From the NCBI GenBank assembly GCA_002720855.1, contig PBIN01000012.1:1-64000 (forward strand): a DNA stretch of 64,000 bases. The letters run 5' to 3'. A model generated the notes under the pieces. That model searched no databases, was not told the DNA's origin, and saw nothing but the letters and a program-made list of their open reading frames with translations. Position 1 is the stretch's first letter. The number at the start of each line of letters is the position of its first letter. Positions 1-64,000 of the stretch are shown here, piece after piece. The position numbers were made by a program, and so were the translations under genes. This DNA is from Rhodospirillaceae bacterium. GTDB lineage: Bacteria > Pseudomonadota > Alphaproteobacteria > MPNO01 > UBA2964.

Positions 1-384
1 GACAATCATGTTCGGTACGCCGTCAAACGAGGATTCCTTGCGACTACTCCCGCGGGACATTTTGAATTTGGTCAGATAGCGGCATGGGCGAACAGGAGAT
101 ACGGGACGGAAAACCCTGACATCAGCCGCATGCACCACGGTGAGACCGTAGAGGCTGGCGGAGTGGCAGCGGCGGGAGAAGTCGGTAGAGCGATAGGCTT
201 GGGTTCCCCTGAAGACTACAAACAGGAACTTGAAGCGTCCCGGCAGGAGAACGAGTGGCTGCGGGTGGCGCTGGCTGAATCGGAAGCACAAAGGGAACGC
301 GAAAAGCCTGACACCGACATAGGCAGAAAAGTGCGCGAAGGTGGGAGAAAAGGGGGTAACTCCCTGAAGGAAATGAGGCCATGA
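1..384 (+). CDS. Partial accessory protein, 5' end outside window
   Basis: The reading frame is open from base 1, so the visible 127 residues are the C-terminal part of a longer protein; the first internal ATG at 130 is probably not the start. The visible part begins with a stretch ending in FEFGQIAAWANRRYG, which looks like the end of a small helical DNA-binding-type domain, followed by a charged helix (about residues 70-105, rich in E, R and Q) that could form a coiled coil. The stop lies 115 bases before the AlpA-type gene. I do not recognise a family. Its position ahead of alpA and primase genes suggests an element-borne accessory or packaging gene (inference). Confidence 0.55.
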   Translation, partial: DNHVRYAVKRGFLATTPAGHFEFGQIAAWANRRYGTENPDISRMHHGETVEAGGVAAAGEVGRAIGLGSPEDYKQELEASRQENEWLRVALAESEAQREREKPDTDIGRKVREGGRKGGNSLKEMRP

Positions 385-499
385 CGCTGACAAACGGGCA
401 CAAAACCGGCGATACGCCTTAATTTTTTGAAACCTCCCGCTCCGACTTTCAGGCAGCAATCATGGAGGGCCATGTCCAACTAAACCCAAGGAACTTGGC

Positions 500-733
500 A
501 TGAGCCCAACCCAAAACACGTCACGCTTTCTGCGTCTTCAGCAAATCATCGGTAACAGCAACGCATCCCCCCCTCTGGACCCGATCATTCCGATCTCGGC
601 CTCATCTTGGTGGGCCGGTGTAGCGGCAGGCCGATTTCCGAAACCCGTAAAACTGGGGCCTAATACCACCGCCTGGCGGTGGGAAGATATTCAAGGCCTC
701 CTGGATCAGCTCGCGGCGGAGGTAGGCCAATGA
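500..733 (+). CDS. AlpA-type DNA-binding regulator
   Basis: A 77-residue protein with the layout of AlpA-family phage regulators: a short helix, then SSWWAGVAAGRFPKPVKLGPNTTAWRW, where the 'WW.G...GRFP.P.KLG...T.WR' pattern is the wing and recognition region of this MerR-like winged-helix fold, and a final helix with IQGLLDQL. Such proteins activate excision or replication genes of integrated elements. The ATG is preceded by AAGGAA at a suitable distance. The stop codon overlaps the start of the primase-helicase gene (ATGA), so the two are probably translated together. Family call is fairly safe; its target is inferred. Confidence 0.8.
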   Translation: MSPTQNTSRFLRLQQIIGNSNASPPLDPIIPISASSWWAGVAAGRFPKPVKLGPNTTAWRWEDIQGLLDQLAAEVGQ

Positions 734-2919
734 GCGGTCTCAGCGAACAACAGGACCAATTAGCGCAGTTTCAAGCCCTGTTCCCCTCATATTCACAGGC
801 GCATGGCATATTCGAAATCACGGGGGTTGATGCCCAGACCGGCAAGATACAAGGCAATGCCCGAACGATACGTCGCGGCGCGACCGTTCAGGCTTGGGAA
901 GAGCATTTGGCGGGCAGATCAACGGGGCTAGGTTCTATCCCGCTTCTTGATGACGGGGAGAGTGTTAAGTGGGCCGCGATAGATATTGATGTGAATGATA
1001 TTGATCACGCCTTCCTAGAAAAGAAGGTGGAAGATCTTGGCCTGCCCCTAATTGTTTGCAGAAGCAAGTCAGGCGGAGCGCACTGTTACCTCTTTCTGCA
1101 CAAGCGCTGTTTAGCAAAAGAAGTGGTTGATGCGCTTAGGAATTGGTCCGCAGCACTCGGTCACCCTGGGGTGGAGATTTTTCCGAAGCAAACGGAAAGA
1201 GAGCTTGATACGCAGGCTGGAAACCCCCGACCTGGGAACTGGATTAACCTTCCCTACTTCGAAGCCGATAGTACCGAGCGGTATTGCATCTATCGTGGGG
1301 GACGCTTGTCCCTATCAGAGTTCATTCAATTGGCCGAACGGAGTCGCGCCGATCATAGCGCGCTAAACATTAGGCACATAACCGCGATCTCCGAGGAGCC
1401 CGACCGGTCCCTCAAATCCCGCGAGGGGCGAAACGGCTTTCTTTTTTCCAAGGGCTGTGCCCTTCGGGCGGAAGGTGCAGATGGTGAGGCTATTCGCGCT
1501 GAGATCGAGGCTCTCAATCTCACAGCGACGGTTGAGGATCACCCAAACTTCGCTGATGGCCCCCTGCCTGCCAATGAATTGAGCCAGGTTGTTGCCTCGG
1601 TTTTAAAATTTGAAGCGACTGATCCCCGCAAAGAGGAACAAGAGCTGCTCACGCGGATGAATCAAAAGCACGCCGTGGTCATGGTCGGTGGCAAATGTGT
1701 GATCGCGAACGAAGAGTTTGACCCCAGTTGGGGGTACGACACGGTAACTTTTTCCTCGGAAGCAGATCTGATCCGCAGGTATGCCAATCGGCGGGTGGGT
1801 CACGGTAAGAGTCAAACCACTGAAGGTCGGGCTTGGCTAGCAAATCCGGGTCGGCGCCAATTTGACGGAGTTGTGTTTGCACCGGGCAAAGACACGCCGG
1901 GTTATCTCAATCTCGACAGGGGCTTCGCAGTAGAGCCGCGTCACGGGGATTGCTCTCTATTTCTTGATCACGTGCGAAATAACATATGTAGGTGTGATGA
2001 AGATCTGAGCGATTACCTTTTGGCTTGGATGGCAGACTGCGTACAAAACCGGTCCCGGCGGCCGGGAATATCAGTGGTATTGCGGGGGCGCCAGGGGACA
2101 GGGAAGGGTGTTCTCTGTAGTCAGTTCGGTGCCCTTTTTGGGCGACATTTCATTCAAGTTACTCAAGCCGGGCACCTGACCGGTAACTTCAACTCTCACC
2201 TCAAAGACAAACTATTGGTCCACGCCGACGAGGCTTTTTGGGCAGGCGATAAAAAGGCTGAGGGTGTTTTGAAGGCCCTAATCACCGAAGACACCATTCA
2301 AATAGAGATGAAAGGCCAGGACGTGGTGCCGTTCCGCAATCACATCCGATTGATTGTATCTTCCAACAACGAGTGGGTCGTGCCCGCGGGTAACGAGGAG
2401 CGGCGGTTTTTCATACTCGATGTCAGCGAGGCGCGGATGCAAGACAGAGCGTATTTCGGCAGCATTGTCGCTCAAATGAACAGCGGGGGGCGAGAAGCTC
2501 TTCTTCAGTATCTACTTGATTACGACCTCTCAGCTACGGATGTCGGCTCGCCACCAAAAACCAACGCACTCATGGACCAAAAGGCATACACCGCATCTCC
2601 GCTTCAATCTTGGTGGTATGAACGTTTGGTTGACGGTCACATAACCTCTGAGCGGACCAAATGGGATACAGAAATTCCGACAGATACGCTCCACGAGGAT
2701 TACATAACTTTCTGCCAAAACCAGGGGATCAAGCGCCCGAAGGCTCCGAGTGCGTTCGGTAAAGAGCTCAAAGCACTAGTCCCGGAGCTTGAAAGAGCTC
2801 GCCCATCTAATAAGAAAAGCCGCAAATATGTTTATAGGTTAGGCGAGTTGGACGTTTGTCGCCGCAATTTTGATCGCCTCACAATGTCTTCTCACCATTG
2901 GGACGAGGCGGATCACTGA
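730..2919 (+). CDS. Primase-polymerase / superfamily 3-type helicase
   Basis: A 729-residue replication protein of a mobile element. The N-terminal third looks like an archaeo-eukaryotic primase-polymerase domain: the DxD motif (AIDIDV, residues 84-88) and the SGGAH motif (114-118) would bind metal and nucleotide. The C-terminal half is a DUF5906/D5-like helicase: Walker A GTGKG near residue 458, Walker B LLVHADEAF near 500, and the sensor/arginine-finger stretch SSNNEWVVPAGNEERRF. The start at 730 overlaps the alpA stop by four bases and replaces an upstream alternative that would run through alpA. Proteins of this layout prime and unwind DNA for satellites, plasmids and phages. The exact family is inferred from motifs. 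Confidence 0.82.
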   Translation: MSGLSEQQDQLAQFQALFPSYSQAHGIFEITGVDAQTGKIQGNARTIRRGATVQAWEEHLAGRSTGLGSIPLLDDGESVKWAAIDIDVNDIDHAFLEKKVEDLGLPLIVCRSKSGGAHCYLFLHKRCLAKEVVDALRNWSAALGHPGVEIFPKQTERELDTQAGNPRPGNWINLPYFEADSTERYCIYRGGRLSLSEFIQLAERSRADHSALNIRHITAISEEPDRSLKSREGRNGFLFSKGCALRAEGADGEAIRAEIEALNLTATVEDHPNFADGPLPANELSQVVASVLKFEATDPRKEEQELLTRMNQKHAVVMVGGKCVIANEEFDPSWGYDTVTFSSEADLIRRYANRRVGHGKSQTTEGRAWLANPGRRQFDGVVFAPGKDTPGYLNLDRGFAVEPRHGDCSLFLDHVRNNICRCDEDLSDYLLAWMADCVQNRSRRPGISVVLRGRQGTGKGVLCSQFGALFGRHFIQVTQAGHLTGNFNSHLKDKLLVHADEAFWAGDKKAEGVLKALITEDTIQIEMKGQDVVPFRNHIRLIVSSNNEWVVPAGNEERRFFILDVSEARMQDRAYFGSIVAQMNSGGREALLQYLLDYDLSATDVGSPPKTNALMDQKAYTASPLQSWWYERLVDGHITSERTKWDTEIPTDTLHEDYITFCQNQGIKRPKAPSAFGKELKALVPELERARPSNKKSRKYVYRLGELDVCRRNFDRLTMSSHHWDEADH

Positions 2920-3390
2920 GTGCCCCCTGTTCTAGGACGCCGCACTTTGCTGGGGCTGAGGAAACCTTGGGTTTCTGGGGCGCGTCCTAGGTGTCCTAGC
3001 AGTCCTAGGAAAAAAGCCAATCACCCACCCCTGCTTTCCACCCACGCAGTAGTGCGTCGGCGTGAGAACCCAATATGGGGATTTGCTGGGACACCTAGGG
3101 CAGCTGGGACGCGATCCGAGGACCGTGTTCCGCGCTATATAGACCCCGCACCACGGATCACGCTCCTCGATCCGAGGCCGAAGGCACTAAGCCAACCTGA
3201 ATGATGTTCCGGGGCCCGTGTCCCGCCTACCGTGGCCCCCGCCCCAAGGCCAGTCTGCCTTGAACCACGGGCCGTGCACCACGGGTCATGGTTCTTGGCC
3301 CTCGATTCAGGGGGGCAGAGGACAAGCTAGCTAATTTCCTTGTTTGGTTATGCTTGGACCGGGACAGACAGCTTTGCACCAGGAAAAGTG
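2920..3390. other. Non-coding, repeat-bearing stretch after the primase gene
   Basis: This 471-base gap has no convincing gene: the one open frame that begins directly after the primase stop is rich in P and R and has no ribosome binding site. It is GC-rich and holds several short repeated words: GTCCTAG three times near 2984-3008, its inverse TCTAGGAC at 2931, two GCTGGGAC words around 3084-3108, and CCACGG words between 3160 and 3290. Its place directly downstream of a replication protein makes an origin or replication control region possible (inference). Confidence 0.5.
2984..3008. repeat. Three GTCCTAG direct repeats with 9-base spacing
   Basis: GTCCTAG occurs at 2984-2990, 2993-2999 and 3002-3008, so the period is exactly 9 bases. 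A near-inverse copy (TCTAGGAC) lies at 2931-2938. Short, regularly spaced direct repeats next to a primase-helicase gene resemble iterons, where an initiator protein binds. The three copies are seen directly; the function is inferred. Confidence 0.5.
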
Positions 3391-4062
3391 TCAGGGCTTA
3401 CGTTTCTTAATCTCCGTTAAGACCATCTCAAGGTCGTCCGGGTGAATGAACAGGTTCCTCCCCCCGCGCATTTCCTGCATCCATTTTCCTTTCTCCAAAT
3501 CTTTTAGGTCACGAACTTTGTGTTCGTCTCCGAATATATCTCTGATGTGGCGTTCATTATCGGTTCTTTGAATCGTGATAAGATTAATGTCCGGAGGTCC
3601 CGCTTCCTGGCCTAGGACGAATAACCATCGTTTATCGTTCGTTCCGGAAAATCCGATATGAGGGGACCCCAGCTCAGATTTGGCGCCTCTTGGTAAAAGG
3701 TATTCGTCTCTTGGGTGCCCACTACGCCACAGACGATCCAAACCGTATTTGACTGCCAACGTAACGACGTCTTTTACCGGGTCAGTTAACCGCCACCTCC
3801 GAGCAAAGTAGGCTCGTCCACCTTGTTCGACGAGCACGCCTACATGCCCCATGGAGGGGTCACTGTAGTTAGAAAGAATGAGATCCCCGTTGAATACGCC
3901 CGGTACCTGCCAACTATCGGATTTTCGGGCCTCACCGCTGCTTGCGGATTTTGAACCGCCGGGTCCCGACATCCCGCGCTGTTCTCTCAGATATTTTTGT
4001 AACCGGGCTAGCAATTCCGGTTCCATGTTCAGCAATTCGTCTTCAGAGATTGTGATTGCCAT
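3391..4062 (-). CDS. Unknown cytosolic protein, divergent from the UDG-like gene
   Basis: A 223-residue soluble protein I do not recognise. The first 30 residues form an acidic helix (ISEDELLNMEPELLARLQKYL), followed by a Gly/Ser-rich linker, then a mixed alpha/beta domain containing GDLILSNYSDP, GHVGVLVEQGG and a basic C-terminus ending KKRKP. There is no signal peptide or membrane segment. It is transcribed away from the gene at 4171 from a shared 108-base region that contains good sigma-70-like boxes on both strands. The divergent pairing with a possible DNA-repair-fold protein hints at a two-gene cargo module of the element, but no function can be assigned. Confidence 0.7.
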   Translation of the reverse strand: MAITISEDELLNMEPELLARLQKYLREQRGMSGPGGSKSASSGEARKSDSWQVPGVFNGDLILSNYSDPSMGHVGVLVEQGGRAYFARRWRLTDPVKDVVTLAVKYGLDRLWRSGHPRDEYLLPRGAKSELGSPHIGFSGTNDKRWLFVLGQEAGPPDINLITIQRTDNERHIRDIFGDEHKVRDLKDLEKGKWMQEMRGGRNLFIHPDDLEMVLTEIKKRKP

Positions 4063-4072
4063 AAATTTCCTC

Positions 4073-4146
4073 TTGACAAAATTTCCCGTCCTGTTAACAC
4101 TATGGGACCAAGATTTTAACGTACTATATTACATCACCTTTGTCAA
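4073..4146. promoter_or_regulatory. Facing sigma-70-like promoters between two divergent genes
   Basis: On the minus strand TTGACA (4146-4141), a 17-base spacer and TACGTT (4123-4118) form a good promoter for the gene ending at 3391. On the plus strand TTGACA (4073-4078) is followed after 16 bases by TAACAC (4095-4100), a plausible promoter for the gene at 4171. The two face each other and their transcripts would overlap, which could couple the two genes by interference. Boxes are seen; activity is inferred. Confidence 0.55.
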
Positions 4147-4170
4147 TACACCCCCAGATTGGAGGCGAAA

Positions 4171-5010
4171 ATGGTGAATTCTAACAAACACATTAGGCAC
4201 TGGGAAATATCGGGAACAAAATGTTCCCTGAATCAATATGATTTTATATGGGCGGACATACCAGCCGAACGCCTAAAAGCTGTCAGGTCCCTGGAGACAA
4301 TGGATATTCGCAATCTGCAGGACAGCTTAGCCCAGGAGTGCCCGATCAAAGCGTGGCCATACGGCATGCCTACCGTTGTGAATCCATACGTGGTCATTCT
4401 TGGAATGTCGCCAGGTGTGTCGCCCGCGTCGGGCGATAGTGACTATAACACGCGCCCGGCTTATGAGTTGCCTGCAGGAGGGGTGCCTCATCCGCGCTGG
4501 TATTATGCAGACTCCCGAGGGTATTGGGACAAGGTACGATATTTGTGCGGTCGTTTCCTCAAAGCCATTGACCCCAATTTTCGGGAAACGCAGGCTTTCT
4601 CCTTGTCGGGGCACATGAACCTGAGCACCGGTGCATCTGGCAGGGCCAGTGACGTTACTGTGCAGCGAGAGCTGGCCGATTGGGTTGTAAGGGCAATTTC
4701 CGGCGGCTTGAGGCCCCGATATGTAGTCGGTCTAGGGCTAACATCCGCTCTCAGAAAGTCCGATGTGCAAACAGCTTTATCAAATCTCGGGACGAGCCCG
4801 GTTGATTTTACCAAGCCGGACCGTGTGCGACCATTCCACGGTTATCAGAAAACAAGCCTCGCATACCGGGAGTGGGATTTTACGCGACCGGATGGTGGCA
4901 TGCTGACATTCGTGTCCTGGCCACAACATCCGGGCCGCGCCCCGTTTACGAACAGACAAATTTGGGAAGAAAGCGTGTCGGAGTACTGCCGCACCATATC
5001 GGCCAGCTAA
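4171..5010 (+). CDS. Uracil-DNA-glycosylase-fold-like protein
   Basis: A 279-residue soluble protein. Two short stretches match the two active-site loops of the uracil-DNA glycosylase superfamily: VVILGMSPG near residue 75 (like the GxNPG loop that binds the base) and SWPQHPGRAP near residue 250 (like the HPS loop). The spacing and the aromatic residues after the first loop (RWYYADSRGYW) also fit. The ATG at 4171 is chosen because GGAGG lies just upstream; the TTG at 4159 has none. It could be an enzyme acting on modified DNA of invading phages or on nucleotides. The fold call is tentative and rests on the two motifs only. Confidence 0.6.
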   Translation: MVNSNKHIRHWEISGTKCSLNQYDFIWADIPAERLKAVRSLETMDIRNLQDSLAQECPIKAWPYGMPTVVNPYVVILGMSPGVSPASGDSDYNTRPAYELPAGGVPHPRWYYADSRGYWDKVRYLCGRFLKAIDPNFRETQAFSLSGHMNLSTGASGRASDVTVQRELADWVVRAISGGLRPRYVVGLGLTSALRKSDVQTALSNLGTSPVDFTKPDRVRPFHGYQKTSLAYREWDFTRPDGGMLTFVSWPQHPGRAPFTNRQIWEESVSEYCRTISAS

Positions 5011-5076
5011 GTCGGAACCAACAGAATGCCAGGGGGCATTGGTTCTAATGAAACGTTTATCCAGGAGAATAAAATT

Positions 5077-5421
5077 ATGAAGATAGTACGCAGTCAACAG
5101 GACTTTGATCTCCTAAAGCCCAAATTTCCTCGGCCTAACGACTACAGAAATTTTACTCAAGCCGGCTATTATTTTGACCCCAATGGGGTGTTAGAAAAAG
5201 GAACGCTGTCAATTCAGGATGCTTTGCCTAAGGCAAAACCGTCCGGGCCCCGCTGGAGAACTTTTGAAGCAATGGAAAGCGGCATCACGGTTGAGGGTTT
5301 TAACCAGAAAGCCAAGGAAATGAGACTAGGGGCCGAATGGGATGCCGATATTTTTATAGCGGTCCACAGAGGATTTAGACGACTTATTGCCCAAGGTCAG
5401 GGAACTGGGATGGGCAAATAA
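5077..5421 (+). CDS. Small protein of unknown function
   Basis: A 114-residue soluble protein starting at an ATG with CAGGAG upstream, 66 bases after the UDG-like gene and on the same strand, so the two may be co-transcribed. It contains an N-terminal phrase (NFTQAGYYFDPNGVLEKGTLSIQDALPK) and a helix-rich C-terminus with WDADIFIAVHRGFRRLIAQGQG. There is no signal peptide and no motif I can place. It is more likely real than not because of the ribosome binding site and balanced composition. Confidence 0.6.
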   Translation: MKIVRSQQDFDLLKPKFPRPNDYRNFTQAGYYFDPNGVLEKGTLSIQDALPKAKPSGPRWRTFEAMESGITVEGFNQKAKEMRLGAEWDADIFIAVHRGFRRLIAQGQGTGMGK

Positions 5422-5506
5422 GCGAAGCGATGTTCGTCAGGAAAATAGCCTATCCCGCTTTAATTCATAGGTAATTATGAGTTGAGCCCTGACCTATGCT
5501 GCATGG

Positions 5507-5609
5507 AGCCCTGGACCATCGTCCGTGCTTTGTGCGCGCTGCCACGGACCGCGTCTTACCCTTGCGCGGTCCGTGGACTGGCGCTCTTGCTCCCGACGCA
5601 TCCACGCTG
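5507..5609 (-). pseudogene. Decayed copy of the HGGxSTG-family gene
   Basis: On the minus strand about 100 bases align closely with the middle of the intact gene at 6042-6365. The intact HGGKSTGPRTAEGKARVAAAHTKHG is represented by pieces in two frames: SPRTAQG followed by a stop in one frame, and RSVAARTKHGRWSRA in the next. One frameshift and several substitutions break it, and neither end of the family is present. It lies about 600 bases from the intact copy, with the MORN gene in between, so it is probably the relic of a duplication. Confidence 0.65.
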
Positions 5610-5714
5610 TTTCGGCAAAGTTTATGTGCTCTCCGTATAACCCCTCTGGATCTTAAACATGGATATTTTGGCCGGTATTTTCGTGATCGCAATGATCTAT
5701 TGGATGTGGTCCCA

Positions 5715-6356
5715 GTGATCGCAAAATTTAAAGTTTGGCCCATACTCGCGGCGCTTTTTGTTCTGATGCATATATCAGAAGCACATAGCTCCGGTATCCA
5801 GCGTTGTCCCGGAGCGTATGGTGGGACTGTGTGGCATGACTGCATTGGGATTTACACTTTTCTCAATGGGACGCAGTACATGGGAAAATTCAGAAATAAT
5901 AAATTCCACGGGTGGGGCTTGTTAGTCTCGCCACATAGAGGAACATGCGTGGGGTTCTCCAATAAAGGAAAAATAGTAGCCAAAAAGTGCCTTCCTAAAC
6001 CCCATGCAGGATCACCGAGCAGTCCGCGCATACAGGAACGTCTACGGAATAAACCCATCCCGCTTAAGCTCATAAGTTATCCGCCTGATCTCAGCGTTGA
6101 TATACCGAACCTTCTCAACATGTGCCTTGGACCGTCGTCCGTGTTTCGTGTGCGCTGCTGCGACCCGCGCTTTGCCCTCCGCGGTCCGTGGGCCGGTGGA
6201 CTTGCCCCCATGCATCCGGCACCTGTTGCGTCCGGTGACGACGGGGTTCTGACAAGGAGTGCCTTTGCGGGTTTTCGCATGGCACCGTTGGCCCGGCCAA
6301 CTGGCCCCGAGCCGCGTGCCACAGCCCGCGTCGATGAGTTTTTTACGGTTAACTAA
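5715..6356 (+). CDS. Secreted MORN-motif protein, C-terminus doubtful
   Basis: From a GTG at 5715 the frame begins MIAKFKVWPILAALFVLMHISEAHS, a good signal peptide. The mature part has Cys-containing segments and one clear MORN-type motif (GTQYMGKFRNNKFHGWGLL), a beta-hairpin repeat known for lipid or protein contacts. After about residue 110 the frame runs antisense to the HGGxSTG gene on the other strand and looks low in meaning (many P, R and A), so the last 100 residues may be read-through caused by loss of the true end. The GTG overlaps the stop of a tiny upstream frame (GTGA). The MORN part is probably real; the extent is uncertain. Confidence 0.45.
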   Translation: MIAKFKVWPILAALFVLMHISEAHSSGIQRCPGAYGGTVWHDCIGIYTFLNGTQYMGKFRNNKFHGWGLLVSPHRGTCVGFSNKGKIVAKKCLPKPHAGSPSSPRIQERLRNKPIPLKLISYPPDLSVDIPNLLNMCLGPSSVFRVRCCDPRFALRGPWAGGLAPMHPAPVASGDDGVLTRSAFAGFRMAPLARPTGPEPRATARVDEFFTVN

Positions 6357-6365
6357 GGTTAACAT
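6042..6365 (-). CDS. HGGxSTG-domain protein
   Basis: A 107-residue basic protein with the pattern of a small family common in alphaproteobacteria and their phages: two short Cys-containing stretches (RCHAKTRKGTPCQNPV and NRCRMHGG) that could hold zinc, the core HGGKSTGPRT, then a helix AEGKARVAAAHTKHGRRSK and a charged tail. Function of the family is unknown; nucleic-acid binding is a fair guess from its charge. The gene overlaps the 3' half of the MORN frame on the opposite strand. The conserved motif makes this strand the reliable one. A broken second copy lies at 5507-5609. Confidence 0.75.
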   Translation of the reverse strand: MLTLVNRKKLIDAGCGTRLGASWPGQRCHAKTRKGTPCQNPVVTGRNRCRMHGGKSTGPRTAEGKARVAAAHTKHGRRSKAHVEKVRYINAEIRRITYELKRDGFIP

Positions 6366-6543
6366 CCTCAGGCCCCCTGCATGAGGTTGGGCGTCAGAAC
6401 ATTATACCGCGGATCGTTTGAGGGGGGTAACTTGGTTCAGGGTTTGAGGTGCGCCTCTCAGGCACGATCTTCTCTTGCATTCAGGTAGGCTAGCCTCAGT
6501 GCGCCGCTGACTGAATATGATTTGCTCGAATAACGCCCATCGG

Positions 6544-8523
6544 TCAGCCCTGCAATACGGGAATGCCACACATTTGTAGGTAGCCAAAAGTTTCGTCGTA
6601 GTATTTTGAAAGGCGAGTATGGTCTTTATCGTTTCCCTGAGGGATATAAATAACCACACCCTGCCGGGCACGGGTCATCAGAACGCGATAAGCATTCTTC
6701 AGATAAAGCTTTGCCTGATCTTTGCGTACGCTTTGCCAACGCGTTCCTTTAAAACGATAATACTCAAACTGACCGTTGGAATATCTCAGGTCAGCATCCC
6801 AGCAAACGCCGATCCAATCTAATTCGAGCCCCTGTACGTCGAATTCAGTAGCGACTTCTTCCATGTAAAACGAAGATCGAATATCTAGCTTATCGTTTAG
6901 GAACCAAATCGGGGCGTCGATTTTGGCTTTCACATTCAAACCATCGGGACGCAAACGATAAGCACCTGAAGAGGCGACCAAACCGTATCGCTCACTGCCA
7001 CGTGCATGATCTCGAAGCCATTGTCGCGACGAGGGTAAGGATCGGGTGAGGGCGATTGGATAATTCTCTCGGATTTGTTCGAGTGTCGCTCGTGCCTGAT
7101 CAGGACGATTCTCGACTACGTGCCCAACAAAAGCAGAGAGGGATTCCGCTCGAAAAGAACGAACTGATACCTTCAGATGCAGACTTTCGTCTTGTTTCAT
7201 TCTTATTCGCGCGAAATTTGATTTAGCTTCGTCGTCCCAGATGTAGTCAGGGTCGTCTAAACGGTTTGATCCGTAAATTCGCCAGTTCGGAAAACTCTCT
7301 GCGAGGGCACGCAGCCATTCCGACAGCCCCGCTTCACCAGTATTAATTTCTTGTCCGCCGCCGATCAGACAGACAATGACAGACCAGTCGTCATGCCGGT
7401 CCATTACACTAATTAAAAACTCAGGCTCCGACGTATTGAATTCAGTAAACCCGCGTTTCTGCATGAACTTGGTAGCCTGCTCATTATCCCATGCGCGTTG
7501 GGCTTCATCGAAGATAACTACTCTCTCAACAGGGGGCTTCTCTCTGCCAATCTCCGTGTTCCGAAAATGGTGTATATTTTGGACGAAAGCCTGAACTGCC
7601 TGATGTGCACTTTTTTTAGATACGTTCTCTCGCTGCGCCTTGTCCCGTGCGAGGGCTTCTCGCAAGACGTCAACCAACGGACCATTACCTGATAAAAATG
7701 TGGCGTGTTCATCCGCGTGGGCATCGGCACGCTCTGTTGCAATATTCAAACCCGCGAGGGTTTTGCCGGCCCCAGGCACACCGGTGATGAAGCAGATTGC
7801 CTTGAAGCTTTGCGCTTTAGCGTCGTCGATGACTTCGTCTATAGCTTTGTTTGTTTCGAAAAGGTTTTGGGCGCCCGCATCGGAACGAGTAATTTCCCCG
7901 ACCGAGTGCTGTCGGTAAAGCGCCTGCGCTGCTTCGACAATCGTAGGGGTGGGTTTGTACCCAGATTCCGCCCATGCAGATGCGGTGAGTGCCAATGGTT
8001 TCGGTGCGTACGGGATATTTTGATTGTTCCTTAAAAGCCCAGCCAGTTCCGCGGAAGAGGACACTCGCAATGGCGACGAGACCTTATCCGCGGCGAACTC
8101 GGCGACTTGCTTATCTTGTTGTGGGGCTGATGTAGCAATCAATACTGGGATGATTGGAAGCAAATGACTTCCATGATGGAAGTTCTTTAAATCGAGAGCG
8201 TAATCGTGAGCCTGATCTCTTGCCGCGGTATCAAATACTTCGGAGTGGACCTTAAACTCCAGCACGACAATGGTATTTTCTATGAGCAATACAACATCTG
8301 CCCGTTTACCCATGCGGGGAATAAAAAACTCGAAGTAAATGTGGGCTGGTCTTTGCAGTCCTGCCAACGCGGACTTTAAAAAGACGATTTGTTCGTGCCA
8401 GGCACCCAATTGGGCAGCATCAACACCGGTGCCAGCAGTGGTTAATTCTCCGACAATGGAAGTCGTAGGAGAAGATAAAAATTCTCCCAACGGACGATCG
8501 AAATAGCCGACGAGAGGCATCAA
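6544..8523 (-). CDS. DUF2075 helicase with PD-(D/E)xK-like N-terminus
   Basis: A 659-residue protein. Residues 60-95 show RADVVLL then VVLEFK (D76, E89, K91), the spacing of a PD-(D/E)xK nuclease core. A DUF2075 P-loop NTPase follows: Walker A GVPGAGKT (248-255), Walker B VVIFDEAQ (335-342), and a C-terminal helicase part with VQGLELDWIGVCWD and NAYRVLMTRARQG, motifs shared with UvrD-like and Schlafen-like helicases. Such fusions are frequent in defence islands and on mobile elements, where they act on nucleic acids. It lies alone near the right edge of the element. Family call is firm; the nuclease reading and a defence role are inferred. Confidence 0.85.
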   Translation of the reverse strand: MMPLVGYFDRPLGEFLSSPTTSIVGELTTAGTGVDAAQLGAWHEQIVFLKSALAGLQRPAHIYFEFFIPRMGKRADVVLLIENTIVVLEFKVHSEVFDTAARDQAHDYALDLKNFHHGSHLLPIIPVLIATSAPQQDKQVAEFAADKVSSPLRVSSSAELAGLLRNNQNIPYAPKPLALTASAWAESGYKPTPTIVEAAQALYRQHSVGEITRSDAGAQNLFETNKAIDEVIDDAKAQSFKAICFITGVPGAGKTLAGLNIATERADAHADEHATFLSGNGPLVDVLREALARDKAQRENVSKKSAHQAVQAFVQNIHHFRNTEIGREKPPVERVVIFDEAQRAWDNEQATKFMQKRGFTEFNTSEPEFLISVMDRHDDWSVIVCLIGGGQEINTGEAGLSEWLRALAESFPNWRIYGSNRLDDPDYIWDDEAKSNFARIRMKQDESLHLKVSVRSFRAESLSAFVGHVVENRPDQARATLEQIRENYPIALTRSLPSSRQWLRDHARGSERYGLVASSGAYRLRPDGLNVKAKIDAPIWFLNDKLDIRSSFYMEEVATEFDVQGLELDWIGVCWDADLRYSNGQFEYYRFKGTRWQSVRKDQAKLYLKNAYRVLMTRARQGVVIYIPQGNDKDHTRLSKYYDETFGYLQMCGIPVLQG

Positions 8524-9318
8524 CCTATAAAACTCGGGCTATATGCTCGGGGAGTAACTCTCGGCGGTAGTGAACGGAAACTCTGCAACATTGAACGTAA
8601 CCTCCAGCAGTTCGTACACGCTTCTTTGATTTTGACTGAATGGATTGAAGCCCCCCCCTAAAGCTTGAGACATTGTGGGTCCTACCCCCCCACGAGTGAA
8701 ATACGCGAACCTCGGGTCAGCGATCCGGCACCATACTCCGCCTTACTAATAATTTCGACCATACTTAGAGGTCTGGCGCGGTGGTTCTTTGTCAAGCACC
8801 CGGCCCAAGCCCCCAGCCCCAGAACCCCGGTCCGTGATCAGAGGCTGATCGCTTTATTTGCGATGTAATCAATTACCGAGAGTCTGGACGGGCCCCTAGG
8901 CGGTGGTCCGTGATCGGTGATGCGCTAGGCCAAGCATCGTATGCACGGGACCATGCCTTTCAGCGCCGTTCCCGGCGATGGCGAGACCACTTGTAAACGC
9001 CCGATTGGGGTTAGCACTTCGACATTATTTGGCTTAAGTCAAAAGGGACCCGACCCTGAGGCTAACGACAAATTAATGTGGGACGGAATGTGGGATGGAA
9101 ATCCGGTATTTAGAAATAAATGATATATTTCAACGAGTTATATGTAATAAAGGCGGACTCCCTCTCCGCCACGAATTCAATCGCGCAATAGCGGATGACC
9201 AGAAGTCGCCTTGCTTACGCCATAAAGTCAGGAAATAAGTCTCTAGCGATAGCAGCCACTTTTTGACGAGTTAGCTTTGTTCAGCGCGGCCTCACTTCTT
9301 TTTCGATCAATCTATCGG
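8524..9318. other. Non-coding right end of the element
   Basis: Almost 800 bases without a supportable gene. It contains the upstream region of the DUF2075 gene, C-runs at 8650 and 8684, an 11-base direct repeat GGTCCGTGATC (8829-8839 and 8905-8915), and near 9077-9100 a repeated TGTGGGAC/TGTGGGAT word of a type often seen beside attachment sites. The short frame at 8941-9123 has no ribosome binding site and looks spurious. The putative attachment site follows at 9158. The last 140 bases are probably the promoter region of the transglycosylase gene. Confidence 0.5.
9158..9171. other. Putative attachment site, tRNA-Ser 3'-end match
   Basis: CTCCCTCTCCGCCA matches the 3' acceptor and T-stem end of typical alphaproteobacterial tRNA-Ser genes, but no tRNA body precedes it. 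A free 3' tRNA end is what remains at the far side (attR) of an element integrated in a tRNA gene. Left of it lie only accessory genes, right of it chromosomal genes begin. The full tRNA and integrase would be left of this window. The match is seen; the attachment role is inferred. Confidence 0.45.
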
Positions 9319-10155
9319 ATGTGTTGCACGACAATTGAATATGCCCTCGTAAGACAGCATACGCCTGTTGCACGTTTCTTAACGCTCCTTGCCTTGGGGT
9401 TGACGCTGTCAGTGCCTGCACAAGCGTATCTTGATGCTACCGCTGCCTATCGCATGGCTCTGCGTTATCATCATCCCCTGGGACAAAACGCGCGGAACTA
9501 TCAGCGGGCTATGCTGCTTTACTGTAGGGCCGATACCGATGGTCATGGCGCTTCGGCACATGCAATTGGCCTTTTATACGCAGCTGGACACGGGGTTAAA
9601 CGCAACAACAAAATGGCGGCCGCATGGTTTAGAAGGGCTATTGCCCTCGGGCATAAGGAATCGAAACGGATGCTGTTGCTCTACGGCCATCGCGGCAGAC
9701 GATTGGCGCCCCGTTGCCCGAACGGCTGGGGCCGTGGCGGAGGACGGCAAGCAATAAAACGAGCGCCAAAAGAGATCAAAGCGATTGTTCGCGAATTTGC
9801 TCCTAAATACCGGCTGGACCCGGATTTGGTTATGGCGGTAATCGCAGTTGAATCAGCCTTCCAGCCCAACGCAATATCCAGCGCCAATGCGCAGGGCCTC
9901 ATGCAGCTGATTCCCGCAACAGCCAGTCGATTTGGTGTCCGTGATCCATTTAACCCAAGAGACAACATCAAAGGGGGAATGGCCTATTTGCGATGGTTGC
10001 TGGATCGCTTTAAAGGGAACGTAACCTGGGCGTTCGCGGCCTATAACGCGGGCGAAGGAGCTGTTCAGCGATATAAGGGCATTCCCCCCTATAAAGAAAC
10101 GCAGAACTATGTTCGGAAATTACGGCGTCTATATAAAAAGCGGCAGCATCCCTAG
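9319..10155 (+). CDS. Lytic transglycosylase with Sel1-like repeat
   Basis: About 278 residues. An N-terminal signal peptide (RFLTLLALGLTLSVPAQA) sends it to the periplasm. A Sel1-like helical repeat follows (AHAIGLLYAAGHGVKRNNKMAAAWFRRAIALG), then a family 1 SLT domain: catalytic glutamate in AVESAFQPNA, the QGLMQLIPATA motif and AYNAGEGAV. It would cleave peptidoglycan between MurNAc and GlcNAc. I chose the ATG at 9319; an upstream TTG at 9277 is possible. It is the first chromosomal gene right of the putative attachment site and stands alone. Confidence 0.85.
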   Translation: MCCTTIEYALVRQHTPVARFLTLLALGLTLSVPAQAYLDATAAYRMALRYHHPLGQNARNYQRAMLLYCRADTDGHGASAHAIGLLYAAGHGVKRNNKMAAAWFRRAIALGHKESKRMLLLYGHRGRRLAPRCPNGWGRGGGRQAIKRAPKEIKAIVREFAPKYRLDPDLVMAVIAVESAFQPNAISSANAQGLMQLIPATASRFGVRDPFNPRDNIKGGMAYLRWLLDRFKGNVTWAFAAYNAGEGAVQRYKGIPPYKETQNYVRKLRRLYKKRQHP

Positions 10156-10230
10156 CCAAATCCGTTGGACAAAACCCGTTATCAAGAGCAGACTTTGAGG
10201 TAGCCAACTAGAGTTCGGGGGGAAAATCCA

Positions 10231-10872
10231 ATGGACTCAATAAATCCCACCGATTTTCGACCAGATAAAGTAGCTCCGATCCGTACTGACCCGCCGGGAA
10301 CCGTCACGGAAATGCCGTCTCCGACAAAGTTGCATCATCTGCACATCTTTTCAGATGAGAATTACGACGACATGGTCGAGTTTTATCAACGTCTGTTTAA
10401 TGCGGAAATTGTACGAGTTAACCCAAATGGCCTGACTTTTATTACCTATGATGATCATGACCATCGCGTGGTTATCATTAAACGCCCTGGTGCCCAAAAG
10501 AAGCCCGACAACTTTATTGGGGTGTCGCATCAGGCATACTGTTATTCAAGCCTTGGTGAACTGATTTTCGTATACAAGCGAATGAAGGAATGGGGCTACG
10601 ATCCCGTTTGGACAGTTAATCACGGAAATTCCACATCATTCTATTATCGCGATCCTGATGGCAATCAGGTCGAGACAATGTTGGATAATTTCACGCCGGC
10701 CGAAACCAAAGAATATAAACGCCACTATCAGTGGTCAGAGGAATTCTCCGCAATGGGAGATCCAACCTTTGATGCCGACAAGATGGTCGAACTATACGAA
10801 TCTGGAGTACCGGATTCCATTCTGCTGGACCATACAGAGGTCTGCAAAATGATCCAAACGGGCAAACTCTAA
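10231..10872 (+). CDS. VOC-family protein, extradiol dioxygenase-like
   Basis: 213 residues in the vicinal-oxygen-chelate fold. The three likely metal ligands are visible: His in LHHLHIFS (about residue 35), His in GVSHQAYCY (about 103) and Glu in DGNQVETML (about 150), together with the FYYRDPDGN signature of type I extradiol dioxygenases and glyoxalases. It probably acts on a dihydroxylated aromatic compound or its product, in line with the catabolic genes downstream, but isomerase or resistance functions are possible. ATG follows GGGGGGAAAA. The end overlaps the stop of gluQ on the other strand by four bases. Confidence 0.75.
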   Translation: MDSINPTDFRPDKVAPIRTDPPGTVTEMPSPTKLHHLHIFSDENYDDMVEFYQRLFNAEIVRVNPNGLTFITYDDHDHRVVIIKRPGAQKKPDNFIGVSHQAYCYSSLGELIFVYKRMKEWGYDPVWTVNHGNSTSFYYRDPDGNQVETMLDNFTPAETKEYKRHYQWSEEFSAMGDPTFDADKMVELYESGVPDSILLDHTEVCKMIQTGKL

Positions 10873-11714
10873 TCTAATCCTACCATTCGGCGGATATCTT
10901 CTGGTGAATGCCCATTCTTCCGTAGTGCTCTCAACGTGATCGAGTGATCACGCTTTGCAAAGCGTTTGCCTGTATTATCGGTGAGAATTCTATGGTGATG
11001 ATATGTGGGCATTTCGTATCCGAGTACCGACTGCAGCACCCGATGGATATTGGTGGAATCCGCCAGGTCTTTTCCGCGAGTGATTAAAGTAACTCCTTGC
11101 AACCCGTCGTCGACCGTAACCGCGAGATGATAACTTGTTCGAATATCTTTTCTCGCGAGGACAACGTCGCCAAATGCTGATAGCTCGACAGCGTGTTGAC
11201 CGCTTTGTTGATCGAACCAATTTAACGTACCGGTGAGGTCTGTTGCTTTGGCTGAGTCTATCCTGAGCGCGAATGGTTCCCCTTCCAGAGTTTTCTTCTC
11301 GCGCTCTGAGGTGGAAAGGTGTCTGCAGGTGCCGGGATAAACTGGGCCCTCTGGACCGTGTGGCGCCCCCCCTGCCCGTTCAATTTCAGCTTTGATGTCA
11401 CCACGGGTGCAAAAGCAAGGGTAAATCAGCTCTAATTCGGTTAATTTATCTAGTGCTTTGTCATAATCGTCCAGATGCGCCGACTGCCGCCTCACAGGTT
11501 CTTCCCACTCAATTCCGAGCCAGCTGAGATCTTCCAGAATGGCGTCTTCGAATTCCGGTTTGCAGCGGGTTCGGTCAATATCTTCAATGCGAAGTATAAA
11601 CCGGCCCTCGGTTATCTTCGCTTTGTGGTACGCAAATAGCGCCGAAAAGGCGTGGCCGATATGCAGATATCCAGTTGGACTTGGCGCGAACCGCGTAACG
11701 ACGCCAGAGGTCAT
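10869..11714 (-). CDS. gluQ: Glutamyl-Q tRNA(Asp) synthetase
   Basis: 281 residues, the length of GluQ-RS, a glutamyl-tRNA synthetase paralogue without the anticodon-binding domain. It attaches glutamate to the queuosine base of tRNA(Asp). Visible are the HIGH-type motif in PSPTGYLHIGHAFSA, the zinc-binding region (YPCFCTRGD ... YPGTCRH) and the KMSKS counterpart KRFAKRDHS. It overlaps the start of... its upstream partner, the DUF952 gene, by four bases (ATGA), so the two form an operon. Confidence 0.93.
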   Translation of the reverse strand: MTSGVVTRFAPSPTGYLHIGHAFSALFAYHKAKITEGRFILRIEDIDRTRCKPEFEDAILEDLSWLGIEWEEPVRRQSAHLDDYDKALDKLTELELIYPCFCTRGDIKAEIERAGGAPHGPEGPVYPGTCRHLSTSEREKKTLEGEPFALRIDSAKATDLTGTLNWFDQQSGQHAVELSAFGDVVLARKDIRTSYHLAVTVDDGLQGVTLITRGKDLADSTNIHRVLQSVLGYEMPTYHHHRILTDNTGKRFAKRDHSITLRALRKNGHSPEDIRRMVGLD

Positions 11715-12064
11715 GTTTCAGTAATATGCGCAGGAAAGATATGTTCGCCGTCTTCACCAAGCGGAAGCGCATCGAAACGTTGAACCGCTTCTACAGGAAG
11801 ATTTCCGTATAGGTGAGGAAACAAGGCGCCGCCGCGAGATTCCTCCCATTTAAGAGATTCACCTAGTTGGGTTGGATCGACCGTCAAAAGAATTAGTCCG
11901 GTTTGTCCAGCACGATGCTTTTTTGCACTTTCGACGATTTGAGGGCGTGTGGAGAAATGAATAAACCCGTCTGCTCGGTCTTGCGACGAACCAGTGTACT
12001 CCCCGGTTTTCTGTGCAGTTTCCCATTCTTCGGCGCGGCACATGTGATAAATAGGTTCTGCCAT
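11711..12064 (-). CDS. DUF952 family protein
   Basis: About 117 residues of the DUF952 family, which begins IYHMCRAEEW and has the central DGFIHFSTRPQI motif; both are present, as is the closing HLYGNLPVEAV. The family is soluble and of unknown function; a relation to ADP-ribosyl-transferase-like folds has been proposed for it, which I cannot test here. The ATG at 12064 fits the usual N-terminus better than a GTG twelve bases upstream. It is the first gene of a two-gene operon with gluQ. Confidence 0.85.
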   Translation of the reverse strand: MAEPIYHMCRAEEWETAQKTGEYTGSSQDRADGFIHFSTRPQIVESAKKHRAGQTGLILLTVDPTQLGESLKWEESRGGALFPHLYGNLPVEAVQRFDALPLGEDGEHIFPAHITET

Positions 12065-12187
12065 GTCAGTACTCACGATTTCAACTCAGCCCTTAGATAA
12101 CATATATTCGGCTGCGTTCTAAAACTTGGACAAATATCACCGTTTCCGCTTCAATGTTACGACAATTAAAAACTCAAGAATCTTGTA

Positions 12188-12531
12188 ATGCCGCCAAAAA
12201 ACAACCCGCTCAAACTAAATTCACTGCAATTAAAGACACTGACAATTCTACAGCAATTGGGTCGTTTTCCTGAAACCTCAAGCAAGAACGAGGAAACAGG
12301 CGAGGTTATGATCAGTAATCTGCCTAACCCGCACGGTAATCATTTTCATTGCGGCGATGCGGTTGTGATGGCCAAGAATGCAACCGGATTAAAAAACCAG
12401 GGAGTCTGGAAGGCCTGGAACGCAAAGGCCTGGCACGCTCGTTTTTTCCCATGGGAATCGCCCTGACTTCCGATGGTATGGAATATGATACAGGCCTTTC
12501 AGAAACGATCCTGATGAAATCTGATCATTGA
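12188..12531 (+). pseudogene. Hypothetical protein gene with a one-base frameshift
   Basis: Frame 1 encodes NPLKLNSLQLKTLTILQQLGR and HGNHFHCGDAVVMAKNATGLKNQGVWKA, then turns into WNAKAWHARFF and stops at 12466. The +1-shifted frame continues sensibly from the same point: LERKGLARSFFPMGIALTSDG and on to a stop at 12531. Restoring one C in the AAGGCCTGG near 12413-12416 gives a continuous protein of about 114 residues, similar in my memory to a conserved Rhodospirillales protein. It is either a recent null mutation or a sequencing error. No function is known. Confidence 0.65.
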
Positions 12532-12719
12532 GGGCGGGCTTTTGCTATTTCCGCCACTCGACTAATTGGCGGAGCAGCGATGTATCGGGATCGAACGAGT
12601 CTCCCACCAAGAGGTTTTGATAAACGGCGTAGAAAGCCTTGGACACAACCTCCTTGACTCTGGCTTGCGCCCGCCGCACGCTTTGGCTCACCTGATAATA
12701 ATTTTGGATGGAGGGGACG

Positions 12720-13925
12720 ATGAGGAAGATCATTAGTTTAGCGGCGGGCATTTCGACCGCTGTTGCAATGACTGCAACGGGTTCTGTTTTTGCTGCCGGC
12801 ACAATCAAGATTGGCGACATCAACAGTTACACAAGACTTCCGGGACATACTGTGCCCTACAAGAAAGGCGCGCAGCTTGCGATCGAAGAGATCAATGCAA
12901 AAGGTGGTGTTCTTGGCAAAAAGCTGGAGCTGATTTCTCGGGATGATAACGGTAAACCGGGAGATGCGGTTAAAAAGGCAGAAGAACTCTTTACGCGCGA
13001 AGGCGTGGCCTTAATTTCTGGTTCGCTCTTTTCCCATATCGGATTGGCGCTCACGGCTTATGCTGGGCAAAAGAAGAAATTGTATCTCGCTGCGGAACCT
13101 CTTTCGGATGCGTTGGTTTGGGCGAAAGGCAATCGCTATACCTTCCGCCTTCGCCCAAGCACCTACATGCAAGCTGCAATGTTGGCAGAGGAAGTTGCGA
13201 AGCTTCCCGCCAAGCGCTGGGCGACAATCGCGCCTAACTACGCCTATGGCAAAGATGCGGTTAAGGCCTTTAAGGAAGTTCTTAAGGCCAAACGCCCCGA
13301 CGTGACGTTTGTCACCGAACAATGGCCCGCACTCTTCAAGATTGATGCTGGTGCCGAAGTGCAAGCGCTTCTACGTGCTAAACCAGATGGTGTTTACAAT
13401 GTGACTTTTGGTCCTGACCTCGCGAAGTTCGTTCGTGAAGGCAAATTGCGTGGGCTTTTCAAAGGACGGACTATCTTAGGCCTACTTACTGGCGAACCAG
13501 AGTATCTTGATCCGTTGAAAGGCGAAGCGCCGGAAGGCTGGATCGTTACAGGCTATCCCTGGTACGCCATCACCGACCCAGCTCACAAGGCATTTGTCGC
13601 TGCCTATCAGAAAAAATGGAATGACTATCCTCGAATAGGCTCAATCGTCGGTTACAACGCGATGTTGAGTGTTGCGGCCGTCATCAAAAAGGCAGGATCG
13701 ACGGATACAGAGAAAATGGTCAATGCCATGGAAGGGCTGAACCTGGATACACCAAGTGGAAAGGTTCATTTCCGTAAAATTGATCACCAGTCGACGATGG
13801 GTGCCTGGGTTGGAAAAACCAAGCTCAAGGACGGCAAAGGCATGATGGTTGATTGGAAGTTCCTCGACGGAAAGAACTATCTGCCATCTGACGCTGAGGT
13901 TATGAAGCGTCGGCCAGGTAAGTAG
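12720..13925 (+). CDS. ABC importer substrate-binding protein, LivK-like
   Basis: About 401 residues. A signal peptide (ending near SVFAA) exports it to the periplasm, followed by the type I periplasmic-binding fold of branched-chain-amino-acid receptors: IKIGDINSYT, GAQLAIEEINAKGGVLGKKLEL and RDDNGKPGDAVKKAEEL. The ATG at 12720 has GGAGGGG just upstream, better than the ATG at 12708. It heads a liv-type operon with permease and ATPase genes. In this setting next to ring-cleavage enzymes the ligand may be an aromatic acid rather than leucine (inference from context). Confidence 0.9.
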   Translation: MRKIISLAAGISTAVAMTATGSVFAAGTIKIGDINSYTRLPGHTVPYKKGAQLAIEEINAKGGVLGKKLELISRDDNGKPGDAVKKAEELFTREGVALISGSLFSHIGLALTAYAGQKKKLYLAAEPLSDALVWAKGNRYTFRLRPSTYMQAAMLAEEVAKLPAKRWATIAPNYAYGKDAVKAFKEVLKAKRPDVTFVTEQWPALFKIDAGAEVQALLRAKPDGVYNVTFGPDLAKFVREGKLRGLFKGRTILGLLTGEPEYLDPLKGEAPEGWIVTGYPWYAITDPAHKAFVAAYQKKWNDYPRIGSIVGYNAMLSVAAVIKKAGSTDTEKMVNAMEGLNLDTPSGKVHFRKIDHQSTMGAWVGKTKLKDGKGMMVDWKFLDGKNYLPSDAEVMKRRPGK

Positions 13926-13934
13926 TTGTGAATT

Positions 13935-13970
13935 GGGGATAGCTCAGCTTAGCTATTCCCTTCCCTTTTT
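13935..13970 (+). terminator. Intercistronic hairpin after the binding-protein gene
   Basis: GGGGATAGCT (13935-13944), a six-base loop and AGCTATTCCC (13951-13960) form a ten-pair stem, followed by TTCCCTTTTT. This is a weak terminator or mRNA-stabilising hairpin. It lies between the binding-protein and permease genes and would let the binding protein be made in excess. Confidence 0.65.
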
Positions 13971-13991
13971 CTGACGCCGCTGGGGGCGGAG

Positions 13992-15842
13992 TTGGGTTTT
14001 TATTTCATTCAATTTTTGACCGGTCTGGCCAGCGCGTCATCGCTGTTCCTAATTGCGGCCGGAATGTCGATTATTTTCGGAGTTACGCGCATTCTAAATT
14101 TTGCGCACGGCTCTCTATATATGCTCGGCGCCTATATTTCTTACTGGTTAGTGACGACCTTGACGCCAGGGCCGCTAGGATTCTGGCTTGCGGTTTTAGC
14201 TGCGGCGACGGTTGTCGGTCTGGTTGGTATCGTCATTGAGACAGGGTTATTGCGGCGCATATATCAAGCACCAGAACTCTTTCAGCTGATAGCGACGTTT
14301 GGTGTCATTCTTATCATCTCCGATATAACCCGGTTCATTTGGGGTGAGACCGATTTGGTTGGCCCCCGCGCCCCTGGCTTGGATGGCGCCATTGAGATAT
14401 TCGGTCACTCGCTGCCGGAATATGACATCGCCATGATTGTTCTTGGGCCGCTTGTATTGGGTATTATTTGGCTCATTTTTCACCGTACACGCTGGGGAAC
14501 ACTGGTAAGGGCTGCTACGCAAGACCGTGAAATGGTTGGGGCGCTCGGCGTCAATCAGGCGTTTTTATTCACCAGTGTGTTTTTCCTGGGTGCATTTCTT
14601 GCCGGCCTTGGCGGTGCTGCGCAAATACCCAAAGGCGGTGCAGATCTTCTTATGGATCTCAATGTGATTGCTGAAGCCTTTGTCATCGTGGTCATCGGTG
14701 GTATGGGCAGCATTCTGGGTGCGTTTCTCGCTGCGGTGATTATCGGTGAATTAAACGCCTTTGGAATTCTGGTCTTTCCACAAATGACCCTCGTCCTGAT
14801 GTTCGCTGTGATGGCGATCGTTCTCCTTGTCAGACCATGGGGTTTACTTGGACGACCCGAGGCGGTTTCCCGTGCCCCCGGCGAAGCCCCAGAACCCCCT
14901 TTGCAAAGAGCCGATAAGGCTGTTCGCTGTCTTTTCACCGCAACGATCCTTTTACTACTACTGGTGCCGCTTTTTAGTAGCGATTTTATTCTCGTCATTC
15001 TGATCGACATATTTATTTTTGTGCTTTTTGCGGTCAGCCTGCATTTCATCATGGGACCCGGCGGCCTGGTTTCATTTGGCCATGCGGCTTATTACGGGTT
15101 AGGAGCGTATGGAACCGCCCTACTTGTCCATTATCTCGGCACGCCGATGGAATTTGCCCTCATTGCCGCACCGATAATTGCGGCAATTGGTGCTCTTGTT
15201 TTTGGCTGGTTCAGCGTGCGTTTGTCCGGCGTGTACTTCGCCATGCTAACCTTGGCGTTTGCGCAGATCACATGGTCTGTTGTGTTTCAGTGGAATGATT
15301 TCACGTACGGGGATGACGGTATTCTGAATATTTGGCCTTCTGCGTGGCTTTCATCAAAAACGGCGTATTACTACTTCGCACTGATCCTTTCCCTGGTTTG
15401 TGTTTATATTTTGCGGCGTACGCTGTTTACGCCATTTGGGTACATAACTCGGGCTGGAAGAGATTCACCATTACGTGCCGATGCCATCGGAATCAATGTT
15501 CAACGTCAGCAATGGCTAGCCTTTATATTTGCTGGTGCCTTTGCAGGATTAGCAGGATCGATCTATGTCTTTTCCAAAGGGAGTGTGTTCCCTGACCAAG
15601 TCGCCATTCCTCAGTCAATCGACGGATTGATGATGGTGCTGCTGGGTGGCGTTAAAACCCTGACGGGGCCAATTGTAGGTGCGGCAGCATTTACGGCGCT
15701 TACCGACTGGTTATCTTCAAATGAAGTTTGGTTCTGGCGTTCAATTCTTGGTGCAATAATTTTGGCGCTTGTGATCCTCTTCCCGCAAGGAATTGTCGGC
15801 TTCGTTCGGGATAAATTCCGGCCACCGGAGGAACGAGGATGA
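13992..15842 (+). CDS. Fused LivH-LivM permease
   Basis: 616 residues in which the two inner-membrane permeases of a branched-chain-amino-acid-type ABC importer are joined. Residues 1-290 are LivH-like (MSIIFGVTRILNFAHGSLYMLGAY; VVIGGMGSILGAF) and 310-610 LivM-like (SLHFIMGPGGLVSFGHAAYYGLGAY; MMVLLGGVKTLTGPIVGA), with a Pro-rich linker between. Many membrane helices are evident. The start is a TTG with GGGGGCGGA upstream. The stop overlaps the ATPase gene start (ATGA). Fused permeases are common in alphaproteobacteria. Confidence 0.92.
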   Translation: MGFYFIQFLTGLASASSLFLIAAGMSIIFGVTRILNFAHGSLYMLGAYISYWLVTTLTPGPLGFWLAVLAAATVVGLVGIVIETGLLRRIYQAPELFQLIATFGVILIISDITRFIWGETDLVGPRAPGLDGAIEIFGHSLPEYDIAMIVLGPLVLGIIWLIFHRTRWGTLVRAATQDREMVGALGVNQAFLFTSVFFLGAFLAGLGGAAQIPKGGADLLMDLNVIAEAFVIVVIGGMGSILGAFLAAVIIGELNAFGILVFPQMTLVLMFAVMAIVLLVRPWGLLGRPEAVSRAPGEAPEPPLQRADKAVRCLFTATILLLLLVPLFSSDFILVILIDIFIFVLFAVSLHFIMGPGGLVSFGHAAYYGLGAYGTALLVHYLGTPMEFALIAAPIIAAIGALVFGWFSVRLSGVYFAMLTLAFAQITWSVVFQWNDFTYGDDGILNIWPSAWLSSKTAYYYFALILSLVCVYILRRTLFTPFGYITRAGRDSPLRADAIGINVQRQQWLAFIFAGAFAGLAGSIYVFSKGSVFPDQVAIPQSIDGLMMVLLGGVKTLTGPIVGAAAFTALTDWLSSNEVWFWRSILGAIILALVILFPQGIVGFVRDKFRPPEERG

Positions 15843-16597
15843 GCACAGTTTTGATCGCAAATGGATTGAAAAAATCCTTTGGTGGCGTGAAAGCCGTTGA
15901 CGATGTGTCTTTTGAAGTTGAGGCGGGCCATCTCCTTGCAATGATCGGGCCAAACGGCGCGGGGAAAACCACCTGTTTTAACCTTCTGAACGGTCAGCTA
16001 AAGCCGGACGAAGGCAGCGTTACGCTTGAAGGACAGCAGTTGGTCGGTTTAACGCCTCGCCAGATATGGCGGTTGGGTGTTGGCAGGACTTTTCAAATTA
16101 CGGCGACCTTCGGTTCGATGACGGTACTTGAAAATGTCCAAATGGCGCTGCTGTCGCATAACCAAAAAAATATGGCGATCAGGGCCGTGGTCAGCAATCT
16201 CTATGTTGATGAGGCAATGGCGCTGTTGGAGCGCGTCGGTATGGTGGAACAGTCCGGACGCGCCTGCTCCATTCTGGCCTATGGTGATCTCAAACGTGTT
16301 GAACTGGCCGTTGCCTTGGGCAATGAACCCAGATTGCTATTGATGGATGAACCGACAGCGGGCATGGCACCCAGAGAACGTATTGAGCTGATGGAACTTA
16401 CGGCCGAGATTGTTCGCGAGCGCAACATCAGCGTTCTGTTTACTGAACATGATATGGATGTCGTATTCGGTCATGCTGATGAAGTCATAGTGTTAAATCG
16501 CGGCCAGCTCATTGCCAAGGGAGCACCTGATGACGTGCGCAACGATGCCCAGGTACAGGAAATCTATCTGGGAAGTGGCTCTACCTTTGCCGCGTAA
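15839..16597 (+). CDS. ABC importer ATPase, LivG-like
   Basis: 252 residues: Walker A GPNGAGKTT, Q-loop region after VGRTFQI, an unusual signature region ILAYGDLKRVELAVAL (the YGxxKxxE form typical of LivG), Walker B LLLMDEPTAG and the switch His in FTEHDMD. It powers the fused permease from the cytoplasmic side together with the LivF-like subunit at 17804. Start overlaps the permease stop. The next base after its stop begins the convergent maleylacetate reductase gene, which splits the ABC operon. Confidence 0.93.
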   Translation: MSTVLIANGLKKSFGGVKAVDDVSFEVEAGHLLAMIGPNGAGKTTCFNLLNGQLKPDEGSVTLEGQQLVGLTPRQIWRLGVGRTFQITATFGSMTVLENVQMALLSHNQKNMAIRAVVSNLYVDEAMALLERVGMVEQSGRACSILAYGDLKRVELAVALGNEPRLLLMDEPTAGMAPRERIELMELTAEIVRERNISVLFTEHDMDVVFGHADEVIVLNRGQLIAKGAPDDVRNDAQVQEIYLGSGSTFAA

Positions 16598-17668
16598 CTA
16601 GCCAATGGTTGGGGCCCGACCATGCCAGGCATCTTCAATCATCGCCTTAATCGGATCGTATTCAATTGCAACTGGGTTGGGATAAGGGTCATCCGAAATC
16701 ATTTTTGCGGCCTTTTCAATCCCTTCTTCGGGCATGCCGATGTCCTTGAGTGAAGTCGGTGCTCCAATCGCAACATTGAGTTCATATAGGGCTGTTGCCG
16801 CATCTTTGCTGCTATCTCCCAGCGCTTGTGCAATGCCTTGCATGGCTTTGGGTGCCCCCGCCAAAGTATAGGCAACGCTATGGGGGAGCGCGACTGTATG
16901 CGCCATTGAATGCTCGAGTCCGAATGTCGATCCAAGCACGTGCGCAAATTTGTGGTGAAGCGCAACGCCAGCCGATCCGAGTGCTGTACCACAGAGCCAT
17001 GCCCCGTAAAGTCCGTCGCCCCGCGCTTCCACGTCGTCATGACCCGAGGACATTCTCTTCAGAGCAGATGCCAGCGAACTGATTCCCTCTCCTGCGATCA
17101 AGTCATTTACGGGTGAAGCTCCTTGCGCATAAAAAGCTTCAACTCCATGGGCAATCGCATTAATTCCGCTCGGAATCATAATTTTCAACGGCACACCCAT
17201 CGCCGTTTCCGGGTCGTATATGATCGTTCGCGGAAGCATCCAGTCAGATTTGTAACCAATGCGAACACCGTCAGTAAAGATTGCCTGTAAGTTCGTCGTT
17301 TCTGATCCTGAAAATGTCGTAATTGCCGAAATAACTGGAATCTCCAGATCCAGTGCTATCGCTTTTGCCAGTCCAACTGATGTCCCACCACCATAAGAGA
17401 CCACACAATCGGCGCCCTTCTCTTTCGCAACAAGGCGCCCTTCTTCGACCATCGGAAGCGGAACGTATTGTTTAGCAATTGGACACAATCCCGCGCTGAT
17501 ATTGTCCAGCGGAGCGATGAGCTTTGTGACGTCATCTTTTCGGCCAGGTGTACAGCAAAACAATGCTTTTTTAGATCCAAGACGATCAATTTCTTCGCCA
17601 AGTTTGGCAATAGTGCCAGCACCAAAAACGACCCGGGCCGGAAGAGAGTCATGCGTGAAATTTTCCAT
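16598..17668 (-). CDS. Maleylacetate reductase (iron-type alcohol dehydrogenase)
   Basis: About 356 residues of the iron-dependent alcohol dehydrogenase family in its maleylacetate reductase branch. Seen are PARVVFGAGTIAKL at the start, the nucleotide-binding YGGGTSVGLAKA and TTFSGSETTN, and metal-ligand regions GINAIAHGVEAFYA and FGLEHSMAHTVALPH. The enzyme reduces maleylacetate to 3-oxoadipate in hydroxyquinol, resorcinol and chloroaromatic pathways. I chose the ATG at 17668 because the family starts shortly before the PARVVFG motif; 17704 and 17740 are alternatives. It sits on the opposite strand between the ABC ATPase genes. Confidence 0.9.
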   Translation of the reverse strand: MENFTHDSLPARVVFGAGTIAKLGEEIDRLGSKKALFCCTPGRKDDVTKLIAPLDNISAGLCPIAKQYVPLPMVEEGRLVAKEKGADCVVSYGGGTSVGLAKAIALDLEIPVISAITTFSGSETTNLQAIFTDGVRIGYKSDWMLPRTIIYDPETAMGVPLKIMIPSGINAIAHGVEAFYAQGASPVNDLIAGEGISSLASALKRMSSGHDDVEARGDGLYGAWLCGTALGSAGVALHHKFAHVLGSTFGLEHSMAHTVALPHSVAYTLAGAPKAMQGIAQALGDSSKDAATALYELNVAIGAPTSLKDIGMPEEGIEKAAKMISDDPYPNPVAIEYDPIKAMIEDAWHGRAPTIG

Positions 17669-17803
17669 GGGCGGGATATAGCGGTTGTCTGTCACGGTGT
17701 CCATGTTAGGCAATAAATATACTTCCTGATTGCGCCTCAATTGACATCGCTGGTCTGCATCGGTTCAATCATGCTGATCACAATCATTGATCGGTACGCT
17801 TTG

Positions 17804-18529
17804 ATGCCATTCGATACAGATGTTCCTATTTTAACGGTTGATGGGCTTAACAGCTATTACGGCCGTGCGCATATCCTCGCGGATGTCGCCATGGAAATTC
17901 GATCCGGTGAGGTCGTAGCGCTAATGGGGCGGAATGGCGCCGGAAAATCCACGACCATGAAATGCATCATGGGTATCGTAAAAATTGCATCTGGCGAAAT
18001 CCGGTTTTCTAATTCTGAAATCAGTGGCCGCTCGTCTTTTCAAATAAGCCGTTTGGGGCTGTCCTACGTACCGGAAGACCGGCGTATTTTTACCGATTTG
18101 ACGGTCCTCGAAAATCTGGAGGTTGGCCGGCAGCAACAGCGTGACGATGCGCCGTCATGGACTCCTGAAAGGCTCTTTGAGCTCTTTCCAAATCTAGCGG
18201 AAATGCGGGACCGACTTGGCGGACAGATGAGCGGTGGCGAGCAGCAAATGCTTACAATTGCTCGCTCTTTGATGGGGAACCCGACCACAATTTTGTTGGA
18301 CGAGCCCTCCGAAGGGCTTGCCCCGGTAATCGTTGAACAAATGGCAAATACGATACGGGAGCTTAAGTCTGAAGGTTTGACGGTGTTACTTTCGGAACAA
18401 AACCTCCATTTTGCCAACTTGGTCAGCGATCGGGCCTATATCATAGAAAAAGGCCGAATTCGGTACGAAGGTACAATGAACGAATTAGCTGATGACGAAG
18501 ACGTTCGCCAAGCCTATTTGACCGTTTGA
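17804..18529 (+). CDS. ABC importer ATPase, LivF-like
   Basis: 241 residues: LTVDGLNSYYGRAHIL at the start, Walker A GRNGAGKSTT, YVPEDRRIFTDLTV after the Q-loop, signature MSGGEQQM, Walker B ILLDEPSEGLAP and the switch region LSEQN. The YVPEDRR motif is typical of LivF. The ATG at 17804 gives the family's normal N-terminus; the frame is open up to 17741. It completes the importer begun at 12720 although a gene on the other strand intervenes. The ring-cleavage gene follows 17 bases later, so both are probably co-transcribed. Confidence 0.92.
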   Translation: MPFDTDVPILTVDGLNSYYGRAHILADVAMEIRSGEVVALMGRNGAGKSTTMKCIMGIVKIASGEIRFSNSEISGRSSFQISRLGLSYVPEDRRIFTDLTVLENLEVGRQQQRDDAPSWTPERLFELFPNLAEMRDRLGGQMSGGEQQMLTIARSLMGNPTTILLDEPSEGLAPVIVEQMANTIRELKSEGLTVLLSEQNLHFANLVSDRAYIIEKGRIRYEGTMNELADDEDVRQAYLTV

Positions 18530-18546
18530 TATAGGACACACAAAGG

Positions 18547-19629
18547 ATGGCAAAGACCAAACAAACTGGGATTATTGGAGGTGTATGCATGGCACATGCG
18601 CCTCAGTTTTTTACCCTTCCGGATTCTGAAGACAAGAAGACTGTTAATCGTGTGAAACAATTAGCGAAGGCGAATGGGAAGCGCCTAAAAGCGTTAAATC
18701 CGGATGTCTATGTGACGATTTCGAATGATCATGCCAATCAGTTTGTTCTGCATTGTGTCCCGCCTTTTGCTCTCCATCGCGGCAATTTTGCCCGCGGAAC
18801 ATTTGCCGGACGGAAGTTCGAACATCAGGTCGCAAATGAAGAGTCTACTGAGGTCATCCGTTACCTCTACAAAGAAGGTTTTGATGTTTCCTATACATCG
18901 ACAGCAGAGATGGAATATTCCATTGGTATTCCGCTGTCCTTCCTCGAAATAGATGGACCCATTCTACCTCTATTCGTAAATGCCTATGTCCCGCCTCAAC
19001 CCCGTATGGAACGCTGCTATGCGCTTGGAGAAGCCATTAATCGTGCCCTGATCGCTCAGGGGTTAAGGGCCGTCGTTATTTGTAGCGGAGGAATGTCCCA
19101 TTTCCCTGGGACGGACCGTTATGCGGAACCCGATCTGGAGTTTGACAAGAAGGTTCTCAGCGAACTGGAAACAGGCAATTTACGGTATCTTCTGTCGCTC
19201 GATGAAAAGCGTATGGATGATACTGGTAACATTGAGTTGCGGTGTTGGGGTGTCGCAGCTGGCATGTTAGGCGAACGAAAGCCTGATCTCGTATCGCTTG
19301 ATCCTTCATGGCATCACAACTATGCAACACTGGCATGGTGGAAGCAGCCGCGAAGCAACGAAAAGCCGTTCGAACCCCACTACCCTGCTATAGCGCCTGA
19401 AAGATTGGATTTAACGGTAATACTCCACCGGTTGGCGAACGATACGGCGGAACGCGATCAATATATCGCCGATAGAAAAGCCTATGTGAAGGCATTGGAC
19501 CTTACAAAAAAAGAGAAATCAGCGCTTCTGAGATTAAATGACGACGAAATGGTGAAAATGGGTGTGCACCCATTCTTATCATTTATGGCGCGTCTTCATA
19601 TTGAGCGAGCGCCAAAAAAAACCAGCTAG
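18547..19629 (+). CDS. Fused LigB-LigA extradiol ring-cleavage dioxygenase
   Basis: 360 residues. Residues 1-280 are a class III extradiol dioxygenase (LigB fold): iron ligands His17 (CMAHAPQF) and the His in SNDHANQF (about 61), plus the catalytic His in GGMSHFPG (about 186) and NIELRCWGVAAGM. Residues 290-355 resemble the small LigA subunit of protocatechuate 4,5-dioxygenase (DRKAYVKALDLTKKEKSALL). The same beta-alpha fusion is known in gallate dioxygenase. It would open a catechol-type ring between a hydroxylated and the neighbouring carbon using Fe(II) and O2. A paralogue lies at 61762. The substrate is not evident. Confidence 0.87.
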   Translation: MAKTKQTGIIGGVCMAHAPQFFTLPDSEDKKTVNRVKQLAKANGKRLKALNPDVYVTISNDHANQFVLHCVPPFALHRGNFARGTFAGRKFEHQVANEESTEVIRYLYKEGFDVSYTSTAEMEYSIGIPLSFLEIDGPILPLFVNAYVPPQPRMERCYALGEAINRALIAQGLRAVVICSGGMSHFPGTDRYAEPDLEFDKKVLSELETGNLRYLLSLDEKRMDDTGNIELRCWGVAAGMLGERKPDLVSLDPSWHHNYATLAWWKQPRSNEKPFEPHYPAIAPERLDLTVILHRLANDTAERDQYIADRKAYVKALDLTKKEKSALLRLNDDEMVKMGVHPFLSFMARLHIERAPKKTS

Positions 19630-20150
19630 ATCGGTACAGCCATAGCTTCAAAGGCAGTATCGCAATTGATCAAATTGACCCGTTTTAACGCGATACGAAA
19701 GCTGTCCCCTTCGCGCACAAGTCGATGGAATTGCCGACCTATAAAAATGCGCTGCACATCAAGCCGAAATTCCCCCATCATCATCGAAGAACTAACGAGG
19801 TAGGTTCCCGCTTTTTCATCCGCCTCCTCAACAACGACATTACTGACCATATGGTTGGTCCGCGATGGCGGTGTCTGAATATGGATGCGTGGATGCCGTA
19901 ACCTTTCGATGCGGGTTTTCATGAGTTGCCGGTCATCAAAAAACAACGAGGCCTGATTATAAGGGTCTGGTTCACCTGAAGTTGATGGAACCCAGTAAAG
20001 CCCATCTTCGGTAAACAGCTCCATCCACGCTTCAAACTCGCGTTCGTCGAGCAAACGGCCTTCATGAATTAGAAATAATTCAAACGGTTCACGGTCAACA
20101 CCAGCTATGCCGCCTGCTGCTGGCGCCGACGGCAATCCCAGTGCATCCAT
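19626..20150 (-). CDS. Ring-hydroxylating oxygenase, small subunit
   Basis: 174 residues of the BenB/NahAd-type small subunit, a SnoaL-like cone fold: EPFELFLIHEGRLLDEREFEAWMELFTEDGLYWVP at the start is diagnostic, and the C-terminal FRIALKRVNLINCDTA is also typical. It has a structural role in the alpha3beta3 oxygenase. Its ATG shares one base with the large-subunit stop (TAATG), so translation is coupled. Its end overlaps the dioxygenase gene on the other strand by four bases. Confidence 0.9.
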   Translation of the reverse strand: MDALGLPSAPAAGGIAGVDREPFELFLIHEGRLLDEREFEAWMELFTEDGLYWVPSTSGEPDPYNQASLFFDDRQLMKTRIERLRHPRIHIQTPPSRTNHMVSNVVVEEADEKAGTYLVSSSMMMGEFRLDVQRIFIGRQFHRLVREGDSFRIALKRVNLINCDTAFEAMAVPI

Positions 20151-21460
20151 TAGGCGGCCTCACACATGTAGTAGAGCCAAGCCTGATATTGCGCACGAAT
20201 AGCCATTTCATGCATGGCGGACTCACTCGTGGCGTTGTAATGCGAATCGGCTTGCTCTTCGCCCATGCCTCTAGAGAGATCGATCCAGTCTGATTGTACG
20301 CTTTGCAATCCTACCTGCGTCCGCCGGAAAGCTTCTAAATCGTCCGTTTGCACAAAAGAGGCCGCTGAATGGGTTACGTTGAGCAACCGAATATTTGCTG
20401 CGTTCATTTCGTCCGGCGCGCCGACAAGTTTCACAGGGTATACGGTGACTTCGGTAAGATCGGTTGTTACCGGGCGAATGACGCGCACATGCATATTCAA
20501 ACCCATAATCGAGCAGTTCGGATACAGCAGGGAATTATGAAATTCAGGTGCCAGAATTTCTTCCATACGTTCATGGCCGACCTTTGCTGCAAGCGCTTCT
20601 TTGTAGGCGTCGTATGCGGGGCTGGAACGTTCTCCCTCTTTGAGTTCTGTATTGCTTGTCCAACCATGGCCAAAGTCGACGACGTAGGAACGGCGTCCCT
20701 TCCAGACATCCGAAGTGCTTTCTTTCTTACCCTTCTTTTCGTCGATTACCTGGGCACCCTCTTTATCCCCTTCCCGCCGTGAGAACTGTTCGCCTTTTTT
20801 ATTAACGGTCGAAGCATGAGAAAACGGCACGTGGTAGGAATCCAATACGTTTTCGACCTGCAGTTTCCAATTGCCACGGAAAAAATAACGATGAATTCCA
20901 GCATCAAGTGATATTGCGCCCTCAGGTGCGCGATCGACGAGATCGTCTATGTTGGCTTTCATTGGACCAAGAAACTCGTCGAAGCTCGCGCCTTTTTCCG
21001 CAAAACTAACGAAAATGAAGCCGCGATATTCGCCCATGCGGGCTGCCTTCGCGAGGCCAAAATCTTTTTTGTCGAAATGTGGCGCCGATCCTTCAGGCAT
21101 TGCGACATCGATCAGGCTACCGTCTGTATCGTAAGACCAGCCATGATAGAGGCAGGTCAGTGCTCGCGCGTTACCGCAAGGGTCGTTGCATAACTTGGGA
21201 CCACGATGGGCGCAGCGGTTAAGTAAGACCTGCGGTGAGCCGTCCTTGTGTCGAATAAAGATAATGGGCTGGCGGCCGATATCGGTGGTTATATAATCCC
21301 CAATGTTAGGAATCTGGCTTGTATGGCCGGCAAACATCCAGGCGCGATTGAATATTCGCTCCATTTCTAGTTCGAATATATCTTCATCTGTATAGACCCG
21401 CCGATGAACGCGACCGGGCTCTATCAGTTTCGAAATTTCGTCAGGCGTACCGTCAAACAT
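20150..21460 (-). CDS. Rieske ring-hydroxylating oxygenase, large subunit
   Basis: 436 residues. The Rieske [2Fe-2S] cluster ligands are Cys83, His85, Cys103 and His106 (CAHRG ... CLYHGW). The mononuclear iron site lies in ENVLDSYHVPFSH with Asp207 as the electron bridge and His210 and His215 as ligands. The closest known group is the benzoate/anthranilate/salicylate type of aromatic-acid oxygenase (judged from length and motif spacing). It would add O2 to an aromatic acid. No ferredoxin or reductase gene is next to it, so electrons must come from elsewhere. Transcribed away from the MFS gene at 21621. Confidence 0.93.
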   Translation of the reverse strand: MFDGTPDEISKLIEPGRVHRRVYTDEDIFELEMERIFNRAWMFAGHTSQIPNIGDYITTDIGRQPIIFIRHKDGSPQVLLNRCAHRGPKLCNDPCGNARALTCLYHGWSYDTDGSLIDVAMPEGSAPHFDKKDFGLAKAARMGEYRGFIFVSFAEKGASFDEFLGPMKANIDDLVDRAPEGAISLDAGIHRYFFRGNWKLQVENVLDSYHVPFSHASTVNKKGEQFSRREGDKEGAQVIDEKKGKKESTSDVWKGRRSYVVDFGHGWTSNTELKEGERSSPAYDAYKEALAAKVGHERMEEILAPEFHNSLLYPNCSIMGLNMHVRVIRPVTTDLTEVTVYPVKLVGAPDEMNAANIRLLNVTHSAASFVQTDDLEAFRRTQVGLQSVQSDWIDLSRGMGEEQADSHYNATSESAMHEMAIRAQYQAWLYYMCEAA

Positions 21461-21620
21461 CGCATTTCCATTTAATAGTCTGAGGTTATACAGAAATTTT
21501 TCGGATTATATATGATTTTCTCGCAGACCCATATTCGGGTCAAGACCCTGAAAACATAGCTCTTTGATTCTACACACTGGCGCACTATTGTCGCGATGCT
21601 TTTGCATCCAGGAGTAGGTA

Positions 21621-22853
21621 ATGTTTCGTCTACCCGACTTTACTGGGCGGGAATTCAAAGTCATTGGGCTCATCAGCTTCGGCCATATGTTGAGTCATTT
21701 CTTTTTTTTCGTATTACCACCCCTCTATCTGCTCTTAAAAGAGGAGTTTCAGGTCACCTACGTGCAGCTGGCGATTCCTATGGCCGCATATGCTTTGGCG
21801 GCTGGCCTTGCCCAAACACCTGTGGGTTTTTGGGTGGATCGCTTCGGTGCCCGCAAACTTCTCGTCGTGGGGTTAATTATCCAGGGGCTTTCAGTTGCGG
21901 GAATCGGTCTGACAACCACGCTTTGGCAACTAACAATACTGTATTCGATTACCGGGATTGCCAATACGGTCTTTCATCCTGCGGATTATGCAATCCTATC
22001 CGGATCTATCGATAAGAAACGTTTAGGGCGCGCTTTCAGCCTCCATTTGGCAAGTGGAAATCTAGGTTGGGTATTGGTTCCCGGCGTTATGATAGGACTC
22101 AATGAGCTTTGGGATTGGCGAACCGCCTTTATGATCGTTGGGATGGTTGGGTTCCTGTTCGGTATTTTGCTCTGGGCTTGTTCTGGAACTATGACAGAAG
22201 AAGTTGGGAAACAGTCCAAGCTGGCAAAACAAAAATCGAAGACCTCAGAAAATACTAAAGAGGGAATAGGACTCTTGTTTTCATTCCCTATCATGATGTG
22301 TTTTGCGTTTTTCATCATGTTGACGATTGGCTTTACGGGTATTCGATCTTTTATCGTTGTTGCTCTTTACGAGCTTTACGGTATTACCAAGGTTGTTGGA
22401 AATACGGTCCTTACCGGATTCATGGCTGGCAGTTTCGCTGGTGTGCTTATCGGTGGTTTTGTTGCTGATAGGTTCGGTCCGCGCGTTGCAACCGCTATCG
22501 GGACGCTTGTGAGTGCTGCCATTATTTTGATCTTCGTCGGAGCGTACGATCTACACATATATTTAATTTTCTCGCTGATTTTCATTTCTGGTGCCCTTCA
22601 GGGTATTTTATTACCCAGCCGCGATCTTCTGATTCGCGCTGTAACACCGGCCGGATCGATGGGAAAAGTTGCAGGATTTCTTACAATGGGGATGATGATT
22701 GCAGCCGCGGCGGTTCAGCCGGTTTTTGGTTGGATAATGGATTTAAACGAACCACGCTGGGTCTTTTGGCTAAGTGCAATATTCGTCGCCGGCGCCGTGT
22801 TTTGTTTCTCTTCGGTTAGATCCAGAGATCGTCAGGCTGCGGCGGCGGAATAA
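21621..22853 (+). CDS. MFS transporter
   Basis: 410 residues with twelve hydrophobic segments. The MFS loop 2-3 motif is visible as GFWVDRFGARKLL and again in the second half as GGFVADRFGPRV. A striking motif after the fourth helix, NTVFHPADYAIL, is shared with the two carriers at 45780 and 46991, so the three are paralogues. Between divergent Rieske oxygenase genes and a cupin gene it probably carries an aromatic acid or product through the inner membrane. ATG follows CAGGAGTAGGTA. Confidence 0.88.
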   Translation: MFRLPDFTGREFKVIGLISFGHMLSHFFFFVLPPLYLLLKEEFQVTYVQLAIPMAAYALAAGLAQTPVGFWVDRFGARKLLVVGLIIQGLSVAGIGLTTTLWQLTILYSITGIANTVFHPADYAILSGSIDKKRLGRAFSLHLASGNLGWVLVPGVMIGLNELWDWRTAFMIVGMVGFLFGILLWACSGTMTEEVGKQSKLAKQKSKTSENTKEGIGLLFSFPIMMCFAFFIMLTIGFTGIRSFIVVALYELYGITKVVGNTVLTGFMAGSFAGVLIGGFVADRFGPRVATAIGTLVSAAIILIFVGAYDLHIYLIFSLIFISGALQGILLPSRDLLIRAVTPAGSMGKVAGFLTMGMMIAAAAVQPVFGWIMDLNEPRWVFWLSAIFVAGAVFCFSSVRSRDRQAAAAE

Positions 22854-22854
22854 A

Positions 22855-23457
22855 TTAAATATCCGTCGGCGGTTCGTATTCGAGCTGTTTTTTCGTTGCT
22901 TCTTTAGGCGGCATCTTGACCGTTTTCTGAAACAACATATGCATGAATAGAAAAAGCGGTTTCGCTTTCATAATGAGAACGATCATCTCCTCGTTTTCAT
23001 CTGAATTGAAATGTTGATGGACGACGCCATTGGGCACCATCAACATGTCTCCGGCTTCATAATCATATTTCACGCCGTCATGATGGTCGTACCCCCTGCC
23101 CTTCAAGACATAGAAAGCGGCGCTATTCATATGACCATGATTGACATTGGTGCCGAGCGGCGCAAACGCTTTCAGGTGCGTCTCAATTGACTGGCAAACT
23201 TCTACGTCTGCCGGGTTGATAACCTCTTTTCCATAACTCTGCGGCCCGCCGTGCCATTTTTTGTCGAGCGTTGAGTAGACCCGCGGAAGGGTGTGTGTCT
23301 TTTCGAGGAGTTCGCCATAAGTCCCTTCCAGGGCGCGGACAAATGTCCTTTTCTTGGTCCAGCGCGCCCATTCTGCTGCCGGTCTGTTATGACCCGGGCC
23401 AACTTCCGCAGGAGAACTATCGTTTTCTGATGGCGTATCTGTTCCGCTTTCGGCCAT
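22855..23457 (-). CDS. Cupin-domain protein
   Basis: 200 residues. The first 30 are hydrophilic and disordered-looking. The cupin barrel shows NHGHMNSAAFYVLKGRGYDHHDG (motif 1, with possible metal ligands) and GDMLMVPNGVVHQHFN (motif 2, His ligands). This layout resembles gentisate-dioxygenase-like and other aromatic-metabolism cupins but is single-domain. It converges on the MFS gene with one base between stops. The role in the pathway, whether enzyme or ligand binder, is not determined. Confidence 0.8.
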   Translation of the reverse strand: MAESGTDTPSENDSSPAEVGPGHNRPAAEWARWTKKRTFVRALEGTYGELLEKTHTLPRVYSTLDKKWHGGPQSYGKEVINPADVEVCQSIETHLKAFAPLGTNVNHGHMNSAAFYVLKGRGYDHHDGVKYDYEAGDMLMVPNGVVHQHFNSDENEEMIVLIMKAKPLFLFMHMLFQKTVKMPPKEATKKQLEYEPPTDI

Positions 23458-23763
23458 CGGCCACTTCCTTCACTACTCTATGTCTTGTGAATCTATTCTA
23501 CGTCAAAGGACGACTGGTGCAATGTTTGCGAACTCACCAAATGATTTGTGCGGTAATTTCGTTTCGTAAAGTTTTAGAGAAAAATATGCATATTTTGTCT
23601 ATAAACAGATAATAAAGTAATAAAAAAATATAAAATAAATAACAATGATTTATAACATTATTATATACAAACGAATAATATATAAATACTTGTTCTTTAA
23701 CTTATATTTAACTTTTTGAAATTAAATTCCCCAATGTCTGTTGAATGAAATATGGGGATGAAA
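23458..23763. promoter_or_regulatory. AT-rich upstream region of the flp pilin gene
   Basis: A gap of 306 bases. The part from about 23560 to 23740 is extremely rich in A and T compared with all neighbours and contains many possible -10-like words, so no single promoter can be picked. Such tracts bend DNA and are usual upstream of highly expressed pilin genes. No gene is seen. Confidence 0.45.
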
Positions 23764-23958
23764 ATGTTCACCATCATTAAAGAGCTTACTAAGGATGAAT
23801 CAGGAGCCACGGCAATCGAATATGGATTGATCGCGGCACTCGTTTCCGTTGCCGGCGTGGTTGCCCTGACCAATATGGGCACGTCACTGCAAAATATGTT
23901 TACGGTCGTTTCCACGACCCTGAACAACGCAGTCGCACCGCCTGCACCTGCTCCGTAG
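23764..23958 (+). CDS. Flp-type pilin
   Basis: About 64 residues: MFTIIKELTKDESGATAIEYGLIAALVSVAGVVAL. It has the short leader with Gly before the hydrophobic helix (ESG / ATAIEYGLIAAL) where the prepilin peptidase cuts, and the conserved Glu-Tyr pair. It ends in a Pro/Ala tail. Flp pilin is the subunit of Tad pili used for surface attachment. I chose the third ATG because GGGGAT precedes it; 23752 and 23758 are alternatives. The gene is intact although the downstream tad genes are broken. Confidence 0.9.
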   Translation: MFTIIKELTKDESGATAIEYGLIAALVSVAGVVALTNMGTSLQNMFTVVSTTLNNAVAPPAPAP

Positions 23959-23966
23959 GGCATTTC

Positions 23967-24035
23967 GGCCTACCGAGTTTCGGGGGAAGCGGTAGGCCCT
24001 TGGTGGGCACGGGGATGGCATGATTGCTGTCCCCG
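23967..24035 (+). terminator. Two hairpins downstream of flp
   Basis: A perfect nine-pair stem, GGCCTACCG (23967-23975) with CGGTAGGCC (23990-23998), is followed by a second, CGGGGA (24010-24015) with TCCCCG (24030-24035). No T-run follows, so these probably stabilise the pilin mRNA or weaken read-through instead of ending transcription fully. Confidence 0.55.
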
Positions 24036-24099
24036 AACCCTCAATTTTCGATCCTCGATACTTGTCCATTCTGGATCGAACAATCTCGAAAGCGATCCG

Positions 24100-24342
24100 A
24101 TGGAAGTTATCTCAACAATCCTGCACCAAAGCTGTCTTGCACTGTTCGTAATCCTCCTAATGCTGGCGGGACGGGCGGACCTAAAGACATTTAAAATACC
24201 AAATCAGATTCCAGTTGCGATCGCTCTGCTAATGCCAGCCTACGGCTTATCAGCAGATGCCCATTTCCATGGATTCTCAGTTTGGCCGCTAACCCTGCCC
24301 TCCTCGCTTCAGCTGATCATCTCGCCATTATTTCTGACATGA
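24100..24342 (+). pseudogene. cpaA: Truncated prepilin peptidase CpaA/TadV
   Basis: The first 60 residues look like the start of CpaA: a hydrophobic helix, then the ADLKTFKIPN stretch that corresponds to the conserved Asp-containing loop of the aspartic peptidase. Normal CpaA has about 160-170 residues and a second catalytic Asp; here the frame leaves the family near 24280 and ends at 24342. At that point the frame of cpaE begins, so a deletion has joined the two genes. Without the second Asp the enzyme cannot work, and Flp would need another peptidase. Confidence 0.72.
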
Positions 24343-24689
24343 ATTTGGCAGCAGTTCGCGACGTTCTTCGGCTCAAAACCTTGAGCGACGCATCAAATTC
24401 GGGACGGCCGGTAACGGTCATTGCCAGGTCGGCCGGCAGTCGTGAAGCGACCGAACTTACGAGAAAAGAATTTGAGAAAGGCCTCCAATTGAAGGTCAAT
24501 CACACATTGCCCCGTGATCTCAAAAATCTATCAGAGGCGGCGAAATCAGGATGCGCTGTTACAGCCTCAGCGCCCAAATCAGAGTTATCGAAAGCAATTG
24601 GTGGCCTGGCTATAGAACTAAGCGGTCGTTCGGAAACGTTTCACAAAAATTCTTCTTTATGGCGACGATTGGTAAAGAGAGGCTCGTAA
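24282..24689 (+). pseudogene. cpaE: C-terminal fragment of CpaE/TadZ
   Basis: 135 residues matching the end of CpaE, the MinD-like ATPase that places the Tad machine at the pole: ANPALLASADHLAIISDMNLAAVRDVLRL, ARSAGSREATELTRKEFEKGLQLKVNHTLPRD and the final SKAIGGLAIELSGRSE. The receiver-like and P-loop parts (about 280 residues) are absent. It starts, in another frame, exactly where the cpaA frame loses its family likeness, which places the deletion junction near 24275-24285. Confidence 0.75.
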
Positions 24690-24702
24690 ATTCCTCGACG
24701 AT

Positions 24703-26373
24703 TTGCATCGTTTTCACCGCGAAGAAACGGACGCCATTGAAAACCTATTGGCCGACGTTATTGGATCCTTTGAAAGCGAAACTATCCGACGGTTGGCCCG
24801 CGGAGACCTTGCGGCGAGGGTTCGGTCAATTTGTGGCGAAAAGCTGGTTGCGAACGGGATAACTTTGAACCGGCTCGAGCAAAGAAGCCTAGTAACCAAG
24901 ATAGTAAATCAAATTTTGGCTCAATCAGAGGTTAGTTGTACGCCACAATTAGGTGACGCTGAATTTGCTTCAAACGCCGAACACAAGCACTCTTTCGATA
25001 ACATTGAGCATGAAATAATTACGGCGGAAAGTTTAGAGAAAAATGATCCTGAAGAGGTTGATCTCCTCGCGATAGAGACAATTGTGGACGACTCTTTTTC
25101 TGAAACCTCCCTCGTGAACAACCCGATTGAAGATGCGAAAAGCCGCGTACAACCGGTTCTTCTTGAACGAATAGACGTCGCTACGGCGACACAGATGTCT
25201 CGTGGTGATCTGGCACGCCAGGTGACTGAGATCGTCGGTGAAATTTTGTTTGAGGAACGAATTCGTCTCAATCTTGCGGAACAGCGTGACCTCGTGACCA
25301 TGCTGATAAACGACATGCTTGGCCTGGGTCCTCTAGAGCCTTTGCTCGATGACGAGAGCGTTACCGACATAATGGTGAACGGGCCGGACCAGGTATACGT
25401 GGAGAGAAAAGGCAAGCTTGTTCTGGCCGACATAAAGTTTCGTGACAATCAGCACGTGATGAATATTGCCACGCGCATTGTGAGCAAAATCGGAAGACGG
25501 GTGGATGAAACCTCACCGTTGGTCGACGCACGTTTGGAGGATGGCAGCCGGGTCAACATCATCATTCCTCCCCTAGCTATCGATGGTGCATCAATTTCCA
25601 TCCGAAAGTTCTCCAAGAAGGGCATCACCCTCGATGTCATGGCGTCACAAAAAAATATCTCAAATGACATGGCGACAGTTCTTTAGGTGGCCGCGCGGTC
25701 GCGGCTCAACATTTTGATATCAGGAGGAACTGGCTCCGGTAAGACCACCCTCCTCAATGCGATGTCGCAATTGATTGATCCTGGTGAACGCATTGTGACA
25801 ATTGAAAATGCCGCTGAGCTTCAACTGCAACAACCCCATGTCGTGCGTCTTGAAACCCGGCCTGCCAATCTCGAGGGCGATGGCGAGATTACAATGCGTG
25901 ATCTCGTCAAGAACTCACTCCGCATGCGACCCGATCGGATCATTCTCGGTGAGGTCCGCGGTTATGAAGCGGTCGACATGCTGCAGGCTATGAATACCGG
26001 GCATGACGGCTCAATGTGCACGGTTCACGCAAACCAGCCACGAGAGGCGCTGACACGCCTCGAAAATATGGTTGGAATGGCGGGAATTAATCTTCCAAGC
26101 AAGGCTGTTCGCACGCAGATCGCCGCAGCTATTGATCTCATCGTTCAAGTGAGTCGGATGCGCGATGGCATGCGACGCATCACCAGTATTACTGAGGTGA
26201 CTGGAATGGAAGGCGATGTCCTGATTACGCAAGAGCTTTTTAATTATGTGTTTGAGGGTGAAGACAATGCCGGACAGCTAATTGGTAATTTCAAATCATC
26301 CGGCCTTCGTCCAAATTTTGCTGAAAAGGCCGAATATTTTGGTCTCGATAAAACACTTCTTGCCGCAGTTTAG
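24703..26373 (+). pseudogene. cpaF: CpaF/TadA secretion ATPase with internal stop
   Basis: CpaF is the hexameric ATPase that drives Tad pilus assembly. Both halves are in the same frame, separated only by a TAG at 25684-25686 between SNDMATVL and [14 protein letters not shown]. The first half has ESVTDIMVNGPDQVYVER and IRKFSKKG; the second has Walker [10 protein letters not shown], Walker [10 protein letters not shown] and the His box [14 protein letters not shown]. The N-terminus is unusual: a segment near residues 30-72 (ARGDLAARVRSICGEKLV) recurs near 165-210 (SRGDLARQVTEIVGEILF), so the N-terminal domain is duplicated. The start codon is a TTG without a clear ribosome site. Confidence 0.85.
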
Positions 26374-26378
26374 ATCCC

Positions 26379-27011
26379 ATGACCTCTGATCCGGTTTTTC
26401 TCGTTAGCTTGGGAGCAGGACTCTTTATCATCCTGTTTTTGTTTACACTATTTGGCCTTTCGGGTGGGACTTGCTCAAGCGCTGTTGGTGGAAGTGAGTG
26501 TCGCCCCTGCCTATCGCACGGCATTACCGCTCTCCGCAATGTAAAACAGGAAGTATTGGACGCGATCAATGAGCTCCAAAGCCCAACCGGAACAACCAAT
26601 ATTCCGCAAGGACTGGGTTGGGCTTGGCGGGTTCTGACACCTGGTGCCCCGTTTACTGAAGCTGACCCCAATCCGCCGGGTGATCGACAACAGGCTATTG
26701 TGCTGCTTACCGACGGTGAAAATTATGGTGGTTCCGGGGATGGTTACAAAGGTGTTTTCGGCGTCGGTAGCGCCGCTCAATCGGATATGGATAATCGATT
26801 GACGGAGCTCGCAACGAATATCAAAGCATCAGGTGTTGTGATCTACACTATTCAGTTCGCCAATAGTGGAAGCGCTATGCAGACTTTGCTTAAAAGCGTC
26901 GCGACGGGCCCGGATTCCCCATATTACCATTACGCGCCAGACGGCACGGCACTGCAGCAGGTATTTCAGGAAGTTGCCAATCATTTGTCTGAACTCAGAA
27001 TTTCCAAATGA
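26379..27011 (+). pseudogene. Fusion of TadB start and TadG end
   Basis: The first 27 residues (SDPVFLVSLGAGLFIILFLFTLFG) look like the leading membrane helix of TadB. From about residue 65 the protein is the C-terminal von Willebrand A region of TadG: TTNIPQGLGWAWRVLTPGAPFTE, AIVLLTDGENYG, NIKASGVVIYTIQF and the final YYHYAPDGTALQQVFQEVANHLSELRISK. The frame is open, so a fusion protein of 210 residues could be made, but it lacks the rest of TadB, TadC and everything between. It is the result of a large in-frame deletion. Confidence 0.78.
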
Positions 27012-27103
27012 TCTTAGATTTTTCGTGGGCTGAAGTTGCTTTAATCGGAAGTTAAGGGCTTTTCCATAACTTATTGAATAATTGTTAGAAAGAGAGGTCT
27101 GTC

Positions 27104-27616
27104 ATGGCTACAGCCATGCCGAAGCAGCAAGCGGATTCAGACACTGGCTCCGAAAAGGATATTACCGAGATTTATCTTCAGATCACTCGGATGATTGAAC
27201 GGCTGCACCGCCGTCACTTGGATATGCTTCGATTTGAGCTTGATCGTATAGGTGTTGAGGGTATCAGCGCGGCACAGGCGTTGATGATGACCAAAATTAA
27301 GGGACAATCAATCAGCGTTCGAGATCTGGTCGAACGTGGCTACTATTTTGGTTCCAATGCTTCCTACAACATAAAACAGCTTGTGAAGTGTGGTTTCGTT
27401 ATTCAGGAGCGGTCGCCACATGACCGACGGTCCATGCGGTTGAAACTGACCGATCAGGGAGAAGATCTCTGTACCCAGATTGAGATTGCTGAAGCCGCTC
27501 ATGCTAAATCGCTTGCAGAGGATGTTGGCGAAATGTCTGAAATTGCCGGCGCATCACAAGTGTTACGAAATTTGGAAAATACCTGGTCGAATTACCTCCG
27601 GTACGGCGATCACTGA
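27104..27616 (+). CDS. MarR-family regulator, LdtR-like
   Basis: 170 residues with a MarR winged helix. The segment VRDLVERGYYFGSNASYNIKQLVKCGFVIQERSPHDRRSMRLKLT is close to LdtR of Rhizobiales, a regulator of L,D-transpeptidase and stress genes. The DRR wing motif is intact. It has an AGAGAGG ribosome site ten bases before the ATG. It stands alone after the tad remnants. Target genes cannot be told from here. Confidence 0.85.
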   Translation: MATAMPKQQADSDTGSEKDITEIYLQITRMIERLHRRHLDMLRFELDRIGVEGISAAQALMMTKIKGQSISVRDLVERGYYFGSNASYNIKQLVKCGFVIQERSPHDRRSMRLKLTDQGEDLCTQIEIAEAAHAKSLAEDVGEMSEIAGASQVLRNLENTWSNYLRYGDH

Positions 27617-27737
27617 ATTGAGTTGGGCCGCCTCCAGTTGCGGCAGGTATTAGTGCAGGTTAGGGTTATTGAGCGGGCAATTGAGACCAACTGGGGTTTC
27701 GTCCGTCCAATTCTGTAATTCTCCTCGTGCGACAAAT

Positions 27738-28718
27738 ATGGGTCCCCAACCTACTGATATTTTGGACGAATTCATTGATCTTGAGCCAGAAATAGAGAAT
27801 TTTGGCGAAGCGGTAATTCGTGGGTTATCCGCGGAAAAAAAGTTCCTTCCCTGCAAGTTCTTTTATGATGCACGGGGGTCACAACTCTTCGAACAGATTT
27901 GTGCGTTAGAGGAATATTACGTCACTCGTACCGAAACTGCCCTATTGCGAACCTATTCCTCTGAAATTTCGGCGATTTTTGGATCAGGATGTAATCTCAT
28001 TGAATTTGGCAGTGGTTCGAGCACTAAAGTTCGTATTTTGCTCGATTCTATGAATGACCCCGCGGGTTACACAGCCATCGATATTTCGCGGGAACATTTG
28101 CTGGCTTCATGCGCGGAATTGGCTCAGGCATATCCAGATCTATCTGTACGGGCTGTTTGCGCCGATTATTCTGAAGCCATGGATTTACCGGCCCTCTCCT
28201 CCGCAGATCACCGACCGATTGTCTTTTTTCCTGGGTCGTCACTGGGAAATTTCAATGAAGTCGAAGCAGTGGATTTTCTGTCTCAGGTCGCAGATTTCCT
28301 TGGGAAGTCCGGCGGAGGATTGTTGATCGGTATCGATTTAAAGAAGGACGAAGCGGTATTGAATGCCGCCTATGATGACGCAAAAGGCGTTACTGCTGAA
28401 TTCAACTTAAATCTTCTTGTTCGCGCCAATCATGAGCTTGGTGCAAACTTCGATATGAGCGCTTTTCGCCATAAGGCGTTTTATAATTCGGCTGAAGGTC
28501 GGATAGAGATGCATTTGGTCAGTGCAAGAGAGCAGGCCGTAACGATAGGCGATAAAATATTAGAATTTGCTGCTGATGAGCACATTCATACCGAAAACTC
28601 CTATAAATATTCGGTAGAACAGTTTTCTGATATTTGTCTTGAGGCTGGATTTGGGCAGCCGAAAGTCTGGTGTGACGAAAATGACCTATTTAGCGTACAC
28701 TATCTTGAGACTTCCTGA
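27738..28718 (+). CDS. egtD: L-histidine N-alpha-methyltransferase
   Basis: About 326 residues of the EgtD family, which trimethylates histidine to hercynine using S-adenosylmethionine, the first step to ergothioneine. Diagnostic parts: KFFYDARGSQLFEQICALEEYYVTRTE, NLIEFGSGSSTKVRILLD (SAM loop), VFFPGSSLGNF, GLLIGIDLKKD, FRHKAFYN and IHTENSYKYS. The ATG at 27738 fits the family length; an upstream TTG at 27669 is open. EgtB, its usual neighbour, is absent. The DsbA-family gene follows after 27 bases. Confidence 0.9.
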   Translation: MGPQPTDILDEFIDLEPEIENFGEAVIRGLSAEKKFLPCKFFYDARGSQLFEQICALEEYYVTRTETALLRTYSSEISAIFGSGCNLIEFGSGSSTKVRILLDSMNDPAGYTAIDISREHLLASCAELAQAYPDLSVRAVCADYSEAMDLPALSSADHRPIVFFPGSSLGNFNEVEAVDFLSQVADFLGKSGGGLLIGIDLKKDEAVLNAAYDDAKGVTAEFNLNLLVRANHELGANFDMSAFRHKAFYNSAEGRIEMHLVSAREQAVTIGDKILEFAADEHIHTENSYKYSVEQFSDICLEAGFGQPKVWCDENDLFSVHYLETS

Positions 28719-28745
28719 TTTGATCTGGTTTCATGGGGCTAACGA

Positions 28746-29408
28746 ATGCTGGTAGACATCGTTTCCGACACGATTTGTCCCTGGTGTTTCGTTGGTAAGC
28801 GGCGGTTTCAGCAGGCGCTGAGAAGCCGGCCACGACAGAATCCCCTACTCAAATGGCGCCCCTACCAACTTAATCCCACGATGCCAGTCGAGGGTATCGA
28901 CCGAAAAAGCTACCTTGCCGCCAAATTTGGAAGTCTGGAAAGGGCTGAAAGAAGTTATGATCGTTTACGAATAGCCGGGACAGAAGTTGGAATTGAGTTT
29001 CGGTTCGACGATATCGAGTTTACGCCTAATACCGTTGATTCACATCGACTTATTCAATTTTCGACAAGTCGAATGACTGATCCTACAGACATCGTTGACA
29101 TGCTTTTCGTTGCCTACTTTGTAGAGGCCCGGAATATCGGCGATATACACGTATTACATGATATCGCCGTTTCTGCGGGTTTGAATGGCGATGAGTTTAT
29201 TTCCTATATTCAATCTGATATGGATAAAACCTATATTCTTGAACAAGATGAAGCGATCCGGCGCGAAGGCATCAACGGTGTTCCGTGTTTCGTGATTGAT
29301 GGGAAGTATGCTGTCTCTGGAGCGCAATCGCCCGAGATTTTCCACCAGGTTTTTGACCTGGTTCATCAGGAAAGAATGACCACCACCTCTCAGTCTGCGG
29401 CGGAATAG
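28746..29408 (+). CDS. DsbA-family oxidoreductase, FrnE-like
   Basis: 220 residues with a thioredoxin fold and no signal peptide, so cytosolic. The active site CPWC is in SDTICPWCFVGKRRF and the cis-Pro loop in GINGVPCFVIDGKYAVSGAQ; PYQLNPTMP and TVDSHRLIQF are typical of the FrnE branch. These act as dithiol oxidoreductases or isomerases in oxidative stress. It is probably co-transcribed with egtD, which fits a thiol/redox theme. Confidence 0.9.
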   Translation: MLVDIVSDTICPWCFVGKRRFQQALRSRPRQNPLLKWRPYQLNPTMPVEGIDRKSYLAAKFGSLERAERSYDRLRIAGTEVGIEFRFDDIEFTPNTVDSHRLIQFSTSRMTDPTDIVDMLFVAYFVEARNIGDIHVLHDIAVSAGLNGDEFISYIQSDMDKTYILEQDEAIRREGINGVPCFVIDGKYAVSGAQSPEIFHQVFDLVHQERMTTTSQSAAE

Positions 29409-29413
29409 AGGAT

Positions 29414-29803
29414 CTAGGCAGAACTGCGCCACATACGTCTGTTATGCCTTATAACAATGCAATCTGCCCCTCTGGATCGAATGAGGGCGCAAAACTCGCC
29501 TGCCTGCTGTTTTTTGAGCATCTGTTGTGTTCGGAGGCGGTAATTAATTTGTTTTTTGGCGCCGGATTCTTTGACGCGTGCCAGCAATTCGAATTTTAAA
29601 GGCTGCTCTAAAAACATATTGTTATATAAATACAATCCCTTAGTAGCATTTTCTTCATATCGATATGCCGCGATTTGGACCTTGTAGCGGTTCTCATCGG
29701 CGGCGATTTTGGTTGATTGAATGGAACGTTGAGAATTTTTTGGCCTGGAAGGTTTGTCATCTGCCTGAACGTCCGACCGGCGATCGACATTGGATTTCAC
29801 CAA
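29414..29803 (-). CDS. SPOR-like small protein
   Basis: About 129 basic residues. From residue 38 the pattern YKVQIAAYRYEENATKGLYLYNNM ... GEFCALIRSRGADCIVI resembles a SPOR domain, which binds denuded peptidoglycan at the division site. The N-terminal part is hydrophilic; there is no signal peptide or membrane anchor in this frame, which is odd for a SPOR protein and may mean that the start (TTG or GTG) is wrong. It follows the TPR lipoprotein gene by 22 bases in the same direction. Confidence 0.65.
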   Translation of the reverse strand: MVKSNVDRRSDVQADDKPSRPKNSQRSIQSTKIAADENRYKVQIAAYRYEENATKGLYLYNNMFLEQPLKFELLARVKESGAKKQINYRLRTQQMLKKQQAGEFCALIRSRGADCIVIRHNRRMWRSSA

Positions 29804-29825
29804 TTTAATCTTATCTATTTGTTTT

Positions 29826-30368
29826 TTATGATGAATCTTCTTTCGGGTTTTTTTTTGATCGCGAAACCTTTTTGCCCGGTTTGGATGATTTCTTGTTAAC
29901 CTGTCGGTGTCTAGTGCCCGGTGAATTGATCTTCGAAAGAAGTTTGGTCTCTACGGCTTCTGATGTTTGTTTTGGTTTCTCTTCAATCAATAACGCCAAT
30001 TGATCTCGCGCTGCTTTATAATTGGGGTTCGATGACTGAATTTTTTGAAATGCGGCTTTCGCCTTGCTCAATTTTCCTAGCGCAACATAGGATCTGCCTA
30101 GCCCTAACAGTGCCGTTTCGCGGATTGTCCTGTTAAGAATAGCATCTTGATATAAATCTCTGGCCGTGGCGTAGTCGCCATATTCCATGGCGGTGGCCGC
30201 AACTTTCAATTGGATTTCGCCAAGTATTTCCTGTTTTGCAGCACTGTCACCAGCGTTCAAATCACCTTCCTTTGCAAAGTATGATGAAAAGGATGTGCAG
30301 CCCGAAAGACAAACCGCTGTTCCTAGCACCAGAATTCCACGTCTGAGGAATTTGAAAAACGGTTTCAT
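29826..30368 (-). CDS. TPR lipoprotein, TadD-like
   Basis: 180 residues. A signal peptide with lipobox (AVCLSGC) anchors it in a membrane. Residues 50-130 form TPR helices (MEYGDYATARDLYQDAIL, ALLGLGRSYVALGKLSKAKAAFQKIQ). The tail is very rich in Lys and Ser. The layout is that of TadD, the TPR lipoprotein of Tad pili, and the broken tad locus lies 3 kb away, but general TPR lipoproteins look the same. It is the first gene of a pair with the SPOR-like gene. Confidence 0.78.
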   Translation of the reverse strand: MKPFFKFLRRGILVLGTAVCLSGCTSFSSYFAKEGDLNAGDSAAKQEILGEIQLKVAATAMEYGDYATARDLYQDAILNRTIRETALLGLGRSYVALGKLSKAKAAFQKIQSSNPNYKAARDQLALLIEEKPKQTSEAVETKLLSKINSPGTRHRQVNKKSSKPGKKVSRSKKNPKEDSS

Positions 30369-30535
30369 TACCCCATTCCCGTTGCAACATTTGCAGCATT
30401 CCGAATTATGGTTAATGTCAGGTTAAGCGATCGGTTTTTGATCCGATTTTGTAATTTTAAAATCTTATAGGCCTTTAGCAATCCGGTATGGCCGGTACTA
30501 CCAAACCACAATACCTATATACAAAACAAATATTT

Positions 30536-31153
30536 ATGAAGTTTACGCGCTCAACCATCGAATATTACGATAATAATGCTGATCGCTTCTGGAGCGGAAC
30601 GCGAGATCACGATGTAACACAAAATTATGCTTCCTTTTTGGATGCTTTGCCAAAAGATAAAAATTTAAGGATCTTGGATTTTGGGTGTGGCCCGGGACGC
30701 GATCTTGCCTATTTCAAGAAACTTGGTCACGACCCGGTTGGGCTTGATGGGTCGGAGCGATTTGCATCGATGGCGAGACATTTCGCCGAATGCGATGTTT
30801 GGGTTCAGGATTTTGCCGCGTTGGATTTACCAAATGAAGATTTTGACGGAATATTCGCAAATGCATCGCTCTTTCATGTACCCAATTTGGTAATACATAC
30901 TGTATTAGAGCAACTATTTTGCGCAATACGTTCGGGCGGAGCACTGTTTTGCTCTAATCCACGCGGAAATGGAGAAGAATCATACGCAAATGGTCGATAT
31001 GGCGTGTATTACTCTGAAAATGACTGGCTGGACCTTGGAAAACAGGCCGGTTTTTCTTTAATTGCACAATATTACCGTCCAAAAGGATTACCGCGGGAAC
31101 AACAGCCCTGGTTTGCTACTGTTTGGCGCAAACCAGAAAATTCCAGTGGTTAA
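30536..31153 (+). CDS. Class I SAM-dependent methyltransferase
   Basis: 205 residues. The SAM-binding motif I is ILDFGCGPGRDLAYFK, motif II LDGSERF and motif IV DFDGIFANASLFHVP; the N-terminal YYDNNADRFWSGTRDHDV is typical of a Tam/UbiE-like group. The substrate is unknown. The ATG at 30536 matches the family start; the frame is open from 30488. The end overlaps the mfd stop on the other strand by four bases. Confidence 0.82.
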   Translation: MKFTRSTIEYYDNNADRFWSGTRDHDVTQNYASFLDALPKDKNLRILDFGCGPGRDLAYFKKLGHDPVGLDGSERFASMARHFAECDVWVQDFAALDLPNEDFDGIFANASLFHVPNLVIHTVLEQLFCAIRSGGALFCSNPRGNGEESYANGRYGVYYSENDWLDLGKQAGFSLIAQYYRPKGLPREQQPWFATVWRKPENSSG

Positions 31154-34100
31154 GCAGCAATATTAGCAAGTCTGGCGACAAAGTTTCTGCTTCCTCGGAG
31201 CCTCGTTGCCTCTTTTTCCCAATCACGACGTAAAACAAGCCGATGATCCGGCTTTAATGACAATCGTCCTGGTTCTTCTTGAATGAGTTCAATTAGAGCG
31301 GCCGGGTTAGAAAAGTTGTCATTGTGAAAACCAATTATGAGGCCCTTTGGGCCCGCATCGAGCCTGGATATCCCTGCTTTGCGGCATAGCTGTTTGATAA
31401 TTATGATTTGAAGCAGATTTTCGACTTCCTTTGGAAGTGGCCCGAAACGATCAATAAGCTCGGCGGCAAACCCCTCAATTTCCTTGGTTTCGACAATATT
31501 TGCCAACCGTCGATATAAACCAAGCCGGGCATTAAGGTCGGTTACATAATTCTCGGGGATTAGGACCGGTGTACCGATGTTAATCTGCGGGCTCCAGTCG
31601 CTATCGTCACTTTCAACGTTCCCACCGCGGGCGTTGGCCACAGCCTCCTCTAGCATGTGCTGGTAAAGCTCGACCCCTACTTCGCGAATATGACCGGATT
31701 GCTCATCGCCAAGAAGATTCCCGGCCCCGCGGATATCAAGGTCATGACTGGCTAGTTTGAACCCCGCACCAAGTGAATCCAGGGATTGCATGACCTCAAG
31801 ACGTTTCGATGCCGCCTCCGTCATTGCGGAATCGGCGGGTATTGTTAGATAGCAATACGCACGCTGCTTGGAGCGCCCTATTCTGCCACGAAGTTGATAA
31901 AGCTGGGCCAACCCGAAGCGATCGGCCCGATGGACAAACAAGGTGTTGGCGGTTGGAATATCGAGGCCGGATTCAACAATCTGAGTAGACAATAAAAGTT
32001 CCGTCCGACCTTCATAGAAACTGGTCATTATATCTTCGAGCGCATTGGAACCCATCTGACCATGTGCCACTGCGATCTTTAAATCAGGCACCAATTCGCG
32101 AAGTTGCTTTTCCAGCTCTTCAATATCGGAGATACGTGGACAAACGTAAAATATTTGACCGCCTCTGAAGCGTTCACGCATGATGGCTTCTCGCACAATC
32201 AGCGGATCGAAAGGCAAAACAAAGGTTCGTACAGCAAGACGGTCTACTGGCGGGGTCGCAATGATCGACATTTCCTTAACACCGGAAAGTGCAAGTTGCA
32301 GGGTTCTCGGAATGGGCGTCGCGGTAAGAGTTAACACATGAACATCGGCACGAAGCTGCTTTAAGCGTTCTTTGTGCGCAACGCCAAAATGCTGTTCTTC
32401 ATCCACGATAAGCAGCGCTAAATCATTAAAATTAATAGATTTTCCGAGCAATGCGTGCGTGCCTATAACGATATCGATCGTGCCGTTAGTTAGTCCCTCT
32501 TTTGTTTCTTTGACATCTGCAGCCGATACCATTCTGGAAAGCTGTCCGATACGCACGGGATAACCCTGGAAACGTTCACTAAAGGTCGCGAAATGTTGCC
32601 GGCAGAGAAGCGTCGTTGGGGCGACAACAGCCACCTGGCCTCCAGCCATTACCGCCGAAAATGCGGCACGCAACGCTATTTCGGTTTTTCCAAAGCCCAC
32701 ATCGCCACACACAAGGCGATCCATCGGCTTGGATCCCCCTAAATCTGTGATCGTATCGTTAATTGCGCCAAGTTGATCGCTTGTCTCTGAATATGGAAAA
32801 CGGGCGCAGAATTCCTGATATATTCTGTCCTGAGGCGCCAATTTTCGTCCCGGACGGAGTTCTCGTTCGGCTGCCACCTTGATAAGTGCCTCAGCCATAT
32901 TTTCGAGACGATTTTTGACTCTGGCTTTTCTGGACTGCCACCCAGCGCCCCCAAGTTTGTCAAGAATTGCCGCTGAGTCTGCGGACCCATATCGCGAAAG
33001 GACTTCAATATTCTCAACGGGGACAAACAGTCTGTCATCGCTGGAATAACTCAGACGAAGGCAGTCATGCGGCGCTCCGCCAGCATTGATGGTTTCCAAC
33101 CCTTCATACCGCCCTATTCCGTGCTCAACGTGAACGACATAATCTCCCGCAGTTATTTCTGACGTATCGGTGAGAAAGGCCTCGGCGCGGCGCCGGCGTT
33201 GAGTTCGAACCATACGCTCGCCGAGAATATCCTGCTCGCTGATTATGGTTGCGTTTTCAAATTTGAAACCGTGTTCGATACCGACAACGAAAAGGCCGAT
33301 GGTATCCGGAGGCAATTTTGCGAGATCATTCCAGCTGGCCAACGAATGGAATTCAGTTCCTCCATGCTCTTTGAGAAGCGTCACCAACCTATCCCGTGAT
33401 CCAGGGCTGTAGGCTGTTAGTGCCACGCGACGATTTTTGCCAAATTCTTCGCGAATGGTCTTGTTGACGCTGCCAAATAAACCGGGGCTTTCTGATTCCT
33501 GCTTTTTCTCACTCGTTAACGCTGCGCGGGCGGAAGAAAAATCAGGTCCCCGGTTTCCGGCAAACTCGATAATTTCGTTGCTATTGCTGTCCGTTAGATC
33601 TGTCGGTGACTTGAACGGCGACATCCATCCAGTGGAAAGGTTGTTTATGACATCCAGCCAGAACTTGGGAGTGAGATAAAGCTCCTCGGGAGGCAAGGGC
33701 CGGTAAATCGGTGTTTTCTCGATGTTTTTCGTACTTTTGTTAGCGACTTCGAGAAAACTTAGGCGTGCGTCATAGAAGTCTTGAATGGCTTCGTGACGGG
33801 CATTTATTGCTTCCTCGGATTGATAATCAAAGGTGACGATACAGTTGGGCAGGTAATCAAAAATCGTTTCCAATTCTTCATTTAAAATAGGAAGCCAATG
33901 CTCAATTCCTGCGACAATCCGACCTTCTGTTACAGCATCATAGAGCGGGTCGTCCGCGATACTCCCGAACCTCTGTCTATATCCCTCGCGAAAGCGGGAA
34001 ATGGACGTTTGGTCCAACATAAATTCCCGCACTGGTTCTAGAGTGAGTGTGTCGATTATATCCAGACTTCTTTGATCTAAAGGGTCAAAGCGTCTGATGT

Positions 34101-34686
34101 CTTCAACGTCGTCACCAAAAAGGTCCAATCGCACCGGCATCGGAAGACTGGGAGGAAAAACATCGATTATGCCGCCACGGTAGGCAACTTCTCCAGCTTC
34201 TCTAACTGTTCCCGTTCTGACATAACCATTGTCTGAGAGAAACTTTGAAAGTCCGTCGACATCGACCCGCTTTCCCTTTTCGACGCGAAAGACGGCATTT
34301 TTAAACGTTTTTCGCGATGGAACTTTCTGTAATACCGCATTTACCGTCGTGACGACGATAAGAGGTGTAGAAACATCATTGTCGATCCGGTTCGCCAACC
34401 TGTTGAGCGCGTGTAAACGGCGACCGGTGACATCGGAATTTGGCGAAACTCGGTCGTAAGGCAAACAATCCCATGCTAGAAACTCAAGCAGCGGGATTTG
34501 GGGTGAGAAGGCCGAAATCGTTTCAGAAAGTGACGATAACCTTTTGTCGTCACTTGCAACATGCAACACGGCACGTCCAGGCGCTACTGTTGCCAGTTCA
34601 GCAACCGCTAAAGCATCGACGCCTTCTGGGGCACCGCTTATCTGAATACGGCCAGTTTGGTTAAAAAGAGACTTATTTATTTTCAA
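31150..34686 (-). CDS. mfd: Transcription-repair coupling factor
   Basis: 1178 residues, full length for Mfd, which removes stalled RNA polymerase and recruits UvrA. N-terminal UvrB-like part (LPYDRVSPNSDV; YRGGIIDVFPPS), polymerase-interacting domain (DYVVHVEHGIGRYEGL), RecG-like motor with Walker A CGDVGFGKTEIALRAAF, DEEQ box (VDEEQHFG), TATPIPRTL and QLRGRIGR, then the TRCF C-terminal domain. It overlaps the sdhE stop by four bases, so the two are an operon. Confidence 0.97.
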   Translation of the reverse strand: MKINKSLFNQTGRIQISGAPEGVDALAVAELATVAPGRAVLHVASDDKRLSSLSETISAFSPQIPLLEFLAWDCLPYDRVSPNSDVTGRRLHALNRLANRIDNDVSTPLIVVTTVNAVLQKVPSRKTFKNAVFRVEKGKRVDVDGLSKFLSDNGYVRTGTVREAGEVAYRGGIIDVFPPSLPMPVRLDLFGDDVEDIRRFDPLDQRSLDIIDTLTLEPVREFMLDQTSISRFREGYRQRFGSIADDPLYDAVTEGRIVAGIEHWLPILNEELETIFDYLPNCIVTFDYQSEEAINARHEAIQDFYDARLSFLEVANKSTKNIEKTPIYRPLPPEELYLTPKFWLDVINNLSTGWMSPFKSPTDLTDSNSNEIIEFAGNRGPDFSSARAALTSEKKQESESPGLFGSVNKTIREEFGKNRRVALTAYSPGSRDRLVTLLKEHGGTEFHSLASWNDLAKLPPDTIGLFVVGIEHGFKFENATIISEQDILGERMVRTQRRRRAEAFLTDTSEITAGDYVVHVEHGIGRYEGLETINAGGAPHDCLRLSYSSDDRLFVPVENIEVLSRYGSADSAAILDKLGGAGWQSRKARVKNRLENMAEALIKVAAERELRPGRKLAPQDRIYQEFCARFPYSETSDQLGAINDTITDLGGSKPMDRLVCGDVGFGKTEIALRAAFSAVMAGGQVAVVAPTTLLCRQHFATFSERFQGYPVRIGQLSRMVSAADVKETKEGLTNGTIDIVIGTHALLGKSINFNDLALLIVDEEQHFGVAHKERLKQLRADVHVLTLTATPIPRTLQLALSGVKEMSIIATPPVDRLAVRTFVLPFDPLIVREAIMRERFRGGQIFYVCPRISDIEELEKQLRELVPDLKIAVAHGQMGSNALEDIMTSFYEGRTELLLSTQIVESGLDIPTANTLFVHRADRFGLAQLYQLRGRIGRSKQRAYCYLTIPADSAMTEAASKRLEVMQSLDSLGAGFKLASHDLDIRGAGNLLGDEQSGHIREVGVELYQHMLEEAVANARGGNVESDDSDWSPQINIGTPVLIPENYVTDLNARLGLYRRLANIVETKEIEGFAAELIDRFGPLPKEVENLLQIIIIKQLCRKAGISRLDAGPKGLIIGFHNDNFSNPAALIELIQEEPGRLSLKPDHRLVLRRDWEKEATRLRGSRNFVARLANIAA

Positions 34687-34955
34687 TGATTTAGAAGAAT
34701 ATTCTTAAAGTCACAAATTCGTTCAAAAATCATGTTTTGGTGCTTTAAAGGAGGGTCCTCTGTACCCGAAACCCAAGTCATGATGTCTGGATCGTTTTCC
34801 TGAAGCAAAGCTTCGAACTGGTCAAGTTCTTCCGACGTCATTTTTTGAAGATTTTCCATTGCGAATTGGCCAATAACCATATCCGCCTCTTTTGTACCGC
34901 GCCTTTTGCTTTGATACAGCAACCGTCGGCGGCGGATTTCGAGTGGATCGGACAT
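34683..34955 (-). CDS. sdhE: Succinate dehydrogenase assembly factor SdhE
   Basis: 90 residues of the SdhE/YgfY (Sdh5) family, which helps attach FAD to the succinate dehydrogenase flavoprotein. The RGTKEAD motif (with the RGxxE that contacts SdhA) is seen near residue 20, after RRRLLYQSKR. Stop overlaps the mfd start. Divergent from recG with an 81-base shared upstream region. The same sdhE-mfd / recG order is common in alphaproteobacteria. Confidence 0.93.
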   Translation of the reverse strand: MSDPLEIRRRRLLYQSKRRGTKEADMVIGQFAMENLQKMTSEELDQFEALLQENDPDIMTWVSGTEDPPLKHQNMIFERICDFKNILLNH

Positions 34956-35036
34956 TGCAACTCCTTCGCGGGAGCATAGGATATAGAACGAAGCTGTGCC
35001 CTTGTCAGCAGCGCAAAAATTGGATCGTCTTAAGCA

Positions 35037-37118
35037 ATGAGACCAGAGGTATTATTTCCGCTGTTTGCGCCCATAAGGTCCTTAAAAGGGATTGGCCCGC
35101 GATTGGCAACAATGATCGAAAAGCTGGCGGGACCAAATATCGTCGATCTTTGTTGGCATATTCCCAGCGGAATTGTAGATCGTCGTTTCACGCCCAAAAT
35201 CAATGATGCGCCAGCCGGAGCAATCGCAACAATTACCGTCAAAGTGGTCGAACACCAGGCACCTCGTATAAAAAGACTTCCATACAAAGTGATTTGCTCC
35301 GATGACAGCGGCGTTCTTGAGCTCGTGTTTTTCCATGCCCGCAGCGACTATTTGCTGAAAATCCTGCCAGAGGGTGAAACGCGTATTGTAAGCGGCAAAG
35401 TTGAACATTTTCAGGGCAATGTTCAGATGAGCCATCCCGATCGTATTGGAACGCTTGAAGAATTGGATGAGCTTCAGGCTGTCGAACCGGTGTATCCATT
35501 GACGGCTGGGTTGACCTCCAAACCATTGATCAACGCCATACGCGAATCCGTAAGCTTGGTTCCGCCTTTGCCCGAATGGCAGGATCCGGCGTGGCTATCC
35601 CAGCAAGACATGCCTGATTGGCAGTTGGCATTACAAAGGGCGCACTCTCCCACCACAGAGGATGATTTATATGCCGAGGCGCCTGCAATAAGACGTCTGG
35701 CCTATGACGAATTGTTGGCAGATCAATTGGCATTATCGATTGTGCGGGCAACGCAGCGACGCAAGTCAGGCCGTAGGTTTAACAAGGATACGGGGCTGGT
35801 TTCGCGAGCCACGACAGCCCTTCCTTTCGCGCTTACGAAATCTCAAAAGTCTTCAATTGACGAAATCCTGCACGATATGGCGGAGCCCTTTCGTATGTTG
35901 CGTCTTTTGCAGGGCGATGTTGGAAGTGGGAAGACCGTTGTTGCGTTCCTGGCGATGTTACGCGCTGTGGAATCCGGTGGACAGGCTGCCCTCATGGCGC
36001 CAACGGAAATCTTGGCGCAACAGCATCTTAAAACCATTGATGAGCTCGCTAAGATAGTTGATGTCAATGTTGATGTCCTCACGGGACGCAATAAAGGAAC
36101 ACAGCGCGGTCAAATACTGGAGAGGCTGGCCTCCGGCGAGACCTCTATCGTGATCGGGACGCACGCATTATTCCAGGAAGATGTTCGTTTTAAAGATTTA
36201 ATTCTCGCCGTGATAGACGAGCAGCACAGGTTCGGTGTTCATCAACGATTGATGCTGGCAGATAAGGGAGCGGCTGCGGATATGTTGGTAATGACCGCAA
36301 CTCCAATTCCGAGAACGCTCATGCTTTGCGCATATAGCGATCTAGATACATCTAGACTCATTGATAAGCCAACTGGGCGCCTCCCTGTCAAAACACGAGC
36401 GTTGCCCACCTCGCGTATTGAGGATGTTGTTACGCGCCTGCATGCCGCTATTAAAGATGGTGCCCGCGTGTTTTGGGTGTGTCCCTTGGTCGACGAATCT
36501 GAATTGATCGATCTGGAGGCCGCAACGGATCGGCACGCATTTCTCAACAAACGTTTCCCGGGACGGGTCGGTCTTGTCCACGGAAAGATGAAGGGGAATG
36601 AGAAAGATGCCGTTATGGCATCTTTTGCCAAAGGTGAGCTCGATATCTTGGTTTCAACTACGGTAATTGAGGTCGGCGTCGATATTCCTGAGGCAAGTAT
36701 CATGGTAATCGAACATGCCGAACGGTTTGGCCTATCTCAGCTCCATCAACTTCGCGGACGCGTCGGACGCGGAAACCAAACCTCATCCTGTTTACTACTA
36801 TATGCGCCGCCACTTACAGAAACAGCGCAGGCTCGTTTGAATATTCTGCGGGAAACAGATGATGGATTCCGAATTGCCGAAGAAGACCTAAAACTCCGCG
36901 GCGCGGGTGAAATGCTTGGTACCCGGCAGAGCGGTTTACCTCAATTCAGAATTGCTGATATCGCAAAGCATCAAGATCTGATGATGGCGGCACGGGATGA
37001 CGCACGTCTAATTCTTGAAAAGGATCCCGACCTGACCAGTGACAGGGGAAAAGCGCTTCGCGTGTTGCTGTATCTGTTCGAAAAAGACGCTGTGATACAG
37101 ACGCTTAGGTCGGGTTGA
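35037..37118 (+). CDS. recG: ATP-dependent DNA helicase RecG
   Basis: 693 residues, full length. An N-terminal wedge domain with an OB fold (ATITVKVVEHQAPR; YKVICSDDSGVLELVFFH) precedes the helicase: Walker A QGDVGSGKTVVA, DEQH box (VIDEQHRFGVHQR), TATPIPRTL, and QLRGRVGRGNQ. RecG remodels stalled replication forks and Holliday junctions. Its stop is one base from the stop of the convergent DUF502 gene. Confidence 0.97.
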   Translation: MRPEVLFPLFAPIRSLKGIGPRLATMIEKLAGPNIVDLCWHIPSGIVDRRFTPKINDAPAGAIATITVKVVEHQAPRIKRLPYKVICSDDSGVLELVFFHARSDYLLKILPEGETRIVSGKVEHFQGNVQMSHPDRIGTLEELDELQAVEPVYPLTAGLTSKPLINAIRESVSLVPPLPEWQDPAWLSQQDMPDWQLALQRAHSPTTEDDLYAEAPAIRRLAYDELLADQLALSIVRATQRRKSGRRFNKDTGLVSRATTALPFALTKSQKSSIDEILHDMAEPFRMLRLLQGDVGSGKTVVAFLAMLRAVESGGQAALMAPTEILAQQHLKTIDELAKIVDVNVDVLTGRNKGTQRGQILERLASGETSIVIGTHALFQEDVRFKDLILAVIDEQHRFGVHQRLMLADKGAAADMLVMTATPIPRTLMLCAYSDLDTSRLIDKPTGRLPVKTRALPTSRIEDVVTRLHAAIKDGARVFWVCPLVDESELIDLEAATDRHAFLNKRFPGRVGLVHGKMKGNEKDAVMASFAKGELDILVSTTVIEVGVDIPEASIMVIEHAERFGLSQLHQLRGRVGRGNQTSSCLLLYAPPLTETAQARLNILRETDDGFRIAEEDLKLRGAGEMLGTRQSGLPQFRIADIAKHQDLMMAARDDARLILEKDPDLTSDRGKALRVLLYLFEKDAVIQTLRSG

Positions 37119-37119
37119 T

Positions 37120-37869
37120 TTATTCGTCAGCTGCCTGAATTGTTTTCTGATCTCCGTTGGAAGCAGAGACCACGACTTTACGTTCCGAAGGAGGTCTACG
37201 GTCGGGCGGAGTGACGATACCTCCTGAAATTACCATTTTTATGCCTTCCTCCACGGTCATTGAAAGAATGACCAGTTCACGGCGCGGCAGGAATAGCAAA
37301 TACCCCGAGGTCGGGTTCGGCGTCGTCGGCAAGAAAACATTGACGATTTCGTCTTCTGTTGAGCTCTGAATCTCCCCTTCAGTTTTTCCCGTGATAAATC
37401 CCAGCGCCCAGGATCCGCGACGCGGGTATTCAAACAAGACGACTTCACGGAACGCATCAGATTGTTTTGAAAGAACGGTTTCAAAAATTTGCTTTAATGC
37501 ACTGTAAACACTACGAATTACTGGCATTCTCGACAGTATTCGTTCGCTCGTTCTGACCCAGAATCTTCCCAGAATACCAGCCGTCAACGCGCCAATCAGA
37601 GTCATAACGATACAAACAATTAGCAGTCCCAACCCGGGCACACTGAAGGGCAGGTAGGTTTCTGGGTTGTAAGCCGGCGGTAACAATGGGGTGATTGTGT
37701 CATCTACCCAGTTGATAAAAAGCCAGGCGAGATAGAAGGTTATTCCGAGTGGCGCGGTAATCAGAACACCGGCGAAGAAATATCCTCTTAAATGACGAAC
37801 AATGCTTATTCGAGGGGATTTGATTTGAATAACTTCGTCTTCTGAGGTGTTTTTATCTTGATGGTCCAT
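37120..37869 (-). CDS. DUF502 membrane protein
   Basis: About 249 residues. Two membrane helices are clear (GYFFAGVLITAPLGITFYLAWLFI and GLGLLIVCIVMTLIGALTAG), followed by the DUF502 core: IPVIRSVYSALKQIFETVL, FREVVLFEYPRRGSWALGFITG and VFLPTTPNPTSGYLLFLPRRE. The family is found widely and its function is unknown. The ATG at 37869 has GGAAAG upstream and the typical short acidic N-terminus. Confidence 0.88.
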   Translation of the reverse strand: MDHQDKNTSEDEVIQIKSPRISIVRHLRGYFFAGVLITAPLGITFYLAWLFINWVDDTITPLLPPAYNPETYLPFSVPGLGLLIVCIVMTLIGALTAGILGRFWVRTSERILSRMPVIRSVYSALKQIFETVLSKQSDAFREVVLFEYPRRGSWALGFITGKTEGEIQSSTEDEIVNVFLPTTPNPTSGYLLFLPRRELVILSMTVEEGIKMVISGGIVTPPDRRPPSERKVVVSASNGDQKTIQAADE

Positions 37870-38000
37870 CGATTTACTTGCTTTCCGAACCCAATGCGGG
37901 TTGGCCGATTTCAATGCGCAGGAATGAGGCAAGGTTTAACGCTAATTCGGCGGCAACGCCATCTGTAAATTGGTTCAGGGATCCACTAAGGAATTTGTGT

Positions 38001-39059
38001 ATGACGGATGTGACAGAGACCTCCCCTAGCCTGCTTAGTCTCACTACAGCCGTTCCAGAATATGAGCTTACGCAGGAAGATGTTATCCGTCGCGCATCGA
38101 CCTTTTTACCGGGAGTTGACAGCGAGGCTCTGGAGCGGCTGATGCCGGTATATAAAAATTCTGGAATTGAGAGACGTTATTCCTGCGTACCACCGGATTG
38201 GTATGCAGAGGATCATGGTTGGGAAGAAAAAAACCGCCTCTATGTCAAGAACGCTGTCGATTTGATCGAAGAAGCTTCGGTGACGGCGATGGAACAAGCG
38301 CATATTGAGCCCAGTGAAATAGATATGATCGTGTCTGTTTCGACGACAGGAATTGTAACCCCGAGCCTGGAAGCGCAATTGATGGAACGTGTTGGGTTTC
38401 GGCGGAATTGTGAAAGATTGCCAGTGTTCGGTCTTGGGTGTGCCGGAGGGGTGATCGGTTTGACGAGGTCATTTCAGCAGGCCGTCGCGTCTCCCAATAA
38501 AACGATCCTGTTTGTTGCCGTGGAATTGTGCGGACTGACCTTCAGGCGCTGCGATGGAAGTAAAGCCAATGTTATAGCTACAGCTTTATTTGGCGATGGT
38601 GCGGCCGCCGCGGTCATTAATTCCGACGGCAACGGTGCAACATTTGAGAACGGTGGCGAATTTACCTGGCCGAATTCTTTGGATGTTATGGGTTGGAGCG
38701 TCGAAGAAGATGGATTGGGTGTAATATTTTCTCGAGACATCCCGACACTCACGCGAACTGAATTTCGTAAAGTCCTTAAGTCTTATTTGGCGGATACCAA
38801 TTTATCTCTTTCTGAAATCGACCAGTTTGTTTGTCACCCTGGCGGAACAAAGGTTTTGAACGCTCTGGAGGAAGCATTTGAACTTCAGTCAGGGGCGCTT
38901 ACGAGTTCAAGAGAGGTACTGAGAGACTACGGTAATATGTCCGCGGTCACAGTCCTATTTGTTCTAAAGAATGTATTGCGCGAAAACGAAAGAGGACGCT
39001 TCTTGCTTTCGTCACTGGGACCAGGGTTTACCGCTGCATTTATGACTTTAATTGCATGA
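38001..39059 (+). CDS. Type III polyketide synthase
   Basis: 352 residues of the chalcone/stilbene synthase superfamily. Catalytic residues are Cys147 (GLGCAGG), His279 (CHPGG) and Asn312 (YGNMS). Such bacterial enzymes extend a fatty-acyl or aryl starter with malonyl-CoA to alkylresorcinols, alkylpyrones or phloroglucinol. The ATG at 38001 has AAGGAA upstream; the frame is open to 37878 but the extra part is unlike the family. Its stop overlaps the ICMT-type gene (ATGA). The pair matches the bpsA-bpsB and srsA-srsB arrangement of alkylresorcinol/alkylpyrone makers. Confidence 0.93.
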   Translation: MTDVTETSPSLLSLTTAVPEYELTQEDVIRRASTFLPGVDSEALERLMPVYKNSGIERRYSCVPPDWYAEDHGWEEKNRLYVKNAVDLIEEASVTAMEQAHIEPSEIDMIVSVSTTGIVTPSLEAQLMERVGFRRNCERLPVFGLGCAGGVIGLTRSFQQAVASPNKTILFVAVELCGLTFRRCDGSKANVIATALFGDGAAAAVINSDGNGATFENGGEFTWPNSLDVMGWSVEEDGLGVIFSRDIPTLTRTEFRKVLKSYLADTNLSLSEIDQFVCHPGGTKVLNALEEAFELQSGALTSSREVLRDYGNMSAVTVLFVLKNVLRENERGRFLLSSLGPGFTAAFMTLIA

Positions 39060-39565
39060 CGGTTCTCTACTGGGTTCTTTTGTTCTTAATCCTACAGCGT
39101 CTGGCTGAACTCCTTTTGGCGAAGCGAAACACAGCGTTGCTGCTTGCGCGCGGAGGAATTGAACATGGGGCGGGACATTATCCCCTGATCGTATTGCTTC
39201 ATCTTTGTTGGCTTGCAGCCCTTGCGTATTTTATACCGCCGGCGCAGCCAGCGAATTGGTGGCTTCTAGGATTATTTGGCGGTCTCCAGATTTTGCGAGT
39301 GTGGGTCCTTGCCACATTGGGAAGCAGGTGGACGACACGCGTGATCGAATTACCGGGAGAGGCCCCTATTCGATCAGGACTTTATCGTTGGTGTTGTCAT
39401 CCAAATTATCTCATTGTTGCTGGCGAAATATTTTTGCTGCCATTGGTATTCGGTCGTTGGGAGATTGCCATAGTTTTCACAATTGCCAACAGTATGTTGC
39501 TCTGGCACCGAATTCGGGTTGAAGAGGTAGCACTCCAAAATATGTCTGCAGCATCGAACGAATAA
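39056..39565 (+). CDS. ICMT-family membrane methyltransferase
   Basis: 169 residues, mostly membrane helices, with the isoprenylcysteine carboxyl methyltransferase signature near the C-terminus (CHPNYLIVAGEIFLLPL ... LLWHRIRVEE) that binds S-adenosylmethionine. In clusters with type III polyketide synthases, members of this family O-methylate the alkylpyrone or alkylresorcinol product (BpsB, SrsB). Translational coupling to the synthase gene supports that role here (inference). Confidence 0.88.
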   Translation: MTVLYWVLLFLILQRLAELLLAKRNTALLLARGGIEHGAGHYPLIVLLHLCWLAALAYFIPPAQPANWWLLGLFGGLQILRVWVLATLGSRWTTRVIELPGEAPIRSGLYRWCCHPNYLIVAGEIFLLPLVFGRWEIAIVFTIANSMLLWHRIRVEEVALQNMSAASNE

Positions 39566-39630
39566 ATGCCATCGCTCATCTGTTGGTATATTAGGGCATC
39601 AAAAACCCGTTCGACTTTGGAGAATCATCG

Positions 39631-40116
39631 ATGCGCAAATTTCTGCTGATGCTGCTGGTTTCATGCCATGTCGCAAGCTTCCAGATCGTTGTTGCTTACG
39701 CTGCAGGATACGAATCTGCGGAAGACGCACTTCAAAGTTACAAAAAAGCGGTTCACTTAATTGATCAAAGAAAGTTTTCAGGTGCTATCAGCTTGTTGAA
39801 GGAATCCCTCAACGTGGATATTGAAGACAGGGCGCAAAAGGCAGGTGTTTTCCATATGTTAGGGTATAGTTATCGAAAAACGGGAAGGTTCAAATCGGCT
39901 CTTGGCTACTATAAACAAGCTCTAAAACTAAAACCCGATCACAGAGGTGCCCATGAATATATTGGTGAAGCGTATCTGGCGTTAAAGAATCCAGAACTGG
40001 CGAAATATCATCTTGACCGCCTGCAAATAATTTGTGGCACGTTATGTGAAGAGTACAAAGATTTGAAAGAAGCTTATGATGCCTATACCGCAGGCACGAG
40101 ATTGGGCGGTCGCTAG
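39631..40116 (+). CDS. Secreted TPR protein
   Basis: 161 residues with a signal peptide ending near VVAYAAG and at least two TPR units: FHMLGYSYRKTGRFKSALGYYKQALKLKPDH and AHEYIGEAYLALKNPELAKYHLDRL, the latter followed by two Cys (IICGTLCEEY). This is the layout of small periplasmic TPR proteins of unknown function common in alphaproteobacteria. ATG follows TTGGAGAATC. Confidence 0.8.
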   Translation: MRKFLLMLLVSCHVASFQIVVAYAAGYESAEDALQSYKKAVHLIDQRKFSGAISLLKESLNVDIEDRAQKAGVFHMLGYSYRKTGRFKSALGYYKQALKLKPDHRGAHEYIGEAYLALKNPELAKYHLDRLQIICGTLCEEYKDLKEAYDAYTAGTRLGGR

Positions 40117-40154
40117 CGCGTAGAGTCACGATAGCGCAACGGGAGGAAAATAGG

Positions 40155-41809
40155 ATGGTACGACGCCTAAGGCTCGTGACGGGATTAATCCTGTTTTTTA
40201 CGTTACGACCCACCTCCTCAATCATGCTCTCGGTTTAATTTCTTACGATGCGATGGAAGCCGGTCGAGAATGGTTTTTAGCGCTTTGGCGAAACCCAGTT
40301 GGAACGATTGCAGCTGCTGGTTCGATATTGATCCATTTTGTACTGGCACTCTGGGCGGTCTATGTTCGGCAAAATCTGAAGTTTTCCATTGGTGAAGCTC
40401 TACAGCTAGCTCTCGGTATCTCAATTCCGTTGCTACTAGCGTTGCATTTTGTTGGCACGCGCGGTGTGCATGAAATGGCGGGCACAAACGACAATTACGC
40501 GTATGTTCTTCTGTACCATTTCAAGTTTGATCCGGTATCGACATATATCCAAATCACAGCGGTCATCGCGGCCTGGGTTCACGGGTGTCTCGGACTGTAT
40601 TATTGGCTGCGGCTTAAACCCTGGTTTGCGAAATGCTCGCAATTCCTTTTCAGCTGCGCACTTTTAATCCCCGTCCTTTCAATTCTCGGCTATATCCATG
40701 GTGGCCGCGAAGTTCTTGTTCTTTTTGAGAATAAGGAATGGCGTGATGCCGCACGCGAGGCCATCAATTTCCCGTCTCAGGAAATCGTTGCGAAAACTGA
40801 AGTCATCGCAAAGTTGGAACGTGTCTTTGTCATCGGTGCGTTCCTTTTTGTATTTGTTGCGCGAGGCATTCGAAGCTTATGGGTACGTCGAAAGGGAATC
40901 GTGCATGTAACTTATCCTGACGGTAAATCGGTCATTGTTACGCCGGGAACGACGGTTTTGGAGGCGAGCAAAGCCAACAATATTCCACACGCTTCAGTGT
41001 GTGGTGGACGGGGGCGTTGCTCTACGTGTCGGGTCCGTGTTGTTGAAGGCGAGGCGACGTTGCCTGAAATAACCCCAGATGAACAAAAGGTTCTCGACAG
41101 AATTAGTGCCCCTCCCCTTGTGCGACTCGCTTGCCAAACCAGACCAACTTCAGATGTGACGGTGATGCCGTTGCTGCCGCCCAATGCAACCGCACAGGAG
41201 GGTCATCACAGGCCTGATTATCACTCAGGGCAGGAAAAAGAGATCGTCATTCTGTTTGCCGATTTACGGGATTTTACAAAGTTCTCGGAACAAAAACTCC
41301 CGTATGATGTCGTTTTTGTTCTTAATCGGTATTTCACAAATATGGGCGGCGCAGTTGGTGACGCCGGTGGTCATCTGGATAAATTTATCGGTGACGGTGT
41401 GATGGCGTTGTTCGGTGTTGATGTACCCATCGCAACTGCGGCACGCCAGGCCATGACTGCCGCCAAATTGATGGCGGAGCGTCTCGACGAACTGAACCAA
41501 ACGCTGGCCGCAGAACTCGCGGAGCCATTACGAATTGGGATCGGACTGCACGCTGGTCCGGCAATAATTGGCGAGATGGGATACGGCAAAACAACGAGTC
41601 TTACGGCTATAGGTGATGCAGTGAATACTGCAAGCCGGATAGAATCCATGACAAAAGAGTATAAGGCCCAGCTCGTACTGTCTCAGAGTGTTGCCGATAA
41701 CGCGGGCATTGATCTTACGTCATTCCCGACACATCAGCTTGACGTACGTGGCCGTTCGGAGGATATCACCGCCAGGGTAGTTGTGAACGCTAAGGACCTG
41801 CCGATATAG
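40155..41809 (+). CDS. Membrane adenylate cyclase with 2Fe-2S domain (frameshift near start)
   Basis: The clear part from 40253 has four or five membrane helices, a 2Fe-2S ferredoxin domain (Cys250, Cys256, Cys259 and Cys294 in that numbering) and a class III cyclase domain (ILFADLRDFTKFSE, DKFIGDGVMALFG, IGDAVNTASRIE). It would make cAMP in response to redox state. Upstream, an ATG at 40155 with GGGAGG starts MVRRLRLVTGLILFF, then breaks at a run of six T (40194-40199); in the next frame YVTTHLLNHALGLISYDAMEAGREWF continues to the cyclase. One missing T explains this. So the gene starts at 40155 and is frameshifted, or the sequence has an error. Membrane histidines might bind heme (inference). 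Confidence 0.85.
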
Positions 41810-41827
41810 ATGGCAGACGGACGAATA

Positions 41828-42283
41828 ATGAAATACAGCGATATTTATTTTGAAGATTTTGAGGTGGGAAGGGTTTTTGAGACCGACAGCCGGGAAATTA
41901 CGAGTGAAGATATTATCGAATTCGGAAAAGATTTTGCTCCCCTTCCCTATCATACGGACCCGGAAGCCGCGAAAGACTACATGTTTGGCGAATTGGTTGC
42001 GGCAGGGTTCCACACTTGCTCGATAAGTTTTGGGTTATTTATTCGCGCAGGAATCTTTGATGATTGTGCAATGGGATCACCAGGATTTAACAAACTACGT
42101 TGGAAGAAGCCCGTGCGCCCCGGTGATGTTTTAAAAGTTGCAGCAACGGTGAAAGAAGCCTCTCCCGCCCGCGATGAAAATGGTCGAAACCTGGTTTCGC
42201 TGACATTTGTAACCACCAATCAAAATGACGAAGAGGTCCTTGAGATGGAAACGCGTCACTTCGTCCGATCAAGGCCTACCTGA
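41828..42283 (+). CDS. MaoC-family hydratase
   Basis: About 151 residues with a hot-dog fold. The catalytic pair is in FAPLPYHTDPEAA (normally D and H spaced by five residues; here the Asp of KDFAPLPYH) and the GELVAAGFHTCSI segment is typical of MaoC dehydratases and (R)-enoyl-CoA hydratases. The ATG at 41828 fits the family; one at 41810, directly after the cyclase stop, is possible. It may serve the acyl-CoA genes that converge on it. Confidence 0.85.
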   Translation: MKYSDIYFEDFEVGRVFETDSREITSEDIIEFGKDFAPLPYHTDPEAAKDYMFGELVAAGFHTCSISFGLFIRAGIFDDCAMGSPGFNKLRWKKPVRPGDVLKVAATVKEASPARDENGRNLVSLTFVTTNQNDEEVLEMETRHFVRSRPT

Positions 42284-42308
42284 TCAGTTGAAAATCCTGT
42301 TTAATTAG

Positions 42309-43883
42309 TTAGTTGTCGATTAAGGCGCGGCGAAGAACTTTGCCAACCGGACTCTTCGGTAATTCATCGACGAATTCAACAAGCTGAGGCACCTTATACG
42401 GTGCGATACGTTGCTTAAGTGCAGCACGGATTTCATCGGCGTAATCGGCTACGACATTCTCGGAGGTCTTTCTGACGATAACGGCCCGAATTTTGTTTCC
42501 AATCTCCTTGTCCGGAAATGGAACGACGCAGGCTTCGGCGATACCGTCGATTTGCCGCAGTGCATTTTCAATCTCGATCGGTGAAATAAAAATTCCACGG
42601 CTTTTGAAACAATCGTCATTGCGTCCTGCAATCCAGATAAATCCGTCTTCATCGGCGTATGCCAAATCACCGGTGTGGTACCAGCCGTCATGCACTACTT
42701 CATCGGTTTTGGCTTGATCCTTGTGATAGCCAAGGAAAAATCCAGGGTTATTAGCATCAATCAACATATGCCCGACCTCCCCGGTCGGTACGGGTTCGTA
42801 GTCGTCATCGAGAATTTCGACACGCGTGCCAGGGAGTGGTTTACCAACGGAACCCGGTTTTATCGGCCAATGTGGACATTGCCCGAATACCAGTTGCATT
42901 TCCGAAATGCCGTAATGTTCCCATATGGGGCAGCCAATACGATCAAACCATTCATTGTAAGTCGCTGCCTCCAGTGCCTCACCCGTCGCATTGCATCCAC
43001 GCAGTGAAGAAAGATCGTACTGATTTTCGACCCCTTCAATCGCGAGTATTCGGCGGTACACAGTTGCCACCGAATAAAGAACGGTAACGCCGAGATTTTC
43101 CACGGCCTTTAAGACACGTTCCGGATGCATGCGGCCTTCCAGGATCGCGCCTGTAACGCCGTTCCGCAGCGGATAAAGAACGTTGTGACCAAGCGCGCTA
43201 ATAAAACTCCATTCTCCGGTTGCCATCGCAACATCGTTTTCCTGCGGGATTATGCGCAGTCTGTTGGTGTCACCCTGCGCGACAATCCACCTATGAGCAT
43301 GCACGATACCTTTAGGGTTTCCTGTAGTTCCTGAGGTATAGACCATAAAAGCGGGGTCATTTGAACTTGTGTCCTCAGTTTCGGGTGTAGTGCCTACATC
43401 GCCTTCCAGAAGCTCTTCAAATCTATGATCCCCATCACTCGATCCGCGTGCGACTATGATGCCTTTTTGCAATTCTACCTTGAGGGCACGCAAGGGTTGG
43501 GCGATTTCATTCAAAGTGATCGCTGCAACCGCATCGCTGTGTTGTCGGACATAAGCGACCTCTGACGCGCCCAGTAGTGAGTTTTGCAGAACCGGGATTG
43601 CGCCGATTTTAACGAGAGCAAGAAAACTGACGACAAATTCAGGACAGTTTGGTAAACGGATCAAGACATGATCACCGATGCCTATGCCAAGTGATTTAAG
43701 ACCCTGAGACAGACCACATACCTTATTGTTGAGGTTTTGATAGGAAATTGAGCCACCATCATAAACAAAGGCGACATTATCCCCGTTTCCTGAAGCTAAT
43801 TGCTTATCAAGGGTTTCCCCGGTGATGTTAAGCCGATCAGGTATTTCCCTATAACCCGGCCAGGTCTCGATCTCGTCAGTCAC
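42309..43883 (-). CDS. Aromatic acid-CoA ligase (benzoate/2-aminobenzoate type)
   Basis: 524 residues of the AMP-forming ligase family. The P-loop is MVYTSGTTGNPKG, the adenylation core GWYHTGDLA, the hinge GRNDDCFKSRGIFISPIEIE, and the catalytic Lys in KSPVGKVLRR. The FKSRGIFISPIEIE variant and length fit benzoate- and 2-aminobenzoate-CoA ligases. It would activate an aromatic acid to its CoA thioester. GTG start two bases after the stop of the hydratase gene, so the two are one operon. Confidence 0.87.
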   Translation of the reverse strand: MTDEIETWPGYREIPDRLNITGETLDKQLASGNGDNVAFVYDGGSISYQNLNNKVCGLSQGLKSLGIGIGDHVLIRLPNCPEFVVSFLALVKIGAIPVLQNSLLGASEVAYVRQHSDAVAAITLNEIAQPLRALKVELQKGIIVARGSSDGDHRFEELLEGDVGTTPETEDTSSNDPAFMVYTSGTTGNPKGIVHAHRWIVAQGDTNRLRIIPQENDVAMATGEWSFISALGHNVLYPLRNGVTGAILEGRMHPERVLKAVENLGVTVLYSVATVYRRILAIEGVENQYDLSSLRGCNATGEALEAATYNEWFDRIGCPIWEHYGISEMQLVFGQCPHWPIKPGSVGKPLPGTRVEILDDDYEPVPTGEVGHMLIDANNPGFFLGYHKDQAKTDEVVHDGWYHTGDLAYADEDGFIWIAGRNDDCFKSRGIFISPIEIENALRQIDGIAEACVVPFPDKEIGNKIRAVIVRKTSENVVADYADEIRAALKQRIAPYKVPQLVEFVDELPKSPVGKVLRRALIDN

Positions 43884-43885
43884 CG

Positions 43886-44791
43886 TTATTTCTTTTTACC
43901 ATCTGGGAATGGCCAGTTTTCATAATATGGTCCACGAAATTCGGGATCACGTTTTTCAAGAAACGCTCTGATACCTTCCTGGCAATCCTTGGTTCGTGTA
44001 ATCTCCTTGATCGCATTCAACTCGCGTTGCCATCCTTCATCAGTCCGGTTTTGGTTCCAATAGTACTTGACCAAATCTTTGGCTTTGCGAACGGAATGAT
44101 AAGGATTGTTGGCGATCTTCGTCGCAAGTTTGATCGCCCCCTCCATGAGTTCTTCATGGGGAAACACACGGTCAACCAGCCCGATACGCTCTGCCTCATC
44201 CGCCATGATGATATCGCCGGTCATGATCATTTCCATGGCGCGCCCTATTCCGACCAGCTTGGGCAAATTGCGTGCACCACCGGATTCAGGCAGGAAACCT
44301 GCCGGAACAGCGACTTCACCAAGTTTGGCCTTGTCGGAGGCATAGCGGATATCGCAAAGGGTGCAGATTTCGAGTCCGATACCCACGGCCGGTCCATTGA
44401 TTGCCGCAATAACGACACAGGGCAAATCCTCAAACTTTCTGAAAGCGCGTTGCAGGACCTCATGACGAAGATCGTTGAAGAAATAGCTGGCGAGCTCTTT
44501 GTAGGCACCAAAATTACCAAAATCGAAATCTTCTTCGCCAGCACCCAAGGGGTCTGCTTCTGTTTTTAGGTCGCCACCTGCTGAGAAACCTCTACCTTCA
44601 CCGGTAATAATAACGGCTTTGATATGGCCGTTTGCGGCTATTTCATCACAAAGGATATCGAGTTCGACGCGCATCTGAACGTCGACCGCGTTCAGGGCTT
44701 CGGGCCGGTTCAGTGTGATCACACCGATGCATTTCTCACCGGGACGTTCTGGGTTTTCACGAACTTCCCATTTTATGGCCTCGTATTTCAT
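43886..44791 (-). CDS. Enoyl-CoA hydratase/isomerase family protein
   Basis: 301 residues in the crotonase fold. The oxyanion-hole segments are GRGFSAGGDLK and AINGPAVGIGLEICTLCDIRYAS; the catalytic acid region is GFLPESGGARNLPKLVG. An insertion (EADPLGAGEEDFDFGNF) before helix 3 is longer than in ordinary hydratases and may mark a ring-CoA substrate. The AAGGAGA site precedes the ATG. It leads the operon with the CoA ligase. Confidence 0.88.
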   Translation of the reverse strand: MKYEAIKWEVRENPERPGEKCIGVITLNRPEALNAVDVQMRVELDILCDEIAANGHIKAVIITGEGRGFSAGGDLKTEADPLGAGEEDFDFGNFGAYKELASYFFNDLRHEVLQRAFRKFEDLPCVVIAAINGPAVGIGLEICTLCDIRYASDKAKLGEVAVPAGFLPESGGARNLPKLVGIGRAMEMIMTGDIIMADEAERIGLVDRVFPHEELMEGAIKLATKIANNPYHSVRKAKDLVKYYWNQNRTDEGWQRELNAIKEITRTKDCQEGIRAFLEKRDPEFRGPYYENWPFPDGKKK

Positions 44792-44807
44792 AAGCTGTCT
44801 CCTTAAT

Positions 44808-45608
44808 TCACGTGCCGACCTTTAGCGGAGAAACAAGTCCGCGGAGGCACGCGATGACGCTAAGAGCGGTGATTTTGCCGGTCCCCGGCTTTTCTTCCGA
44901 TTGAACGTTCTCAATGCTCATTTCGAATGACGCGCTATCTGAAACAACCTTTATCGCGTGGGTATTCCTTTCCAGATTTGGATCGGCCCATATTTCAAGT
45001 TTCGTTCTATCTGGGCCTATTCCGGCGAGTCCAAGAGCTGCTGCAACATTGACGTTGGCAGGAAATCCAACAGCGCCCTCACGAGCGGTTCCATCGAATA
45101 CCTTCTTTGGTTCGTTAAGCCCTTCGACAGAAATATCATTGTCAACGAGGTGGGGCGCACCAATCAGAGCATTAGGCGGTTTGCGCGTAATCATGACGAC
45201 TTCTTCGATATTGCTTTCGGCAGCTGCGCGAACGGCATCCAATCCAAGAAGTGCGCCGGTAGCTAAAATAATCCGCCCATCACCATTTTCAGCGAGTTCC
45301 ACTGTTTCCGGATTAGCCAAAATTCCTGCTGCGCTAACGGTTACAAATTGGCGGCCCGCATTTAGCGCAGGGACCGCTATTTCGTTAAACGCCTCCTTTG
45401 GAACGCATTCGACTATGATTTCACAGGTTTCCGCGAGTTCATTTGGTGACATCACAGGAACCGGGTTTGAGAACCCGGCCATTCTTGCCTCACCTCTTGC
45501 GGCATCTCTTACGCAGATACCGGTCAGTTCCAAACCAGGAATGCCCTGGTCCAGCGCTTCACCCACGACTTTCCCAATTGCGCCGAAACCAGCGATGCCA
45601 ACTTTCAC
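44808..45608 (-). CDS. Aspartate dehydrogenase-like protein
   Basis: About 266 residues of the L-aspartate dehydrogenase family (NadX/DUF108 type): Rossmann start KVGIAGFGAIGKVVGEAL, ECVPKEAF, VTVSAAGILANPE, GTAREGAVGFPANVNVAAAL and the conserved His in ERNTHAIKV. These convert L-aspartate to iminoaspartate with NAD(P). A GTG at 45608 with AAAAGG upstream matches the family N-terminus; the 23 residues upstream do not. In a catabolic cluster it may act on another amino acid or an amine-bearing intermediate (inference). Confidence 0.85.
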   Translation of the reverse strand: MKVGIAGFGAIGKVVGEALDQGIPGLELTGICVRDAARGEARMAGFSNPVPVMSPNELAETCEIIVECVPKEAFNEIAVPALNAGRQFVTVSAAGILANPETVELAENGDGRIILATGALLGLDAVRAAAESNIEEVVMITRKPPNALIGAPHLVDNDISVEGLNEPKKVFDGTAREGAVGFPANVNVAAALGLAGIGPDRTKLEIWADPNLERNTHAIKVVSDSASFEMSIENVQSEEKPGTGKITALSVIACLRGLVSPLKVGT

Positions 45609-45779
45609 GTTCGTAACCTTTTTGTTTAAGACCAAACTATTGCTTGATTTACAGTTCGTCAGACTTGCCGCACCCATTTGGACAAGTCAACAGGCTAACG
45701 AGGTTTTGGAGGTGATCGCGACTCCCAACCCATGATACGGTACTCAACCTGCCTATTTTAATTTGTCACAGAGTATCCA

Positions 45780-46994
45780 ATGTCGACCGTTGCCACTGCT
45801 CCTGCCAGCGATTTAAAGGTCATAAGCTTAATATCTACAGGCCATTGCCTGAGCCATGTTTACCAGCTGGCATTACCCAACCTGTTCTTTTTGATGACAG
45901 TCAGCGAAGGACATAGCATCGCTAAACTCGCAATTCTGACCTCGGTATTTTTCGTTGTGTCTGCAATCGGACAAATTATTGCGGGTTTCATGGTCGACAA
46001 ATACGGCGCACGCCCGATTTTATTTATTGGGTTCTTTTTGATGGCTCTTTCGATCGCGGCGTTCGCATTTGTGCATTCCTACTTAGCAATGATGGTGCTT
46101 TCATTCCTGGCTGGCCTCGGAAATAGCGTGTTCCACCCCGCGGACTACAGCATTCTGAATGGCAGTATTTCGGAAGGAAATGTCGGTAAAGCATATGGCG
46201 TGCACGGATTTGGGGGCTTGGTTGGTTACGCGATCACGCCTTTTTTGATGTATGCTATGGGAACAGCTTTTGGTTGGCGTGAGACGATGCTGATTATTGG
46301 TATTATCGGTGTTGTCGTTGCGGGTTTGATGTGGACGCAGCGGGTGGACCTTCGCGACAGTGGACTGGATAAGGGTGTAAGTGCGGGGACAGTTCGCGAA
46401 GGAATTGATGTTCTTTTTCAGCCCGCAACAATCTTTTCGTTCCTCTTCTTTTGTTTCATGGCTATGGGCTCGGTCGGCTTGATGACTCTTGGTCCAGATG
46501 CCCTTACATCGTTCCTCGACCTCAGTCGTGACAAAGCAAGCTATACTATTTCACTTCAGCTTACCGGCTCGCTTTGCGGAATATTATTGGGTGGCGTCAT
46601 AGCTGACCGAATAAAACGTCATGACGTTGCAACCGCAGCAATCGTTACTATCGGCGTTTTCCTTTTATGGACTGTACCGGCGTTTAAACCGGATGATCTT
46701 GCACTATTAGTGACAATATTCGTGGTTTACGGCTTTGCATACGGACTGGCTCAGCCGTCAAGGGATATGGTCGTACGCTCTGTAGCCCCATCCGGTGCGG
46801 CCGGAAAGATATTTGGGTTTACCTATTCAGGTATGGATGTTGGATCCGCCGTTGCGGTCGCAGTATTTGGGTTTTTGCTGGGCGGTGGTCAATCCCAGCT
46901 CGTATTCGTTTTGGTTGGTGCCTTCATGATGGTCGGCGTTGCAAGCGTTTTACTGGCTAAGGTCATGGCGGCGAAGAAGCCTATTGCCGTATGA
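45780..46994 (+). CDS. MFS transporter (FHPADY group)
   Basis: 404 residues with twelve hydrophobic helices, motif GFMVDKYGARPIL between helices 2 and 3, and NSVFHPADYSIL after helix 4, the same phrase as in the carriers at 21621 and 46991. It overlaps the next MFS gene by four bases (ATGA), a tandem duplication. It is divergent from the CoA ligase operon with about 170 bases between. Substrate may be an aromatic or related organic acid. Confidence 0.87.
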   Translation: MSTVATAPASDLKVISLISTGHCLSHVYQLALPNLFFLMTVSEGHSIAKLAILTSVFFVVSAIGQIIAGFMVDKYGARPILFIGFFLMALSIAAFAFVHSYLAMMVLSFLAGLGNSVFHPADYSILNGSISEGNVGKAYGVHGFGGLVGYAITPFLMYAMGTAFGWRETMLIIGIIGVVVAGLMWTQRVDLRDSGLDKGVSAGTVREGIDVLFQPATIFSFLFFCFMAMGSVGLMTLGPDALTSFLDLSRDKASYTISLQLTGSLCGILLGGVIADRIKRHDVATAAIVTIGVFLLWTVPAFKPDDLALLVTIFVVYGFAYGLAQPSRDMVVRSVAPSGAAGKIFGFTYSGMDVGSAVAVAVFGFLLGGGQSQLVFVLVGAFMMVGVASVLLAKVMAAKKPIAV

Positions 46995-48229
46995 CAAGTC
47001 TCGCGAGTTCAACGAGTAAGGATGTCCGACTGATATCAATTGTCAGCCTCGTTCATCTATTCAGTCATTTTTATCAATTAACACTCGCGCCTGTATTTCC
47101 CCTTATCAAAGCGGAAATGGGCCTCACAAATGTAGAACTTGGATTTCTTGTAACGGTATTTTTTATTGCCTCAGCACTTTTTCAAACACCTGCGGGATTT
47201 TTGGTTGATCGCTTTGGTGCGCGTCCGGTTTTGCTCATCGGTCTCGGCATTCTTTCTCTTTCAGTGACCTGTTATTCGCTCGCTCCCAACTATCAGGTAT
47301 TCCTCGTGCTGACCTTTTTGGCCGGAATGGGAAATAGCGTATTTCATCCCGCTGACTATAGTTTGATGAACAACTTTGTAAGTCCCCGTTTGATGGGGCG
47401 CGCCTTTAGTTTTCATACAAATGGTGGACATTTTGGTTTCGCTCTGGGTCCCGCAGTGATGGCGCTTCTGGCTGCTAATATGGGTTGGCGCGATGCGGCA
47501 GCTTTGGTCGGCCTTACAGGTGTCGCGTTGACATTGATATTGGTTATAGGCGGCGCACGTTTGTTCGAAGGAAGCCAGTCGGATTTATTCCCCAAGGAGG
47601 AGGCAAAAGATTCAGGCCCAAGGGAAAGCGCAACATCAATTTCGGTTCTTCTAAAGCCTTCGGTGATCGCTTTTTTTATATTTTTTACAGTATTGGCAAT
47701 GGGTCTCATCGGAATGCAGAATTTTACACCGACAGCCCTTGTTGCCGGCCGCGACTTTGATCTTGTAACCGCGGCTGGAGCATTGTCCGGTTTTTTGTTT
47801 GGGGCGCCTATAGGAATATTCGTTGGGGGGTACGCTGCTGATAAGTTCCAGAGGCAGGATTTGTTGGCGTTAACTTGCATTATCACGGCAGGAATCTTTG
47901 TGTTCCTTGTACCAGTTTTACAGTTCGAAGGTCCTATTCTAACAATTCAGTTTTTTATCGCAGGCATCTTTTTTGGCTTTGCACTACCCAATCGCGACAT
48001 GGTGGTTCGTGCTTCGACACCAAAAGGCGCCAGTGGCCGGGTGTTCGGGTTTGTCTACGGTGGTCTCGATACGGGAGCTGCTATTACACCGGCTATTTAT
48101 GGCTGGTTCGTCGATCTTGGACGACCAGACTGGGTCTTTACGAGTTCGGGAATTCTTATGACCATCGCCGCTCTGATCATTTTCACGACCGCAAGGCTGG
48201 TTCAGAAGCAAAGCTTGGCGAAGGGCTGA
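46991..48229 (+). CDS. MFS transporter (FHPADY group), tandem paralogue
   Basis: 412 residues, motif GFLVDRFGARPVLL between helices 2 and 3, NSVFHPADYSLMNNF after helix 4 and GGYAADKFQRQDL in the second half. It is more like the upstream neighbour than like unrelated MFS carriers. Start overlaps that gene's stop; its own stop is two bases from the start of the next gene, so three membrane-protein genes form one operon. Confidence 0.88.
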   Translation: MTSLASSTSKDVRLISIVSLVHLFSHFYQLTLAPVFPLIKAEMGLTNVELGFLVTVFFIASALFQTPAGFLVDRFGARPVLLIGLGILSLSVTCYSLAPNYQVFLVLTFLAGMGNSVFHPADYSLMNNFVSPRLMGRAFSFHTNGGHFGFALGPAVMALLAANMGWRDAAALVGLTGVALTLILVIGGARLFEGSQSDLFPKEEAKDSGPRESATSISVLLKPSVIAFFIFFTVLAMGLIGMQNFTPTALVAGRDFDLVTAAGALSGFLFGAPIGIFVGGYAADKFQRQDLLALTCIITAGIFVFLVPVLQFEGPILTIQFFIAGIFFGFALPNRDMVVRASTPKGASGRVFGFVYGGLDTGAAITPAIYGWFVDLGRPDWVFTSSGILMTIAALIIFTTARLVQKQSLAKG

Positions 48230-48231
48230 CA

Positions 48232-49524
48232 ATGAATATCGTCTTTTTCGGTCTTGTTGCGATTGCCTTTAGTGTCACCGCATGGCGCCAGATATTCTGG
48301 GTGCCTGTGAACGACAAAGCCGTTTCCCCAATGCAACAGCTTGGGGTTGGGATGATTGACGCCGCTGCAAGTTCCGTAACTTTGGCGCTTGGTTTGATTG
48401 GCGTAATGGCGCTCTTTCTGGGACTTATGAAAGTAGCTGAGGCAGGAGGTCTATTGGCCATTATCGCTAAATTGGTTCGCCCCTTGATGGTCCGCGCATT
48501 CCCGGACGTCCCTGCGGAACATCCGGCAATGGGTGCGATGATTATGAATATTTCGGCCAATGCACTTGGTTTGGGTAACGCGGCAACACCGTTTGGTATT
48601 CGAGCTATGCAGGAACTCGATAAAATCAACCCTCACAAGGGAACGGCAACCGATGCCATGGTGCTGTTTTTGGCCATCAACACATCTAGCGTGACCTTAC
48701 TGCCTACTGGGGTAATCGCGCTGCGTGCTGCAACTGGCTCCGCCGATCCAGCCGGAATCCTGCCGACAACGTTATTTGCCACCATTCTTTCAACGACAGT
48801 TGCCTTTATCGCCGTCAAATTCTATCGCCGGTTTTCAGAGCCTCCACCGCCAACTGAAGACGTATCGGATGAGTTAACCGAAGGCGGAGAAGGCTTGGAA
48901 GGTGATATTAGTGACAGCGGATATCCGTGGTGGGTGTCAGCACTTGCTCTGTGTTCCATCGCTGCTTTTGTCCCAATAACGGTAATTTACGGGAAGATCA
49001 TTGCACCCTGGATAATTCCGGGTCTCATGATCGGATTGCTCACCTTTGGTTTGGTTCGAGGAGTACCGATCTACGAGTCATTTGTAGAGGGCGCACGGGA
49101 CGGTTTTCAGGTGGCGGTTCGCATCATCCCCTATCTGGTTGCAATTCTCGTTGCTGTCGGAATGTTGAGATCAAGTGGCGCTCTCGATTTGTTTGTAAGT
49201 TGGGTGGGTCCGGTAACCTCAGCCTTTGGTCTTCCCGGGGAAGCTCTCCCAATGGCATTGCTGCGCCCTCTCTCTGGTTCGGGCGCATACGGAATTCTGG
49301 CTTCGATTATACAGGACCCCTCTGTAGGCCCTGATAGCTACACAGGATATCTCGTTAGTACGCTTCAGGGTTCGACAGAAACGACGTTTTATGTTTTGGC
49401 CGTTTACTTTGGTGCCGTACAGATAAAACGTGTACGGCATGCGTTGGCTGCGGCACTTACGGCTGATCTTGCTGGAATCATAGGTGCAATTATCGCCTGT
49501 ACCCTACTGTACGGCGCGCTTTAA
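48232..49524 (+). CDS. Fused SpmA-SpmB-like membrane protein
   Basis: 430 residues. The first half is like spore maturation protein A (nucleoside-recognition/gate domain: MGAMIMNISANALGLGNAATPFGIRAM; FLAINTSSVTLLPTGVIALRA), the second like SpmB (FVEGARDGFQVAVRIIPYLVAILVAVGMLRSSGALD; LRPLSGSGAYG; STETTFYVLAVYFG), joined by an acidic linker (about residues 205-225). In spore formers the pair dehydrates the spore core; in Gram-negative bacteria its job is unknown, perhaps solute export. It is the last gene of the MFS operon. Confidence 0.87.
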   Translation: MNIVFFGLVAIAFSVTAWRQIFWVPVNDKAVSPMQQLGVGMIDAAASSVTLALGLIGVMALFLGLMKVAEAGGLLAIIAKLVRPLMVRAFPDVPAEHPAMGAMIMNISANALGLGNAATPFGIRAMQELDKINPHKGTATDAMVLFLAINTSSVTLLPTGVIALRAATGSADPAGILPTTLFATILSTTVAFIAVKFYRRFSEPPPPTEDVSDELTEGGEGLEGDISDSGYPWWVSALALCSIAAFVPITVIYGKIIAPWIIPGLMIGLLTFGLVRGVPIYESFVEGARDGFQVAVRIIPYLVAILVAVGMLRSSGALDLFVSWVGPVTSAFGLPGEALPMALLRPLSGSGAYGILASIIQDPSVGPDSYTGYLVSTLQGSTETTFYVLAVYFGAVQIKRVRHALAAALTADLAGIIGAIIACTLLYGAL

Positions 49525-49605
49525 CCCTTCTTTATCGTTTATCAAATCTAAAGATTTCAAAGGCAATTTAATCAGTCGATAGACTGATGAGTTGACTGAT
49601 ACGAT

Positions 49606-50535
49606 ATGGCGTCCGAGATAAAATATAACGACGTACAGCTAATGCTCGCTGACCCGCGAACGCATATTCGCAGCACGCTGAAGGTCGCCCTTTCTCATGC
49701 CGGGCTCGATAACATTGATCATACCGGCACATTGGATGCCATTTCCGACTCAATGGAATATTCCATGGGTCCCGACATCCTCATCTGCGATATGGGAATT
49801 GGCGATGGTGAAATCGTAGATCTGGTATCTCGAGTTCGACACAATGACGTCGGTAAAAACCCATTTGTTTGCGTTATTGGAATCTCGTGGGAAGCACAGG
49901 CCCAAGACATTATCCGGATGATAAATTGCGGTGTGGATCATCTGATAACGGCACCGCTGTCGCCGCAGCAAATTCTGAGCCGAATTTCTTCATTGGTGCA
50001 TCATCGACTGCCCTTTGTCGTTACAGCGGATTACGTTGGTCCGGATCGTCGAAAAATGTTGCGGCCTGGCAAGGATTTTCCGGTTGTCGATGTACCCAAC
50101 TCTCTAAAAGAAAAAGCATTGGGTGTTTGGAATCCTCAACGATTTGAAAAAGAACTTCTTTCAGCTGTTGGGGCTGTAAATACCCGAAAAATCGACCGGC
50201 AAGCGGAGATAATTGCGAGTTTGGCAGATTCCATTACCGAACTTGCTCACGAACCCAATGGGACGGCCAGAATTCAGCCACAGATAGAGCGCTTAACGTC
50301 GTTAGTTACGGAAATGGATCGCCGGGCGACTGAGAACGGCCTACACCATATTGCAGAGTTATGCCGAGCCTGCGTTAGCGTCGTTTCCGAAATGCATTCA
50401 CAGGAGACCAATCCGACAGATCGTGACCTGGAGGTGCTCAAGCATCTAGGGATGGCTATTCGTGCAGGCCTTTACCCAGTAGAGGCAAACAAGGGATTGG
50501 CTGAAGATATCATAAAAACCGTCGCTGCCCGCTAA
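49606..50535 (+). CDS. Response regulator receiver protein with helical output
   Basis: 309 residues. The first 125 form a receiver: acidic start LMLADPRTHIRSTL, phospho-acceptor Asp in DILICDMGIGDG (about residue 62) and the Lys/Thr switch region (LITAPLSPQQIL). TADYVGPDRR follows, a phrase common in a group of alphaproteobacterial receivers. The C-terminal 140 residues are helical (LADSITELAHEP) with no DNA-binding motif. No kinase lies beside it. Confidence 0.82.
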   Translation: MASEIKYNDVQLMLADPRTHIRSTLKVALSHAGLDNIDHTGTLDAISDSMEYSMGPDILICDMGIGDGEIVDLVSRVRHNDVGKNPFVCVIGISWEAQAQDIIRMINCGVDHLITAPLSPQQILSRISSLVHHRLPFVVTADYVGPDRRKMLRPGKDFPVVDVPNSLKEKALGVWNPQRFEKELLSAVGAVNTRKIDRQAEIIASLADSITELAHEPNGTARIQPQIERLTSLVTEMDRRATENGLHHIAELCRACVSVVSEMHSQETNPTDRDLEVLKHLGMAIRAGLYPVEANKGLAEDIIKTVAAR

Positions 50536-50598
50536 CCCTAAAATCTATTTCATCTTCAATCTTCCTCTTGCGTACTCGTTGCAGGCTTGAAAACATAG

Positions 50599-51744
<1,146 letters not shown>

Positions 51745-51768
51745 AATGAAATCTGTTGGGGGGACGGC

Positions 51769-51948
51769 CTAAGTCAGGCCTAACCCCGAACAGATTGAAA
51801 TAACGAATTCATTCAATAGCTGAACATCCCGAAATGCGGGGAAAGCCATCAAGGCGGCGAAAAATAAAACGGCAAGGACGATATATTCCGTCCTGCGCTC
51901 CTTTCCATCATCCCCCTGGGATTCACGATCAACAGGTTTTTCGACCAT
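51769..51948 (-). CDS. Possible small membrane protein
   Basis: About 59 residues: a hydrophilic N-terminus (EKPVDRESQGDDGKERR), one membrane helix (IVLAVLFFAALMAFPAF) and a short hydrophobic end. It has sensible membrane-protein layout but no clear ribosome site and no family I know. The ORF ends 25 bases from the convergent adhC gene. Start at 51948 (ATG) preferred. Confidence 0.4.
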   Translation of the reverse strand: MVEKPVDRESQGDDGKERRTEYIVLAVLFFAALMAFPAFRDVQLLNEFVISICSGLGLT

Positions 51949-52085
51949 ATCCAACAATATCGCTTCTGTTGTGAAAGGCCAATATTTCTTACGATGAAAG
52001 GATGTTTTAGTTACCTAAATGATAGACATTTGATGGCAGAGTGTAGATCATAACAGGGTTGTTTTATTTATATAAATTGGATGAC

Positions 52086-52889
52086 ATGAATATTGGTATC
52101 ATAAGAAATTCGACAGTTATTTTTGCTCTCGCTTTTGTTTGCCTAATGAATGTTCCGGGCATTGCCGGGACGCGAAGCTATGACATCAATATTTTGCTTA
52201 ACCAACCACATCCGTTCGTCAATCAGCCGAGTAACCCCTACTTCTCCGGTTCGCCCCTAGCCCCCGTTCCGGTACAAAACATTAGGGTGCCCGCGCGCGT
52301 TCCGGCTTATCAACCGCCTTCCCGTTCTACGACAAGGGTGGCGGGCCAGAACAACCGCCTTAAACCGGCAGTATCGGCGGACGGATCACATAGATTATCA
52401 GCCCTGCCTAAAAAAGAATCTAAAGGTCTTATATCAGAGGTGCGGATTGGCGCCTTGGCGCATGATATAGGACCGTTTTCCAGTAACGAAGAAGACGGGG
52501 TTGATGGCAATTTCGAGGTCCTGTTTACATCACCGTCGTGGCTAAAGTGGATTTGGGCACCGCGTCCGCATGTGGGGCTTTCTGTCAATTCCTCGGGTGA
52601 TACCAGTCAGGCTTATTTGGGTTTGACTTGGGAATGGCGTTTTTGGCGGAATTGGTTTTTTGATTTCAGTCTCGGTGGATCCGTTCATGATGGAAAAAAG
52701 ACAACCAACAGGGTTGATCGAAAAGAGCTGGGTTGTCGCGTTCTATTCAGAGAATCACTGGATTTAGGCTATATTTTCGCCGAAAAACATAGCGTTTCTG
52801 CATTTTTGGATCATATTTCCAATGCCAATATCTGTGACGCCAATGAGGGACTGGAAACAGTCGGGATACGGTACGGGTATCGTTTCTAG
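52086..52889 (+). CDS. PagL-like lipid A deacylase
   Basis: 267 residues. A signal peptide (VIFALAFVCLMNVPGIAG) is followed by a long Pro-rich segment (residues 40-110) and a C-terminal eight-strand barrel of the acyloxyacyl hydrolase family: EVRIGALAHDIG, GLTWEWRFWRNWFFDFSLGGSVHDG, ELGCRVLFRESLDLGY and SAFLDHISNANI with the catalytic His-Ser pair. PagL removes the 3-O fatty acid from lipid A at the outer membrane. The long insert between signal and barrel is unusual. ATG at 52086 chosen for the signal peptide. Confidence 0.82.
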   Translation: MNIGIIRNSTVIFALAFVCLMNVPGIAGTRSYDINILLNQPHPFVNQPSNPYFSGSPLAPVPVQNIRVPARVPAYQPPSRSTTRVAGQNNRLKPAVSADGSHRLSALPKKESKGLISEVRIGALAHDIGPFSSNEEDGVDGNFEVLFTSPSWLKWIWAPRPHVGLSVNSSGDTSQAYLGLTWEWRFWRNWFFDFSLGGSVHDGKKTTNRVDRKELGCRVLFRESLDLGYIFAEKHSVSAFLDHISNANICDANEGLETVGIRYGYRF

Positions 52890-53042
52890 GCCAGTGTGCC
52901 ATAAACCCTCCGTTAACGAGCATTTTGTACGGTAATAACTGGTTAAATTCCGACTTCCAGATGGTGAGCCACGATTTTCGGGTCACTCACTAAAAAAACG
53001 GGGTTGGGCCCTAACCGAGCCTTATTATGATGGTTCGCGAAT

Positions 53043-53468
53043 ATGCTCGAATTTAGATTCAGACACATACTTTTTAAGACGTCCGTTTGGCTATGTTCTC
53101 TTTTTTTCGCCGGCATATTTTTGACCCATGCGCCCAAAGCGGCTGAAGAGAAACGAAACATGATGATTCTGGGGTGTTGGGGGGATGCTGACAAGGGAGA
53201 TAGTGTCGATCTCAAAGTTCACTTTGTCGGCAATGGTTCGATGGTCCAGTATGACGAAAATAAAGTTGAAAAACAGAAGCGGACGTTCGGCGCTTGGGAA
53301 ATGCGTAAAGGTAGCCGATATCTCAAAGTATTTTGGCCAACTGGCGGCACCTCACAATATCACGTGAAGCGAATTGGCCCCATTTTGCATTTTGATGGCA
53401 TGCGCGGTGCCAGGAACTTCACGCTCCGGGCGATTCCACCCGACAATTGCTGGGAACCCAGGACCTAA
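53043..53468 (+). CDS. Secreted protein of unknown function
   Basis: 141 residues with a signal peptide (WLCSLFFAGIFLTHAPKAA) and a mature part with two Cys (GCWGD and DNCWEPRT) that may form a disulfide closing the domain. It looks like a small beta-rich lipocalin-type or inhibitor-like domain (VDLKVHFVGNGSMVQYDENK; SRYLKVFWPTGGTSQYHV). I know no family. It follows PagL in the same direction after 153 bases. Confidence 0.65.
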   Translation: MLEFRFRHILFKTSVWLCSLFFAGIFLTHAPKAAEEKRNMMILGCWGDADKGDSVDLKVHFVGNGSMVQYDENKVEKQKRTFGAWEMRKGSRYLKVFWPTGGTSQYHVKRIGPILHFDGMRGARNFTLRAIPPDNCWEPRT

Positions 53469-53552
53469 TCATTCGTAAAAGCTGCGACTTGCGTGAGGAC
53501 TATCTCCAATGCATTCTGCTACCGTGTGCTGACAGTATCTTGGATGGTGTAA

Positions 53553-54065
53553 ATGGACCTGGAAACCGCAATAATCGCCTTTGGCTTCGGTTGGGGTGCC
53601 TGGATTCTCTACAGAATTCACCAACGGCGGTCGAGTAAAGAAGATCCAAGCGCTGCGATTATTAAAAAGCCAGCGGATGAGCAGGCCGAAATGCCCCGCG
53701 TGGGGACGCCTGCTTCTATAACGTTCAATCAGATCAAAGCGCTGCAGGCTAATAATTTCACGCCGGACAAAAATTGGAGTCAGGAAGAAGCGGCCCTGAT
53801 TCTGGATGCCGTAAAATATTTACGGGCGGTTTGCAGGAGTATATCAAGCGAAGATGATGGTGAGCCGCCTCTCGAGATTCAAAACGCTCTGCTGAAATTT
53901 ATTCTGACCAAACAAGATATTCGCGACTATGTTCGGAAATGGGGCGAAGACCGGCGGGCACAGGGTTTAGGAGAATATGCGGATGACGAACCGTTATTGC
54001 AGGAAAACGGCCAGTACGAACGGGTGAAAACAGAAGCACAAAAATATTTTACAGAAAACCCGTAA
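53553..54065 (+). CDS. Membrane-anchored helical protein of unknown function
   Basis: 170 residues. An N-terminal membrane helix (TAIIAFGFGWGAWILYRIH) is followed by a basic stop-transfer (QRRSSKED) and a soluble acidic helical part with WSQEEAALILDAVKYLRAVCR and DDEPLLQENGQYERVK. No motif is recognised. The stretch from here to the cold shock gene contains 283 bases without a gene. Confidence 0.62.
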   Translation: MDLETAIIAFGFGWGAWILYRIHQRRSSKEDPSAAIIKKPADEQAEMPRVGTPASITFNQIKALQANNFTPDKNWSQEEAALILDAVKYLRAVCRSISSEDDGEPPLEIQNALLKFILTKQDIRDYVRKWGEDRRAQGLGEYADDEPLLQENGQYERVKTEAQKYFTENP

Positions 54066-54348
54066 CAAGCGGATTTTAAAGAGAAAAAATGGGCATGAAT
54101 TCTGTTTTACTCCGGATTTCTCTCTATTTTCAGGATGTATCATAAAAAAATTATCACCTGTTTCCGCGAATTTTATTGCATTCGCTACGAAAATGCTGAG
54201 AAACTACGGCAAGGTAACACATGATCCTGGCGTAACCCCTGGATTGCCTGAAGGCCCGCTAGCTGAGCTACACTGAGAAATTGTGGAACCGAGACCGTGT
54301 GGTAGCAATTGGTTGCCGCACATAAAAGACGTTTGAAAGGACTACAAG

Positions 54349-54555
54349 ATGCCGAGTGGAAAAGTAAAATGGTTTAATCCAACCAAGGGTTACGGATTTA
54401 TTGAACCGAGCGATGGCAGCCGCGATGCGTTTGTGCATATTTCTGCTGTTGAACGTGCTGGATTGTCTACCTTGAATGAAGGACAGGAAGTTGAGTACGA
54501 ATTGGTCCCTGGCCAAAACGGAAAATCTTCAGCTGAAAATCTAGTCGTTAAGTAA
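54349..54555 (+). CDS. Cold shock protein
   Basis: 68 residues, a single cold shock domain with both RNA-binding motifs: KGYGFIEP (RNP1) and AFVHISAV (RNP2), after [10 protein letters not shown]. It binds single-stranded RNA or DNA. GAAAGGACTACAAG precedes the ATG. Like other csp genes it has a long upstream leader (about 280 bases free of genes) that could fold at low temperature; no specific element can be picked out. A hairpin at 54565 follows. Confidence 0.95.
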
Positions 54556-54564
54556 TTGGTCGAT

Positions 54565-54587
54565 GGGGGCCGTGATTTTCGGCCCCC
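54565..54587 (+). terminator. Hairpin after the cold shock gene
   Basis: GGGGGCCG (54565-54572) and CGGCCCCC (54580-54587) form an eight-pair GC-rich stem with loop TGATTTT. There is no T-run after it. A second stem lies 33 bases on. Confidence 0.6.
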
Positions 54588-54619
54588 TCACCTGCTAAGG
54601 CGCAAGCCTCAGCCATTCA

Positions 54620-54645
54620 AAGCCACCTGTCGGGTGGCTTATTTA
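54620..54645. terminator. Bidirectional terminator between converging genes
   Basis: AAGCCACC TGTCG GGTGGCTT folds into a stable stem, followed on the plus strand by ATTTATT. It lies between the cold shock gene and the stop of the convergent hydrolase gene and can serve both. Confidence 0.7.
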
Positions 54646-55521
54646 TTCACCGGTCGAATTGATGAAATTAATCAACCTTGCGTTGAAAGCATCGGGTTGT
54701 TCCCGAAAACAAAAATGGCCGGCTTGATTAAGAACACACATTGAAGAGTGTCGTTGTTTTGATGCAATGAGATCAAAAATAATTTCACCCTGATCGAGAA
54801 TAGCCGTCGGATCGTTTCGGCCCCACATTACTAGTGCAGGACACTTCAATCCTATATCTCTGAGCTCGGCAAAAGTTCGTGATTTGTCGATCGTAAGGCT
54901 AGGCATAAACTGATTTTTACCTAATCCCTGCGCAACCATTTTCTGATTTGCCTCGATGCTTTTTGGTAATGAGGCGATTTCGGACATTGTGTCTAACCAG
55001 GTTTCTGTTATGTGATCTGGATTGTAGGAATAATGCTCAATGATCCAGCGTTGACTTTCACGACTTAGCCTTGGAATTGGCGGGTTGCCTAGGACCTGCG
55101 CACTTCTCGGCGACCCCGGCGCCAATGTATTGGTGTCAATGATTGTACAGGATGCAATCAATTCAGGGTGATCCAAAGCCAATCGGCAGACGAGATAGCC
55201 ACCGCGGGAATGGCCGGCTATGTGAACCTGATCAAGGCCCAACGCCTTGATGAACTCGTAGGCATGTCTGACAGTTGCTGCCATCGTAAAATCTTTATTT
55301 AACAATGGGTTGTTTGTATAACCTTGACCTAGTTTATCGACCGCAATTACATGGCAATGTCTAGCAAGTCCTTCGAAGTTACGGTCCCAATCCTCCGCGC
55401 ATTCCGCGAGGTTGCCCGACCCCATATTGCCACCGTGAAACAAAACAAGATGTTGACGGGATCCGGCCTCGAAATATCTGGTTTTGATCCCCGCAACATC
55501 GATAGACTTTGGATTCATCAT
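54643..55521 (-). CDS. Alpha/beta hydrolase
   Basis: 292 residues. The nucleophile Ser is in AGHSRGGYL (near residue 119), the acid Asp in WGRNDPTA, the His in NQAGHFCF, and the oxyanion segment is LFHGGNMGSG. This group includes meta-cleavage-product hydrolases and haloalkane or ester hydrolases. In an organism with extradiol dioxygenases a role on ring-cleavage products is possible but the gene is not in an operon with them. Confidence 0.83.
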   Translation of the reverse strand: MMNPKSIDVAGIKTRYFEAGSRQHLVLFHGGNMGSGNLAECAEDWDRNFEGLARHCHVIAVDKLGQGYTNNPLLNKDFTMAATVRHAYEFIKALGLDQVHIAGHSRGGYLVCRLALDHPELIASCTIIDTNTLAPGSPRSAQVLGNPPIPRLSRESQRWIIEHYSYNPDHITETWLDTMSEIASLPKSIEANQKMVAQGLGKNQFMPSLTIDKSRTFAELRDIGLKCPALVMWGRNDPTAILDQGEIIFDLIASKQRHSSMCVLNQAGHFCFREQPDAFNARLINFINSTGE

Positions 55522-55589
55522 CGTTTTAATCAGGGTAGTAATTTAAAATCCGCTTAACGGCCGAATTTCCAAGATAAAATGATTGAATA

Positions 55590-55835
55590 ATGAAGTCGTA
55601 TCTTATGATCATTCTGGCTGTTTCGATGTCAATTTTAACGGTGCCAACATACGCTGTTCCCGATACCGTTAATTTTCAAGGTCTTAAAGCTGATTGTCTA
55701 ATATTGGATTTAAACATTGATTCAGTAGACAATAATCCATGGGAGCATCCTGTTGATTTACTGGTATTTATGTGGTTGACGCGACGATCTATGGACCTTA
55801 ACCGGGTCTGCGGACTAATTTACTATTTAGAATAA
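55590..55835 (+). CDS. Small secreted protein
   Basis: 81 residues with a clear signal peptide (YLMIILAVSMSILTVPTYA) and a mature part with two Cys (KADCLIL and NRVCGLI). No family recognised. It stands alone 53 bases before the UbiD gene. The signal peptide supports it, though the ribosome site is weak. Confidence 0.5.
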   Translation: MKSYLMIILAVSMSILTVPTYAVPDTVNFQGLKADCLILDLNIDSVDNNPWEHPVDLLVFMWLTRRSMDLNRVCGLIYYLE

Positions 55836-55887
55836 TCTTCGTCGCAACGATTGTATTGCGTCGATTTGACAAGGATGAAACTTAAAC

Positions 55888-57402
55888 ATGGCGAATAGAA
55901 ATCAGCCGATCCAGGATCTTCGTGAGTGGATCGAAGATGTCGACAAACTTGGGGAATTGGTAAGGGTTACAAAACCGGTCGATCGTGACGAAGAAATGGG
56001 TGCGATTGCGTACCTTTTAGGAAAACAACACCCCTCACCCACGGTTCTTTTTGAAAACCCCAATGGCTTCGATGACAACAACCCTATCGGGGCAAAACTC
56101 CTTTGGAACCTTGTTGGGCCGAGTATTAAACGCATTGCCATTACACTCGAAGAACCCGCGGATACACAGACGATTGAGCTCATAACCAAAGTAAAAGGCA
56201 AAATGGCCAATCGTATTCCGCCGGAAGAAATAAGTGCGGATGACGCGCCGATTTACGCAAATACGTTATCTGGCGCTGATGTTGATCTCGATTTGCTTCC
56301 CATTCCAACACATTGGCCCATGGATGGTGGACGATACGGGGGAACCGGTGACTGCGTCATTACTCGCGATCCCGAAAACGGTTACCTCAACGTTGGTACC
56401 TACCGGATGATGCAACACAGCAAAACCGAGGTCGGACTGCATCTGTCGCCTGGCAAAGATGCACGGCTTCATATCGAAAGATCGTGGGAACAGGGCAAGT
56501 CTGTCCCGGTTGCGGCAGCGTGGGGCGTTGATCCGCTATTCATGTTGGTGGGATCGCAGGGTTTCCCGAAAAATATTTCGGAATATGAGTATATTGGCGG
56601 CCTCAAAGGCCAGGCGGTCCCTGTCGTTAAGGCAAAGAACAGTGATCTGCTTATCCCGGCCAATGCCGATCTGGTTATCGAAGGTGTTATCGAACCTCAA
56701 GCGACCCGCGCTGAAGGTCCTTTCGGTGAGTTTACGGGATATTACGGTGCGCCGGTACGGCAGGCACCGCTCGTAAAGGTTACCGATATTCATTTTCGGG
56801 ATAATCCCATTCTAACAAATGCCTTGATGGCTGATTACCCATCCTGCGAACAGAGTGGATTCTTCGCCATTATTCGATCTGCAAAGATTTGGGATGATCT
56901 TGATAAACTGGGTGTTCCTGGAATCGCCGGCATTTATGCACACCCTGCTTCCGCGGGTGGTTACGGTCTCACTGTGATCAGCATGGAGCAACGTTATGCC
57001 GGTCATGCCTCACAGGTGTTGTCTCTCGCTGCTCAGGTTCCGGGCGGTGCTTTCTTTACGAAGTGGATCGTTGCTGTTGACGAAGATGTAGACCCTACGA
57101 GTATTGATGAGGTTTTATGGGCGTTAGGCAGCCGCAGCAATCCTAGTGATGACATCGATATACTTCGAAACACGTGGAGTACGCCGCTCGATCCAAGTCA
57201 GGGGGATCCGAAATTACGGCCCTATGGCTCAAAAGCGTTGATTAATGCCTGCAAGAACCACAAGCATATGGAACACTTTCCTAAAAGAACTGTGTTGCGC
57301 AAGGAAATATACGAAAGTGTTGCCGCCAAATGGGAAGATCTCGAACTACCGGGCGATGTTCCCAATGTCATCGCCTTTCACAAGGATGCCCCAGAAGAAT
57401 AA
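55888..57402 (+). CDS. UbiD-family decarboxylase
   Basis: 504 residues of the prenylated-FMN-dependent decarboxylase family. Seen are DLREWIEDVDKLGELVRV at the start, the MMQHSKTEVGLHL segment near the cofactor, ARLHIERSW, and the catalytic region EGVIEPQATRAEGPFGEFTGYYG with the Glu/Arg pair. UbiD-like enzymes decarboxylate (or carboxylate) aromatic acids such as 4-hydroxybenzoate, vanillate or gallate, or act in ubiquinone synthesis. Given the aromatic genes around, a catabolic role is as likely. No ubiX partner is beside it. Confidence 0.9.
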   Translation: MANRNQPIQDLREWIEDVDKLGELVRVTKPVDRDEEMGAIAYLLGKQHPSPTVLFENPNGFDDNNPIGAKLLWNLVGPSIKRIAITLEEPADTQTIELITKVKGKMANRIPPEEISADDAPIYANTLSGADVDLDLLPIPTHWPMDGGRYGGTGDCVITRDPENGYLNVGTYRMMQHSKTEVGLHLSPGKDARLHIERSWEQGKSVPVAAAWGVDPLFMLVGSQGFPKNISEYEYIGGLKGQAVPVVKAKNSDLLIPANADLVIEGVIEPQATRAEGPFGEFTGYYGAPVRQAPLVKVTDIHFRDNPILTNALMADYPSCEQSGFFAIIRSAKIWDDLDKLGVPGIAGIYAHPASAGGYGLTVISMEQRYAGHASQVLSLAAQVPGGAFFTKWIVAVDEDVDPTSIDEVLWALGSRSNPSDDIDILRNTWSTPLDPSQGDPKLRPYGSKALINACKNHKHMEHFPKRTVLRKEIYESVAAKWEDLELPGDVPNVIAFHKDAPEE

Positions 57403-57449
57403 TCATTTCCCCAATTCATCTCAGCTCATTCTCAGAAATTAGGATTGAA

Positions 57450-57526
57450 TGGTGCGCCCGGCAGGATTTGAACCTGCGACCAATTGATTAAAAGTCAACT
57501 GCTCTACCGGGCTGAGCTACGGGCGC
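57450..57526 (-). tRNA. tRNA-Lys(UUU)
   Basis: On the minus strand a 77-base cloverleaf: acceptor GCGCCCG pairs with CGGGCGC, D-arm TAGCTCAG, anticodon stem GTTGA/TCAAT with loop CTTTTAA (anticodon TTT), T-arm GCAGGTTCAAATCCTGC and encoded CCA. The discriminator base is A. It is intact. Confidence 0.96.
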
Positions 57527-57609
57527 CCGTACAAAATCGTCACAAGAAATGACGGCGGCGCACAATATGTGGGCCACCGCAGATGGTCAATAGAAAGCTG
57601 CTAAAAACC

Positions 57610-58113
57610 TTATCTATCCTTAACTTTTGCTTCCAAAAGTTCGCGAACACGTGGCGATACAAATTGGGCAACGTCACCGCCAAGAATCGCAATTTCTTTT
57701 ACAAGACGTGACGCGATGAATTGATGACGGTCTGATGCCATTAAACACACTGTCTCAACGTCCGGCGCCAGCTTCGCGTTCATACTGGCCATTTGAAATT
57801 CGTAATCAAAATCTGAAACCGCACGGAGCCCGCGAATGATTACACTCGCGTTATTTTCTTTAGCAAAATCAACCAAGAGGTTGTTGAAACCGCAAACTTC
57901 TATTCGATTGCCGACATCGCCCATCTCATCCGCCTCAACACGAACCATCTCGAGCCGTTCTTCAAGCGAGAAAAGCGGGCCTTTTCCTGCATTTATTGCG
58001 ACACCAACAACCAGTTTATCAAGCATTCTTGCCGCGCGTTGAATGACATCAGTGTGCCCATTGGTTATGGGATCAAATGTTCCAGGATAAATACCAATCA
58101 GCTGATCAGTCAT
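57610..58113 (-). CDS. coaD: Phosphopantetheine adenylyltransferase
   Basis: 167 residues. CoaD makes dephospho-CoA from 4'-phosphopantetheine and ATP. Visible are [17 protein letters not shown] (nucleotide-binding T/HxGH), [20 protein letters not shown] and [18 protein letters not shown]. The ATG overlaps the gyrA stop by eight bases on the same strand, so both are one transcript, an order usual in alphaproteobacteria. Confidence 0.97.
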
Positions 58114-60928
58114 CGTCTTGTTCGGATTCCTGCCCTTGGGTGTCGGACTGCTCTAGATTTTCTTCTTCTGCCTCACCACCGGCTTCTTCGGAAACTTCCG
58201 TTCCCTGATCGGCGTCGGTGTCGCCGCTTTCTTCTTCGTCGTCTTCCTCCTCGGAGAGTCGGCTAACGGAAACTACGTGTTCGTCTTCAGCTACCCTGAA
58301 GACGATTACGCCACGGGTCGCGCGCCCGGCAATTCTGATTTCGTCTATTCCTGTCCGGATCATTTGACCGTTGTCTGTTACAAGCACCAGCTGGTCACCG
58401 GTGACAACCGGGAAGGAAGCGACGACAGAGTTATCTTTGCCAGAATCAAGATTTATGTTTGCGATTCCCTGCCCGCCGCGTTTCCGCACCGTATATTCAT
58501 AGGAAGATGTACGTTTGCCATAGCCATTTGCAGCGAGTGTCAGGATAAACTGATCCATGGCCGCCATTTCCGCATAACGCTCATCGGAAAGGGAAATAGC
58601 CTCCGAGTTCTCGCCATTGCCGTTACCATTAGCTTCCGCGGCTTCATCATTTTCCATACGTTGCGCACGGCTTCTGCGTAAATATGCATCGCGTTCTTCA
58701 ATTGAGAATGACGCATGATTCAGCGTCGACATTGACATAACATTATCGCCTGGCGCTAACCGGATTCCGCGAACACCGCTTGAGGAACGACCGGCAAACA
58801 GCCGTACATCTGTTGTCGGGAAACGAATACATTTTCCTTTCGCCGTCGAAAGCAACACATCCTGACCCTCATCACAGACCGAAACATCAACAAGGTGATC
58901 GCCTTCAGCGAGCTTCATCGCAATCTTGCCATTCGCCATAACATTGACGAAATCGCTAAGTCTGTTGCGTCGTACGGAACCACTTGCAGTCGCGAACATG
59001 ACATCCAATTCTTCACAGGCGGACTCATCTTCCGGCAATGGCATTAAAGTCGTGATGGTCTCCCCCTCATCTAGAGGAAGCAAATTGACAAGTGCTTTGC
59101 CACGGGCCTGGGGGGTTCCTAGCGGGACTTTGTAAACCTTGAGCTTGTAGACCATTCCTCTGGAGGAGAAGAACAATACCGGCGTGTGCGTATTCACCAC
59201 ATAGACGTTTGATACGAAATCCTCGTCCCGTGTAGACATGCCGGCACGGCCTTTGCCGCCACGGCGCTGGGCACGGTATGTGGAAACAGGAACGCGTTTG
59301 ATATAGCCGCCATGGGTGACAGTGACGACCATATCCTCGCGTTGGATTAGGTCTTCAATATCCGCTTCAAACTCGGAATCATCGATGGTGGTTCGACGGT
59401 CATCGGCAAACTTTTCCCGAACTTCCAGCAATTCCTCCTTCAGCATTGCGCGGACTTTTTCGCGGGAGGCCAGAACATCTAGGTATTCCGTGATTTGCGC
59501 GGCAAGTTCTTCCAGCTCTTCCGCTATTTTTCCACGCTCCAGGCCGGTCAAACGTTGCAGTCTTAAATCGAGAATGGCACGGGCCTGGGTTTCCGAGAGC
59601 TGGTATTTTCCGTCGACGACACCACGTCCAGGCTCATCGATAAGTTCAATGAGTGATGCAACATCACCTGCCGGCCATGGGTCTTTCATCAGCCCTTCCC
59701 GAGCGGTAACCGGATCGGGTGCAGACCGAATGAGTTCAATCACCTTGTCAATATTAGCGACCGCGATTGCAAGACCTACGAGGACATGCGCACGATCTCT
59801 TGCTTTGCCCAGTTCATAAATGGTCCTGCGTGTAATGACTTCTTCGCGAAAGGCAATAAACGCAACAAGTACATCGCGAACTGTCATCTGCTGGGGACGG
59901 CCGCCGTTCAACGCCAGCATGTTAATACCGAAACTGGTCTGCAGTGGCGTATATCGGAACAGCTGATTTAGGACGACTTCCGCCATATGGTCGCGCTTGA
60001 CCTCAATCACAACACGGACCCCGTCTCTGTCGGATTCGTCCCGAATGTCGGAAATGCCTTCAATCCGCTTGTCACGGACCATCTCAGCAATTCGTTCGAT
60101 CATCCGTGCCTTGTTCACCTGATAGGGAATTTCGGTAACAATAATGGCTTCCCTATCCTTGCGGATTTCTTCAACGTGGGTACGACCACGAATTACCACT
60201 GACCCACGGCCGGTATGATATGCCTGATTGATCCCGTTCCGACCCATGATCAGGCCCCCCGTCGGGAAATCGGGGCCCGGGATTATTTCAATCAGTTCAT
60301 TGATCGATATATCGGGATTGTCCAGTAACGCACAGCAACCATCGATTACCTCACCCAAATTGTGTGTCGGAATGTTGGTCGCCATCCCAACGGCGATGCC
60401 GCCAGCACCATTAACCAGTAGATTGGGAAAACGTGCCGGAAGAACTGTCGGTTCCTGAACCGTCTCGTCGTAGTTTGCCTGAAAATCGACGGTGTCGCGG
60501 TCAATATCTTCCAGTAACTCTTCAGATGACCGATGAAGTCTGACTTCGGTGTACCGCATGGCAGCGGCCCGGTCGCCATCCATTGACCCGAAGTTTCCCT
60601 GTCCGTCGATGAGCATAAGCCGCATCGAAAACGCCTGGGCCATGCGAACCATTGCGTCATATATCGCTGTATCGCCATGGGGATGATATTTACCCATAAC
60701 ATCGCCAACGACCCGCGCTGACTTCCGATAGGCTCTATTCCAGTCATACCCCTCCTCTTTCATCGCGTATAAAATGCGACGATGAACGGGCTTTAACCCG
60801 TCGCGGACATCGGGCAAGGCACGGCTGACAATTACGCTCATCGCATAATCGAGATACGAGGATTTCATCTCGTCCTCGATTGCTATCGGGGTAATGTCAA
60901 ACTCTGGAGGTAGTGTTTCGGAGGTCAA
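58106..60928 (-). CDS. gyrA: DNA gyrase subunit A
   Basis: 940 residues. The breakage-reunion domain has [20 protein letters not shown], the quinolone-resistance region with Thr at the usual Ser83 site and Asp at 87, and the catalytic Tyr in [11 protein letters not shown]. The C-terminal beta-propeller has the GyrA box QRRGGKGR. An insertion rich in N, G and E (about residues 755-790) and a long acidic tail ([13 protein letters not shown]) mark it. Start is a TTG in the frame; ATG alternatives are much further in. It forms an operon with coaD. Confidence 0.97.
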
Positions 60929-61144
60929 ATTTTATGTGCCGGACAGTTATTTACAACGACCGATTACCATACGAAACAGGTAATCAACCAAGTGATTAAG
61001 ACTATCAGAATGGACAGAATCGGACAACCGAAACGCCTAAAGAAGGGCGCCTATTTATTTATTATAAAACAATAACTTAGTATTATTTTCTGGCGGCAAA
61101 AAAGAATACTAGCAGAGGCGTGTCAAACCGCGATAATGGGCCTT

Positions 61145-61612
61145 CTAAAACGGTATTTCGTCGTCCAGATCGCCGCCGCTGCTACCCACCGCTTCTGTCG
61201 ATGCTGCAGGATCTGACATAGCGCCGCCACCACCAAAATCACCGTCACCCGCAGAGTCATTCCGGCCATCGAGCATGGTGAGTTCACCGCGAAAACGCTG
61301 CAAAACAACTTCGGTTGTATACTTTTCCTGCCCAGATTGATCGGTCCATTTGCGTGTTTGCAGTTGACCCTCAAGGTACACTTTTGATCCTTTGCGGAGA
61401 TATTTCTGGGCGACGTCTGCGAGACGTTCATTGAATATAACCACCCGATGCCACTCGGTACGCTCGCGCCTTTCACCGGAGTTTCGATCACGCCAACTCT
61501 CCGAGGTGGCCACCGACAAATTAACGACAGGGTTACCATCCTGCATTGTACGGGTTTCAGGGTCGCGCCCAAGATTTCCAACTAAGATTACCTTATTGAC
61601 GCTTCCAGCCAT
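61145..61612 (-). CDS. ssb: Single-stranded DNA-binding protein
   Basis: 155 residues: OB fold starting [21 protein letters not shown], with [31 protein letters not shown], a Gly/Ser-rich linker and the acidic tip DLDDEIPF that contacts partner proteins. ATG at 61612 has GAGGAT upstream. In many alphaproteobacteria uvrA is divergent at this spot; here a dioxygenase gene occupies it. Confidence 0.96.
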
Positions 61613-61761
61613 GACATCCTCGCTTTCTTGCAACTTGAAGGTTTATCATAAAGGAATCGGCAAAGGGCGACACCTCCACATTGCAGAAATCAGTGGATAT
61701 CTTGCACCACATTTAGAGTTGCGCCAGAGTAGAATTCCGTGAGGAAAAGGGGACGACTGAA

Positions 61762-62865
61762 ATGAAGGAAACCGGTGTAATCGGCGGCGTTTGTACGACG
61801 CATGCGCCGCAACTTTGGACATTGCCGGATTCTGAAGACCCCGACGTAGTTCAACGGGTAAAGGAGCTCCTGACCGGTATAGGAGAAAAACTAAAAGCGA
61901 TGCAGCCGGACATCTGCATCGTCATCGCAAATGATCATGCACATCAGTTTCTGCTTCATTGTACGGCCAGTTTCACAATGCATATTGGCGGCGTTGCCGA
62001 GGGAAGCTTTGCTGGCCGGGACTACAAATATCCCGTGGCAAGTAAGGCGGCGCTTGATCTCCTGCGACATGCACAACGAAACAACATTGATCCTGCATTT
62101 ACCAGCACCGCCAAAATTGACTATGCGTTTGGTATTCCCCTTGATTTTACGGGGATTAATAACATCCCAATCCTCCCAATATTCGTAAACGCTTATGTGC
62201 CTCCCCAACCGTCGATGGAGCGCTGTTATCAATTCGGTCGTGTTTTGGGTGACGGTGTTCGTGCCCTTGGCTTAAGGGCGGTTGTGGTCTGTAGCGGTGG
62301 CTTATCGCACTACCCCGGTACAGAAAGATATATGGATCCCGGGCCCGACAACGAATTCGACGAACACTTCATGGAAATGATGACGCGGGGCGAACTTAGA
62401 TATTTGTTGGCACTCAACGAAAAGAAACTGGATGACACGGGCAATATTGAGCTTCGGTGTTGGGGGGTAGCCGCAGGTATGATCGGCGAAAGGGCGCCCG
62501 ACACGACTAACTTCGAGCCTACCTGGCATCACAACTACGGTACAGTCGCCTGGACGTCAGAGCCGGAAGCAGAACAGTTTGAGCCACATTATCCATCGAT
62601 TCACCCTGACAGAGTTGTGCTTTCAGAAACATTGCACCGGCTAGCCGGGGATAAGGACGAGCGGGAGAAATATCTTGCAGATCCGGCTGGCTACGCCGCG
62701 TCGATAGAGGGATTGTCTGACGAGGAACGAAAAGCCCTCGTCGCTTTGGATCAATCAGAAATGATTGCTCTCGGCATGCATCCCTTTGTACCGCATAGTT
62801 TCAGGCGGGTTCTTGAAAGGGCAGGTATTCTTGAGGCTGCGGCTCCGCCAAAAAATAGAAACTGA
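61762..62865 (+). CDS. Fused LigB-LigA extradiol dioxygenase, second copy
   Basis: 367 residues, a paralogue of the gene at 18547, with the same order. LigB part: His in CTTHAPQLW (residue 15), His in ANDHAHQF (about 59), catalytic His in GGLSHYPG (about 183), and NIELRCWGVAAGMIGER. LigA-like part from about 290: AGYAASIEGLSDEERKALVALDQSEMIALGMHPFVP. It would open a catechol-type ring with Fe(II) and O2. GGAAAAGGGG precedes the ATG. The class II aldolase gene converges on it, seven bases away. The substrate is probably related to, but not the same as, that of the first copy. Confidence 0.88.
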   Translation: MKETGVIGGVCTTHAPQLWTLPDSEDPDVVQRVKELLTGIGEKLKAMQPDICIVIANDHAHQFLLHCTASFTMHIGGVAEGSFAGRDYKYPVASKAALDLLRHAQRNNIDPAFTSTAKIDYAFGIPLDFTGINNIPILPIFVNAYVPPQPSMERCYQFGRVLGDGVRALGLRAVVVCSGGLSHYPGTERYMDPGPDNEFDEHFMEMMTRGELRYLLALNEKKLDDTGNIELRCWGVAAGMIGERAPDTTNFEPTWHHNYGTVAWTSEPEAEQFEPHYPSIHPDRVVLSETLHRLAGDKDEREKYLADPAGYAASIEGLSDEERKALVALDQSEMIALGMHPFVPHSFRRVLERAGILEAAAPPKNRN

Positions 62866-62872
62866 CTATCGG

Positions 62873-63592
62873 TTAGCTTCTACCTTCTGCCCTGTCGAGT
62901 TTCCGATTGTGATACCGCCAAAGATTGGTGACGATCCGGGGATACAGAATGGCTTCATCCTTTAAGCCGTTATTGACTTTCCACTGCCAATCCAACCCCG
63001 AACTATTCATCACCAGCTGTTCCTTGCATGCCTGTTCGATCGCGATACCCATGATCACACAATGTTCTATCGAAGTACCGCAGAAGGTAACACCATGGTT
63101 GCGGAGTAAAACAGCCCACGCATCCCCAAGCGCTTCCGCCATAACCGAGGCATCTTCCATAGTTCGAACGAGGGCGAGTGTCTTCTCAAACACCTGAACC
63201 TTGCCACCAAAATAAGAGCCATTGTGGCCAATACCGACGAGTTTTTCATTGGTTGCTGAGAACAGGACACAGTGCATTGGATGGGTGTGGCCTATACAAT
63301 GGACGTCGGCGCGCGCATGAAAAACCGCTGCGTGAATAGGCCATTCAGAGTGTCGATGGCCATTGCTACCGTCGAGAACATTGCCATCCCAGTCGATCAA
63401 ATGGAGATCCCCCGCCTCTACTTCATCGAGACCTATCTCCTGACACTTCATCCATAACCCACGGCCTTCGGGATCGCGCCAGGATAAATGACCCAGCGTG
63501 GCTTCAAGATGTCCGTTCGCGGCTACAATACGATAGCCGCGTGCAAGGTTTTCTAACCCGGTCTCAATTGTAATTGGTTCATGTTCCGTCAT
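62873..63592 (-). CDS. Class II aldolase/adducin family protein
   Basis: 239 residues. Zinc ligands HTHPMH (about 102-107) and RNHG (about 165) and the early TLGHLSWRDPEG segment are typical of class II aldolases. The family includes fuculose-phosphate aldolase and decarboxylases of aromatic acids. The nearby dioxygenase makes a decarboxylase or aldolase of a ring-cleavage product a reasonable guess; the catalytic acid is not clear. Confidence 0.84.
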   Translation of the reverse strand: MTEHEPITIETGLENLARGYRIVAANGHLEATLGHLSWRDPEGRGLWMKCQEIGLDEVEAGDLHLIDWDGNVLDGSNGHRHSEWPIHAAVFHARADVHCIGHTHPMHCVLFSATNEKLVGIGHNGSYFGGKVQVFEKTLALVRTMEDASVMAEALGDAWAVLLRNHGVTFCGTSIEHCVIMGIAIEQACKEQLVMNSSGLDWQWKVNNGLKDEAILYPRIVTNLWRYHNRKLDRAEGRS

Positions 63593-63809
63593 GCTTTACC
63601 CCTGGTTTAACCCAGAAAGTAAGGGTATCCGAATTAAGCTCGACAGGAAATAAGGGTGGCCGATGGCGCCTGGCCATCAAGGGGGGGAAGCGGAACAGCC
63701 TAAAATCAAACGACACCACCGACCACATCGGGATTGTCGCAAAAACCTTTTAAAGTCGGGTTTCCAAACACGGTTAATAAGCATTAGCCATAATTTGGAT
63801 TATGTTTTC

Positions 63810-64000
63810 TCAATATCCGTTGAGAAAATTCCTAGGATTCCCATCTAAATATGCCGTTATTGCTTCGACATATCCGTTGAAATAGGCCCCGTAGTTCTTT
63901 TCCTCTACGTAGCCGAGATGCGGTGTAATTACTGTATTGTCGAGTGTTCTAAATGGATGGTCCGAAGGCAAGGGTTCAACGCTAAAAACATCTATCCCCG
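63810..64000 (-). CDS. D-2-hydroxyacid dehydrogenase, C-terminal part
   Basis: The last 63 codons of a gene that runs off the right edge. DVFSVEPLPSDHPFRTLDNTVITPHLGYV is the typical end of the NAD-binding domain, with the catalytic His in TPHLGY and the two-strand closing helix. Such enzymes reduce 2-oxo acids. Reading starts outside the window. Confidence 0.85.
   Translation of the reverse strand, partial: GIDVFSVEPLPSDHPFRTLDNTVITPHLGYVEEKNYGAYFNGYVEAITAYLDGNPRNFLNGY

What the first reader, a model, noticed from the sequence alone, without database searches (positions are those of the whole stretch)
1..9175. Right part of an integrated element ending at a tRNA-Ser 3' end
Everything left of 9158 is accessory: AlpA-type regulator coupled to a primase-helicase, orphan genes, DUF2075. 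Right of it, chromosomal genes start. CTCCCTCTCCGCCA at 9158-9171 equals the 3' end of a typical tRNA-Ser but no tRNA body is there, as at an attR site. I see no capsid or tail gene, so a satellite or plasmid-like element is more likely than a full prophage.
Basis: partly seen in the sequence, partly recalled or inferred. Interest (0 to 1): 0.7.

Follow-up and report, generated by a model that had tools for sequence, protein, structure and literature searches.

The report
Phage-satellite-like element inserted at tRNA-Ser
The first 9.2 kb of the window is one end of a small mobile DNA element that inserted itself into the end of a serine tRNA gene of a marine bacterium; two close relatives still have the empty site, and related elements elsewhere suggest it behaves like a parasite of viruses that carries an anti-virus gene.

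Summary
The window starts at base 1 of a contig (G000:C12). Two congeners, one a closed genome, carry the empty site: tRNA-Ser(UGA) directly followed by the window's flank genes, on the other side the genes of contig C13. In G000 that tRNA-Ser sits at the end of C13, facing the gap, so the element lies between C13 and C12. The right boundary is a 19-bp tyrosine-recombinase core, GGCGGA-CTCCCTC-TCCGCC (9152-9170). It recurs (20 of 21 bases) at the far end of a sister element at tRNA-Ser(CGA) in a congener, and beside homologous integrases in viral contigs. The sister has an intact integrase beside its tRNA and the same genes in the same order; the cargo next to attR differs (DUF2075/PDC-S41 here, Mrr nuclease there). 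The G000 integrase is not in the assembly. Layout int-(overlap gene)-alpA-primase, no structural genes, and an 8.2-kb circular relative with the same core plus a small-terminase gene make a phage-satellite-like life most likely, unproven. It resembles PICMI but lacks its hallmark (fis site). A HGGxSTG protein, found at the small-terminase position in some phages, may redirect packaging (inference).

The parts
1..384 (+). 5'-truncated ORF (contig start) between the missing integrase and alpA; same position as the integrase-overlapping gene of the sister element and of PICMIs
   Evidence: no family hit; position compared with L099
500..733 (+). AlpA/HTH-type small regulator
   Evidence: PF05930 E 4.5e-4; 34% over 47 aa to the L100 gene in front of its primase
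730..2919 (+). PrimPol (AEP primase, PriCT_1) fused to SF3/DUF5906 helicase
   Evidence: 69% identity to L093, 63% over the first 295 residues to L099
3391..4062 (-). orphan gene A, conserved in sister element, same position and strand
   Evidence: 54-56% identity to L099:14077-14736, dN/dS 0.19
4219..5010 (+). orphan gene B, highly conserved in sister element (homology starts near 4240; ORF opens at 4159)
   Evidence: 77% identity, dN/dS 0.09 over 230 codons; no family found
5026..5421 (+). orphan gene C; fused to gene B in the sister
   Evidence: 37% identity to the C-terminal part of L099:14900-16102
5652..6020 (+). short MORN-like protein
   Evidence: 58% identity to L099:16215-16604; weak MORN hit
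6042..6365 (-). HGGxSTG-domain protein (Cys/His motif), core gene of the related elements; candidate small-terminase-like protein
   Evidence: NF041373 E 3.8e-18; 81/64/47/53% to homologues in L099, L100, L095, L063; phage homologues at small-terminase position
6544..8523 (-). DUF2075/SLFN-g3 helicase with an N-terminal PD-(D/E)xK-like motif; candidate anti-phage gene PDC-S41 (cargo)
   Evidence: PF09848 E 6.5e-84, PDLC05014 E 2e-277; sister has an Mrr nuclease in this slot
8829..8915 (+). two 11-bp direct repeats GGTCCGTGATC (8829-8839, 8905-8915), possible integrase arm sites (weak)
   Evidence: segment shared with G003 and G004
9152..9171 (+). attR: core GGCGGA (element) - CTCCCTC (7-bp overlap) - TCCGCC(A) (native tRNA-Ser 3' end)
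9172..10155 (+). chromosomal flank starting with the SLT transglycosylase gene (9277-10155), next to tRNA-Ser(UGA) in G002 and G007

Best explanation
Window 1-9157 is the right part of an integrated mobile element. A tyrosine integrase of the Arm-DNA-bind_3/Phage_int_M kind, encoded at the left end and lost in the assembly gap, recombined the element's attP core GGCGGA-CTCCCTC-TCCGCC with the 3' end of tRNA-Ser(UGA). This left a tRNA-Ser at the left (contig C13) and the displaced native tRNA 3' end at 9158-9171 (attR). The excised circle is probably primed and unwound by the PrimPol-SF3 helicase under AlpA control. The element then most likely moves as a phage satellite: no structural genes, a HGGxSTG protein that may act like a small terminase, and a swappable anti-phage gene next to attR. 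Shown: integration, boundary, empty site, orthologous sister element, cargo difference. Inferred: excision, replication, packaging by a helper phage, and the roles of HGGxSTG and PDC-S41. Confidence is about 0.95 for the integrated element and about 0.55 for satellite life.
For: Empty site in G002 and G007 with synteny on both sides. tRNA-Ser(UGA) at the end of C13 facing the gap. attR core shared 20/21 with the sister L099 at another tRNA-Ser. The core occurs in 4 of 385 class genomes against 0 for the reversed pattern. In G219 it lies 21.8 kb from tRNA-Ser(GGA) with a 56%-identical integrase adjacent. In three IMG/VR contigs it lies about 150-340 bp from a homologous integrase. Sister gene order and purifying selection. 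Cargo swap PDC-S41 / Mrr. L186, an 8.2-kb circular contig with the same core, same integrase clade, D5/DUF5906 primase and a small terminase but no capsid gene recognised. Int-alpA-prim layout as in PICMI (PMC10803314).
Against: No integrase for this element in the assembly; the C13-C12 join is inferred from synteny, not sequenced. No helper phage, cos/pac site or packaging data. AlpA is just under the Pfam cut-off. The HGGxSTG link to small terminases rests on weak scores (phrog_9231 E 0.0086) and gene position in phages. In the phage contigs the core has the opposite orientation relative to int compared with the sister.
Confidence: 0.75

Rival explanations
1. The same integrated element, but not phage-packaged: an integrative plasmid-like replicon (or a remnant of one) that replicates with its PrimPol-helicase and spreads by transformation, vesicles or generalized transduction.
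For: PrimPol-helicase relatives occur on small non-mobilizable plasmids; no recognisable capsid-hijacking or large-terminase gene; a SAR116 locus holds PrimPol plus HGGxSTG with no integrase seen nearby.
Against: The same att core and integrase clade occur in IMG/VR contigs, one of them a circular satellite-sized element with a small terminase; HGGxSTG is kept in the related elements.
Confidence: 0.3
2. Degenerate prophage remnant that lost its structural genes and kept replication and cargo genes.
For: The primase-helicase is related to phage primases; decayed HGGxSTG-like fragment at 5465-5845.
Against: The sister carries the same gene set in the same order with no structural genes, and genes are under purifying selection: the reduced set is ancestral, not a private decay.
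Confidence: 0.12
3. The 9158 motif is a chance look-alike or a terminator hairpin, and the region is ordinary variable chromosome.
For: GGCGGA/TCCGCC is a perfect 6-bp hairpin; short match.
Against: Empty sites and synteny, the near-identical core in the sister, proximity of the core to homologous integrases, and no T-run after the hairpin.
Confidence: 0.02

Closest known systems
PICMI (phage-inducible chromosomal minimalist islands, Vibrionaceae; PMC10803314)
   Same: int, gene overlapping/adjacent to int, alpA, DUF5906-type primase in one order; no capsid-remodelling or structural genes; variable defence cargo between prim and the far att
   Different: inserts at tRNA-Ser not fis; at least 9.2 kb here and 12.6 kb in the sister (Vibrionaceae PICMI-like elements average 6.7 kb); PrimPol N-terminal domain; carries HGGxSTG; host is an alphaproteobacterium, and the paper reports no complete PICMI outside Vibrio
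P4-like satellites (PMC8628076, PMC9122126)
   Same: integrase at a tRNA gene, AlpA-type regulator, P4-family primase-helicase C-terminus (TIGR01613, below cut-off), defence genes in a small swap site
   Different: no psu, sid or delta homologue recognised; defence cargo sits next to attR, not between psu and int; AEP primase domain
PICI / satellites with their own small terminase
   Same: the core-sharing circular element L186 has integrase, primase and a TerS (Sf6_terminase) without recognised structural genes
   Different: the window element has no Pfam-recognised TerS, only HGGxSTG
Tycheposons and VEIMEs (named in PMC10803314; further details from own knowledge)
   Same: marine transduced chromosomal islands with integrase, replication genes and cargo
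   Different: no sequence comparison was made here
NrS-1 phage primase-polymerase (PDB 6k9c/6lrb; identity of these entries from own knowledge)
   Same: SF3-type helicase part aligns (E 3e-13)
   Different: a single protein of a phage, not an element

Membership tests
tRNA-targeted integrative element (tyrosine integrase) | empty site in relatives | tested here: met
   G002 and G007
tRNA-targeted integrative element (tyrosine integrase) | tRNA at one end, displaced 3' fragment at the other | tested here: met
   C13:304-393 and window 9158-9171
tRNA-targeted integrative element (tyrosine integrase) | integrase gene in the element | tested here: inconclusive
   absent from the assembly, contig gap; present in the sister
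PICMI | int + alpA + DUF5906-type primase co-localised | tested here: inconclusive
   alpA and primase present; int in the gap; all three in relative L093
PICMI | insertion downstream of fis (hallmark per PMC10803314) | tested here: not met
   site is tRNA-Ser(UGA)
PICMI | small size (about 6.7 kb average) | tested here: not met
   at least 9.16 kb; sister 12.6 kb
PICMI | induced by and packaged with a helper phage | not testable with these tools
   needs culture and phage
P4-like satellite | psu / sid / delta capsid-hijack genes | tested here: not met
   no such family among the element's proteins
P4-like satellite | P4-family primase-helicase | tested here: inconclusive
   TIGR01613 54.5 bits, cut-off 108.7
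Phage satellite (general) | no structural genes but integration, regulation and replication genes | tested here: met
Phage satellite (general) | helper phage and packaging signal | not testable with these tools
   no culture, no helper known
Anti-phage candidate PDC-S41 | full-length match to the PADLOC model | tested here: met
   E 2e-277, residues 7-657; defence activity not tested

The most novel reading that the evidence does not exclude
A distinct family of phage satellites of marine Alphaproteobacteria, recognisable by the 19-bp att core GGCGGA-CTCNCTC-TCCGCC at tRNA-Ser genes, that redirects helper packaging with a HGGxSTG small-terminase-like protein, swaps its helicase domain behind a constant PrimPol domain, and swaps defence cargo beside attR.
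Probability: 0.3. Interest if true: 0.65.

Novelty: new variant of a known kind. Interest (0 to 1): 0.45.

Why it matters
It gives a precisely bounded satellite-like element in a bacterial group where complete PICMI were not found, with an empty site, a sister element and a searchable att core. The constant HGGxSTG gene gives a testable idea for how such elements get packaged, and the cargo slot next to attR is a place to look for new anti-phage genes in ocean bacteria.

Tried and rejected
C12's left end has no overlapping contig end among the contig termini compared, so the gap could not be closed. The integrase at C8:3284-4291 was considered as ours and rejected: it belongs to another element at tRNA-Pro whose intact tRNA is at the end of C3. 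The one-mismatch motif at C8:2875 lies inside an ORF and was dropped. Orphan genes A and B gave no relatives in IMG/VR and no Pfam hit; AlphaFold models from two-sequence alignments were unusable (pLDDT 42-43), so no fold search was run. The sister's right flank was not found in other congeners, so its right end rests on the att repeat. No paper on HGGxSTG proteins was found. A TerS structural relative of HGGxSTG was not found in the PDB.

Full report
WHERE THE WINDOW LIES. The window is bases 1-64000 of contig C12 of a 15-contig, 98% complete genome (G000, 3.58 Mb). Named loci that carry relatives of its genes are MAGs labelled Rhodospirillaceae, Rhodospirillales and SAR116.

THE BOUNDARY. 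CTCCCTCTCCGCCA at 9158-9171 is unique in the genome, and the window has no tRNA near it. In two congeners, G002 (one closed contig) and G007, DNA homologous to window 9352/9401 and onward lies immediately after a tRNA-Ser(UGA); on the other side of that tRNA lie genes homologous to G000 contig C13. In G000, C13 begins with the same tRNA-Ser(UGA) at 304-393, its 3' end facing the contig end. The site is therefore empty in G002 and G007 and occupied in G000, between C13:304 and C12:9171. The G002 tRNA ends in exactly CTCCCTCTCCGCCA. An alignment of the flank places the shared stretch GCCTTGCT..CGCCATAAAG a few tens of bases after the tRNA end in both.

THE CORE. The closest relative of the element, L099 (G008, MAG SP3103), ends with AGGCGGACTCTCTCTCCGCCA at 20415-20435; the window has AGGCGGACTCCCTCTCCGCCA at 9151-9171: 20 of 21 bases identical, including seven bases on the element side. 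The structure is an inverted repeat GGCGGA / TCCGCC around a 7-bp spacer, which is what a tyrosine-recombinase core with a 7-bp overlap looks like (established knowledge of lambda/P4-type integrases). Among 385 genomes of the class the 20-mer occurs in 4, its reversed control in none. In one of these, G219, it lies 21.8 kb from an intact tRNA-Ser(GGA) that faces it and is followed directly by an integrase 56% identical to that of L099. In IMG/VR five contigs carry the 19-mer; three of them encode an integrase 47-53% identical to L099's, with its start facing the core at about 150-340 bp, as at an attP site. In these contigs the core is inverted relative to the integrase compared with L099; because the core is palindromic I do not regard this as a contradiction, but it is unexplained.

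THE ELEMENT'S GENES. 1-384: truncated ORF; 500-733: AlpA-like; 730-2919: PrimPol-helicase overlapping alpA by ATGA (PriCT_1, DUF5906, Pox_D5); 3391-6365: orphan genes and a HGGxSTG protein; 6544-8523: DUF2075 / SLFN-g3 helicase, PADLOC candidate defence gene PDC-S41 over its full length. Its N-terminal stretch RADVVLLIENTIVVLEFKV reads like a PD-(D/E)xK nuclease motif (direct reading, not tested). G+C is 52.4% against 48.9% in the flank, above every 9-kb block of the flank.

THE SISTER. L099 shows what is missing: tRNA-Ser(CGA) 7747-7836, integrase 7950-9194 (Arm-DNA-bind_3, Phage_int_M, Phage_integrase), an ORF overlapping it, PrimPol 9962-12697, two further genes, then orthologues of the window's genes 3391-6365 in the same order and strands, then an Mrr-type nuclease in the slot of PDC-S41, then attR. 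Orthologue dN/dS is 0.09-0.30, so these genes are maintained. The first 295 residues of the primase are 60-63% identical, but the helicase part is of a different family (DUF5906 in the window, L093 and SAR116; DUF927-like in L099 and L100): a domain swap behind a constant primase. L093 is a minimal version, int-alpA-PrimPol, followed by chromosomal-looking genes.

MISSING INTEGRASE. PF00589 finds three genes in G000 and PF13356 none. The one on C8 belongs to a different element at tRNA-Pro whose two ends lie on C3 and C8. The other two (340 and 337 aa, on the large contigs C14 and C15) were not typed; I take them for XerC/XerD-like. The element's own integrase is most simply in the gap between C13 and C12; loss cannot be excluded.

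HOW IT WORKS. Shown: site-specific insertion at the tRNA 3' end. Inferred from families: integrase plus AlpA (excisionase-like in PICMI, PMC10803314) excise it, and PrimPol-helicase replicates the circle. For spread, a satellite life is favoured: (i) the int-overlapping gene-alpA-DUF5906 primase layout is that of PICMI, a proven phage satellite; (ii) no structural gene; (iii) L186, an IMG/VR contig with a 127-bp terminal repeat (circular, 8.2 kb), carries the same att core, an integrase of the same clade, a D5/DUF5906 primase and an Sf6-type small terminase, and no capsid gene was recognised; (iv) HGGxSTG is kept in the window, L099, L100, SAR116 and G003 copies, and its phage relatives sit directly before the large terminase in Pasteurella phage Pm86 and are annotated small terminase in Bacillus phages; (v) a swappable defence slot beside attR, as in PICMI and P4 satellites (PMC10803314, PMC9122126). 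Points iii-v are circumstantial. Without a helper phage or particle data the plasmid-like reading stays open.

TANDEM INSERTION. C13:1-56 carries a second tRNA-Ser 3' half, from the anticodon loop to ..GGTTCGAATCC, about 240 bp beyond the tRNA-Ser(UGA) and stopping exactly where the att overlap would begin. It is 82-84% identical to the neighbouring tRNA and to those of G002 and G007 alike, so its origin is not settled. The simplest reading is two successive insertions at this tRNA, the left one now a short remnant. The full tRNA-Ser(UGA) of G000 has an A-C mismatch in its acceptor stem (3' strand TCCCTCC), whereas the displaced end at 9158-9171 pairs perfectly; this fits an element-supplied 3' end in the tRNA.

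MEMBERSHIP. It is an integrative element by tested criteria. It is not filed as PICMI (fis site and size not met) or P4 (capsid-hijack genes not found). That it works like a satellite is a claim of about 0.55.

Noticed in passing
G000:C13:1-393 (L041): Second tRNA-Ser 3' half 240 bp behind tRNA-Ser(UGA), and an A-C mismatch in the acceptor stem of that tRNA: signs of two successive insertions at one tRNA gene.
   Followed up: partly
window 730-2919 versus L099:9962-12697 and L100:2219-4954: Primase domain conserved (about 60%) while the helicase domain behind residue 295 is replaced by a different helicase family.
   Followed up: partly
L095:9642-12315 (and four similar SAR116 contigs, L094, L096-L098): PrimPol and HGGxSTG genes side by side between chromosomal genes in L095 with no integrase nearby: minimal relics or a different way of moving; the other contigs were not annotated gene by gene.
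   Followed up: no
G000:C3:131639-135230 and C8:1-4402 (L074, L007): A second, unrelated element at tRNA-Pro(CGG), split by an assembly gap: a 74-bp 97% tRNA repeat marks its ends; 335-aa integrase and a 419-aa protein without Pfam hit.
   Followed up: partly
window 8798-8904; L063:4726-4800; L064:2171-2224: Short non-coding segment 86-91% conserved in two congeners, in G003 between a HGGxSTG remnant and tRNA-Lys; contains the direct repeat GGTCCGTGATC.
   Followed up: partly
window 5465-5845 (-) and L099:16103-16324 (-): Decayed second HGGxSTG-like fragment near the intact gene, in the same place in both elements.
   Followed up: no
G219:C111:15918-37877 (L196, L197): 21.8-kb stretch between tRNA-Ser(GGA) with integrase and an attR core, containing genes that look like a formate dehydrogenase operon (by reading only): large cargo, or an element plus a displaced att.
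   Followed up: partly
L186 (IMGVR_UViG_3300037520_001878): Circular 8.2-kb contig with integrase, D5 primase, Sf6-type small terminase and a collagen/CBM protein sharing the att core: a likely satellite in its own right.
   Followed up: partly
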